64,000 nt of DNA, from positions 806,001 to 870,000 of the forward strand of contig NZ_CP120677.1 of assembly GCF_029537395.1 (NCBI RefSeq). The letters run 5' to 3'. This stretch comes from Tissierella sp. Yu-01. GTDB lineage: Bacteria; Bacillota; Clostridia; Tissierellales; Tissierellaceae. The notes beneath the pieces are model-generated. The model did not search any database. It had not been told where the DNA came from and saw nothing but the letters and a program-made list of their open reading frames with translations. Both the position numbers and the translations under genes were made by a program. Of this stretch, positions 1-64,000 are shown piece by piece. Position 1 is the first letter of the stretch. Each line of letters begins with the position of its first letter.

Positions 1-312
1 CTGCGGAATTATTAAACGAATTACTTTTCCATCGTTTGATGGGTTCAGTCCCAAGTCAGATTTAAGTATTGCTTTTTCGATTTCTGATATTAATTTAGCG
101 TCCCATGGTTGAATAACTAGAAGTCTAGGCTCTGGAGCTGAAATATTGCCAACTTGTTTTAGAGGTGTTTGTTGTCCATAATAATCAACAACAATCTTAT
201 CTAATAAAGCTGGATTTGCTCTGCCCGCTCTTATAGAAAGTAGTTCCTCCTTATAAACTGAAATTGTCTTTCCCATTCTTACTTCAGCTTCTTTAAGATG
301 CTCTAAATACAT
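1..312 (-). CDS. frr: Ribosome recycling factor, 3' part beyond window
   Basis: Ribosome recycling factor splits post-termination ribosomes together with EF-G. The ATG lies at 310-312, and an AAGGAGG-type ribosome binding site falls inside the last codons of pyrH, two bases away. The frame stays open to base 1, giving the first 104 codons of a protein usually about 185 aa long. The family's conserved N-terminal segment is readable, with an [13 protein letters not shown] stretch followed by [10 protein letters not shown]. The C-terminal part lies outside the window. The arrangement pyrH-frr is the usual firmicute order. Confidence 0.95.
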
Positions 313-314
313 AC

Positions 315-1028
315 TTAATCCTCCTTTACATGTGTTCCAATTTTTTTACCTAAAATCACGTTTACTATATTATTTGGTTCATCTATGCCAAATACAATTA
401 ATGGAATTTTGTTATCCATACATAATGAAGTGGCAGTAGAATCCATAATACCTAGTCCTAAATTAAGTATATCAATATATTTTAATGTGTCAAACTTTTT
501 CGCATTTGAATTTAACTTAGGGTCTGAATCATAAACTCCGTCAACTCCCTTTTTCCCAAGTAAAATAACTTCAGCTTCAATTTCTGCTGCACGTAAAGCT
601 GCTGTTGTATCCGTTGAGAAGTATGGATTACCCGTTCCTGCACCAAAGATAATTATTCTACCTTTCTCTAAATGTCTTATTGCTCTTCTTCTAATATATG
701 GTTCAGCTACTTGCCTCATTTCAATTGCTGTTTGAACTCTTGTTATTACATCTAAATTTTCAAGAGCATCTTGTAAAGCTAATGCATTCATTACGGTTCC
801 TAGCATTCCCATATAGTCTGATGTTGCCCTATCCATGTCTTTTGAAGATCTTCCCCTCCAAAAATTACCACCACCAACAACTATAGCAACTTCAACACCT
901 AAATTATGTATTTCCTTTACCTGTTTTGCAATATTAGTTACTGTCTCAGTATCAATACCTGATCCTTTATCTCCTGCTAAAGCCTCACCACTTAGTTTCA
1001 GTATGATTCTTTTAAAAATAGGCTCCAT
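315..1028 (-). CDS. pyrH: UMP kinase
   Basis: Phosphorylates UMP to UDP with ATP in the cytoplasm; bacterial PyrH is a hexameric amino-acid-kinase-fold enzyme. The 237-aa length is typical. Visible family signatures are the N-terminal KLSGEAL motif, the [11 protein letters not shown] glycine-rich loop and the [13 protein letters not shown] segment. The ATG at 1026-1028 follows an AGGAGTG site. It sits two bases upstream of frr and is separated from tsf by a strong terminator hairpin, so pyrH-frr may rely on readthrough or on a weak promoter in the short gap. No oddities seen. Confidence 0.96.
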
Positions 1029-1057
1029 CTAAACACTCCTTTAGCCTAAGCTTATTG

Positions 1058-1087
1058 AAAAGGAGAACAACTATGTGTTCTCCTTTT
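1058..1087 (-). terminator. Intrinsic terminator between tsf and pyrH
   Basis: A 12-bp perfect inverted repeat (arms 1058-1069 and 1076-1087, six-base loop) with A-rich and T-rich ends overlaps the tsf stop codon. It should end the rpsB-tsf transcript and is nearly symmetrical, so it could work in either direction. Confidence 0.8.
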
Positions 1088-1734
1088 TACATGTTCATTT
1101 GCTTTGCAACTTCTTCTGCAAAGTTTTCTTCTTTCTTTTCTAAACCCTCTCCAACTTCAAATCTAACGAATCTTCTAATTTTTAGATTCTCTCCGATTTT
1201 AGAAATCTTTTCATTTAGAAGGTCTTTGATTTTTTTATCTGGATCCTTAATAAAGCTTTGGTCTACCAAGCAAATTTGCTCATAGAATTTTTCAATTCTG
1301 CCTTCTACCATTTTAGCAGCTATATGCTCAGGTTTTCCTTCATTTTTTGCTTGTTGAGTTAATACTTCTTTTTCATGCGCTACAACATCTGCAGGCACTT
1401 CTTCCCTGCTTACATATTTGGGGTTAGCAGCTGCAATTTGCATTGCTATATCTTTAACAAATTCCTTGAATTCATCTGTCTTTGCAACAAAGTCAGTTTC
1501 AGAGTTTACCTCAACTAGAACTCCAATTCTTCCACCATGAATATAAGAATCTACTAGACCTTCGGAGGCTAATCTTCCTGCTTTTTTAGCAGCAGAAGCT
1601 AATCCTTTTTCTCTAAGTAAATCTATTGCCTTTTCAATATCTCCATCCGTCTTAACTAGTGCGTTTTTACAGTCGAGCATCCCTGCTCCACTTCTTTCTC
1701 TAAGTTCTTTAACTAAGGAAGCACTTATGTTCAT
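1087..1734 (-). CDS. tsf: Elongation factor Ts
   Basis: EF-Ts is the guanine nucleotide exchange factor of EF-Tu. The start is taken at the ATG 1732-1734 (MNISASLV), which has a GGAGGG site six bases upstream; the frame stays open further 5' but that extension has no ribosome binding site. The protein is 215 aa, the short EF-Ts form. The N-terminal UBA-like domain with [15 protein letters not shown] and the core motif [12 protein letters not shown] are both visible. It follows rpsB in the common rpsB-tsf order but is separated from it by two hairpins (see 1765-1910). Confidence 0.95.
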
Positions 1735-1764
1735 AATATCCCTCCATTTTTTAAGTACTGTTAT

Positions 1765-1808
1765 AAAAAGGCTTCTATCAAAGAATTCTAAATTAATTAA
1801 GCCTTTTT
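1765..1808 (-). terminator. Hairpin with U-run upstream of tsf
   Basis: Arms 1765-1774 and 1799-1808 form a 10-bp stem ending in a T-run on the minus strand, with a 24-base loop. It is terminator-like and lies in the 5' untranslated part of tsf, so it could attenuate tsf relative to rpsB. Confidence 0.5.
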
Positions 1809-1876
1809 TAAAACTCATTTACGGAAAGTTCATTTAATATATTTTAACGTAGAACTTCCCTATTTCTTATAAAAAT

Positions 1877-1910
1877 GGTAAGAGATTAAGGAAACCTTAA
1901 TACCCTTACC
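1877..1910 (-). terminator. Two-part hairpin after rpsB
   Basis: Nested inverted repeats (outer arms 1877-1882/1905-1910, inner arms 1885-1891/1895-1901) are followed on the minus strand by ATTTTTAT. This is the first of two terminator-like structures between rpsB and tsf. Confidence 0.6.
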
Positions 1911-1916
1911 TGTTAA

Positions 1917-2624
1917 TTATTCTTCGTTAGATTCTATTTGTTCACCCTGTTTAGCTTCAAGAACTGCATTAGCAATTGTTTCAGTTAATAATTTAACAGC
2001 TCTTATTGCATCATCATTACCTGGTATAACGAAATCTACTTCGTCAGGGTCACAGTTAGTATCAACTATACCTACAACAGGTATACCTAATATTTGAGCT
2101 TCTTTAACTGCTATTCTTTCTTTTCTTGGGTCAACAACAAATAAGACATCTGGAATTCTATCCATGTTTTTAATTCCGCCTAGGAATTTTTCTAATCTCT
2201 CTGCCTCATGTCTTAATTGAATTACTTCTTTCTTAGGAAGTACATCGAATGTTCCATCCTCTTCCATTCTTGCTAATTCATGAAGTCTATCAATTCTTTT
2301 TCTAATAGTTTTATAGTTTGTTAACATACCACCAAGCCATCTTTGATTGATGTAATGCATATTACATCTTTTAGCTTCAGATTCAATAGCTTCTTGAGCT
2401 TGTTTTTTTGTACCTACAAAAAGAATCTCTCCACCATCTGCTACAACTTCTTTTATGAAGTCATATGATTCTTCAACTTTCTTAACTGTTTTTTGTAAAT
2501 CAATAATGTAGATACCATTTCTTTCTGTAAAAATATACTGAGCCATCTTAGGATTCCATCTTCTTGTTTGATGCCCAAAATGTACCCCTGCTTCTAATAA
2601 ACCTTTCATTGTAATTACTGACAT
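1917..2624 (-). CDS. rpsB: 30S ribosomal protein S2
   Basis: S2 is a late-assembling protein of the small subunit. The start is placed at ATG 2622-2624 ([13 protein letters not shown]) because a GGAGGTG site lies just upstream; the longer frame begins before that site. The 235-aa length fits the family. Typical S2 stretches are present: [15 protein letters not shown] near the N terminus, [12 protein letters not shown], and [14 protein letters not shown] clear sigma-A promoter stands about 100 bases upstream, leaving a leader of roughly 95 nt. Confidence 0.97.
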
Positions 2625-2725
2625 ACTATTCACCTCCAAGTTATTTTCCTCCACTCTTCTCATTTATCTTAGGACTCTAACGAGCACTACCCTTAATATC
2701 AAAGAGTGTGTGTAATCACTATAGC

Positions 2726-2754
2726 ATTATAACATAATGATTTCCTTTTATCAA
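2726..2754 (-). promoter_or_regulatory. Sigma-A promoter of rpsB
   Basis: Minus-strand -35 TTGATA (2749-2754) and -10 TATAAT (2726-2731) are separated by exactly 17 bases. The predicted start near 2719 gives a leader of about 95 nt before rpsB, long enough to hold a ribosomal-protein regulatory structure, though I could not assign one. Confidence 0.75.
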
Positions 2755-2786
2755 TAAATTAATACTAAATTTTTGCATATAAAACA

Positions 2787-2811
2787 AAAAGGATAGATGT
2801 TCTATCCTTTT
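2787..2811 (-). terminator. Intrinsic terminator of codY
   Basis: An 11-bp stem (2787-2797 with 2801-2811) and three-base loop overlap the codY stop codon. The minus-strand tail is T-rich. Confidence 0.8.
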
Positions 2812-3581
2812 ACTTTTTTCAACTCATCAATTAACTTATCATTTAGAATTTTTATGTGAGTACCCTTCATTCCAAGTGATCTAGATTCAATAACTCCAGC
2901 ACTTTCAAATTTTCTTAAAGCATTTACTATAACAGATCTAGTTATACCGACTCTATCTGCAATTTTACTTGCAACTAATAAACCTTCATTTCCATCTAAT
3001 TCATTAAAAATATGTTCCATAGCTTCTAATTCTGAGTATGAAAGTGTACCAATAGCCATTTGAACTACTGATTTTTTTCTTGCCTCTTCTTCTATTTCCT
3101 CATTTGTAGATCTTAATATTTCCATTCCTACTATCGTTGCACTATATTCTGCTAATACTAAATCATCTTCATTAAATTCTAATCCATTCCTAGCTAAAAC
3201 TAAAGTTCCTAGTCTGTTGCCACCGCTATTAATAGGTATTACGGTTGAAATCTTATTTGGATAAGTACATTTTGATACATTATCAAAAACACATTCAGGA
3301 GTATTCACAATATTTTCATTTGTTTCTGTAATACGTAACAATTCATCATTATAACTTTTTGGAAATCTTCTTTCTTTAACTACTTCTGAATTAACTATTT
3401 CACAATCATACCCATCAGATAATTCATAGCCAAGTACCCTACCTTTTTTACTGGCTATGTATACATTAGCATTAAGTACATCACTTAATATCTTACTTAA
3501 TTCTACAAAAGATACAGGTTTGGAACCATAACTTTGAAGTGTTTTATTAACTCTTCTTGTCTTTTGTAAAAGACTTTCCAT
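2802..3581 (-). CDS. codY: Global nutritional repressor CodY
   Basis: CodY is a GTP- and branched-chain-amino-acid-sensing regulator that represses many biosynthetic and adaptation genes in Firmicutes. The 259-aa length equals the family norm. The N-terminal half reads as the GAF ligand domain, and the C-terminal winged helix-turn-helix is recognisable from [15 protein letters not shown] and the [18 protein letters not shown] stretch. The ATG at 3579-3581 follows a GAGGGGG site. It stands alone between topA and rpsB, with its own terminator; a TATAAT at 3665-3670 may be its -10. Confidence 0.96.
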
Positions 3582-3664
3582 ATATATATCCCCCTCTATT
3601 ACCTAAGTTTTATATCTTCAAAAATCTCAGTGTAATTAATAATTATTATTAATTTTTCTTTCAT

Positions 3665-3670
3665 ATTATA
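3665..3670 (-). promoter_or_regulatory. Possible -10 element of codY
   Basis: A perfect minus-strand TATAAT lies 84 bases upstream of codY, but no good -35 is found at the right distance. Confidence 0.3.
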
Positions 3671-3714
3671 CAATACTATAACTTTATAAAAATGTACAGA
3701 ATATTTTTAATATT

Positions 3715-5796
3715 TTATTCAATTGTTTTTGTATAACCACATTCCTTATTGCTGCATTTTATTATATCATTTTTCTTATTTCTTTTAATTATCATATATT
3801 CACTACAATTTGGACATTTTTCTTCTACTGGTTCATCCCAGGAAACAAAGTCACATTCAGGATAATTTGTACATCCATAAAAAGTTCTGCCTTTTTTTGA
3901 TCTTTTTCTAACAATCATGCCGTCACACTTTGGACATTTTACATTTATTTCATCTAGTATAGGTTTAGTATTTTTACATTCTGGATATCCAGGACATGCT
4001 AAGAATTTGCCAAATTTCCCATGTTTGACAACCATATTTTTACCACATTTTTCACATATTACATCACTAACTTCATCCTTTATTTCAATTTTATCCACTT
4101 CTTCTTCAGCCTTAATCAAATAAGTATGAAAATCCCCATAAAAATCATTAACTACATTCTTCCAAGATATTTCCCCTTCTGCTATTTTATCAAGTTTTTC
4201 CTCTAATTCAGCCGTAAACTCTTCGTTTATTATATTATCAAAATATTCAATCAATATTTCATTAACTAACTTACCTAAATCTGTAGGATAAAATTGTTTC
4301 TTTTCAAGTACAACATAATTTCTTGCCAATATTGTAGCTATTGTAGGAGCATAAGTACTAGGTCTACCTACTCCTAATTCTTCTAATACTTTTATTAGCG
4401 AGGCTTCTGTATACCTAGATGGAGGTTGTGTAAAATTCTGCTTTGGTACAATATCCTCAACCTTTAGTATATCATCTTCAACTAAATTCGGTATTTTCAT
4501 TTCCTTAATCTCTTCATCTGCAGTTATATAAACTTTTAGAAAGCCAGGGAAAACTAGTTTAGATCCTGTAGCCCTAAATAGATTATCGTTACTTAGTATA
4601 TTAACATTTAATGTATCATATAATGCTTCTTTCATTTGAGAACCTACAAATCTATCCCATATTAGTTTATATAACTTATATTGATCTTTTGATAAAAAAT
4701 CTTTTATATCATCTGGCGCAAGAGTAACATTTGTTGGTCGAATACCTTCATGGGCATCTTGTGTTTCTTTCTTCGATTTATTGCCATAATTTTTACCACC
4801 ATTAGAATACTCTTTTCCAAATTTATTAATAATATAATCCTTAGCAATATCGATTGCTTCCTTAGATACTCTAGTGGAGTCAGTTCTCATATAAGTTATC
4901 AAACCAGTAGTTCCATCTTTTTTCAAATCAATTCCTTCATATAACTGCTGAGCTAAACTCATAGTCTTTTTTGTTGTAAATCCTAATTTCTTTGAAGCAT
5001 CCTGTTGTAAAGTACTAGTCGTATAAGGCGAATATGGTTTTCTTTTTCTCTGTCCTCTTTTAACATCTAAAACTTTAAAATTATCCTCGTCAATGGATTT
5101 TATAATTTCATTAACTTCTTCTTCGCTACTAATTTCTATTTTAGTTTCCTTATTATCAATATATTTTCCTATGAAATTGGCTTCAAAAATCTCTTTATCC
5201 TTTGATAGATTAGCTTTAATTGTCCAGTATTCTTTCGGAATAAAGTTGTCAATCTCTTCTTCTCGATCACATATTAACTTAACTGTTACTGATTGCACCC
5301 TTCCCGCACTTAAACCCTTCCTTATCTTTTTCCATAATAGAGGACTTATTTTATAACCAACTAATCTGTCCAATACTCTCCTGGCTTGTTGAGCATCAAC
5401 TAAATTACTATCTATTGGTCTTGGCTTTTTTATGGCAGACTTTATAGCATCTTTTGTTATTTCATTAAATTCAACTCTTATATTCTCATTAGTATCTAAA
5501 TCCAGAATATGTGCTAGATGCCACGAAATGGCTTCTCCTTCTCTATCAGGGTCCGTTGCAAGAAATACTTTTTTTGCTCCTTTTGCTTCTTTTTTTAATT
5601 CCTTTATTAGTGGGCCTTTACCACGTATATTTATATATCTTGGCTCAAAATTATTTTCTATATCTATTCCTAGTGTACTTTTTGGCAAATCTCTTATATG
5701 TCCAACTGAAGCTACAACTTTATAATTCCGTCCTAATATTTTCCCTATTGTTTTTGATTTAGCAGGTGATTCCACTATCAATAAATTCTTTGTCAA
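3715..5796 (-). CDS. topA: DNA topoisomerase I
   Basis: Type IA topoisomerase that relaxes negative supercoils. I start it at a TTG (5794-5796, MTKNLLIVESPAKSK) because a GGAGGTG site lies six bases upstream; the upstream ATG in the same frame has no such site and overlaps dprA. The product is 693 aa. It has the N-terminal Toprim domain (IVESPAKSKTI, then ATDPDREGEAISWHL), the active-site tyrosine in ITYMRTDSTR, and three C-terminal four-cysteine zinc ribbons beginning CEKCGKN, CPKCDGM and CPNCSEY. It closes the rbgA-rnhB-yraN-comM-dprA-topA run. Confidence 0.97.
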   Translation of the reverse strand: MTKNLLIVESPAKSKTIGKILGRNYKVVASVGHIRDLPKSTLGIDIENNFEPRYINIRGKGPLIKELKKEAKGAKKVFLATDPDREGEAISWHLAHILDLDTNENIRVEFNEITKDAIKSAIKKPRPIDSNLVDAQQARRVLDRLVGYKISPLLWKKIRKGLSAGRVQSVTVKLICDREEEIDNFIPKEYWTIKANLSKDKEIFEANFIGKYIDNKETKIEISSEEEVNEIIKSIDEDNFKVLDVKRGQRKRKPYSPYTTSTLQQDASKKLGFTTKKTMSLAQQLYEGIDLKKDGTTGLITYMRTDSTRVSKEAIDIAKDYIINKFGKEYSNGGKNYGNKSKKETQDAHEGIRPTNVTLAPDDIKDFLSKDQYKLYKLIWDRFVGSQMKEALYDTLNVNILSNDNLFRATGSKLVFPGFLKVYITADEEIKEMKIPNLVEDDILKVEDIVPKQNFTQPPSRYTEASLIKVLEELGVGRPSTYAPTIATILARNYVVLEKKQFYPTDLGKLVNEILIEYFDNIINEEFTAELEEKLDKIAEGEISWKNVVNDFYGDFHTYLIKAEEEVDKIEIKDEVSDVICEKCGKNMVVKHGKFGKFLACPGYPECKNTKPILDEINVKCPKCDGMIVRKRSKKGRTFYGCTNYPECDFVSWDEPVEEKCPNCSEYMIIKRNKKNDIIKCSNKECGYTKTIE

Positions 5797-5816
5797 AATC
5801 AACACCTCCAAACTTT

Positions 5817-6908
5817 CTAGCAAACAGTAAAAGTTCTACCTGAAAGCTCTTTAATGAAACCTTTCAATTCTAGTATAGTTAATATACTAATTACATTAGA
5901 AATATCCATTCCTGATTTTAGACTAATAATATCAGTGTGTACTGGACCTTCTAGTATTATCCTCATTATTTTTGCTTCATCTTCACTTAAATTTGTAAAA
6001 TCATGACCATCTGCCTTCTTTTCAATTGTTCTAATTTGTAATTCATATATCTCTTCAATTATATCGTCAATACTTAATAATGGTTTTGCTCCATCCTTAA
6101 TCAATTTATTTGTTCCGGTACTATATAGACTATTTATATTACCTGGTACAGCAAATACATCCTTACCTTGTTCTAAAGAATGGTGAGCAGTGATTAATGA
6201 GCCTGATTTTTCCTTAGCTTCTATCACTACAATTCCTTGAGATAAACCAGCAATAATTCTATTTCTTTGAGGGAAATTATAACTTAATGGCTCTGTACCC
6301 ATTGGAAATTCGGTTAAGATAATTCCATTATTAGATACATCATCGTATAATCTTGCATTAACTCTAGGATAAACTTTGTCAATTCCATTTCCTAAAATTC
6401 CTATAGTTTTTCCTCCATATTCAACAGCTGTTCTATGTGCAATTGAATCAATACCCATTGCTAATCCACTAATTATTGTAACACCTAAATTAACCAATTC
6501 TTTTACAAATTTTTCACATGCCCATTTACCATAGGATGTAGCTTTTCTTGAACCTACTATCCCTATTGCTAAATCCCTATCTAGCTTATAGTTACCTTTA
6601 GTATATAAAACTGCAGGTTTATTATAAATATTTGTTAAACTAATTGGATAGTCTTCATCATATATTGTTAACGTATTTACATTATTATTTTCTAGTTTAA
6701 TTAATAAATCTTCTAGTAATTCAATATTTCTATGGTTTATTATTCTCTTAATAGTATCTTCCTTTAATACACCAATGTTTCTTAGTGTTTGTTCTTTTGC
6801 ATACCACAATTCAGTTAAATCTACAAAATTTTCTTTTAAATTATTTATTGTCAGACTGCTTATTCCTATATTATTAAGCCATATTAAAATATTTCTTTCA
6901 GAAAGCAT
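5817..6908 (-). CDS. dprA: DNA-processing protein DprA (Smf)
   Basis: DprA binds incoming single-stranded DNA and loads RecA in natural transformation; it is also kept in non-competent Firmicutes. The 363-aa protein has an N-terminal SAM-like helical region (about 1-80), the Rossmann core starting at IGIVGSRKATSYG, then ISGLAMGIDSIAH, GNGIDKVYP, FPQRNRIIAGLS and GSLITAHHSLEQGKDVFAVPG, and a C-terminal winged-helix-like domain. A GGGGGT site precedes the ATG. It lies between comM and topA, 20 bases from the topA start. Confidence 0.95.
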   Translation of the reverse strand: MLSERNILIWLNNIGISSLTINNLKENFVDLTELWYAKEQTLRNIGVLKEDTIKRIINHRNIELLEDLLIKLENNNVNTLTIYDEDYPISLTNIYNKPAVLYTKGNYKLDRDLAIGIVGSRKATSYGKWACEKFVKELVNLGVTIISGLAMGIDSIAHRTAVEYGGKTIGILGNGIDKVYPRVNARLYDDVSNNGIILTEFPMGTEPLSYNFPQRNRIIAGLSQGIVVIEAKEKSGSLITAHHSLEQGKDVFAVPGNINSLYSTGTNKLIKDGAKPLLSIDDIIEEIYELQIRTIEKKADGHDFTNLSEDEAKIMRIILEGPVHTDIISLKSGMDISNVISILTILELKGFIKELSGRTFTVC

Positions 6909-6912
6909 ATGA

Positions 6913-8442
6913 TTACCCCCAATACTTATTATCTAGAGTTCTATATCTTATTGCTTCAAGAATATGTTTATCTTCAATATTCTCTTTACTATCTAGATCA
7001 GCTATGGTTCTTGCAACTTTCAATAACTTGTTATATGTTCTAGCACTAAATTTGTACTTAGTAAATGCACTCTTCAAAATATTTTCTGAGCTTTGAGATA
7101 ATTTACAATATTTTTTTATATACTTATTAGGTATTTGTGAATTATTATAAATATCTTCTTTCATATATCTATCTAATTGAATTTCTCTTGCTTTCTGAAC
7201 TCTTTCTCTTATAACATTGGATGAGTCTGTTTGGTACTCATTATGTAAATCTTTATATTTAACCGGTGAAACTTCAATATGTATATCAATTCTATCTAAA
7301 AGTGGATAACTTATTTTCCCTAGGTATCTATCTATACTATTTTGACTACATGTACATTCATGTAATGGATCCCCATAATAACCACAAGGACATGGATTCA
7401 TACTTGCTATAAACATGAATTTTGCAGGATAAGTTAAAGTTCCATTAACTCTTGAAATATTAACTACTCCATCTTCTAGTGGCTGCCTTAAAACTTCTAA
7501 TACATTTTTTGAAAACTCTGGAAGCTCATCAAGAAAAAGTACACCATTATGAGCTAATGAAACTTCTCCTGGTTTTGGTACTCTACCACCACCAATTAAA
7601 GAAATATTCGATGCGGTATGGTGTGGTGATCTAAAAGGTCTTTCTTCTATCAATCCTCTTGTATTTAATAGACCAGAAACACTATATATTTTAGTTACTT
7701 CAATAGACTCTTCAAATGATAACTTAGGAAGTATAGTAGGTAATCTCCTAGCAGCCATTGTTTTACCTGATCCTGGAGGCCCAATAATCAGCATATTGTG
7801 GTTTCCAGCAGCAGCTACTTCAAATGCTCTTTTTAACCCTTCTTGTCCTTTTATATCTAAAAAATCTATCTGATAATTATTTTCTATATCAACAAAATTA
7901 AACTTATCATTTTTATATGAAGCAATTGTTAACTCTTCATTTAAATAATCTATGACTTCATTTAAACATTTTACAGGAATAATTTCCATATCCTCAACTA
8001 CGCCACATTCTTCTTTATTATCAAAAGGTATTATACATTTTCTAATATTTTTTTCCCTCATAGAAATTACCATAGGTAAAGCTCCATCAATAGGGTTAAT
8101 CTTTCCGTCTAATGCTAATTCACCTATGAATACTGTATTACTAGTATCTACTTGATTAATTACTGAATCAGCTATTAATATTCCAACTGCTATGGCTAAA
8201 TCCATTTGTGAACCATCTTTTCTTAAATTAGCAGGTGCTAAATTAATAGTTATTCTATTAAGTGGAAAATTAAATCCGCTGTTTTTAATTGCAGTTCTTA
8301 CACGTTCCTTTGATTCCTTTATTGCAGTATCAGGAAGTCCAACTATATTAAAAACAGGTAAGCCTCTTGAAAGATCTGTCTCAACTTCTACAACATGTCC
8401 ATCTAACCCTTGTAATACACAAGTATTTAATTTAGAATACAT
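6913..8442 (-). CDS. comM: ComM/YifB family AAA ATPase
   Basis: ComM is a hexameric helicase that promotes branch migration during integration of transforming DNA in Gram-negative bacteria; its role in Firmicutes is less clear. The start is ATG 8440-8442 (MYSKLNTCVL), with AGGGGGA upstream. The 509-aa product has the N-terminal Lon-like fold (GLPVFNIVGLPDTAIKESKE), the Mg-chelatase-type AAA core with Walker A GPPGSGKTM, Walker B FLDELPEF and the FIASMNPCPCGYYGD segment, and a C-terminal helical lid. It sits directly upstream of dprA with a four-base gap, which suggests a joint DNA-processing role. Confidence 0.94.
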   Translation of the reverse strand: MYSKLNTCVLQGLDGHVVEVETDLSRGLPVFNIVGLPDTAIKESKERVRTAIKNSGFNFPLNRITINLAPANLRKDGSQMDLAIAVGILIADSVINQVDTSNTVFIGELALDGKINPIDGALPMVISMREKNIRKCIIPFDNKEECGVVEDMEIIPVKCLNEVIDYLNEELTIASYKNDKFNFVDIENNYQIDFLDIKGQEGLKRAFEVAAAGNHNMLIIGPPGSGKTMAARRLPTILPKLSFEESIEVTKIYSVSGLLNTRGLIEERPFRSPHHTASNISLIGGGRVPKPGEVSLAHNGVLFLDELPEFSKNVLEVLRQPLEDGVVNISRVNGTLTYPAKFMFIASMNPCPCGYYGDPLHECTCSQNSIDRYLGKISYPLLDRIDIHIEVSPVKYKDLHNEYQTDSSNVIRERVQKAREIQLDRYMKEDIYNNSQIPNKYIKKYCKLSQSSENILKSAFTKYKFSARTYNKLLKVARTIADLDSKENIEDKHILEAIRYRTLDNKYWG

Positions 8443-8506
8443 GTTATCCCCCTTTAGATTATTTTTATTACCTTGGTAATAGCTATAATACTCTACATTC
8501 CTTTGT

Positions 8507-8863
8507 TTATAGACAAAATGCATCTTTTAAATGATTTATTTTTATGTTTTTTGTCATATAGATTTCTATTATATCATATCTTAGTTGAGTATTTATTAAA
8601 TTCCTATACTTTACATATACTAGGGATGTATTTATTATTTTCTTTTGTTTTCTAAAATCAACAGCTTCAAAAGCATAACCATAATTATAGTTAGTTCTTG
8701 TTTTTACCTCCACAAAAACAACTATATCTCTATCTTTAGCAATAATATCTATTTCGCCTATTTTATTTTTATAATTTTTTTCAAGTATAATATACCCATT
8801 AGATAACAAATATTCTTTTGCTAGATCTTCTCCTGATTTACCCTTGATAATATTATTAATCAT
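8507..8863 (-). CDS. yraN: UPF0102 nuclease-like protein YraN
   Basis: A 118-aa member of the UPF0102 family, which has a restriction-endonuclease-like PD-(D/E)XK fold; the cellular job is not established. The acidic GEIDIIA and VFVEVKTRT motifs that form the putative metal site are both intact, as is the N-terminal GEDLAKEYL helix. It overlaps rnhB by four bases (ATGA type), so the two are translationally coupled. The long-standing neighbourhood of rnhB, comM and dprA hints at nucleic-acid processing. Confidence 0.9.
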   Translation of the reverse strand: MINNIIKGKSGEDLAKEYLLSNGYIILEKNYKNKIGEIDIIAKDRDIVVFVEVKTRTNYNYGYAFEAVDFRKQKKIINTSLVYVKYRNLINTQLRYDIIEIYMTKNIKINHLKDAFCL

Positions 8864-9480
8864 TTTAATTTACCATCCAAAATCTTTTTTAGAAACGTAT
8901 TCCGATGTATGGGTGTTACACCATATTTTTTTATTGCTTCTACATGCAACTTAGTTCCATACCCTTTGTGTCTATCAATGCCATATTCTGGATAAATTTT
9001 TGCCCATTCTAAACATAATCTATCTCTAAAAACTTTAGCAACAATAGAAGCACAAGCTATTCCATGGCATTTATCGTCACCTTTAACAATACCCTCTTGT
9101 GGAATTGATAAATTAATCTTCTCTGCATCTATTAGAAGATAATCAGGAACAATTCTATTACCAAACTTGTCCACTAAATTCTCGATAGCTAATTTCATCG
9201 CTTCTCTCGTGCTTTCTTTTATATTTATCTCATCAATTTTGCTTGAATCTATTCTGCCAATCCCAAATGCAATACAGTTATCTAATATTATATCATATAG
9301 CTTGTCTCTTTTTTTAGGTGTAAGTTTTTTAGAGTCCTTTACTCCCTCAATATGAAGACCTTTGGGCATAATAATTGCACACGCAACTACATCTCCTAAA
9401 AGACAGCCTCTACCAACTTCATCTATACATGCAACATAACTGTAACCGTTAGCATGAAGTTCCATTTCTAGCGTGATCAT
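8860..9480 (-). CDS. rnhB: Ribonuclease HII
   Basis: Removes RNA from RNA/DNA hybrids and single misinserted ribonucleotides. The 206-aa length is typical. Catalytic residues are visible in the DEVGRGCLLGDV motif near residue 20, in DSKKLTPKKR, and in the ACASIVAKVFRD region; the C-terminal GYGTKLHVEA segment is also in place. It overlaps both neighbours by four bases (rbgA stop and yraN start), so rbgA-rnhB-yraN are tightly coupled. Confidence 0.96.
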   Translation of the reverse strand: MITLEMELHANGYSYVACIDEVGRGCLLGDVVACAIIMPKGLHIEGVKDSKKLTPKKRDKLYDIILDNCIAFGIGRIDSSKIDEINIKESTREAMKLAIENLVDKFGNRIVPDYLLIDAEKINLSIPQEGIVKGDDKCHGIACASIVAKVFRDRLCLEWAKIYPEYGIDRHKGYGTKLHVEAIKKYGVTPIHRNTFLKKILDGKLK

Positions 9481-10343
9481 TCCCCCACCTTATCCTTCGG
9501 TAATTCAAGGGTTATATTCCCGATAACGCCTTTTCTAAACTCATCTAAAATGATATTACTTGTTTTGGTATAATCAATTTCTCCACCTTTTATTATACAG
9601 CCTCTTCTACTTCCTATTGATTCCATCAAATTTAAAGGTGTATTATCTGTTATATCTATTTCATAACGATTAATCAACAGTTCAGGAGCTATATCCATAA
9701 GGACTTCTATGAGTTTAAGAGCTAGTGTTTCTGTATCTAAGATTTCATCCTTTATAGCACCAGTAAATGCAAGGTTTAGACCAACTCTTTCTTCTTCGAA
9801 TTTTGGCCATAGAATACCAGGAGTATCTAATAACTCTAATTGCCCTTTTATTTTAATCCATTGATTAGTTCTAGTAACACCTGGCTTATTTCCTGTTTTT
9901 GTACCTTTTTTCCCTGAAAGTGTATTTATTAAAGTTGATTTACCTACATTAGGGATTCCTAATATCATTGCTCTTATTGGTCTATTAATGACTCCCCTAT
10001 TTTCATAGGCCTTTATTTTTTCCTCTGTTACTTCTCTCGCAAGTTTTAATATCTTATCAACGCCTTTACCACTAATAGAATCATATAATATTGTAGATAT
10101 CCCATTATTATTAAAATACTTTTGCCATAATATATTGGAATTGCTGTCAGCCAAATCTGATTTGTTTAGTATTATAACTCTTGGCTTATTTTTAACAATG
10201 TCGTCTATAACAGGATTTTGACTACTATATGGTATTCTAGCATCCAATAATTCGAATACAACGTCGACTAAAGAAAGGTTCTTTTGTATAGATTCTCTAG
10301 TTTTTTTCATATGTCCAGGATACCAATTTATATTCATGTTCAT
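9477..10343 (-). CDS. rbgA: Ribosome biogenesis GTPase RbgA (YlqF)
   Basis: RbgA is a circularly permuted GTPase needed for late 50S assembly in Firmicutes. The 288-aa protein shows the permuted motif order: G4 LNKSDLAD early, then G1 [12 protein letters not shown], then G3 DTPGILWP. The N-terminal INWYPGHMKKTRE signature is present. A GGTGG site stands four bases upstream of the ATG at 10341-10343; a second ATG two codons in is also possible. The preceding 260 bases hold a repeat block and the rplS terminator. In many Firmicutes rbgA and rnhB lie next to rplS, as here. Confidence 0.95.
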   Translation of the reverse strand: MNMNINWYPGHMKKTRESIQKNLSLVDVVFELLDARIPYSSQNPVIDDIVKNKPRVIILNKSDLADSNSNILWQKYFNNNGISTILYDSISGKGVDKILKLAREVTEEKIKAYENRGVINRPIRAMILGIPNVGKSTLINTLSGKKGTKTGNKPGVTRTNQWIKIKGQLELLDTPGILWPKFEEERVGLNLAFTGAIKDEILDTETLALKLIEVLMDIAPELLINRYEIDITDNTPLNLMESIGSRRGCIIKGGEIDYTKTSNIILDEFRKGVIGNITLELPKDKVGE

Positions 10344-10386
10344 TAAACCACCACCTTAACAAAGGTTTTTTTGTATCTTTTATTTA

Positions 10387-10585
10387 AGTATCGGAAGAAA
10401 TTGCATAGCAATTTCATCACACCACTGCAACGAGGTGAGTGATTTAGGCATCAGCAGAAATTGGTATCAATTTCCTCACACAGCCGCAACGATGCTTGCA
10501 TCGTTTTAACACACCACCTGTTTATTTAAATAGGTACCCGACCGCTTATAGAAGAAGCGGGGGATATCATTCATCTCGTTATAAA
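10387..10585 (-). repeat. Hairpin-rich intergenic repeat block
   Basis: Non-coding block between rplS and rbgA made of short palindromes. Two roughly 60-bp units each start with an AAATTG...CAATTT stem (10398-10414 and 10458-10473) followed by a TCACAC...GCAAC stretch. Next are an 8-bp perfect hairpin (10488-10505), a CCGCTT/AAGCGG hairpin flanked by C and G runs (10537-10563), and CTCGTTATAA (10574-10583). The same pieces recur upstream of smc (19441-19491). Strand is arbitrary. Confidence 0.6.
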
Positions 10586-10602
10586 AATGCTTTTACAATA
10601 AA

Positions 10603-10624
10603 AATGGGACCTTACAGTCCCATT
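10603..10624 (-). terminator. Intrinsic terminator of rplS
   Basis: An 8-bp stem (10603-10610 with 10617-10624, six-base loop) overlaps the rplS stop, with a TTTTTATT tail on the minus strand. Confidence 0.8.
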
Positions 10625-10970
10625 AATAAAATCTCTTCTCTTTAACTTTTGCTGCTTTTCCTTGTCTATCTCTTAAGTAATAAAGTTTAGATCTTCTAAC
10701 TTTACCCCTTCTAGTAACTACAAGCTTTTCTATTCTTGGAGAATGAATAGGGAATGTTCTTTCTACTCCTACACCATAAGATAATCTTCTAACTGTAAAA
10801 GTTCTTCTAGCTCCTTCACCTTGTACCTTGATTACAGTTCCTTCATATACTTGAACTCTTTCACGAGTTCCTTCTACTACTTTATAATGAACTTGTACTG
10901 TATCACCTACATTAAAGCTTGGTATATCATTTCTTAATTGTTCATCTTCCAACATTTTTATTATATTCAT
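10623..10970 (-). CDS. rplS: 50S ribosomal protein L19
   Basis: L19 sits at the 30S-50S interface. I start it at ATG 10968-10970 ([13 protein letters not shown]), preceded by GGGAGG; the frame extends further 5' without support. The 115-aa length is normal. The family stretches [29 protein letters not shown] and [15 protein letters not shown] are present. It has its own extended -10 promoter and its own terminator, so it is probably transcribed alone, with a short structured leader. Confidence 0.96.
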
Positions 10971-11036
10971 TAGTTTTTTCCTCCCTTCTCCACAGACGTT
11001 CATACAATAGCAGAGGACCGCCCTTATTACATACTT
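10971..11036 (-). promoter_or_regulatory. Candidate L19-type mRNA leader
   Basis: The roughly 65-nt untranslated leader of rplS contains GC-rich complementary pieces (GGGCGGTCCTC and GTGGAG) unusual in this AT-rich sequence. L19 leaders that bind the ribosomal protein are known in Firmicutes. Assignment to that family is an inference from position and composition. Confidence 0.4.
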
Positions 11037-11041
11037 TACGT

Positions 11042-11070
11042 ATTATAGCATAATTATTATTCAAATACAA
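11042..11070 (-). promoter_or_regulatory. Promoter of rplS
   Basis: Minus-strand -35 TTGTAT (11065-11070), 17-base spacer, extended -10 TGCTATAAT ending in TATAAT at 11042-11047. Confidence 0.75.
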
Positions 11071-11075
11071 TTAAT

Positions 11076-11750
11076 TTATAAATCATTAAGTAAATCTGGT
11101 CTCTTTTCTAAGGTAACTCGTATGGACTCACTTTCTCTCCATTCAGCTATCTTTTTATGGTCACCACTTAAAAGAACCTCTGGCACTTTAAATCCATTAA
11201 ATTCTCTCGGTCGCGTATACTGTGGATATTCAAGTAATCCATCATAATGGGATTCATCTATATATGATGTTTCACTACTTAAAACACCAGGTTTAAGCCT
11301 TGTCACACAATCTATCAATACTAATGCAGGAATTTCCCCACCAGTTAAAACATAATCTCCAATTGAAATTTCTTCATCTATATAGTTATCAATAATTCTA
11401 TTATCTATTCCTTCATAATGACCACATAATAAAATTAAATGTTCTTCTTTAGATAAAGTATTAGCAATATTTTGGTCAAGTCTCTTACCTTGTGGTGAAA
11501 GATAAATGACCTTGGACTTTTTCGTTTTTACATGGCTTATAGCATCATAGATTGGTCCAGGCATCATAACCATACCAGGACCTCCACCAAATGGATAGTC
11601 ATCAACTTTTCTATGTTTATCCTTAGAAAAATCTCTAATATTAATACAATTTACATTTATACAATTTTCTTCAATCGCCCTACCTATGATGCTATAATTA
11701 GATAGATTATTAAAAAAGTCTGGAAACAACGTTAGGATATCTATCTTCAT
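11076..11750 (-). CDS. trmD: tRNA (guanine-37-N1) methyltransferase
   Basis: TrmD methylates G37 next to the anticodon and prevents +1 frameshifting. The 224-aa protein carries the SPOUT trefoil-knot signatures GGGPGMVMMPGP, LSPQGKRLDQ, LCGHYEGIDNR and SIGDYVLTGGEIPALVLID. It overlaps rimM by four bases (ATGA). The order rpsP-khpA-rimM-trmD-rplS is the classic one, but rplS here has a separate promoter directly after trmD. Confidence 0.97.
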   Translation of the reverse strand: MKIDILTLFPDFFNNLSNYSIIGRAIEENCINVNCINIRDFSKDKHRKVDDYPFGGGPGMVMMPGPIYDAISHVKTKKSKVIYLSPQGKRLDQNIANTLSKEEHLILLCGHYEGIDNRIIDNYIDEEISIGDYVLTGGEIPALVLIDCVTRLKPGVLSSETSYIDESHYDGLLEYPQYTRPREFNGFKVPEVLLSGDHKKIAEWRESESIRVTLEKRPDLLNDL

Positions 11751-12250
11751 TCTATCATCCCTTCAATAGGATCAACTGTAATTAATTTTTCATTAATATT
11801 GACTTGTTTTACAAATTCTTTGACAGCAGGTATTAGGTACTCTTTAAAATTGTCACCATCTTCAACAACATAGACATCGTTACTATGTCCCTGTAAGACA
11901 TCTTTTAAATTACCAATTGAATTACCATTTGTATCAACAACTTTGCATCCAATTAAGTCATAGATGAAATAGTGATTCTCAGGTAAAATAACCCTATTTT
12001 CATCACTGACGAAAATAAAAGAATCCTTGTATTTTAATATTTGATTAATATCATCATATTCTTTGAATTTTAGTATAATAGAGCCTTTATGGTATTTAAC
12101 CCCATCAACATTAACAGCTACTTTGGTATCTCCAATAAAAGCTTCTTTAAGATATTCAAATCTTTGTACATCATTCGTTAATGGATAAACCTTTACTTCT
12201 CCTCTTATACCATGTGTATTGATTATTTTACCAACTATTGTATATCCCAT
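11747..12250 (-). CDS. rimM: 16S rRNA processing protein RimM
   Basis: RimM assists maturation of the 30S head by binding S19. The 167-aa length fits. The N-terminal GKIINTHGIRGEVKVYPLT motif and the C-terminal PRC-barrel region, with YDLIGCKVVD and LIPAVKEFVKQVN, are visible. The ribosome binding site is weak (GGTGATG), which together with the four-base overlap to trmD and the 20-base gap to khpA suggests coupled translation within the ylxM-ffh-rpsP operon. Confidence 0.95.
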   Translation of the reverse strand: MGYTIVGKIINTHGIRGEVKVYPLTNDVQRFEYLKEAFIGDTKVAVNVDGVKYHKGSIILKFKEYDDINQILKYKDSFIFVSDENRVILPENHYFIYDLIGCKVVDTNGNSIGNLKDVLQGHSNDVYVVEDGDNFKEYLIPAVKEFVKQVNINEKLITVDPIEGMIE

Positions 12251-12270
12251 TTCATCACCATTTAAAATTG

Positions 12271-12501
12271 TTATTGAATGATTTCAACAACTACTCTTTT
12301 ATTATCCTTAATTGCTGCTGCTTTTACAACAGTTCTTATTGCTTTAGCAATTCTACCTTGCTTGCCTATAATCTTTCCCATATCCTCTTGAGCTACCTTA
12401 AGTTCGATAATTATAGATTGGGAACCTTCAACTTCATTGACGCTTACCTGTTCAGGATAATCTACAAGAGCTTTTGCAATAAACTCTACTAATTCTCCCA
12501 T
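12271..12501 (-). CDS. khpA: KH-domain RNA-binding protein KhpA (YlqC)
   Basis: A small single-KH protein; in streptococci and lactobacilli KhpA pairs with KhpB/Jag and affects cell length and RNA metabolism. The start is ATG 12499-12501 (MGELVEFI), seven bases after GGAGGTG, giving 76 aa. The RNA-binding GXXG loop is present as GKIIGKQGRIAKAIRT. It lies between rpsP and rimM, its usual place. No KhpB gene is in this window. Confidence 0.93.
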   Translation of the reverse strand: MGELVEFIAKALVDYPEQVSVNEVEGSQSIIIELKVAQEDMGKIIGKQGRIAKAIRTVVKAAAIKDNKRVVVEIIQ

Positions 12502-12519
12502 TGTACGCACCTCCATGAA

Positions 12520-12789
12520 TTATTCCTCAGATTTATTGTCTTCATTTTCAAATAATCCATTTTCTTTAAATAATCTTTCTACTGTATCTGTAGGTTTAGC
12601 GCCATTTTTTATCCATTTTATAGCCTTTTCATTATCAAACTTAACTGTTTTAGGTTCTGTTAATGGATTATAATATCCTATCTCCTCAATAAATCTACCA
12701 TCTCTTGGAGAACGGGAATCAGCTACAACTATTCTATAAAAAGGGCTTTTCTTAGCACCCATTCTTTTTAATCTGATTTTAACTGCCAT
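12520..12789 (-). CDS. rpsP: 30S ribosomal protein S16
   Basis: S16 stabilises the 30S body. The 89-aa protein begins with the family signature [24 protein letters not shown]... and has the usual [11 protein letters not shown] segment; the C terminus is acidic and lysine-poor. An AGGAGGTG site is seven bases upstream of the ATG. It follows ffh by 28 bases and precedes khpA in the conserved order. Confidence 0.97.
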
Positions 12790-12817
12790 TTTTTCACCTC
12801 CTAAAAATTAATATCTA

Positions 12818-14158
12818 TTAGAAAAAGGGAAATCCAAATTTTCCTTTTTTCTTCATTGTTTTTTCCATGCCAGTAAACTTCTTCATCATTTTCTTAGTTT
12901 CTTTAAACTGTTTTAAAAGTCTATTGACATCTTGTACATTCGTACCACTTCCAAGGGCAATTCTCTTTCTTCTGCTACTATCAATGACATCAGGATTTTC
13001 TCTTTCTTTTTTAGTCATTGATTTGATGATTGCTTCAATTCTACCAATATCCTTATCGTTAACATCAAGTCCTTTTAATGCCTTTGCATTCACACCTGGC
13101 ATCATGCCTAATATTTGATCTAAAGGCCCCATGTTTTTCATTTGTTCTAACTGGTCTAAGAAATCATCAAATGTAAATTGTGCTGTCCTTATTTTTTTCT
13201 CTAATTCTAGCGCTTTCTTTTCATCAATACTAGATTGGGCTTTTTCTATTAGACTTAGTACATCACCCATACCTAAAATTCTTGATGCCATTCTTTCTGG
13301 ATGGAAAGGTTCTAATTGATCCAATTTTTCACCCATACCAACGAATTTAATTGGCTTATTTGTAACAGCTCTTAGTGACAAAGCTGCTCCACCTCTAGCA
13401 TCACCATCTAATTTGGTTAGTATCACTCCCGTAATACCTAATTTAGCATTAAATGACTCTGCCACATTCACAGCATCCTGACCGGTCATAGCATCTAAAA
13501 CCAGTAAAACTTCTTTCGGATTAACTGCATCATATATGTTTTTTATTTCATCCATTAGCTCTTCATCGATGTGTAATCTACCAGCAGTATCTATTAAAAT
13601 CACATCATTACCATGTTTCTTACCATGCTCCAGTGATGCTTTGGCAATATCCACTGGGTTGTGTTTATCACCCATGGAGAAAACAGGAACTCCTACTTTT
13701 TCCCCAACTACCTCAAGTTGTTTTATAGCAGCAGGTCTATATATATCACATGCTACTAGTAAAGGTCTCTTGTTTTGTTTCTTTAGATTATTGGCTAATT
13801 TACCTGTAGTAGTTGTTTTTCCTGCTCCTTGAAGCCCACACATTAGGATTACAGTTGGCGGTGATGATGCGAACTCTAGTTTAGCTTCTTTATCACCCAT
13901 TAACTTTGTTAACTCGTCATTAACAATTTTTATAACCTGTTGACCAGGAGTCAAGCTTTCCATTACTTCAGTGCCAACAGCTCTTTCTTTAACAGTTTTT
14001 ATAAAATCCTTAACAACTTTAAAATTAACATCAGCTTCTAGGAGAGCAAGTCTTACTTCCCTCATGGCTAAATCTAAATCTTTTTCTGATAGTTTACCTT
14101 TGCTTCTTAATTTTCCTAAAGCATTTTGCAGCTTTTCAGATAAACTTTCGAAAACCAT
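12818..14158 (-). CDS. ffh: Signal recognition particle GTPase Ffh
   Basis: The protein subunit of the signal recognition particle: it binds signal sequences and SRP RNA and docks with FtsY. The start is ATG 14156-14158 (MVFESLSEKL), seven bases after AGGAGG; the product is 446 aa. The N domain is followed by the G domain with G1 GLQGAGKTTTTGKLA, DTAGRLHIDEELM and TKLDGDARGG. The C-terminal M domain is rich in methionine and ends MKKKGKFGFPFF. It follows ylxM by 16 bases. Confidence 0.97.
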   Translation of the reverse strand: MVFESLSEKLQNALGKLRSKGKLSEKDLDLAMREVRLALLEADVNFKVVKDFIKTVKERAVGTEVMESLTPGQQVIKIVNDELTKLMGDKEAKLEFASSPPTVILMCGLQGAGKTTTTGKLANNLKKQNKRPLLVACDIYRPAAIKQLEVVGEKVGVPVFSMGDKHNPVDIAKASLEHGKKHGNDVILIDTAGRLHIDEELMDEIKNIYDAVNPKEVLLVLDAMTGQDAVNVAESFNAKLGITGVILTKLDGDARGGAALSLRAVTNKPIKFVGMGEKLDQLEPFHPERMASRILGMGDVLSLIEKAQSSIDEKKALELEKKIRTAQFTFDDFLDQLEQMKNMGPLDQILGMMPGVNAKALKGLDVNDKDIGRIEAIIKSMTKKERENPDVIDSSRRKRIALGSGTNVQDVNRLLKQFKETKKMMKKFTGMEKTMKKKGKFGFPFF

Positions 14159-14174
14159 AAAAACGACCTCCTGC

Positions 14175-14534
14175 CTAGTCCAATATTTCAATACCTATCT
14201 TTTCTATCTCATGGGCTTTATTACAAACAATGTCCAACTTATTGTTTTGACCATATTCTTGTAGTTCTTTAGAGATAGTAAGTATTTCTCTTATAGCTTC
14301 TTTGCTTTTTACAAATTTCTTTATTAAACCAAGAGTCTCTTCATAGTGGTACAATTTTTGCTCAGATCTTTTTAGTGTATCAAAAACCCCCTGCCTTGTT
14401 ATCTGCATCTCTTCGCCTATTTCAGCTAGGGATAAATCATAAATATAATACAACTCAATTGCCTGATATTGTTTTTCACTTAAGAGTTTACCATAAAAAT
14501 CAAATAGTATTCCTACTTCAACTAACTTCTCCAT
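14175..14534 (-). CDS. ylxM: SRP-associated helix-turn-helix protein YlxM
   Basis: YlxM proteins stimulate SRP GTPase assembly and carry a sigma-70 region-4-like helix-turn-helix. The 119-aa product shows LSEKQYQAIELYYIYDLSLAEIG followed by ITRQGVFDTLKRSEQKL, the hallmark of the family. The ATG at 14532-14534 overlaps a perfect -10 box (14533-14538), an unusual arrangement discussed in the findings. It opens the operon ylxM-ffh-rpsP-khpA-rimM-trmD. Confidence 0.93.
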   Translation of the reverse strand: MEKLVEVGILFDFYGKLLSEKQYQAIELYYIYDLSLAEIGEEMQITRQGVFDTLKRSEQKLYHYEETLGLIKKFVKSKEAIREILTISKELQEYGQNNKLDIVCNKAHEIEKIGIEILD

Positions 14535-14561
14535 TATATCACCACAAAATTATAGTGTCAA
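14533..14561 (-). promoter_or_regulatory. Consensus promoter overlapping the ylxM start
   Basis: Minus-strand TTGACA (14556-14561), 17-base spacer, TATAAT (14533-14538). The -35 lies in one arm of the 17-bp dyad and the -10 covers the ylxM ATG, so transcription would start inside ylxM. It may serve ffh and later genes, or be unused. Confidence 0.45.
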
Positions 14562-14586
14562 GCAATAAACTTGACACTATAATTTT
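14546..14586 (-). terminator. 17-bp dyad: ftsY terminator and/or operator
   Basis: Perfect inverted repeat with arms 14546-14562 and 14570-14586 and a seven-base loop, 28 bases after the ftsY stop codon. It ends in TTTTG on the minus strand. It may terminate smc-ftsY transcripts, but it also overlaps the -10 of one promoter and the -35 of another, so an operator role is possible. Confidence 0.65.
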
Positions 14587-14610
14587 AGTATATTCATTTA
14601 GTTTTGTCAA
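14582..14610 (-). promoter_or_regulatory. Promoter of the ylxM-ffh operon
   Basis: Minus-strand TTGACA (14605-14610), 17-base spacer, TAAAAT (14582-14587). The predicted start near 14575 lies within the dyad, leaving about 40 nt of leader before ylxM. Confidence 0.65.
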
Positions 14611-14613
14611 CAA

Positions 14614-15828
14614 TTAATCAAAAATAGCTTCAACAAAATCATCAACTATAAATGGTTGTAAATCATCAATGCCTTCCCCAACTCCAACTAGTTTGACAGG
14701 TAAATTTAGTTCTGACTGTAAGGCTATGATAACTCCACCTTTTGCAGTTCCATCTAGCTTGGTTAGTGCAACACCCGTTAAATTTGCAACTTCTTTAAAT
14801 ACCTTAGCCTGATTTATTGCATTTTGACCAGTTGTAGCATCTAGTACCAATAAAACTTCTTTTGTTGCATCAGGATATTCTCGATCTACAACTCTAAAAA
14901 TTTTGTTCAACTCATTCATCAAGTTAGATTTATTGTGCAAACGACCTGCAGTATCACATATTAAAATATCTGACTTTCTTGCCTTTGCAGCTTGTATCCC
15001 ATCAAAAACTACTGCTGCAGGATCAGCACCTTCAGTGTGTGCTATTATTTCAGCTTTAGATCTATTAGCCCATTCCTCTAGCTGTTCAATTGCTGCTGCT
15101 CTAAAGGTATCACCTGCTGCAATTAACACCTTCTTACCTTCTTCTTTAAAACTATGGGATAACTTACCTATTGTAGTTGTTTTTCCAACCCCATTCACAC
15201 CTACTACCAAAATAACTGCTGGAAGTGGATCCAATTTAAGAGTGTTGTCTGAAACTGATTCCTTCATTAATATCTTTATTTCATCCTTTAATAATTCTTT
15301 TACTGTTAATGGATCATTAACCTTCTCTTTCTTGATTCGGTCTTTCAGCCTATCAATAATCTCCATTGTTGTAGTGGCGCCAACATCAGCAGTAACTAAA
15401 GCCTCTTCAAGATCCTCAAATAACTCTTCATCAACTTTCTTATAAGAATTTAGAATGTCTTCAATTTTATTTGACATATCATTTCGAGTTTTAGTCAATC
15501 CGTTTTTTAATTTTTCAAAAAGACTCATTTTTTTCTTTGCTGGCTTTTCAATTGGTGTTTCTTCTGGCACTTCCGTTTCTATCTCTTCTTGAGGTTCTTC
15601 ATAAATTTCTTCAACAAGTTCTTCTACAATTTCCTCGATTACTTCCTCTTCTTCTTTCGGTATATTGTTGTCAGTTAGGATATTATTGTCAATGGTTACT
15701 TCAGTTTGTTCTGAATCTATATTTTCTTTTTCTTGTTGCTCTTGTTGTATATCATCCTGTAATTCTTCAATTTTTGGGTTTTCTTCAACATTCTTTTTTT
15801 GAATCTTTTTCTTAAACCAGTTTAACAT
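14614..15828 (-). CDS. ftsY: SRP receptor FtsY
   Basis: The membrane-associated SRP receptor GTPase. Two adjacent ATGs exist; the second (15826-15828) is six bases from AGGAGG and is preferred over the first, only three bases away. The 404-aa protein has a long, strongly acidic N-terminal A domain (about residues 15-95, runs of E), then the NG domain with GVNGVGKTTTIGKLS, GDTFRAAAIEQL, DTAGRLHNKSNLM and TKLDGTAKGG. It follows smc by ten bases, as in most Firmicutes. Confidence 0.96.
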   Translation of the reverse strand: MLNWFKKKIQKKNVEENPKIEELQDDIQQEQQEKENIDSEQTEVTIDNNILTDNNIPKEEEEVIEEIVEELVEEIYEEPQEEIETEVPEETPIEKPAKKKMSLFEKLKNGLTKTRNDMSNKIEDILNSYKKVDEELFEDLEEALVTADVGATTTMEIIDRLKDRIKKEKVNDPLTVKELLKDEIKILMKESVSDNTLKLDPLPAVILVVGVNGVGKTTTIGKLSHSFKEEGKKVLIAAGDTFRAAAIEQLEEWANRSKAEIIAHTEGADPAAVVFDGIQAAKARKSDILICDTAGRLHNKSNLMNELNKIFRVVDREYPDATKEVLLVLDATTGQNAINQAKVFKEVANLTGVALTKLDGTAKGGVIIALQSELNLPVKLVGVGEGIDDLQPFIVDDFVEAIFD

Positions 15829-15838
15829 CATATTCCTC

Positions 15839-18800
15839 CTAGCTAGCTTCCACTAAATTATCTTTTAGTTTTACTGAAATCAATTTGCTTACCCCTTCTT
15901 CTTCCATTGTAACTCCATATAAAACATCAGCTATTTCCATAGTTGTTTTTCTATGTGTAATCAAAACAAATTGAGTCATATCATCAAAGCTCTTTAAATA
16001 TTTAGTATACCTATAAATATTTGCTTCATCCAATGCAGCGTCAATTTCATCTAATATACAGAATGGAGATGGTTTCATTCTCAATATAGAGAACAGTAAC
16101 GCAACAGCTGTTAAGGATTTTTCTCCTCCAGATAATAAAGATAAACTTTGCAATTTCTTTCCAGGTGGTTGTACTTTTATTTCTATTCCTGAGGTTAGTA
16201 TATCTTCTTCATCTTCCAATTCTAATCTAGCTGTTCCTCCATTAAATAAAATAGCAAACACTTCAGTAAAGTTATTATTTATTTCGTCAAAAGAACTGAT
16301 AAATTGAACTCTCATTTTTTTCTCCATATCCCTTATAACTTCCTTTAAGTCCTCTTTAGCTTTAATTAAGTCATTTTGCTGTATGGTTAAGAATTCAAAT
16401 CTTTCACTGATATTTTTAAATTCATCTATTGCAGAAATATTTACATTACCTAATTCTTTAATATTATCCTTCAATTCTCTAATTTCAATTTGTACATTAT
16501 GGAAATCAGAAATTTCTCTTTCGAGTTTTAGAGCATCTTCTAAGGTCATTTCATAATCATCCATCAATTTTGTATGGTAATTTTCGTACTGAATTTCAAA
16601 TCTAGTCAACTTAACCTCATGACTATTACCTTGATTCTCTATATCAGAAATCCTTTTATTCAATACTTTTAACCTGTCCTGCTCATCATAGAATTTTTTG
16701 AGTAATGCATCCTTTTTCTTGATTAAATCATTAAGTATTATATTAATAGTATCTTCTGAGCTCTCATATTTAATAACTTCTGACTGTATTTTTTCTCTGT
16801 CATCTTTTAATGCAATTAATTCTGTATTTATATTATCAATTGCTTTCTCCTTTTCAATTAAGGAATTCTTATATTGCTCATTTGTCAAGTAATAGTTCTG
16901 AGTCTTATTTAATAAAGCTTCCTTTTGATTCTCAATTGTATTAATAGTTATTCTTAGGTTGGTTATTTCTTTATCCAATTCATTGCGCTTATCCTTCAGA
17001 CTAGTAAATACTTCATTCTTTTCTTTAATTATATTTTTAAGGTCTTCTGTCTTGATTTCAATCTCTCTTAAAGCATCGTCAAGTTCTTCTCGATTTGCTT
17101 GGAAATTTTCATGTTCTTTATTTAAATTAGCTATTTCAGCTTCTTTCTTCTTTATTTCTTCATCTGTTCTATTTATCTCATACTTAATACTTGATTGTTT
17201 ATTAATATTTTCTAATATAGAAATTTCTAAGGTTTTTGTATTATTTTCTAATGCAACAGTCTCGTTTTCTATATCCCTTAAATTATTTGTAATAATTAAT
17301 TTCTTTTCTTCATACTTAGAAATTTCATTATTTACCAATGATGTTTCTTCTTTTAAACTTTTTATTTTATTTTTCCTATTGATGATACTTATTGATTCTT
17401 TCCCATTACCAGTACTTCCTCCGGTAATAGATCCCCCAGTATTAAAAACTTCACCATCAAGGGTTACAATTTTATACATATGTTTTAATTTTTTTGATAA
17501 CTTTATGCCGTCATCGATCCCTTTTACTACAATTGTCCTTCCAATAAGGAATTCAAATATATTTTTATATTTTTCATCATAAGTTAAAAGTTCATGAGCT
17601 AAACCAATAATATTAAATTCATCCATATCTCTTTGATCTAACCTAATAGTTTTACCTTTTATAATATTTAAAGGAAGAAATGTAGCTCTACCTAGATGTT
17701 TCTCCTTTAAATATTTAACGAATTTTTTAGCATCTGATTCTGTTTCAACTACTATATTTTGAATATTAGACCCTAAGCATATATCAATTGCTCTTTCATA
17801 CTTATAATCGACCTTGAATAAATCCGCAACTACTCCTACTAATCCTTTTCTTAATTCTATATCATTACTTGTTCCCTTTAATAATCCCTTTACACTTTTA
17901 TAATACCCTTCATAGTCCGCCTCCATATTCTTGATAATATTAAGGCTTGTATTTAAACCATTCAATTTAATTTGATTTTCTCTTATTACATTTTCTAACA
18001 CCTTATATTCATTTTCTATATCAGCTTTTTTGATATATAATGAATTTATTTTCTCTTTCTGTACAATTGTTTTTTCTTTTAATACAGTCTCATTAGAATA
18101 AAGTACATCTAATTCTTTAATAAGTTCTTCCTTCCTAATGTTGCAAAATTCTATGTCCTTATTAAGTTGTATTACTCTTGAATCGATGTTATTTTTGAAT
18201 GCAATAATAGAATTAATCTCACTTTTCTTATCTGAAGTAAGATTATAGTAGCTCAACATGATATTTTTACTGTTTTCTAATTCTAATTCATTTATATGTA
18301 TACTATTGTCTAGTTCTTTTAACTCTTGAGTTTTATTATTAAATTCAAAATTAATATCATTTAATTGTTTATTTATATCTTCAAGCTCTCTATTTGTCTC
18401 AATTTCAGAATTTTCTAGTTCGTGGAATTTAAATTTAAAATCTTCTTTTTCTCCTTGTAATCTCTCAAAATCTTTCCTTAAAAAGTTCTCTTTTTCCAAG
18501 AGAATAGAAACCTGATTCTTATTTTTTTCATAAGATTGAATAGTATCAAACTTAATAGTTCTTTTTTCCTCAATTTCATTTTCAATCTTTTGAATATTTG
18601 ATTTATGATTATTATATTCGGTTTCTATTAGAAGCCTTTCTTCATCAATCAATTTCAAATCATTTACTAGTTTTTCTTTTTCTAACTTTACATCTTTAAT
18701 TTGATTCTCTAATTTTCTAATATTTCTAATATATAAATTTACTTCTAAATCTCTTAATTTTGTGAAGAACTTAGTGAATTTAATTGCTTTATCTGCCTCT

Positions 18801-19420
18801 ATCTCTAATGATTCTTTTTGGCTTGAAACTTCATGTATTAAATCCTTTATTCTCGTAAGATTATTATCAGTTTTATCTAATTTTCTTTCAGCTTCTTCTT
18901 TTTTGGTTTTATATTTTATTATTCCTGCTGCCTCTTCGAATATATTACGCCTATCCTCTGGTTTATTGGACAAAATTTCTTCAATTCTACCTTGTCCAAT
19001 AATGGAATAGCCATCTTTTCCAATACCAGAGTCCATGAATAATTCACGAATATCCTTAAGTCTACATGAATTTTTATTTATATAATATTCACTTTCCCCT
19101 GACCTAAACATTCTTCTAGTTACAGCAACTTCTATATAGTCAACTGGTATTTTACCATCACTATTATCAAAGGTAATAGTAACTTCAGCATAACCTAAGG
19201 CTCTCCTTTTATCTGTACCTGAGAATATTACATCCTCCATTCTAGTTCCCCTTAGACTCTTTATACTCTGTTCCCCTAAAACCCATCTAATAGCATCGGA
19301 AATATTGCTTTTCCCACTACCATTTGGACCTACGATAGCTGTAATTTCATTTTTAAATTCTATTTCTGTTTTATCAGCGAATGATTTAAAACCTTGTATT
19401 TCAAGTTTTTTAAGATACAT
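15839..19420 (-). CDS. smc: Chromosome segregation ATPase SMC
   Basis: The core subunit of the SMC-ScpAB condensin, which organises the nucleoid. I start it at ATG 19418-19420 (MYLKKLEIQGFKSFA), eight bases from GGAG. The 1193-aa protein has the N-terminal head with Walker A GPNGSGKSN, a long charged coiled coil, a central hinge around residues 510-670 (with GYYKSVKGLLKG and GGSITGGS), a second coiled coil, and the C-terminal head with signature LSGGEKSLTAVAL and Walker B CILDEIDAALDE. The neighbours rnc and ftsY are conserved; a radical SAM gene is inserted between rnc and smc. Confidence 0.97.
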   Translation of the reverse strand: MYLKKLEIQGFKSFADKTEIEFKNEITAIVGPNGSGKSNISDAIRWVLGEQSIKSLRGTRMEDVIFSGTDKRRALGYAEVTITFDNSDGKIPVDYIEVAVTRRMFRSGESEYYINKNSCRLKDIRELFMDSGIGKDGYSIIGQGRIEEILSNKPEDRRNIFEEAAGIIKYKTKKEEAERKLDKTDNNLTRIKDLIHEVSSQKESLEIEADKAIKFTKFFTKLRDLEVNLYIRNIRKLENQIKDVKLEKEKLVNDLKLIDEERLLIETEYNNHKSNIQKIENEIEEKRTIKFDTIQSYEKNKNQVSILLEKENFLRKDFERLQGEKEDFKFKFHELENSEIETNRELEDINKQLNDINFEFNNKTQELKELDNSIHINELELENSKNIMLSYYNLTSDKKSEINSIIAFKNNIDSRVIQLNKDIEFCNIRKEELIKELDVLYSNETVLKEKTIVQKEKINSLYIKKADIENEYKVLENVIRENQIKLNGLNTSLNIIKNMEADYEGYYKSVKGLLKGTSNDIELRKGLVGVVADLFKVDYKYERAIDICLGSNIQNIVVETESDAKKFVKYLKEKHLGRATFLPLNIIKGKTIRLDQRDMDEFNIIGLAHELLTYDEKYKNIFEFLIGRTIVVKGIDDGIKLSKKLKHMYKIVTLDGEVFNTGGSITGGSTGNGKESISIINRKNKIKSLKEETSLVNNEISKYEEKKLIITNNLRDIENETVALENNTKTLEISILENINKQSSIKYEINRTDEEIKKKEAEIANLNKEHENFQANREELDDALREIEIKTEDLKNIIKEKNEVFTSLKDKRNELDKEITNLRITINTIENQKEALLNKTQNYYLTNEQYKNSLIEKEKAIDNINTELIALKDDREKIQSEVIKYESSEDTINIILNDLIKKKDALLKKFYDEQDRLKVLNKRISDIENQGNSHEVKLTRFEIQYENYHTKLMDDYEMTLEDALKLEREISDFHNVQIEIRELKDNIKELGNVNISAIDEFKNISERFEFLTIQQNDLIKAKEDLKEVIRDMEKKMRVQFISSFDEINNNFTEVFAILFNGGTARLELEDEEDILTSGIEIKVQPPGKKLQSLSLLSGGEKSLTAVALLFSILRMKPSPFCILDEIDAALDEANIYRYTKYLKSFDDMTQFVLITHRKTTMEIADVLYGVTMEEEGVSKLISVKLKDNLVEAS

Positions 19421-19440
19421 AGCTATCACTCCATATTTGT

Positions 19441-19491
19441 ATTGGTAGCAATTGCCTCACACAACTGCAACCAGGCATAATCTCGTTATAA
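19441..19491 (-). repeat. Second copy of the intergenic repeat, upstream of smc
   Basis: Short form of the block at 10387-10585: an ATTG...CAAT stem (19441-19452), the CTCACACA...TGCAAC stretch (19455-19471) and TCTCGTTATAA (19481-19491). About 20 of 23 aligned bases match each unit upstream of rbgA. Strand is arbitrary. Confidence 0.55.
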
Positions 19492-19493
19492 AC

Positions 19494-19519
19494 GAAGGTT
19501 CCCAATGTAGGAAACCTTC
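19494..19519 (-). terminator. Hairpin after the radical SAM gene
   Basis: A 7-bp stem (19494-19500 with 19513-19519) touches the stop codon of the radical SAM gene. The T-run behind it is poor, so termination before smc is probably partial. Confidence 0.4.
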
Positions 19520-20616
19520 TATTTTGTCTTAATTTGAAAGTTCTTTAAGAACTCGTCCATTAATTTTATCAAATTAATATTATCATAATATTTATCAATA
19601 TTAAAAGAAATAGAATCTTTGTCCATATTTTTTTGATATATTTTGACATTTTTAAATCCATATATATTTTTCCAATACTTTATATTACCTGATTTTTGAC
19701 CAGCAATTACAGATATCATATTACTATTTGCCTCAATAATAAGATTATGTTGGTTTGTCATGATATTTTTATCCTTTAAATAAAAATCAAGTAATAGTCT
19801 AATTATATTAGCTTCAACCAGTTGCCTAAAAGCAGCATGAAATGGTCCAGCAACAACGTCTCTACCAAGTTGGATATTCTCAGTAGGTTGTAGACCAACT
19901 CTTATTACATTGATATTATTGATATAAAAATACATTAAAAATATTGAAGTCTGATCTATGGCTTTATTCAAATCTAAAGGTTTGTAATACCCTTCGTTAT
20001 ATTGTTTTTCTAAATAAGTGTCTTTAACAACCAGTGTCGGATAAATCCTAACACAATCAGGCTTAAGTTTTATAAATTCATGACAGGTATATAAAGACTT
20101 TTGAAAAGAATCTAAAGGTAAGCCTACCATCATTTGTAAACCTAAATTAAAACCATAATCTCTGATTAATTTACTAGAGTAGTATACTACATCAGAAGTA
20201 TGTCCTCTCTCACTAACAGCTAACACATCTTCATCTAAAGATTGTACTCCTAATTCTATTGTATCAACTTCATATTTTTTTAGATTTTTTAATACTTCTT
20301 CGTCTATGGCATCTGGTCTTGTCGATAATCTGATTTCATTAATTAGTCCATCTTTTTTAAATTTATAAGGTATCTCTAATAAATTACTTTGGGTTTCAAG
20401 ATCAATAGCTGTGAAACTACCTCCATAAAATGCTACCTCGATAAATGCATCTTTTTTAAAATATCCTAGATATTCTAATATAGTTTTCTCAACTTCTTCT
20501 TGTGTTACATTAGTAGATAATCCTGTTATCTTTTTTTGATTACAGAAAATGCAATCATGAGGGCACCCAAAATGAGGAACAAAAATAGGTATAATATAAT
20601 GTTTACTCATAATCAT
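19519..20616 (-). CDS. Elp3-like radical SAM protein of unknown substrate
   Basis: A 365-aa radical S-adenosylmethionine enzyme of the Elp3-like group often found beside rnc in Clostridia. The cluster-binding triad is CPHDCIFC near residue 20, inside IPIFVPHFGCPHDC, followed by FYGGSFTAI, a glycine-rich SAM-binding segment, and ELGVQSLDEDVL. No acetyltransferase (GNAT) domain like that of true Elp3 is seen, so tRNA wobble modification cannot be assumed. The start overlaps the rnc stop by several bases; MSKHYIIP (ATG 20608-20610) is an alternative. No clear ribosome binding site, so translation is probably coupled to rnc. Confidence 0.85.
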   Translation of the reverse strand: MIMSKHYIIPIFVPHFGCPHDCIFCNQKKITGLSTNVTQEEVEKTILEYLGYFKKDAFIEVAFYGGSFTAIDLETQSNLLEIPYKFKKDGLINEIRLSTRPDAIDEEVLKNLKKYEVDTIELGVQSLDEDVLAVSERGHTSDVVYYSSKLIRDYGFNLGLQMMVGLPLDSFQKSLYTCHEFIKLKPDCVRIYPTLVVKDTYLEKQYNEGYYKPLDLNKAIDQTSIFLMYFYINNINVIRVGLQPTENIQLGRDVVAGPFHAAFRQLVEANIIRLLLDFYLKDKNIMTNQHNLIIEANSNMISVIAGQKSGNIKYWKNIYGFKNVKIYQKNMDKDSISFNIDKYYDNINLIKLMDEFLKNFQIKTK

Positions 20617-21325
20617 CGCCCATAAGTATTAGAGCTTCTTTTGCAGCCATTTGTTCAGCTTCTTTTTTATTTCTACCTATACCCGAACCTATAACATCAT
20701 TATTTATAGTAACATCAATATAAAATAGTTTATTATGGTCAGGCCCTTCTTCTTTGGTTACAAAATATTCTATTTTACCTTTAGTTACTTTTTGTAATCT
20801 TTCTTGCAGTTCAGTTTTATAATCAATAAATAGATCCCCTTTAGCAACGGCATGAACAATATCAGCTTCAAAGTTTGATAAAAGCAAAAGGTTTACGGTT
20901 TCAAAGTTGCTATCTATTAATATAGCACCTGTAATAGCCTCACTTGCATCAGCTAGTATTGATTCTCTTTCTCTTCCGCCTGTTGCCTCTTCACCTTTTC
21001 CTAATAACAAATATTTCCCTAACTCAATATTTCTGGCTACGAAAGCCAAGGAAGGTTCACATACTACCTTAGCTCTTATTTTTGTTAATTCGCCTTCAGG
21101 ATAAAATGGATATTTATTATACAAATATTTACTCACTACAAGATTAATAACTGTATCTCCTAGAAACTCTAATCTTTCGTTACATTTGCTTATATGCAAA
21201 TTATGCTCATTAGCGTAGGAACTATGAGTTAAAGCAGTATCAAGTAGCTCTATATCATGAAAATAATAATTTAATTTTTCTTGAAGTGATTCTAACTCTT
21301 TTATACGTTCATTACTAATTTTCAA
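20603..21325 (-). CDS. rnc: Ribonuclease III
   Basis: Double-strand-specific endoribonuclease that matures rRNA precursors. The start is a TTG (21323-21325), six bases after GGGGGA; no in-frame ATG lies nearby. The 240-aa protein has the RNase III domain with the signature NERLEFLGDTVINL (about residues 44-57) and the second acidic cluster in LADASEAITGAI. The double-stranded-RNA-binding domain begins near residue 165 (DYKTELQERLQ) and ends GRNKKEAEQMAAKEAL. It follows acpP, as in B. subtilis. Confidence 0.97.
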   Translation of the reverse strand: MKISNERIKELESLQEKLNYYFHDIELLDTALTHSSYANEHNLHISKCNERLEFLGDTVINLVVSKYLYNKYPFYPEGELTKIRAKVVCEPSLAFVARNIELGKYLLLGKGEEATGGRERESILADASEAITGAILIDSNFETVNLLLLSNFEADIVHAVAKGDLFIDYKTELQERLQKVTKGKIEYFVTKEEGPDHNKLFYIDVTINNDVIGSGIGRNKKEAEQMAAKEALILMGDDYE

Positions 21326-21359
21326 ACGAATTCCCCCAAATAAATCTGTATCACCTTAA

Positions 21360-21599
21360 CTAATTATCTTCTTCTATTATGCTTTTTATATAATTAACTG
21401 CATCACCAACAGTTTTAATTCTTTCTACATCTTCATCATCAATTTCTAAATCAAATTCATCCTCTAATGCCATAACTAGTTCTACTAAATCTAAAGAATC
21501 AGCATTCAGATCATCCTTGAATGATGTTTCTAATGTTATATCCTTTTCATTAATATTAAATTGAGTAGCTATAATATCAAATAATTTTTTTGTTGCCAT
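21360..21599 (-). CDS. acpP: Acyl carrier protein
   Basis: Carries growing acyl chains on a 4'-phosphopantetheine arm. The start is ATG 21597-21599 (MATKKLFDI), five bases after GGAGGG. The protein is 79 aa and acidic; the prosthetic-group serine is Ser35 in [11 protein letters not shown]. It lies one base from the plsX stop codon. In B. subtilis fabD and fabG stand between plsX and acpP; here they are absent from this spot. Confidence 0.97.
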
Positions 21600-21600
21600 T

Positions 21601-22608
21601 TTATCCCTCCTGATTATTTTTGTCTTTATTAATATTATTTTCAATTGTTTTTATAGTATCATTTTCAATAAATGCGATTAATTGTCTAATTCCATTCTTA
21701 AAAGCATAAGCATCTGAACTACCATGAGCTTTAACAACTGGTAACTTAGTACCTAATAAAGGAGCCCCTCCATATTCTCTATAATCCATTTTCTTTTTTA
21801 TATCGCTTAATTCGGACTTTAATAGTAACGCTCCAATTTTAGATTTGGTATTTGACATTAATGATTTTTTTAATATAGAAAATATTGAAATTGCCATTCC
21901 CTCAGTTAATTTTAGCACAATATTCCCAACGAAACCATCAGCTACTATTACATCAACATCACCTTCAGGAAGATTTCTACCTTCAACATTTCCAATAAAA
22001 TTAATATCTTCGCCTTTAAGCAAATCAAATGCCTCTTTTGATAACTGATTACCCTTTCCTTCTTCAGTTCCAATATTAACTAAGCCAACCTTTGGATTTT
22101 TTCTTCCAAAAACATTTTCCATATAAATCGAACCCATTAAACCAAACTGTTTTAAATACTCAGGCTTACAATCTACATTTGCGCCTGCATCAACTAATAA
22201 AGATAAACCTTTTGTTGTTGGATAAACAGATGTTAATGCAGCCCTATCAATTCCTGTAATTCTCTTTATTATAAATAATCCACCAGCTAATAATGCACCT
22301 GTACTACCAGCGGAAATAAATCCATCGCCTAATCCGTCTTTAAGTGCATTAAGACCAACTACTAATGAACTATTCTTTTTTCTTCTTATAGCTATAGCAG
22401 GATCATCATCATTTGTAATTACATCATCAGCGTTTAGTATTTGGATTTTATCATCTGAATATTTATATTTACTTAATTCTTCTTTAATAATTTGTTCTTT
22501 ACCTACAATTGTTATTTCAATATCGTATTCATTAACTGCGTCAACACATCCTTTTACAATTTCTCCTGGTGCGTTGTCTCCTCCCATACCATCAACAATT
22601 ATATTCAT
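21601..22608 (-). CDS. plsX: Phosphate acyltransferase PlsX
   Basis: Makes acyl-phosphate from acyl-ACP for the first acylation of glycerol-3-phosphate. The 335-aa product opens with [18 protein letters not shown], the family signature, and continues with [30 protein letters not shown] and [11 protein letters not shown]. The ATG follows GGGAGG. The neighbours acpP and rpmF are typical. It links functionally to plsY, gpsA and fakA elsewhere in the window. Confidence 0.97.
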
Positions 22609-22737
22609 CGTATACCTCCCAAATATTACTACTGATTTTAAATATATATGACTATAGTAAAAAAATCAATAATAATTAGCATATATATAACTTAAACAGA
22701 TGTTTTTAATAATACACCGTTGTAATTTAGCAGATAA

Positions 22738-22769
22738 AAAAAGATAGTGAAGTTACTCACTATCTTTTT
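22738..22769 (-). terminator. Intrinsic terminator of DUF177-rpmF
   Basis: A 13-bp stem (22738-22750 with 22757-22769, six-base loop) with T-run on the minus strand, just after the rpmF stop. Some readthrough to plsX is likely because no strong promoter is seen in the 130-base gap that follows. Confidence 0.8.
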
Positions 22770-22771
22770 CA

Positions 22772-22951
22772 CTATTCAACTACAATAACTTCTCTGTTTT
22801 TGTAATAGCCACAGCTTGGACAAACTCTATGTGGTTGTTTTGGCTCATGACATTGTGGGCATTCAACTACAGTAGCTTTATTTAGTCTATAAGAAGAAGC
22901 TCTTCTCTTGTTCTTTCTTTGTTTAGAAGTTTTTCTTTTTGGTACTGCCAT
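22772..22951 (-). CDS. rpmF: 50S ribosomal protein L32
   Basis: A 59-aa protein read from ATG 22949-22951 to TAG 22772-22774, with AAGGAGGTG nine bases upstream. It begins MAVPKRKTSKQRKNKRR, the L32 signature, and has a zinc ribbon with two CxxC pairs (CPQC and CPSC), so it is the zinc-containing paralogue type. It follows the DUF177 gene by 13 bases, the near-universal pairing, and a terminator follows. Confidence 0.97.
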   Translation of the reverse strand: MAVPKRKTSKQRKNKRRASSYRLNKATVVECPQCHEPKQPHRVCPSCGYYKNREVIVVE

Positions 22952-22964
22952 TTAAAACACCTCC

Positions 22965-23480
22965 TTATTTCTTAGGAAAAAGTTCCTTTAACTTTTCCAA
23001 TCTTGGGTCAATTGTATATCCCATACAATCACAGGATTGGGTATTTAGGTTTACACCACACTGAGGGCATAAGCCTTTACAATCTTTACTGCATAAAACT
23101 TTCATAGGTAGGGAACTAACAACTTGACTCCAAATATAACTATCCAAATCTAAGAGATCATTTTCATCGTAATAAATTATCTCTTCATCATCGTCTTCAT
23201 CAATGGTCTTCCCTTTGCTTTCTTTAAGCTTTCCTGATAAAACTGTTTTCGCTTCATTTGTTGTGGATTCTAAGCATCTATCACAATTGCTTTCATATGT
23301 ATAACATATGTTCACATGAATCTGATATTCGCTATCTACTTTAAAAATATCCCCATCAAATTTTATAGGATTGATGATTCTTATATCGCTGTCCTTTGGT
23401 AATAATTTACTCTCTAATTCACCATCTAAATGATAGGAATGTTTATGTCCATCAAGAAAACTTGATAAATCAAATATCAT
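22965..23480 (-). CDS. yceD: DUF177 protein (YceD family)
   Basis: YceD/DUF177 proteins are linked to 23S rRNA maturation or accumulation and nearly always precede rpmF, as here. The start ATG 23478-23480 (MIFDLSSFLDG) lies six bases after GAGGTG; the product is 171 aa. Two cysteine motifs stand out: CDRCLES in the middle, and a C-terminal CSKDCKGLCPQCG followed by CDC, consistent with a metal site. An acidic run (DEDDDEE) separates them. A consensus promoter sits just upstream. Confidence 0.9.
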   Translation of the reverse strand: MIFDLSSFLDGHKHSYHLDGELESKLLPKDSDIRIINPIKFDGDIFKVDSEYQIHVNICYTYESNCDRCLESTTNEAKTVLSGKLKESKGKTIDEDDDEEIIYYDENDLLDLDSYIWSQVVSSLPMKVLCSKDCKGLCPQCGVNLNTQSCDCMGYTIDPRLEKLKELFPKK

Positions 23481-23509
23481 CAATTTCACCTCTTAAACTA
23501 CCAACCATT

Positions 23510-23538
23510 ATTATACAAAGCAGTTTTTCATTTGTCAA
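23510..23538 (-). promoter_or_regulatory. Consensus sigma-A promoter before DUF177-rpmF
   Basis: Minus-strand TTGACA (23533-23538), 17-base spacer, TATAAT (23510-23515): a perfect match. It probably drives DUF177-rpmF and, by readthrough, plsX-acpP-rnc and beyond. Confidence 0.85.
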
Positions 23539-23541
23539 GAA

Positions 23542-24741
23542 TTATCTGTTACTAACTAATTCAAGAGTATCTCTAGCTATCATTAATTCTTCATTAGTAG
23601 GTATAACCATAACAGTTGTTGCAGATAAGTTTTTACTTACTATAGCTTCTTCTCCTCTTATATTATTTAATTCTTTGTCAACTCTAATATTTAAACATTC
23701 TAAGCCTTCACATATTCTTTCACGCATTTCTGCAGAATTTTCACCTATACCTGCAGTAAATACTAAAACATCAATACGGCACATTTGAGCTGCATAAGCT
23801 GCAATATACTTAGTAACCTTATTTGCAAAAACGTCTAATGCTAATTTTGCTCTTACATTGCCTTCTTCTTCGGCAATTTCTAAGTCTCTAAAGTCACTAC
23901 TAATTCCAGAAATTCCTAAAACACCGGACTTTTTGTTTAACATATTATTTACTTCATCAAAAGACATATTCTCTTTTTCCATTATAAAAGGAATTATTGC
24001 TGGGTCAATATCTCCTGATCTAGTTCCCATAGCTAAACCCTCTAAAGGAGTAAAGCCCATACTTGTATCTACAGATAATCCACCTTGAACAGCTGTAACG
24101 CTTGAGCCGTTTCCTAAATGACAAGTAACAATGTTTAAATCCTTAATATCTTTTCCTAATATTTCAGCAGCTCTTTTAGAAACATATTTATGTGATGTTC
24201 CGTGGAATCCATATCTTCTTATTTTATATTTCTCATAATACTCATAAGGCATTGCATAAATATAATTCTCAGCAGGAATTGTTTGGTGGAATGCAGTATC
24301 AAATACACTTACCATTGGAGTACTTGGCATTAATTCTTGACAAGCGGTTATTCCTATGATATTTGGTGGGTTGTGTAATGGTGCTAATTCAATATTTTTT
24401 TCAAGAGCTTCCATAACTGCATCATCAATTATAACTGAATCAGTGAAATCTTCGCCACCATGTACAACTCTATGACCTACAGCACCTATTTCATCTAATG
24501 AACTTATAGCTCCATGTTCTTTATCTACGATAGCTTTTAAAACTAATTCTAGGGCTTTTTTATGATCATTCATTGGCTCTTCTATAACAAGTCTTTCCTT
24601 ACCTGTAGTGTCATGTTTGATTCTTGAGCCTTCGATACCAATTCTCTCTACTAAACCCTTCGCAAGAACAACCTCTCCATTCATATCAATCAATTGATAT
24701 TTTAAGGATGAACTCCCGCAGTTAATAACTAAAATATTCAT
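23542..24741 (-). CDS. ackA: Acetate kinase
   Basis: Interconverts acetyl-phosphate and acetate with ATP formation, a main energy step in anaerobes. The second of two adjacent ATGs (24739-24741) is preferred because it is six bases from GGAGGT; the product is 399 aa. Signatures are [14 protein letters not shown] at the N terminus, [28 protein letters not shown] and a C-terminal [11 protein letters not shown]. No phosphotransacetylase gene lies beside it. It is divergent from tmcAL, which uses acetate. Confidence 0.97.
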
Positions 24742-24772
24742 CATTCTACCTCCATTATCTTAATCTATAACA

Positions 24773-24801
24773 ATAGTATTACAAATTCTTCAAAAAATCA
24801 A
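24773..24801 (-). promoter_or_regulatory. Likely promoter of ackA
   Basis: Minus-strand -35 TTGATT (24796-24801), 17-base spacer, -10 TACTAT (24773-24778). Confidence 0.5.
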
Positions 24802-24812
24802 CATTATAAATG

Positions 24813-24840
24813 TTGTTTTTATGTGTATAAATGAGATAAT
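24813..24840 (+). promoter_or_regulatory. Possible promoter of tmcAL
   Basis: Plus-strand TTGTTT (24813-24818), 16-base spacer, GATAAT (24835-24840); a TATAAT at 24840-24845 is an alternative -10. Confidence 0.4.
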
Positions 24841-24872
24841 ATAATACAACAGAAGATAATTAGGAGGAACAA

Positions 24873-26126
24873 ATGAAGGTAATAGGTTTTATTACAGAAT
24901 ACAATCCTTTTCATTATGGACATAAGTATCATTATGAAATATCCAAAAAACTGACTGATTCTACACATACAATTGCAGTAATGAGTGGTTCCTTTGTTCA
25001 AAGAGGCGAACCTTCTCTTATTGATAAATGGACTAAGGCTAAAATCGCCATTGATAACGGAATTGATCTGGTGATTGAATTGCCTTTCATTTATTCTGTA
25101 CAAAGTGCGGAATTCTTTGCATATGGTGGTGTTAGTATACTAGACTCCTTAAATATAGTAGATTATATTGCTTTTGGTAGTGAAATTGAAAGTCTAAATC
25201 CTCTACGAAAAATTGCGAGCATACTCAATAATGAACCACCTAAATATAAGGAGTTTTTAAAAGAATATTTAAATAAAGGTAATTCTTTCTCATCCGCTAG
25301 AAGCCAAGCATTATCAGAATATATAAAATTATCTAATCCCAATGATACTACACCGTATGATCTTATTTTAAAACAATCTAATAATATACTTGGTATCGAA
25401 TACCTGAAGTCTTTAAATCGGCTTAATTCAAAAATAAAGCCTATTTCAATTAAACGAAAAGGAAATAACTATAACGACATTGAAATTACAACTAATATAG
25501 CTTCTGCTACTGCCATCAGAAAAAAGATACTTAGTGGCAATTTAGATGGGGTAAAAGACCATATCCCTCCAGCTACTTATTATTATCTGAATAACTTCTA
25601 TAAAAAATACGGAACATTTAATTCTTTAAGTAACTATAATCAAATATTTCAATATATTTTTAGAAGTACCGATAAATCAAAATTCAATCGTATAATGGAT
25701 ATAGAAAATGGACTTGAAAACAGAATAATTAAGGCTAGTTCTGATGAAATTCAAATAGAAGAAATAATAAAATCCGTTACAACTAAGAGGTATCCTTCTA
25801 CTAGAATTAAAAGAATATTAGTTCATCTCCTATCAAATCTTGATAAAGAGACTATTCAAATGATATACAAAACTCCAGTTAATTATATTAGAGTCTTAGG
25901 CTCTAATCAAAAAGGACTTGAAATATTAAGAAATATAAAAAATAATTCTAATGTAAACATAATAACTAAATTTGCTGACCATAAATCTCTTAAAAGCGAG
26001 GAAATAGATTTGATGTTAAGTTATGAAGAAATGGCTACTAATTTGTATTTTTTAGGCATTACTAAAAATAAACCTTTAGTAAATATGGATTATAAATTAT
26101 CACCATATATAACGAAAGATATTTGA
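24873..26126 (+). CDS. tmcAL: tRNA(Met) cytidine acetate ligase TmcAL
   Basis: TmcAL (formerly YlbM) makes N4-acetylcytidine at the wobble base of elongator tRNA-Met, using acetate and ATP via acetyl-AMP. The 417-aa protein has the nucleotidyltransferase start GFITEYNPFHYGHKYH with the HxGH motif, then SGSFVQRGEPSLIDKWTKAK, and a C-terminal part ending KLSPYITKDI. The ATG follows TAGGAGG. It is one of four plus-strand genes and is divergent from ackA; acetate links the two enzymes. ylbJ follows directly. Confidence 0.93.
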   Translation: MKVIGFITEYNPFHYGHKYHYEISKKLTDSTHTIAVMSGSFVQRGEPSLIDKWTKAKIAIDNGIDLVIELPFIYSVQSAEFFAYGGVSILDSLNIVDYIAFGSEIESLNPLRKIASILNNEPPKYKEFLKEYLNKGNSFSSARSQALSEYIKLSNPNDTTPYDLILKQSNNILGIEYLKSLNRLNSKIKPISIKRKGNNYNDIEITTNIASATAIRKKILSGNLDGVKDHIPPATYYYLNNFYKKYGTFNSLSNYNQIFQYIFRSTDKSKFNRIMDIENGLENRIIKASSDEIQIEEIIKSVTTKRYPSTRIKRILVHLLSNLDKETIQMIYKTPVNYIRVLGSNQKGLEILRNIKNNSNVNIITKFADHKSLKSEEIDLMLSYEEMATNLYFLGITKNKPLVNMDYKLSPYITKDI

Positions 26127-26146
26127 GATAAATAAAATCATACCTT
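26119..26146 (+). promoter_or_regulatory. Sigma-E-like promoter of ylbJ/spoVV
   Basis: Plus-strand ATATT (26119-26123), 15-base spacer, CATACCTT (26139-26146), close to the sporulation sigma-E consensus (KMATATT and CATACANT). The -35 lies in the last codons of tmcAL. In B. subtilis spoVV (ylbJ) is a sigma-E gene. No experimental support here. Confidence 0.45.
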
Positions 26147-26186
26147 CTTTCATATACATAAAGTACAGTATATAGAAAGAAGGTAT
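26140..26186 (+). promoter_or_regulatory. Hairpin covering the ylbJ ribosome binding site
   Basis: Arms 26140-26151 and 26175-26186 form a 12-bp perfect stem, extended by ATATAC (26152-26157) with GTATAT (26168-26173). The 3' arm holds AGAAGG, the ribosome binding site of ylbJ. No T-run follows, so this is not a terminator in the plus direction. Confidence 0.65.
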
Positions 26187-26190
26187 TCTC

Positions 26191-27390
26191 ATGTACAATA
26201 AGAAAACAAACAAAATCAATCTATTAGTTACTATAGTGTTACTTATTATCATGTTTCAGGTAGTAAAAAACCCTTCTCAAAGTATAAAAAGCGCAAGGGA
26301 AGGCTTAAACTTATGGTTTAATTTATTGTTGCCTTCACTATTTCCATTTATTTTTATTACAGATTTGTTAGTATCCTTTGGGTTTGTTGATTTTATATCA
26401 AGGTATTTAGAATCATTTATGCGACCTATATTTAATGTACCTGGAATTGGAATATTCCCATTTTCAATGAGTATAATGTCAGGATATCCTGTGGGTGCAA
26501 GGTTAACAGCTAAGCTGAGGGAATTAAATTTGATTTCAAAAACTGTTGGGAATAGACTTATAAGTTTTTCTTCAACTTCTGGACCTTTATTTATACTGGG
26601 TACAGTATTAATCGGTATGGTTGGTGCTCCTAAATTATCAGGTTTAATGATTATTCCACATTATATGGGTGCTCTTTCATTAGGATTGATATTTAGATTC
26701 TATAAAAGAAAGAATTCAACTGAAAATGAAGCTGTTAAAGAAACAAAAGTGAGAAGTGATTTATTTATAGTAGAAATAAAAAATAAATCCATAGGCTCTT
26801 TAATTGCAAAATCAGTTAAAGATAGTATGGAATCCATTATAATCGTAGGGGGTTTTGTTATAATTTATTCAGTAATTATCGATATATTGCTGCTATCTCC
26901 TATTTTTATTTCATTTATTGATGTAATCGCTCATGTAACTTCTATTAACTCAGAAATAATTATGGGAACAATAGCAGGAATAATAGAAATTACAAAAGGT
27001 TGTGAAATTATTTCAAAGCTTGATATTGAAATAATTTCTAAAGTTATACTCCTAAACTTTATAATAGGATGGGGAGGTTTTTCCATACATAGTCAGGCAT
27101 TAAGCTTTATTAGCTCAACTGATATAAGCTCTAAAATATATTTATTATCAAAAGCCTCACATGGGTTGTTATCAGCAATATATACATATATTATCTATAA
27201 AATTGCATATAAGGATTTAATAATTCAAACATATTTAGAACCTATACCAGTTAATGAAATCAATAGCCTATCCTATTGGTTGGAATTGTTTAAAAGCTCT
27301 ACATTTGTTGTAATATCAATTATTGTATTCTTAATTCTTCTAAGTATTTTAACAAATGAAGTAAATTCAACTAAAAGAAAAAGTGCTTAG
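26191..27390 (+). CDS. spoVV: Sporulation integral membrane protein YlbJ (SpoVV)
   Basis: YlbJ/SpoVV belongs to the nucleoside-transporter-like membrane proteins; in B. subtilis it acts in the mother cell and is needed to import dipicolinic acid into the forespore compartment. The 399-aa protein is largely hydrophobic, with about eight predicted membrane segments, and keeps the family stretches GLNLWFNLLLPSLFPFI, SIMSGYPVGARL and FSSTSGPLFILGTV. An AGAAGG site precedes the ATG but lies in a hairpin. It ends in a bidirectional terminator shared with the convergent coiled-coil gene. Confidence 0.9.
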   Translation: MYNKKTNKINLLVTIVLLIIMFQVVKNPSQSIKSAREGLNLWFNLLLPSLFPFIFITDLLVSFGFVDFISRYLESFMRPIFNVPGIGIFPFSMSIMSGYPVGARLTAKLRELNLISKTVGNRLISFSSTSGPLFILGTVLIGMVGAPKLSGLMIIPHYMGALSLGLIFRFYKRKNSTENEAVKETKVRSDLFIVEIKNKSIGSLIAKSVKDSMESIIIVGGFVIIYSVIIDILLLSPIFISFIDVIAHVTSINSEIIMGTIAGIIEITKGCEIISKLDIEIISKVILLNFIIGWGGFSIHSQALSFISSTDISSKIYLLSKASHGLLSAIYTYIIYKIAYKDLIIQTYLEPIPVNEINSLSYWLELFKSSTFVVISIIVFLILLSILTNEVNSTKRKSA

Positions 27391-27411
27391 TCATTGCCTC
27401 TAAGCTCTTTT
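27378..27411. terminator. Bidirectional terminator between ylbJ and coiled-coil gene
   Basis: Arms 27379-27390 and 27400-27411 pair over 11 bp with one T-T mismatch, with an A-run and a T-run at the ends. Both stop codons fall in it, overlapping by three or four bases. Confidence 0.6.
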
Positions 27412-27836
27412 CTATTATTGTTTAATAATTGAATTAATTCCTTTAAATTTTCTTGGGTTTCTAACAACAAGTTATCAGCATATTCCAATGCACCTAATCG
27501 TATCTCTTTGGCATTGTTTTGTGCTCTTGTCAAGATTTCTTCAGCTCTAGAATTTGCAACCCTTATTATTTCTTCATCATCAACTAACTCATTTAACTTA
27601 TAATTAGCTTCATTTATAATCGTATCTGCATCTTTTTGTGCTTCAGCTAGTATTCTTTGTCTTTCATCTTTTATCCATGCTGCTTGTTTAATTTCATCGG
27701 GTAGCTTAATTCTGATTTCTTTGATAATTTCAAGAAGTTCTCCTCTATCTACCATTACCTTATTACTAAAAGGTACGCTTGTCCCAGCTTCCACTATATC
27801 CTCTACCTCATCAATAAGATTTAGAACGTCCATCAT
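27387..27836 (-). CDS. Coiled-coil protein, conserved near coaD
   Basis: A 149-aa, mostly helical protein with charged heptad-like repeats (about residues 60-145: AEAQKDADTIINEAN, NSRAEEILTRAQNNAKEI). Such proteins beside coaD in Clostridia are commonly labelled ATPase by weak similarity to the stalk subunits of V-type ATPases, but no Walker motif is present here. The heptads also resemble DivIVA-type scaffold proteins. It overlaps the coaD stop by one base (TAATG) with AGGGGGA upstream. Function not known. Confidence 0.75.
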   Translation of the reverse strand: MMDVLNLIDEVEDIVEAGTSVPFSNKVMVDRGELLEIIKEIRIKLPDEIKQAAWIKDERQRILAEAQKDADTIINEANYKLNELVDDEEIIRVANSRAEEILTRAQNNAKEIRLGALEYADNLLLETQENLKELIQLLNNNRKELRGND

Positions 27837-28318
27837 TAAAGTCCCCCTTTAACTTTATTTTTCAAAGCATCCTCAACAATTTTTGGTACTAAACATGAAA
27901 CATTGCCTCCTAAATAAGCTACCTCCTTAACTATGCTAGAGCTTAAAAATGAGTATTTAGTATTGGATACCATAAATAACGTTTCAAGTTCAGGATACAA
28001 TTTTTTATTTGCTAAAGCCATTTGCATCTCATACTCAAAATCAGAAACTGCTCTCAAACCCTTGACCACTATGTTAACATTTTTCATTTTAGAATAGTCA
28101 ATTAATAACCCACTGAATGAATCTACATTAACATTTGTCATATCCTTAGTCGTTTCTTTTAATAACTCTAATCTTTCTTCGATTGAAAAAGTTCCATTTT
28201 TAGAGTTGTTATTAAGAACTGCCACTATAACATTATCAAACTTTTCAGCACATCTCTTGATAATATCTATATGACCATTGGTAACAGGGTCAAAACTACC
28301 TGGGTATATTACATTCAT
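27836..28318 (-). CDS. coaD: Phosphopantetheine adenylyltransferase
   Basis: Fourth step of CoA synthesis: transfers AMP to 4'-phosphopantetheine. The start is ATG 28316-28318 ([16 protein letters not shown]), seven bases after GGAGAG, giving 160 aa. The nucleotidyltransferase TNGH motif, the [16 protein letters not shown] segment and the [14 protein letters not shown] motif are all present. It directly follows rsmD, a very common pairing, and precedes a coiled-coil gene. Confidence 0.97.
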
Positions 28319-28322
28319 ACAT

Positions 28323-28880
28323 TTACTCTCCAATTCTATAAAATGATAAAGATTTACTACCATAATTTCTAACATCAAATCTAATTAAACTTTGATACTC
28401 ATCCATTAATATAAATTCCTTTTCATGCTCAATTATAATTATTCCATCTTTAGATAAAAGCATATAATCTATTATCTCGTTTATGGTTTTTAAAGTCAAC
28501 TCATGTTCTTTAAAAGGTGGATCGAGATATATGTAATCAAATTTAACATTAATTTCTCTTAAGTATCTTAAGGATCTTAAAGCATCCTTATTTATAATTA
28601 TACTTCTATCTAATAATTTTGTATGAGTTAAATTTTCTTTAATAATCGAAATACTAGTACTGGCAATATCAACAAAATAAGCTTTACTAGCACCTCTACT
28701 TAAAAACTCAATTCCTATTTGTCCAGTACCACCAAATAAATCTAGAACTATAGATTCTTCTTTTATTGGACCAAGAATATTGAACAAAGATTCTTTTATT
28801 TTATCTTCTGTTGGTCTGACATCTTTTCCCTTTGGTGATTTAAGTCTGTGACCCTTTTTAAAACCAGAAATAACTCTCAC
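28323..28880 (-). CDS. rsmD: 16S rRNA (guanine-966-N2) methyltransferase
   Basis: Methylates G966 of 16S rRNA. The 185-aa protein starts [16 protein letters not shown], with [15 protein letters not shown], the SAM-binding [13 protein letters not shown] motif and the catalytic YLDPPF motif. A possible extended -10 (TGATAAAAT, 28909-28916) stands upstream. The pair rsmD-coaD is conserved across bacteria. Confidence 0.95.
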
Positions 28881-28938
28881 AATTATCTTCCTTTCCTAGA
28901 TGAAAATTATTTTATCATATTTTTTATGAATATTAAAC

Positions 28939-30996
28939 TTAATAATCCAATTCTTGTGGATTTTTATTAAACATAGATTCTATTTTTATTCCTAACATTT
29001 TATTTTCATCACTCGAAAGACTTGGATCGTTTTTCAAAATCTCTTGCGCATCATATTGAGCTATTTTTAATATATTCATATCAGTAAATAAGTTAGCAAC
29101 TTTTAATTCTGGCAAACCATGTTGCCTAGTACCAAAAAATTCCCCAGGTCCTCTTAATTCAAGATCTTTCTCAGATATAACAAATCCATCAGATGATGAT
29201 TGTAATATTCTCATTCTTTCTCTAGATATAGGATTCATACTTTCATTAATTAATATACAGTAAGATTGATATTCCCCTCTTCCTACTCTTCCCCTTAACT
29301 GGTGTAATTGAGCCAATCCAAATCTTTCTGCATTAAATATAACCATTATATTAGCATTAGGTACATTAACACCAACTTCAATTACAGTAGTAGAAACAAG
29401 TATATTAATAGTATTGTTTTTAAAAAGTTCCATAATCTCATCTTTTTCTTTTTGTGGCATCTTACCATGAAGCAATCCAACGCTAAAGTTATTAAATCTT
29501 TCATCTCTTAGATATGAATATAACTCCTCAGCTGAATTAATATCCATAGTTTCAGATTCTTCTATTAATGGACATACAATATATGCTTGTCTACCTTCAT
29601 TAATCTGTTTCTCAATGAATTTGTATATTCTTTCTTTAAAGTTATTATCAACAGCAAAGGTTTCAATTTCCTTTCTACCTGGTGGTAGTTCATCTATTAT
29701 TGAAATATCCAGGTCCCCATATAAAATTAGTGCTAATGTTCTAGGTATTGGAGTAGCTGTCATGACAATAATATCGGGGTTCAATCCCTTTTGACTTAAT
29801 GTAGCCCTTTGCTTTACACCAAATCTATGTTGTTCATCGGTAATAGCTAGCCCTAATCTATGAAACTCAACATTATCTTGAATTATTGCGTGTGTTCCAA
29901 TTAGTACATCAATTCTTCCTTCTCTTAAATCCTTAAGTATCTCCTCTTTCCTTTTCTTTGATAGACTACCTACTAATAATTCACATCTTATATCATATTC
30001 ATTTAGTAGCTTCGAGATAGATTCGTAGTGCTGAGTAGCTAAAATCTCAGTTGGAGCCATCATTGCAGCTTGAAACCCACTGATTACAGCCTTATAGATA
30101 GATATAATTCCAACTATAGTTTTACCAGAACCAACATCACCTTGAACCAATCTACTCATTTGTTTTTTGCTTTCCATATCTTCGAATATCTCCTGAAGTA
30201 CCTTGACTTGTGCATTTGTCAATTTAAATGGCAAATTATCAATAAAATCATAAACATCTTTTTTAAAAGGAAACTGTATACCATTCTTATTAATATAAGT
30301 CTTATTTTTCATCGTTGACAATCCTAATTGTAGTGTTAAAAGTTCTTCATAGGCTAATCTATTTTTAGCCTTTTTCATAATGTCTATAGACCTAGGAAAG
30401 TGTATGTTTAATATTGCTTCATGTACATTCATAAGATTATGCTTTCTAATAATCGAGTTAGGTAGAGTCTCTGGTATATATTTTAAGTATTCATTCAAAA
30501 CATTATTAATTAATTTTAATATGTCATTATTATTTAGGCCTTCAGTTAAAGGATATATAGGAATTATTCTTCCAACTTTTTTTGAATCTCCTGGTTTTTC
30601 ATATACTGGATTCATTATTTGATATTCAATTCCAATTTTATTAAATTTTCCATTAACTATATAGCGCTCTCCAACATAGAATTTATCCTTTAAATAATCT
30701 TGATTAAACCAAACTAAGTTTCCAAAACCACTAGAATCTTTAAAAGGTATTTTTAGAATAGACATATTTCTACGTGGCTTATTTATAGTTCCAGGCCCAA
30801 CTATTTCAATATCTAAAGTTATCTTCTCGTTTTTTACACCTTCTCTTAAAGTCTTAAAGCTTGATCTATCTTCATAGTCGCGAGGTATAAAATATATGAG
30901 ATCTTTTATAGTTTCAATATTTAATCTTCTAAGTCTATAAGCTTTTTTTGGTCCAACCCCTTTTAAGTATTGTATATTTTTATTTAAACTATCCAT
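28939..30996 (-). CDS. recG: ATP-dependent DNA helicase RecG
   Basis: Branch-migrating helicase that remodels stalled forks. The start is ATG 30994-30996 (MDSLNKNIQYLKGVG), preceded by AGGGGG. The 685-aa protein has the N-terminal wedge/OB domain (about 60-160), helicase motif I GDVGSGKTIVG, motif II DEQHRFG, MTATPIPRTLAL, and motif VI QLRGRVGRG with the C-terminal TRP-like region. The fakA-recG order is standard in Firmicutes. Confidence 0.97.
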   Translation of the reverse strand: MDSLNKNIQYLKGVGPKKAYRLRRLNIETIKDLIYFIPRDYEDRSSFKTLREGVKNEKITLDIEIVGPGTINKPRRNMSILKIPFKDSSGFGNLVWFNQDYLKDKFYVGERYIVNGKFNKIGIEYQIMNPVYEKPGDSKKVGRIIPIYPLTEGLNNNDILKLINNVLNEYLKYIPETLPNSIIRKHNLMNVHEAILNIHFPRSIDIMKKAKNRLAYEELLTLQLGLSTMKNKTYINKNGIQFPFKKDVYDFIDNLPFKLTNAQVKVLQEIFEDMESKKQMSRLVQGDVGSGKTIVGIISIYKAVISGFQAAMMAPTEILATQHYESISKLLNEYDIRCELLVGSLSKKRKEEILKDLREGRIDVLIGTHAIIQDNVEFHRLGLAITDEQHRFGVKQRATLSQKGLNPDIIVMTATPIPRTLALILYGDLDISIIDELPPGRKEIETFAVDNNFKERIYKFIEKQINEGRQAYIVCPLIEESETMDINSAEELYSYLRDERFNNFSVGLLHGKMPQKEKDEIMELFKNNTINILVSTTVIEVGVNVPNANIMVIFNAERFGLAQLHQLRGRVGRGEYQSYCILINESMNPISRERMRILQSSSDGFVISEKDLELRGPGEFFGTRQHGLPELKVANLFTDMNILKIAQYDAQEILKNDPSLSSDENKMLGIKIESMFNKNPQELDY

Positions 30997-31052
30997 ATTT
31001 CCCCCTATAAAGGTACTAATCAAAAGACCAATACATTTTCATATCATAATAA

Positions 31053-31074
31053 AACCCTACAGTTATGTAGGGTT
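31053..31074 (-). terminator. Intrinsic terminator of fakA
   Basis: A 9-bp stem (31053-31061 with 31066-31074) with GTTA loop and a TTTTATT tail on the minus strand overlaps the fakA stop. Confidence 0.8.
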
Positions 31075-32725
31075 ATTCTATTGAAAATATATAATAATAT
31101 AATGGCTGACCGCCAAATATAACCTCTATATCTATATCTTCATACTTATTATTTAGTCTTTCTGCAAGAGCATTAGCAGTTTCTTCATCTACATTATTTC
31201 CATAGAAAATTGTTATTATTGAAATGTCATCATTTATAATTTTTTCAATTAATTCTAATGAGACCTCGTTAATATCCTCACCAGCGGATAATATATCCTT
31301 ATCAGATAACCCTATAATATCATCTTTTTTAATCTTAGTATTATTATATTCTGTATCCCTAACAGCATATGTTACTTGACCAGTTATTACATTGTTAATA
31401 TTATCATTCATCGCTTCTATATTATCTTCTAATGATACATCTTCACTAAAAGCAAGTAATGCTGCTATACCTTGTGGTATATTTTTAGTAGGAATTACGG
31501 TTATATTTCTATTGCTAATTTTCTTCGTTTGTTCTGCTGCTAAAATTATATTACTGTTATTAGGCAATATTATTATATTTTTTCCATGTGTTTTATTTAT
31601 TGCATTCACTAAGTCTTCCGTACTTGGGTTCATTGTTTGACCACCAGGAACAATAGCATCTACATTCAGGTCTTTAAACACCTCATCAATACCTTCACCT
31701 ATTGAAACGGATACAAAAGAGAATTCCTTATTGATTTCTACTTCTTTATTATCATCCCTTGAATGTTTTAATTCCTCTTTTAGAAGTACTTCTTCATGTT
31801 GGAATCTCATATTATCTATTTTAATATCTTTAAGACTACCTAGTTCTAATGCCTTTTCTAATGCAACACCAGGGTTATTAGTGTGAACATGAACTTTTAT
31901 AATTCCTTCTCCACCTACTACTAATAAAGAATCGCCTAAGTTTGCCAGCTCATTTCTAAAAGCGTCAATGTCATTATAATCTGTATTAATCATAAATTCT
32001 GTACAATATCCAAACTTTATATCATCAGTTTCGATATGTTCTCTATGTTTAGCAATTTCTTGTGGCTTAACTTCAGCATCTTCCAGTGACTCGCTAATAT
32101 AATTATCATTACCTATAATTGCATTATAAAATCCAGTATATAAATACAACAAGCCTTTACCACCAGCATCTACTACACCAGCTTGTTTTAATACTGGTAA
32201 CATCTCAGGTGTACGACTTAATGTATCATTACCTTGTTCTATTACTCTTTCTAAAAATTTAGTAATGTCTTTTTCCTCTTTACTAATAGTAATTGCAAAT
32301 TCGCCACATTCCCTTGCTACTGTTAGAATAGTTCCTTCAGTTGGCTTCATAACAGCCTTGTATGCAGTATCTGCAGCCTTTTTTATAGCTAATGCAAGTG
32401 TTTTTACATCGATAACTTCTTTACCCTTTATACCATTGGCAAAACCTCTGAATAACTGTGATAGAATAACACCCGAATTACCTCTGGCTCCCATTAAGGA
32501 CCCCTGACTTGCAGCCAAGGCAATTTTATAGGCATCATTATCTTCTACACTGAGTCCTTGCTTCATTGCAGATTTTACAGTTAATAACATATTTGTACCT
32601 GTGTCCCCATCAGGTACAGGGAAAACATTCAAGGAGTTTACCTCCTCCTTATTAATTTCTAGGAGCTTAGCTGCACTAGCAAGTGCTTTTTTAAGCAACA
32701 CTCCATCTATAACGTCTAGATTCAA
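31073..32725 (-). CDS. fakA: Fatty acid kinase ATP-binding subunit FakA
   Basis: FakA phosphorylates fatty acids presented by FakB (DegV-type) proteins, feeding exogenous or recycled acyl chains to PlsX/PlsY. The start is a TTG (32723-32725), six bases after GGGAGGT. The 550-aa protein has the DAK2 kinase domain with NVFPVPDGDTGTNM (near residue 33) and SQGSLMGARGNSGVILSQ, a middle domain with AGVVDAGGKGLLYL, and a C-terminal DegV-like region with PGGQTMNPSTEDL. No FakB gene lies in the window. It follows asp23 as usual. Confidence 0.94.
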   Translation of the reverse strand: MNLDVIDGVLLKKALASAAKLLEINKEEVNSLNVFPVPDGDTGTNMLLTVKSAMKQGLSVEDNDAYKIALAASQGSLMGARGNSGVILSQLFRGFANGIKGKEVIDVKTLALAIKKAADTAYKAVMKPTEGTILTVARECGEFAITISKEEKDITKFLERVIEQGNDTLSRTPEMLPVLKQAGVVDAGGKGLLYLYTGFYNAIIGNDNYISESLEDAEVKPQEIAKHREHIETDDIKFGYCTEFMINTDYNDIDAFRNELANLGDSLLVVGGEGIIKVHVHTNNPGVALEKALELGSLKDIKIDNMRFQHEEVLLKEELKHSRDDNKEVEINKEFSFVSVSIGEGIDEVFKDLNVDAIVPGGQTMNPSTEDLVNAINKTHGKNIIILPNNSNIILAAEQTKKISNRNITVIPTKNIPQGIAALLAFSEDVSLEDNIEAMNDNINNVITGQVTYAVRDTEYNNTKIKKDDIIGLSDKDILSAGEDINEVSLELIEKIINDDISIITIFYGNNVDEETANALAERLNNKYEDIDIEVIFGGQPLYYYIFSIE

Positions 32726-32742
32726 GTTAGTACCTCCCTAAA

Positions 32743-33099
32743 TTACTTTTCAACTCTAATTCCCTGAACATTTACATTAATATGTCCAACTTTGATTCCG
32801 GTAAACTTTTCAACACTAAATTTAACTTTATCTATGATATTTTCAGCAACGACTGATATTTTTACACCATATTCTAATATAACATGTAAATCTATAGTTA
32901 ACATATCATCCTTTGTATAAACCTTGATACCTTTGGATAAATAATCCATCTTTAATAGCTCAAACAAGCCATCAGTTGCATTTTTAGAAGCCATCCCTAC
33001 TATCCCATAGCTTTCCATAGCAGAAATGCCTGCAATTGTTGCTATTACATTTTCGTCTATACTGATAACTCCTAATTCAGTATTGATCTTGGCTGCCAT
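32743..33099 (-). CDS. yloU: Asp23/Gls24 family envelope stress protein YloU
   Basis: DUF322 (Asp23) protein of the kind that precedes fakA in nearly all Firmicutes; the YloU-type members may modulate lipid or envelope processes, but the function is not settled. The ATG at 33097-33099 (MAAKINTELG) is nine bases from AGGAGG; an ATG two codons earlier is only three bases away. The 118-aa product has the repeated alternating strands and ends NVNVQGIRVEK, typical of the family. Confidence 0.92.
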   Translation of the reverse strand: MAAKINTELGVISIDENVIATIAGISAMESYGIVGMASKNATDGLFELLKMDYLSKGIKVYTKDDMLTIDLHVILEYGVKISVVAENIIDKVKFSVEKFTGIKVGHINVNVQGIRVEK

Positions 33100-33205
33100 A
33101 TACATTCGCCTCCTTGCATTTTATACCATTATCAATATTTTACAATATAAGTATTAATAGTTCAACTAATTCCTATACAAAACTTAATTATATCATACAT
33201 TATAG

Positions 33206-33235
33206 TTGCTTTTTTGTATATAATTATGTTAGAAT
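33206..33235 (+). promoter_or_regulatory. Likely promoter of rpmB
   Basis: Plus-strand TTGCTT (33206-33211), 18-base spacer, extended -10 TGTTAGAAT ending at 33235, giving a leader of about 60 nt. The opposite strand has an extended -10 TGGTATAAA (TATAAA at 33120-33125) that might serve yloU but lies very close to its start. Confidence 0.5.
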
Positions 33236-33302
33236 ATACTGTGTTGTTATAAATGGAATTATACTTATTGTATATTCAGCAATAGCCTAAGGAGGTGTAT
33301 TT

Positions 33303-33494
33303 ATGTCAAAAGTATGTGAAGTATGTGGAAAAGGAAAAGTTTTTGGTAACAAGGTTACTTTCTCAAATAAGAAAAGCTCAAGAAGTTGGGCACCAAATAT
33401 CAGAAAAGTAAGAGCGGTTGTTAAAGGATCTGTAAAAAGAGTTAATGTATGTACTAGATGTTTAAGATCAGGTTATGTTGAAAGAGCATTATAG
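33303..33494 (+). CDS. rpmB: 50S ribosomal protein L28
   Basis: A 63-aa L28 with an AAGGAGGTG site nine bases upstream. It keeps the zinc-binding pairs CEVCGKG and CTRCLRSG, so this is the zinc-containing form. The middle SSRSWAPNIRKVRAV segment is typical. It is transcribed opposite to yloU-fakA, as in B. subtilis, and ends in a strong terminator shared with the convergent 56-aa gene. Confidence 0.97.
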   Translation: MSKVCEVCGKGKVFGNKVTFSNKKSSRSWAPNIRKVRAVVKGSVKRVNVCTRCLRSGYVERAL

Positions 33495-33509
33495 TCTACG
33501 AAATTAAAA

Positions 33510-33540
33510 AAGGCTTCCATTATTTAAAATGGTAAGCCTT
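33510..33540. terminator. Bidirectional terminator between rpmB and small gene
   Basis: A 12-bp stem with one bulged T (33510-33521 with 33528-33540) has T-runs on both sides (ATTTTATTTTT on plus, TTTTTTAA on minus). It serves rpmB and the convergent 56-aa gene. Confidence 0.85.
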
Positions 33541-33709
33541 ATTTTATTTTTAATAGTAGAAAACCCATAATCAATAACACAATCCCTATTAAGGATAAGA
33601 GAAATTCTATAGGCATTACGCTTATAAGTATAATAAACCCAACTATACCCAGAGCTATACCTACAATATTCTTATATTTTGTTCGATATTTATGAATATA
33701 CCTTTTCAT
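33539..33709 (-). CDS. Small two-helix membrane protein in the spoVM slot
   Basis: A 56-aa product read from ATG 33707-33709 to TAA 33539-33541, with GGGAGTG six bases upstream. The basic N terminus (MKRYIHKYRTKYKN) is followed by two hydrophobic segments, about residues 15-31 and 36-53, joined by a short turn with MPIEF. It is not similar to B. subtilis SpoVM (26 aa, one amphipathic helix), but it occupies the same chromosomal place, between the thiamine pyrophosphokinase gene and rpmB. Its stop is in the shared terminator, and an inverted repeat covers its ribosome binding site. Function unknown. Confidence 0.75.
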   Translation of the reverse strand: MKRYIHKYRTKYKNIVGIALGIVGFIILISVMPIEFLLSLIGIVLLIMGFLLLKIK

Positions 33710-33715
33710 AATTAT

Positions 33716-33754
33716 CACTCCCTATCCCTTTGTAATATTCTATTCAAAGGAGTG
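33716..33754 (-). promoter_or_regulatory. Inverted repeat over the small gene's ribosome binding site
   Basis: CACTCC (33716-33721) pairs with GGAGTG (33749-33754), and CCTTTG (33727-33732) with CAAAGG (33745-33750); the two pairings share two bases and partly compete. The first pairing would hide the GGGAGTG ribosome binding site in messages that read through from thiN. Confidence 0.4.
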
Positions 33755-33771
33755 AAATAAGTTACAATAAT

Positions 33772-34407
33772 TTAATCCCTTGCTTCAATTATTAATGCTT
33801 CACCTTTTTCAATTATTACCTTTCCATATTCTTCTATAATTTTATTGCTAACTCCAAGTGTACTGCCATAACTAATAATTGAATCCTTTAATGGATAATA
33901 AAATCCTTTCAATGTTACTATAACTCCCTCAATTGAAATAGGAATTACAGAAATATAATACCCATCTCTTTTATTAAATGATATCTCATTATCTACATAA
34001 TATATTGTATTATTACTATTTATAATTCTTGCTGTAATACCCTTTTTATGTAAATTTCTTAAAACAAAGATATTTGCAAGTGTATGATCTAATCTAGTAC
34101 CAGTGACTCCTACTAAAGTTATGTCATTACATCCAATTTCGAGAAGATGTCTAATAGCTAATTCTGTATCAGTATCATCTTTTTCTATAGGAAATTTATA
34201 TACAGGAATATTCTTATTAAACAAATATTCCTGTATTTTTTCATCTATAGAATCAAAATCTCCTATGGCACCATCAGGTATAATATCTATATTTATAGCA
34301 TGTCTTAAACCACCATCTGCACATAGAATATAATCCCTATCTTTAACTATATCTAGCAATTGTTTATAATCTTCTATATTTCCACTTGAAATTATTAAAC
34401 CCTTCAT
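33772..34407 (-). CDS. thiN: Thiamine pyrophosphokinase
   Basis: Converts thiamine to thiamine pyrophosphate with ATP. The start is ATG 34405-34407 (MKGLIISSGN), giving 211 aa; the ribosome binding site is weak, so coupling to thiT 29 bases upstream is likely. Family motifs are CADGGLRHAI, DGAIGDFDSID, FPIEKDDTDTELAI and GVTGTRLDHTLANI. Being downstream of thiT and a TPP riboswitch places uptake and activation of thiamine under one control. In B. subtilis the same gene precedes spoVM-rpmB. Confidence 0.95.
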   Translation of the reverse strand: MKGLIISSGNIEDYKQLLDIVKDRDYILCADGGLRHAINIDIIPDGAIGDFDSIDEKIQEYLFNKNIPVYKFPIEKDDTDTELAIRHLLEIGCNDITLVGVTGTRLDHTLANIFVLRNLHKKGITARIINSNNTIYYVDNEISFNKRDGYYISVIPISIEGVIVTLKGFYYPLKDSIISYGSTLGVSNKIIEEYGKVIIEKGEALIIEARD

Positions 34408-34436
34408 ATTAAATAAACATCTACTTTCTACTATTT

Positions 34437-34976
34437 CTATTTTCTTATGACTCTTTTTAAAGGATTCCAAATTAATAATATAACTACTACTGAAATTATT
34501 AGTTCTGGTATTAAATATGTTGAATTATATATTATTGAGTATATCCATGGATTCTGATCTCCTGCATATTCAGCAAAGAAAATAACTCCTGATAAGACAT
34601 GAGATAGCATTCTACCTCCAATTCCTATTATAATACCTATAACAATCTTTGTCATGCTATTTTCTTTATTCTCGTTAGTATAAGATATACCCGCAATTCC
34701 TAATATACCATATGCAAAAATATAGTCTAATAGGAATTGAAGAGGATGATAAAAATAAGGATTAAATATAAAATCAAGTAATCCATAAACCGAACCAACA
34801 ACTAAACCAGGTCCAATGCCCCATCTTATCGCATACAAAAGAATTGGAATCATACTACCGGCTGAAACACTACCTCCATTTGGTGCTTGATAAATTTTTA
34901 TTGTATTTAACAATACCGCTAAAGCAAGCATCATTCCACCTTCAGCTAACATTCTAACATTGAATTTTTTACCCAT
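34437..34976 (-). CDS. thiT: ECF transporter thiamine-binding subunit ThiT
   Basis: The substrate-binding S component of an energy-coupling-factor transporter for thiamine. The 179-aa protein is hydrophobic with about six membrane helices and keeps ThiT features such as GGSVSAGSMIPILLYAIRWG and YGLLDFIFNPYFYHPLQFLLDY. The shared ATPase and EcfT genes are not in this window. The ATG follows AGGGGGT. A TPP riboswitch with terminator stands directly upstream, so expression should fall when thiamine pyrophosphate is abundant. Confidence 0.94.
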   Translation of the reverse strand: MGKKFNVRMLAEGGMMLALAVLLNTIKIYQAPNGGSVSAGSMIPILLYAIRWGIGPGLVVGSVYGLLDFIFNPYFYHPLQFLLDYIFAYGILGIAGISYTNENKENSMTKIVIGIIIGIGGRMLSHVLSGVIFFAEYAGDQNPWIYSIIYNSTYLIPELIISVVVILLIWNPLKRVIRK

Positions 34977-35011
34977 TATATTACCCCCTATTGTCTTATG
35001 AATAAATAAAA

Positions 35012-35035
35012 ACCCACTCCGCTTTGGGAGTGGGT
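35012..35035 (-). terminator. Riboswitch-controlled terminator before thiT
   Basis: A 9-bp GC-rich stem (35012-35020 with 35027-35035, six-base loop) with TTTTTATTT on the minus strand lies 38 bases downstream of the TPP aptamer, the expected expression platform. Confidence 0.85.
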
Positions 35036-35072
35036 ATTAATGATTATAACTAATAATTAAAAATCAATACTC

Positions 35073-35153
35073 ACACTTCCCTCCGCTAGTATTACCTAGT
35101 TCAGGTTATAAGGGTCGAGTATAAAACTCTCTCAGCTAACGCTCCCCTAGTGC
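35073..35153 (-). ncRNA. TPP riboswitch (thi box) of thiT-thiN
   Basis: Minus-strand aptamer closed by a P1 helix (35149-35153 with 35073-35077). It has the conserved thi-box pieces in order: GGGGAGC, CTGAGAG (35129-35135), GACCCTT (35110-35116), ACCTGA (35101-35106), and CTAGGTAATACTAGCGGAGGGA. Thiamine pyrophosphate binding is expected to favour the terminator just downstream. The aptamer class is well established. Confidence 0.95.
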
Positions 35154-35176
35154 TTTAATTTTATTCATTTTTATTA

Positions 35177-35205
35177 AATATAACACATAATTAATTACTT
35201 TACAA
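35177..35205 (-). promoter_or_regulatory. Promoter of the thiT riboswitch transcript
   Basis: Minus-strand TTGTAA (35200-35205), 17-base spacer, extended -10 TGTTATATT ending in TATATT (35177-35182). The -35 overlaps the end of rpe. Confidence 0.55.
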
Positions 35206-35851
35206 ATAAATCTTTAAACTCCATTGTTCTTTTAGTTATATCTTCAGCTCCAAATATTGCTGAACCTGCAACTAAAATATCTACACCTAGATTTGACAAT
35301 TCTAATGCATTATCTAGTTTAACCCCACCATCAATTTCTAATAAGATATTTTTATTACTTTCATTAATCATTCTTCTAGTTCTTTTTATCTTATCAATCA
35401 TGGAGTTTATAAATGACTGACCACCGAATCCAGGATTGACAGTCATAATTAATATTAAATCAATATCATCTAAAACACACTCTATGGAGCTTAAGGGCGT
35501 AGCTGGATTTAATGATATGCCTGCCTTTATTCCATAGGATTTTATCTCTTGGATAGTCCTGTGAAGATGTGTGGTTGCTTCTACGTGGACAGTCAGTATA
35601 TCCGCACCTGCATCTACAAAGTCCTTGATATATCGTTCTGGTTTATCTATCATAAGATGTACATCAAAAGGAATTGATGTTATCTTTTTTAACATTTTAA
35701 TTACTGGCGGACCAAAAGTTATATTTGGAACAAATATGCCATCCATAACATCTAAATGTAAATAATCTGCGCCACCATTTTCTACCTTTCGAATTTCTTC
35801 GGACAAGTTTGCAAAATCAGCAGACAATAATGACGGTGCAATATCAGCCAT
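35195..35851 (-). CDS. rpe: Ribulose-phosphate 3-epimerase
   Basis: Interconverts ribulose-5-phosphate and xylulose-5-phosphate. The start is ATG 35849-35851 (MADIAPSLLSADF), after AGGAGGT; the product is 218 aa. TIM-barrel motifs are ADYLHLDVMDGIFVPN, FDVHLMI, MTVNPGFGGQSF and LLEIDGGV, carrying the metal-binding His and Asp residues. It lies one base after rsgA, ending the rsmB-to-rpe run. Confidence 0.97.
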   Translation of the reverse strand: MADIAPSLLSADFANLSEEIRKVENGGADYLHLDVMDGIFVPNITFGPPVIKMLKKITSIPFDVHLMIDKPERYIKDFVDAGADILTVHVEATTHLHRTIQEIKSYGIKAGISLNPATPLSSIECVLDDIDLILIMTVNPGFGGQSFINSMIDKIKRTRRMINESNKNILLEIDGGVKLDNALELSNLGVDILVAGSAIFGAEDITKRTMEFKDLFVK

Positions 35852-35852
35852 T

Positions 35853-36728
35853 CTAGTACCTCCTCTTGTTTCGAATTTCATTTAAAATCATAAGGTAATT
35901 ATTATATCTCTCTATATTAATTATTCCCTTATCTACTTTTGATTTAACAGCACAATCAGGTTCTTTATCATGTAAACAACTCTGAAATCTACATTCAGAA
36001 CCATATTTATCTATTTCCCTAAAATAATTTCTAACATCAATTGGTTCCTCTATAAAATCTAAATCCAGAGAACTAAAGCCTGGTGTATCAAGTACATATG
36101 TGTTATGACCAATTTCCAGTAATTCTACACTTCTGGTGGTATGTTTACCTCTTTTAGATTTTGAACTAATATCACCAGTTTCACGATTGAAATTAGGATT
36201 TAGTTTATTAAGCAAGGAAGACTTTCCTACTCCTGAAGGACCAGCAAATACTGTAATATGGTCCTTTAAGACTTCTTTTAATTCTTCTATACCAATATCA
36301 AGCTTATTACTGGAAATAAGAACTATATATCCAGCTTCTTCGTATATATTCTTAACCTCTTCTACTTCTTTTGCAGATAAATCAATTTTATTAAAACAAA
36401 TTATAATGTCTAAACTTTTATGCTCAACCATCATCAAAAATTTATCCAAAAGAAGTGTATTTATATTTGGCTTCTTTATGCTCATCACTATAATGGCTTG
36501 ACTTATATTTGCAACAGGTGGTCTTATTAATTTATTTTTTCTTTCAAGAATTTCTTCTATATAGCCACTGTTATCCTCTTCACTAATTCGTACTCTTACG
36601 TCATCACCAACTAAGGGAGTGAGATTCTCCTCTCTAAATACTCCCCTAGCTCTACTTTCAATTATACCCTTTTGGGTTTTTACATAATAGAATCCGCCAA
36701 TACCCTTAATTATTTTTCCTTCTAACAT
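35853..36728 (-). CDS. rsgA: Ribosome small subunit GTPase RsgA
   Basis: Circularly permuted GTPase that checks late 30S maturation. The 291-aa protein has an N-terminal OB fold (about 1-65), the permuted order G4 CFNKIDLS, then G1 AGPSGVGKSSLLN, the GKHTTRSVELLEI loop and DTPGFSSLDL, and a C-terminal zinc site (CRFQSCLH...C). AAGGAGTG precedes the ATG. It lies 10 bases after prkC, the conserved neighbour. Confidence 0.96.
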   Translation of the reverse strand: MLEGKIIKGIGGFYYVKTQKGIIESRARGVFREENLTPLVGDDVRVRISEEDNSGYIEEILERKNKLIRPPVANISQAIIVMSIKKPNINTLLLDKFLMMVEHKSLDIIICFNKIDLSAKEVEEVKNIYEEAGYIVLISSNKLDIGIEELKEVLKDHITVFAGPSGVGKSSLLNKLNPNFNRETGDISSKSKRGKHTTRSVELLEIGHNTYVLDTPGFSSLDLDFIEEPIDVRNYFREIDKYGSECRFQSCLHDKEPDCAVKSKVDKGIINIERYNNYLMILNEIRNKRRY

Positions 36729-36738
36729 TTTACACTCC

Positions 36739-38700
36739 TTATGGTGCTACAGAATAGATAGGCGCTTGAAAAATATCATCATAGAAAATATCATATCTAG
36801 CTCCTACTTTACCATATAATGTAATTGTAAAAGCACCGTCACTTAGCTTACGAACTTCATTAAATACAGTATCTGTAACTCCATCCTGTAACCTAATGAT
36901 TTTAATTTCTGTCTCTTCCTTATCAGGAGATGGTGTTAGTGTTATAGGTGTAGGTACTTCTCCATCTATTTCCCCAGGTCTATTTCCTGGTTCTGTAGTC
37001 CCATCAGGACCTGAACTTATATATAAATCAACTGTCGTTCCTGATTCTAATGTTGTTCCTGGCTCATATGATTGCCATGTTACTAAATCTTTTTCTACAT
37101 TATTACTTGGTTGAGGAGTTACATCTCCTACAATAAGACCTTCAGCTACAATTGCTTTTCTAGCTTCTTCAATTGTTTTATTGACAACACTTGGCATAAC
37201 TACATTAACTATTTCAGGCCCTTCACTTATTACAATATTCACTCTTGAGCCTGGCTCTACTTCTGTAAGTGGTTCTGGATCCTGACTTATAATAGAACCC
37301 TTAGGAACAGTATCTGAAAAGCCAGGGTCCCTTGTTCCTATCATTAATCCACTATCATTTAATATTTCTTCTGCTTCATCTAATGTCTTATTCTTAATTA
37401 ATGGAACACTAACTAAATCTGGACCTTCACTAATTGTAACATTAATTGGATATCCACTTTTTACCATAGTATCAGCTTCTACTGATTGATATATAACCTC
37501 TCCTGCTTCAAATTCATCATTTTTTACTCTATCTGTTACATTAAATGCTAAATTTAATTCTTCAATTTTTGCTCTTGCTTCATCTTCCTGCATACCAACT
37601 ATATAAGGCACCGGTATTTCGTCAACAGCTAAAAGTTCTTTAAGTTTAGCATATCCTAAAAACAAACTTGTAACCAATACGAAGGCTAATAGTATACCTA
37701 AAAATACTACTCCTCCTCCACTTTCTTTTCTATTTTTTTTCTTATTTTTGCTAACACTTTTTTTCTTTCTCTTTTCAGTTTTACTTTCCACTATATCATC
37801 CTCTTTGATCTCTATTGCTGGAATAATTCTGGTAGCTGATTCTATATCATTATCACTTAGTGATTTTATGTCATTGCTTTTTATACCTTTTAAATCTGAT
37901 ATTAATTCAGTTATATTTCCATATCTGTCACTTTGTCTTTTCTGAACGCACTTCATAATTATTGATTCTAAATTAGCTGGAACTGTATTATCGATTTGGC
38001 TTGGAAGTACAATTTCCTCCTGAATATGCTTTAGTGCAACACTTATGGGGCTTTCCCCATCATAAGGAACTTTTCCTGTTATCATCTCATACATAACTAT
38101 ACCTAAAGAATAGATATCTGACTTCTCATCTGTATAACCACCACGTGCTTGTTCAGGAGAAAAATAGTGAACTGAACCTAGAACATTAGATGTTGTTGTA
38201 ACAGTTGAGGAAGTTACTGCTCTAGCTATACCAAAATCAGTAACCTTAATCCTATTATCATCTGTTATCATAATGTTGTGAGGTTTTATATCTCTATGAA
38301 CAATACTATTTCTATGGGCATGCTGTAAAGCTTCAGCCATCTGTAGAGAATATTTTATCGTCTCCTCAGCAGTTAATTTTCCTTTGCTTCTAATAATTTC
38401 TTTTAGTGTATAGCCATTAATGTATTCCATTACAATATAGTGAATTTTTTTGCTATCTATTTCTTCAGCTCCAACATCATATATATTCATAATATTTGGA
38501 TGTGAAAGGCTGGCAGCAGCTTGAGATTCTCTTCTAAACTTTCCTATAAATTGTTCATCATCTGTGAATTCGTCTCTAAGTACTTTTATAGCTACAAATC
38601 TATTGAGTAGATGACATTTAGCTTTATAAACTATAGCCATGCCACCTTCCCCTATTTTTTCAATTATCTCATAACGATTGCCTAATATTATACCAATCAT
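36739..38700 (-). CDS. prkC: Serine/threonine kinase PrkC with PASTA domains
   Basis: Membrane kinase that senses peptidoglycan and controls growth, division and spore germination in B. subtilis. The 653-aa protein has the kinase domain (about 8-270: Lys39, HRD 135-137, DFG 155-157, activation loop rich in Thr/Ser up to SPEQARGG). A basic juxtamembrane stretch follows, then one membrane helix (about 329-352) and three extracellular PASTA repeats (about 360-565). The C-terminal extension starts in a Pro/Gly/Thr-rich stretch (about 570-597). It overlaps stp by four bases. Confidence 0.96.
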   Translation of the reverse strand: MIGIILGNRYEIIEKIGEGGMAIVYKAKCHLLNRFVAIKVLRDEFTDDEQFIGKFRRESQAAASLSHPNIMNIYDVGAEEIDSKKIHYIVMEYINGYTLKEIIRSKGKLTAEETIKYSLQMAEALQHAHRNSIVHRDIKPHNIMITDDNRIKVTDFGIARAVTSSTVTTTSNVLGSVHYFSPEQARGGYTDEKSDIYSLGIVMYEMITGKVPYDGESPISVALKHIQEEIVLPSQIDNTVPANLESIIMKCVQKRQSDRYGNITELISDLKGIKSNDIKSLSDNDIESATRIIPAIEIKEDDIVESKTEKRKKKSVSKNKKKNRKESGGGVVFLGILLAFVLVTSLFLGYAKLKELLAVDEIPVPYIVGMQEDEARAKIEELNLAFNVTDRVKNDEFEAGEVIYQSVEADTMVKSGYPINVTISEGPDLVSVPLIKNKTLDEAEEILNDSGLMIGTRDPGFSDTVPKGSIISQDPEPLTEVEPGSRVNIVISEGPEIVNVVMPSVVNKTIEEARKAIVAEGLIVGDVTPQPSNNVEKDLVTWQSYEPGTTLESGTTVDLYISSGPDGTTEPGNRPGEIDGEVPTPITLTPSPDKEETEIKIIRLQDGVTDTVFNEVRKLSDGAFTITLYGKVGARYDIFYDDIFQAPIYSVAP

Positions 38701-39449
38701 TTTAACACCTCGTCATCAAATTTAATTCCTATTACTGTAATATTATCTCTCCCGCCATTTTCTTTGGCTAAAGTTACGAGGGAGTTGCAAATCATATTCA
38801 TATCCCTATCTTTATTATAGTTAATTACTTTTAAGATAGTATCCTCATCAATCATATTTGTCAGACCGTCACTGCATAATAACAAAACATCATCTCTCTC
38901 ATGTTCAATTGTATAGATATCCATATCAACAAAACAGCTTGTCCCCAAGGCCCTGGTAATCATGTTTCTCTGGGGATGACTAACAGCTTCTTCAGGTGTT
39001 ATGCTTCCATTCTTAATCAACTCGTTTACTAAAGTATGGTCTTCTGTTAATTGTCTTATTTTATTATTATTAATTAGATATGCTCTACTATCACCTACAT
39101 GACCAATAAATATTTTTGATTTATATACATATGCTAAGGTAATAGTAGTTCCCATACCAGAATATTCAGGAACTTCAAATGAACGTAAATAAATTTTATC
39201 ATTTATGTCTTCTATAGCTTCCTTTATGAGTAATTTTATGCTCTCTTCAGAATTTAACTTTCCCTCATTCTTTTTCAGATTTTTTATAATTCCATCAACA
39301 GCCATATTACTGGCAATATCACCAGCTTTATGACCACCCATGCCGTCTGCAACAATAAATAGAGGAAATTCCTTTTCTAAAGATGCGAACATGCTATCTT
39401 GATTATCTTCTCTTCTTAATCCAATATCACTTATTGCTCCAACAATCAT
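38697..39449 (-). CDS. prpC: PP2C-family protein phosphatase Stp (PrpC)
   Basis: Metal-dependent phosphatase that reverses PrkC phosphorylation. The 250-aa protein has all PPM motifs: RREDNQDS, VADGMGGHKAGDIAS, GMGTTITLAY, HVGDSRAYLI, LLCSDGLTNMI and GGRDNITVI. The stop and the prkC start overlap (ATGA), which ties kinase and phosphatase levels. It follows rlmN by 18 bases. Confidence 0.97.
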   Translation of the reverse strand: MIVGAISDIGLRREDNQDSMFASLEKEFPLFIVADGMGGHKAGDIASNMAVDGIIKNLKKNEGKLNSEESIKLLIKEAIEDINDKIYLRSFEVPEYSGMGTTITLAYVYKSKIFIGHVGDSRAYLINNNKIRQLTEDHTLVNELIKNGSITPEEAVSHPQRNMITRALGTSCFVDMDIYTIEHERDDVLLLCSDGLTNMIDEDTILKVINYNKDRDMNMICNSLVTLAKENGGRDNITVIGIKFDDEVLK

Positions 39450-39467
39450 AGTATCACCCCAAGGATT

Positions 39468-40505
39468 TTATTCTTTATCAGTAATACTTCTTCTTAACTG
39501 ACCACAGGAAGCGCTGATATCACTTCCCATTTCTCTTCTAATTGTAACAGGAATGTTTCTTTTTAACAAATTATATTGGAACCTTTCTACATGTTCCTTA
39601 TTAGGCCTTTCCTCAGGATATTCCTTAATAGGATTTAGAGGTATTAAGTTTACATGAGCATTAATATCTTTTAATAACCTTGAAAGTTCCTTAAGTTCAT
39701 TCTCTCCATCATTTATATTCTCTATAAGAGTATATTCAAAAGTTAACCGTCTTTTAGTAGATTCTCCATAGTATTTACAAGCTTTCATTAATTCAGCAAT
39801 GCTATACCGCTTCGCAATTGGCATTATATTAGACCTATGATCATCAAATGGTGAATGTAGTGAAATAGACAATGTAATAGGCAAATTTTCCTTAGCTAAT
39901 TCATATATCTTTGGTACTATTCCACTAGTTGATAATGTAATATTTCTTAAACTCATATTATGACCTTTTTCATCATGTATGATATTTATGAATTTCAACA
40001 CATTATCATAATTATCTAAAGGTTCTCCACTGCCCATTAATACAACATTAGATATGTCTTTTCCTGTATCCTTTTCCATCATATATATTTGATTAACCAT
40101 TTCAGCAGGTGTTAGATTCCTAATTAGCCCTTCCTTAGTAGATGCACAAAATTTACAGCCCATCCTACATCCAACTTGTGTCGAAATACAAGCAGTATTT
40201 CCATGTTTATATTCCATAAATACACTTTCAATTATATTTTTGTCCTGTAATATAAACAAATACTTTTTAGTATTATCTATTTTCGAGTCAAATCTTCTAA
40301 AAATTTCTAATCTATTTATATATGATATTTCAAGTATTTTCTTTTTTAAATCCTTAGATAATTGATTAAGAGAGTTAATATCAAGATTTTTATTACGATT
40401 AAAATACGTAAAGACCTGTTCCCCTCTATATGATTTTTCATCTATTTTTATCATAAAGTTCTTTAATTCATCTAAAGTCATACTATTTAATTCAATTCTA
40501 TTCAT
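39468..40505 (-). CDS. rlmN: 23S rRNA/tRNA adenine-C2 methyltransferase RlmN
   Basis: Radical SAM enzyme that methylates A2503 of 23S rRNA and A37 of some tRNAs. The 345-aa protein has the cluster motif CRMGCKFCAS, VVLMGSGEPLDNYDNV, and the C-terminal catalytic cysteine in the ISASCGQLRR segment. Its position between rsmB and stp is the standard one. Confidence 0.97.
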   Translation of the reverse strand: MNRIELNSMTLDELKNFMIKIDEKSYRGEQVFTYFNRNKNLDINSLNQLSKDLKKKILEISYINRLEIFRRFDSKIDNTKKYLFILQDKNIIESVFMEYKHGNTACISTQVGCRMGCKFCASTKEGLIRNLTPAEMVNQIYMMEKDTGKDISNVVLMGSGEPLDNYDNVLKFINIIHDEKGHNMSLRNITLSTSGIVPKIYELAKENLPITLSISLHSPFDDHRSNIMPIAKRYSIAELMKACKYYGESTKRRLTFEYTLIENINDGENELKELSRLLKDINAHVNLIPLNPIKEYPEERPNKEHVERFQYNLLKRNIPVTIRREMGSDISASCGQLRRSITDKE

Positions 40506-40555
40506 TATAACACCAATCCTTATCTAAATATTATACATAAAAAAATTGAATTAAT

Positions 40556-41893
40556 CTATCCTTGTTTTACCATCTTAGCTATAAAAAACCCGTCCGTAGA
40601 GTGTATATTTGGATAAAGTTGTATATAACCATCTTTAGCTGAATCTATCTTCTCAGCATTATATAATTCATCATTTATAGATACAAGTTTAAATTCTGGG
40701 TTATCTTCTAAAAATTTCTTTATTATATTTATATTTTCATCGTCTATTATAGTACAAGTACTGTATAAAAGTACCCCATTATATTTCAAATAATTTTTAG
40801 ATATTTCCAATATTTTAATTTGTAAAGTTGATAATTCATTAATATCCTCTTCTGTTCTATTCCATTTAATTTCTGGTTTTCTCCTTATTAGCCCAAATCC
40901 TGAACAAGGTGCATCAACAAGACAATAATCAAACTTGCCAATTAATCCAGTATCTAAATTCAATGCATTGTATACTTGAGTATCAATAATATCTATTCCT
41001 AATCTTTTTCTATTCTCATCTACTAACTTAATCTTATGATCAAATAGATCTCTAGATAGTATTTTGCCCTTATTATTCATAAGTTGAGCCATATGAGTAG
41101 ATTTACCTCCAGGTGCACTACAAACGTCAATTACCATAGATCCTTCTATTGGAGCTAATACTTGGCCAACTAACATACTACTTTCATCCTGTATAGTAAA
41201 GTAACCATTCATAAATTCATCTAGGCTAGTTATTCTAGAAGGATTATGGATAATTATTGCATCTTTAGCGTATTTTCCTTCAGTTACAATAAATCCTTTG
41301 TCCATTAATCTTTTCATTAATTCAGATTTAGTTGTTTTTAATGTATTAACTCTTAAGTTTAACTTAGGAGTAGTATTATTTGCTATCAATAATTCTTCAG
41401 TAAATTCATATCCGAATTCCTCAATAAATCTTTTCACTAAAAACTCAGGATGTGAGTATTTTATACTTAAATATTTAACCTTATCCTTAATTTCAATCTT
41501 CGAGATATTTTCTTTATCTCTACTAATATTTCTTAATACTCCATTAACAAATCCTATTGAACCTTTATGTCCATACTTTTTAGCTAGATTGACTGATTCG
41601 TTTACTGCTGCACTTGTAGGCACTCTATCCATAAAAACAAGTTGATAAATACCCAATCTAATAATTTCCAAAATAGCAGGATGTATCTTTTTTAATTTAA
41701 CCTTTGAGACCTTCGATAATATATGGTCTATATAGCTTTTGTTTTCTAAGACTCCATAAACAAGTTCCCTAATAAAGTTTTCATCCTGCTGTGATAACTC
41801 ACCACTTATGTGCTTAGAAATTGACAGATTAGAATAACTTTTATTTTTATCAATATCTAACAATGTATTTAAAGCAATTTCTCTTGAGTTCAT
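40556..41893 (-). CDS. rsmB: 16S rRNA (cytosine-967-C5) methyltransferase
   Basis: Methylates C967 of 16S rRNA. The 445-aa protein has an N-terminal NusB-like domain (about 1-130, with TSAAVNESVNLAKKYG) and a C-terminal Rossmann methyltransferase with DVCSAPGGKSTHMAQ, the DAPCSGFGLIRRKPEIKW motif IV and the STCTI motif VI cysteine. A TAGGAGG site precedes the start. It is separated from the upstream yugP gene by a terminator, so it probably has its own promoter, which I could not place. Confidence 0.96.
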   Translation of the reverse strand: MNSREIALNTLLDIDKNKSYSNLSISKHISGELSQQDENFIRELVYGVLENKSYIDHILSKVSKVKLKKIHPAILEIIRLGIYQLVFMDRVPTSAAVNESVNLAKKYGHKGSIGFVNGVLRNISRDKENISKIEIKDKVKYLSIKYSHPEFLVKRFIEEFGYEFTEELLIANNTTPKLNLRVNTLKTTKSELMKRLMDKGFIVTEGKYAKDAIIIHNPSRITSLDEFMNGYFTIQDESSMLVGQVLAPIEGSMVIDVCSAPGGKSTHMAQLMNNKGKILSRDLFDHKIKLVDENRKRLGIDIIDTQVYNALNLDTGLIGKFDYCLVDAPCSGFGLIRRKPEIKWNRTEEDINELSTLQIKILEISKNYLKYNGVLLYSTCTIIDDENINIIKKFLEDNPEFKLVSINDELYNAEKIDSAKDGYIQLYPNIHSTDGFFIAKMVKQG

Positions 41894-41919
41894 ATAATAT
41901 TTTCCTCCTATACATTAAA

Positions 41920-41940
41920 AAAAGGGGATTATCCCCTTTT
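41920..41940 (-). terminator. Intrinsic terminator after yugP
   Basis: A 9-bp stem (41920-41928 with 41932-41940, three-base loop) overlaps the yugP stop; the minus-strand tail is TTTTTTT. Confidence 0.8.
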
Positions 41941-42643
41941 AGTCTCTTCTGTTTCTTGTCAGAAAGAATATTCTTGCAAGTTCACCTATTGCTGTTAGTG
42001 TAGCTGCAACATATGTTAATGCTGCTGCACTTAACACCTGTTTTGCAGGCCTTAAATTATCTACTGGTGAAATACCATTCTCTAATTGTTCTAATGCCCT
42101 TTTACTCGCATTAAATTCAACAGGAAGTGTAATGACTTGAAACAATACCACTGCTAAAAATAATATTATTCCTAAATCTATATAGAAAGCATTTAAAATA
42201 AATCCTAGCATTATAAAAATCCAAACCATTCTAGAACCAAAATTTGCTATAGGTGCAATATTATTTCTAATAATAAGTGGCATATAGCCTTCTGCATGTT
42301 GTATAGCGTGACCTACCTCATGAGCTGCAACGCTCATAGCTGCAATACTACTCCCACTATATACATTATTCGACAATCTAAGAACTCTTTTTCTTGGATC
42401 ATAGTGGTCTGTTAATTTTCCTCTTACCTGCTCCACATATACATCATTCAAACCATTTCTGTCTAATATCAATCTTGCTATCTGTGCCCCCGTTAAGCCA
42501 GTGTTGCTTGATACTTTCAGATATTTACTAAAAGTCGTATTAATCTTTGTTTGAGCATACATACCTAGGAGAAGAGCAGGAAGTACAAAAATTAAATATG
42601 ATAAATAATAATCACTACCATATCCTACACCATAATGGAACAT
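41939..42643 (-). CDS. yugP: YugP-type zinc metallopeptidase
   Basis: Member of the membrane-bound neutral zinc metallopeptidase family (PF04298). The second ATG (42641-42643) is preferred because the first touches the GGAGGT site; the product is 234 aa. The zinc motif HEVGH lies near residue 110 in SVAAHEVGHAIQ. It is flanked by an N-terminal membrane helix and at least two more hydrophobic segments (about 125-175). Conserved SGSSIAAMSVAAHE and PVEFNASKRALEQL stretches fit the family. It sits with def-fmt, a frequent clostridial arrangement; the substrate is unknown. Confidence 0.9.
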   Translation of the reverse strand: MFHYGVGYGSDYYLSYLIFVLPALLLGMYAQTKINTTFSKYLKVSSNTGLTGAQIARLILDRNGLNDVYVEQVRGKLTDHYDPRKRVLRLSNNVYSGSSIAAMSVAAHEVGHAIQHAEGYMPLIIRNNIAPIANFGSRMVWIFIMLGFILNAFYIDLGIILFLAVVLFQVITLPVEFNASKRALEQLENGISPVDNLRPAKQVLSAAALTYVAATLTAIGELARIFFLTRNRRD

Positions 42644-42657
42644 GTTCATACCTCCTT

Positions 42658-43587
42658 TTATTTTAAAACTATGCCTACTTCTATATTGTTTCCAGCTAAA
42701 TACTGACCAACAGTGAGTACTTTTTTCCCCGGAAACTGTAATTCTTTTATTATAATATATCCATCTTTAACATTAACATATATACCATCTTTACTTACCT
42801 TTTCTATTTTTCCGTATATATCTTTATTAGTTTGTTCTATAAATTCCACCTTATGAATTTTAAGATTTTCTCCATTATAATCAGTGTAAGCAATTGGCCA
42901 TGGTTTAAGACCTCTAACAAGGTTAAATATTTCAACTCCAGATTTATTCCAATCAATATGTCCAGTTTCTTTGTAAATCATAGGCGCATAACTAGACTTG
43001 CTATCATCTTGAGGTGAAAAATTAGCTCTACCTTCTGCTAATTCCTTTATTGCCTCTACAGTTAGTTTTCCTCCAATATCGGCAAGTTTATCATGTATAG
43101 TTAAATAATCGTCATTATCATTAATATCAATTGACTTACTTAATATAACATCTCCTGTATCTAGTCCTTCCTCCATCTTCATAATAGCAATTCCTGTATT
43201 AACTTCTCCATTTATAATTACCCAATTTATTGGAGCTGCCCCTCTGTATTTTGGTAATAAAGACGCATGGACATTAATACAGCCATATTTAGGCATATCA
43301 AGTATTTCCTTTTTAAGAATCTGACCATATGCTGCAACAACTATAATATCTGGGTTCAAACCACAAATCATATCGATTGATTCCCTGTCGTTTATATTAT
43401 CAGGTTGATAAACTTCAAGTCCAAGCTCCAAAGCCTTACTTTTAACAGGGGGAAATTGTATCTTTTTACCCCTTCCCTTTGGTTTATCCTTTTGAGTTAT
43501 AACAAGTAAAATATTGTGACCTTCGTTATAAAGACATTCTAAAGTCGGTACAGCAAATTCAGGTGTTCCCATATATATAATGTTCAT
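42658..43587 (-). CDS. fmt: Methionyl-tRNA formyltransferase
   Basis: Formylates initiator Met-tRNA. The start is ATG 43585-43587 (MNIIYMGTPEFA), seven bases after GAGGAG, giving 309 aa. Signatures are MGTPEFAVPTLE, the HASLLPKYRGAAPINW active-site region, GIAIMKMEEGLDTGD, and a C-terminal OB domain with GLKPWPIAYTDYNG. It follows def by four bases. Confidence 0.97.
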   Translation of the reverse strand: MNIIYMGTPEFAVPTLECLYNEGHNILLVITQKDKPKGRGKKIQFPPVKSKALELGLEVYQPDNINDRESIDMICGLNPDIIVVAAYGQILKKEILDMPKYGCINVHASLLPKYRGAAPINWVIINGEVNTGIAIMKMEEGLDTGDVILSKSIDINDNDDYLTIHDKLADIGGKLTVEAIKELAEGRANFSPQDDSKSSYAPMIYKETGHIDWNKSGVEIFNLVRGLKPWPIAYTDYNGENLKIHKVEFIEQTNKDIYGKIEKVSKDGIYVNVKDGYIIIKELQFPGKKVLTVGQYLAGNNIEVGIVLK

Positions 43588-43591
43588 TTTA

Positions 43592-44071
43592 TTACTCCTC
43601 ATGCAAATTTTCTTCGTTATCTCCACTATATGTTTCTATTGCTTTATCAGTATATAATATACCGTCTAAATGATCTATCTCGTGACAGAATGCTCTTGCT
43701 AAATAACCAGCGGCTTCAATTGTCCTAGTTTTCCCATTCTCATCTAAAAATCTAACCTTAACCTTCTCAGGCCTTTCTACCTTACCGCTTAAGTTAGGAA
43801 TTGATAGGCAGCCTTCTAAGTCAACTATTGAACCACTATTTTCAATAATTTCAGGATTAATTAGCTTTAAAACACCTTCTCCCACGTCTATTACTACTGC
43901 ACGTCTTAAAATTCCTACCTGTGGAGCAGCTAATCCAATGCCATTTGCCTCTCTCATAGTTTCAACCATATCTTCTAACAATACCTTTATTCTATCATTT
44001 ATTTCAGTAATTTCTTTTGACTTTTTTCTTAACAATGGATCACCATCTAGTCTAATTTCTCTTAATGCCAT
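43592..44071 (-). CDS. def: Peptide deformylase
   Basis: Removes the N-formyl group from new proteins. The start is ATG 44069-44071 (MALREIRLDGDPLL), after AGGAGGT, giving 159 aa. All three metal motifs are present: GIGLAAPQVG, EGCLSIP and the HEIDHLDG zinc helix. It stands between priA and fmt, the standard order. Confidence 0.97.
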   Translation of the reverse strand: MALREIRLDGDPLLRKKSKEITEINDRIKVLLEDMVETMREANGIGLAAPQVGILRRAVVIDVGEGVLKLINPEIIENSGSIVDLEGCLSIPNLSGKVERPEKVKVRFLDENGKTRTIEAAGYLARAFCHEIDHLDGILYTDKAIETYSGDNEENLHEE

Positions 44072-44081
44072 TATTAACCTC

Positions 44082-64000: not shown

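Follow-up and report, generated by a model that had tools for sequence, protein, structure and literature searches.

In insertion sequences, the inverted repeat at the end of the element hides the Shine-Dalgarno (SD) sequence of the transposase gene in RNA that enters from outside. Phage T4 uses a comparable arrangement for gene e (lysozyme), soc, 49 and I-TevI. The SDs of these genes are hidden in hairpins in long early transcripts, whereas RNAs from late promoters start just upstream, lack the 5' strand of the hairpin and are translated; the promoter region itself encodes that 5' strand (PMC3014915). Gene e is the tested model, with a 100-fold difference in lysozyme synthesis (PMC3014915). 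In Bacillus subtilis, a hairpin of 20+ bp has been proposed to block translation of sigG from spoIIG read-through RNA, and RNA started at the sigG promoter is unable to form it (PMC5942855).

Here we analyze the gap upstream of spoVV in a window of 64,000 nucleotides from Tissierella sp. Yu-01. SpoVV functions as a dipicolinate transporter, and in B. subtilis it is a mother-cell protein under SigE control (PMC5629000). We consider it likely that a hairpin in this gap acts as a translational insulator of spoVV, so that read-through RNA would be silent and sigma-E RNA would be translated.

Gene context and hairpin

The tmcAL and spoVV genes are co-directional and separated by 64 nt (Table 1). 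tmcAL is presumed to be the source of read-through RNA into spoVV. We searched the gap for an intrinsic terminator (a GC-rich stem followed by a U tract) and identified no terminator-like site, in agreement with an earlier, sequence-only reading of this DNA. That reading had also described a long hairpin at 26140-26186 with the spoVV ribosome binding site in its 3' arm, and the repeat, the fold and the position of the SD agree with it. The arms (26140-26151 and 26175-26186) pair at 12 of 12 positions, lie 23 nt apart and are prolonged by a bulged upper stem. The fold of 26119-26210 has an energy of -24.1 kcal/mol (z -6.4), and none of 200 shuffles was as good. A search against Rfam (riboswitch and thermosensor families) gave no hit up to E 1.

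Table 1. Features of the tmcAL-spoVV region, in window coordinates.
Feature	Position	Strand	Remarks
tmcAL (YlbM-like tRNA ligase)	24873..26126	+	NCBIfam NF010191, E 4.3e-126
AAATAAA, candidate sigma-E -35	26130..26136	+	Invariant in the genus (four species); weak profile score
5' arm of hairpin (anti-SD)	26140..26157	+	Perfect core 26140-26151; within candidate promoter spacer; conserved CCTTCTTT
CATATACA, candidate sigma-E -10	26151..26158	+	CATATA invariant in the genus; CATAnnnT at the same place in genera g4 and g8
3' arm of hairpin	26169..26186	+	Perfect core 26175-26186
SD AAGAAGG of spoVV	26177..26183	+	Inside 3' arm; ATG at 26191 is 7 nt on
spoVV (ylbJ), mother-cell dipicolinate transporter	26191..27390	+	TIGR02871 spore_ylbJ, E 2.2e-94, above cut-off

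In the predicted structure of the read-through RNA, opening the spoVV SD costs 14.9 kcal/mol. This is the highest value among the 53 starts in the window (median 3.2 kcal/mol) and the third highest among 392 starts in 464 kb of the same genome, where the two higher values belong to the OrfA gene of an insertion sequence (IS) and to a SodC-like gene. The opening energy falls from 14.5 to 5.1 kcal/mol when the RNA begins at 26165 (the SD being kept whole by construction). RNA from 26165 or 26153 folds weakly (-6.2 kcal/mol, z -1.3 and -0.6).

Conservation in related genomes

We identified spoVV in 17 of 28 genomes of the family, exactly those with spoIVA, spoIIIAA and sigG. tmcAL lies directly upstream on the same strand in 15 of the 17, with a gap of 42-68 nt (138 nt in G010). 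The G003 contig begins within the tmcAL-spoVV gap, and in G004 tmcAL is about 1 kb off. The spoVV SD is buried (z of at least 2 relative to shuffled upstream sequence) in 13 of the 16 genomes with the tmcAL order (the 15 verified plus G003). The exceptions are G011, G013 and G021; the pairing has been lost in G021 and is absent in G013, and no terminator was found in either. G010, read by eye, has a terminator-like hairpin plus a weakened SD stem. In G008 (L011:1455-1490), a strong spoVV SD occurs with no ATG, GTG or TTG nearby, and an ATT start is possible. Few genomes of a class-level sample have tmcAL directly upstream of spoVV, and no clear hairpin was seen there.

The sequences of the arm and the SD differ by genus (AAGAAGG, AGGAGG, GGAAAGGAG and GAGGGGG), with complementarity kept. 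Covariation of the stem in relatives, which the sequence-only reading had named as a check, was assessed by an alignment-free swap test, in which the upstream half from each genome was joined to the SD half from other genera. Own arms gave a mean of 15.8 kcal/mol and arms from foreign genera about 9. Only 4 of 720 genus permutations were as good when whole chimaeric leaders were used (35 of 720 with clipped arms), and the pairing is genus-specific. These comparisons indicate that the pairing of arm and SD at spoVV is kept by selection.

The same data bear on other explanations of the repeat. It could be a DNA operator for a regulator of spoVV, with the RNA pairing incidental; SpoIIID, for example, represses spoVV in B. 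subtilis (PMC5629000), and the repeat overlaps the promoter region. However, an operator would keep its sequence, whereas this arm changes with the SD between genera while remaining complementary, and the 3' arm always lies on the SD. We consider an operator very unlikely. Alternatively, the anti-SD could be a relic of an ancestral divergent upstream gene, the SD of which, read backwards, gave the complement. Several other families of the order, as well as G004, have a divergent upstream gene with its SD similarly placed. This history could account for the origin of the pairing at most, and not for its maintenance: within the family, where tmcAL is co-directional, the pairing has tracked changes in the SD, and thus selection would be keeping it now. 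As an explanation of the present hairpin, the relic is extremely improbable.

Terminators are found in place of the hairpin in relatives. Sister family f6 shares the gene order, and 7 of its 10 genomes have a terminator of -10 to -16 kcal/mol between the genes; the spoVV SD is buried (z of at least 2) in 1 of 10. When seven genes were pooled, 47 buried SDs were without a terminator and 4 with one, compared to 33 and 27 for other SDs (Fisher p 1e-5, an optimistic value because the genomes are related and the genes mixed). Across the seven genes, a buried SD and an upstream terminator tend not to occur together.

The hairpin could also serve the 3' end of the tmcAL mRNA, as an RNase barrier or cleavage site, given that it is very stable and directly follows the tmcAL stop codon. 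It has no U tract, however, the SD with which its arm covaries belongs to the downstream gene, and unrelated upstream genes precede the same layout at sigK and spoIIP (see below). There is very little probability that 3'-end protection or processing explains the hairpin.

Promoter and start site

Candidate promoters were scored with a sigma-E profile derived mainly from the spoIIIAA and spoIVA promoters of the family, to which four sites of the B. subtilis consensus were added from general knowledge. The spoIID promoter, which was not assignable, was left out. The sequence-only reading had assigned the sigma-E -10 to CATACCTT (26139-26146), with a start near 26153. This assignment is probably wrong. 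The octamer reads ACAACCTT, CACACCTT-like and AAAACCTT in the three other species of the genus, sharing across the genus being limited to the 3' ACCTT plus single bases, and its profile score, taken with the best available -35, is -3.3.

The four species of the genus all share AAATAAA (26130-26136) and CCTTCTTTCATATA (26143-26156) without change, and the spacing from AAATAAA to CATATA (26151-26156) is 14 nt in every case. The resulting candidate, AAATAAA-N14-CATATACA (26130-26158), has a weak score of 4.1, for which 0.8 sites per kb and strand are expected. The best profile score of the window (8.1) belongs to an overlapping site, TCATATA-N14-TATAGAAA. This site was rejected, as it would leave a leader of about 6 nt with no SD and is not kept in G002 and G003.

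Although the window site itself is weak, comparison with relatives speaks for a sigma-E promoter whose spacer contains the anti-SD arm. Well-matched sites between the arms were identified in genera g4 and g8 (scores 5.7-12.3). The putative spoVV promoters of G006 (TCATATT-N14(gtcctcctataatt)-CATAAAAT, score 11.4) and G010 (TCATAAT-N14(aatctttactctct)-CATACATT, score 12.3) both have the anti-SD inside the spacer. By eye, an anti-SD in the spacer also occurs in families f9 (G051, G196) and f18 (G197), for example agacctc before AATATAAT with the SD GGAGGTCT. There are exceptions to this layout. Genera g6, g9 and g11 have a promoter that closely resembles TCATATT-N13/14-AATATAAT, and their arm sits just upstream of the -35. 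Overall, the arm is within the predicted spacer at spoVV in 10 of 17 genomes, and predicted starts in several relatives are at the edge of the SD. Order-wide (loci L018-L067), TCATATT-N13/14-AATATAAT is found upstream of spoVV in nearly all sporulating genomes, a clear clade-specific form of the sigma-E promoter.

The spoVV start is more likely near 26165 than near 26153. All candidate starts fall downstream of the anti-SD core, so the 5' arm would be lost from each RNA. Because every candidate start removes this arm, the idea of silencing survives the loss of the promoter proposed earlier.

A different outcome would follow if sigma-E RNA began upstream of 26140 and included the whole hairpin, which could then tune or condition translation, either as a damper or as a thermosensor. 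A weak hairpin at the ribosome binding site dampens translation of B. subtilis sigG 2-4-fold (PMC5942855), and there is another weak site within tmcAL (25813-25841, score 4.6). However, the stretch just upstream of the hairpin offers no good sigma-E site (the -10 discarded above included), and the well-matched promoters of g4 and g8 lie between the arms. Further, a stem of about -24 kcal/mol far exceeds known dampers, and no thermosensor family in Rfam was matched. Inclusion of the whole hairpin is thus improbable. Like the operator, the 3' end and the relic, it offers no reason why the arm always has the SD as its partner, or why the two change together.

Possible mechanism

Translational insulation by the hairpin would work as follows. 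In growing cells, polymerase leaving tmcAL would continue into spoVV, because there is no terminator between the genes. In the long RNA, pairing of the anti-SD arm with the ribosome binding site would keep spoVV from being translated. In the sporulating mother cell, sigma-E polymerase would initiate between the two arms. Because the arm is in or upstream of the promoter, the RNA made there would be without the anti-SD and the SD would be free. We infer the read-through, the block to translation and the exact start site from the predicted RNA structures and the genome comparisons.

A switch of this kind had been proposed in the sequence-only reading (SD hidden in read-through RNA, free in sigma-E RNA, no terminator). 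Its core idea is supported by recurrence in relatives, genus-specific covariation of the arms and alternation with terminators, whereas its promoter and start site were not upheld; the switch itself is a prediction.

Similar layouts at other sporulation genes

Base rates were taken from sampled stretches of two genomes (864 kb of G000 and 396 kb of G006), in which we identified 15 strongly hidden starts. These include spoVV (both genomes), spoIIP (G000), sigK (G006), the SodC-like gene and an IS OrfA. CATA occurs between the arms in 7 of the 15, compared to 165 of 920, an enrichment that is only suggestive. A transposase OrfA gene of the window's genome (L219:11638-12201, minus strand) is preceded by an inverted repeat that hides its own SD (20.4 kcal/mol).

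In the genus-swap test, applied to homologues gathered from the family, 1 of 5040 permutations was as good for sigK, 2 of 5040 for the SodC-like gene and 74 of 5040 for spoIIP. The controls were negative (spoIVA 4219, spoIID 3192 and sigG 3047, each of 5040). In nearly every genome, sigK and spoIIP follow a co-directional ORF at a distance of 49-81 nt. The arm is within the predicted spacer of these two genes in 13/15 and 10/14 genomes, respectively.

The SD of sigK (L296-L310, 15 genomes; C1:710252-710944 in the window's genome) has opening energies of 9-20 kcal/mol, and CATATA lies between the arms of its hairpin in nearly all sporulating family members. The -35 is poorly matched, and a conserved GTACTAGCAC-like element upstream of the arm may be an activator site. 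For spoIIP (L280-L295; C1:569365-570387), the predicted promoter is GAATATT-N14(taactccctaatag)-AATATAAT (score 10.0), with the SD complement ACTCCCT in its spacer. An ORF of about 330 codons on the same strand, which may be gpr, ends 63-81 nt before the gene.

The SodC-like (Cu/Zn-superoxide-dismutase-like) gene (L222-L237; C1:388937-389413) is present in the same 17 genomes as spoVV, the family's sporulating members and no others. It looks sigma-K-dependent, as its strong SD hairpin surrounds a sigma-K-like promoter identified by eye (ACACC-N16-CATATTATA). A close co-directional upstream gene is not present in all genomes. The G026 copy of the SodC-like gene is broken by stops.

Some other genes show related features. 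In genus g4 (L175, L178-L180), there is a long hairpin upstream of sigG with a TGAATAA -35-like element in the loop and a free SD, which may be another way to part sigG from sigE read-through. A murA-like gene (L206:13215-14465) and a gene for a Gate-domain membrane protein (L218:14939-16012) have SDs that are hidden in part, and CATAGTAT lies within or close to the hairpin; they may be further cases of sporulation promoters. A gene for a DUF2383 protein was noted as well.

A promoter never transcribes its own spacer, so an anti-SD placed there makes translation depend on local initiation. We lean, by a small degree, towards the view that several mother-cell promoters of this Tissierellia family (those of spoVV, spoIIP, sigK and the SodC-like gene) carry the anti-SD of their own gene between the -35 and the -10, making translation conditional on local initiation. 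The layout would then be a substitute for terminators and a family-wide form of cell-type control. It would show how developmental genes behind housekeeping genes can stay silent without terminators, the promoter spacer serving as a test of RNA origin, and would explain the choice of terminator or hairpin in related families with the same gene order. The SD complement within a promoter spacer is a searchable signature. RNA-seq coverage of such genes during growth would not by itself show that protein is made.

Comparison with known systems

Given the precedents of T4 gene e and sigG, spoVV adds an instance to a principle already known. What appears to be new is that the principle recurs at several sporulation promoters, with the arm placed in the spacer. 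Our literature search, which had most subscription journals outside its reach, found no description of repeated use at mother-cell promoters.

Protection of IS transposase genes resembles the case of spoVV in that the SD is hidden in outside RNA, but it belongs to a mobile element and involves no developmental promoter. The proposed principle at B. subtilis sigG is the same, although the gene, the sigma factor and the cell type are different. The genes that carry a hairpin also differ: in the window's family, sigG has no SD hairpin (SD opening 1-4 kcal/mol), whereas spoVV, sigK, spoIIP and the SodC-like gene have one. The T4 leaders resemble spoVV in the SD hidden in the long RNA (predicted in the case of spoVV), and the short spoVV RNA would, as in T4, lack the 5' strand. 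However, the T4 examples are late genes of a phage, whereas here we find bacterial sporulation genes with putative promoters for mother-cell sigma factors, and an arm that often lies between the -35 and the -10 and covaries across genera.
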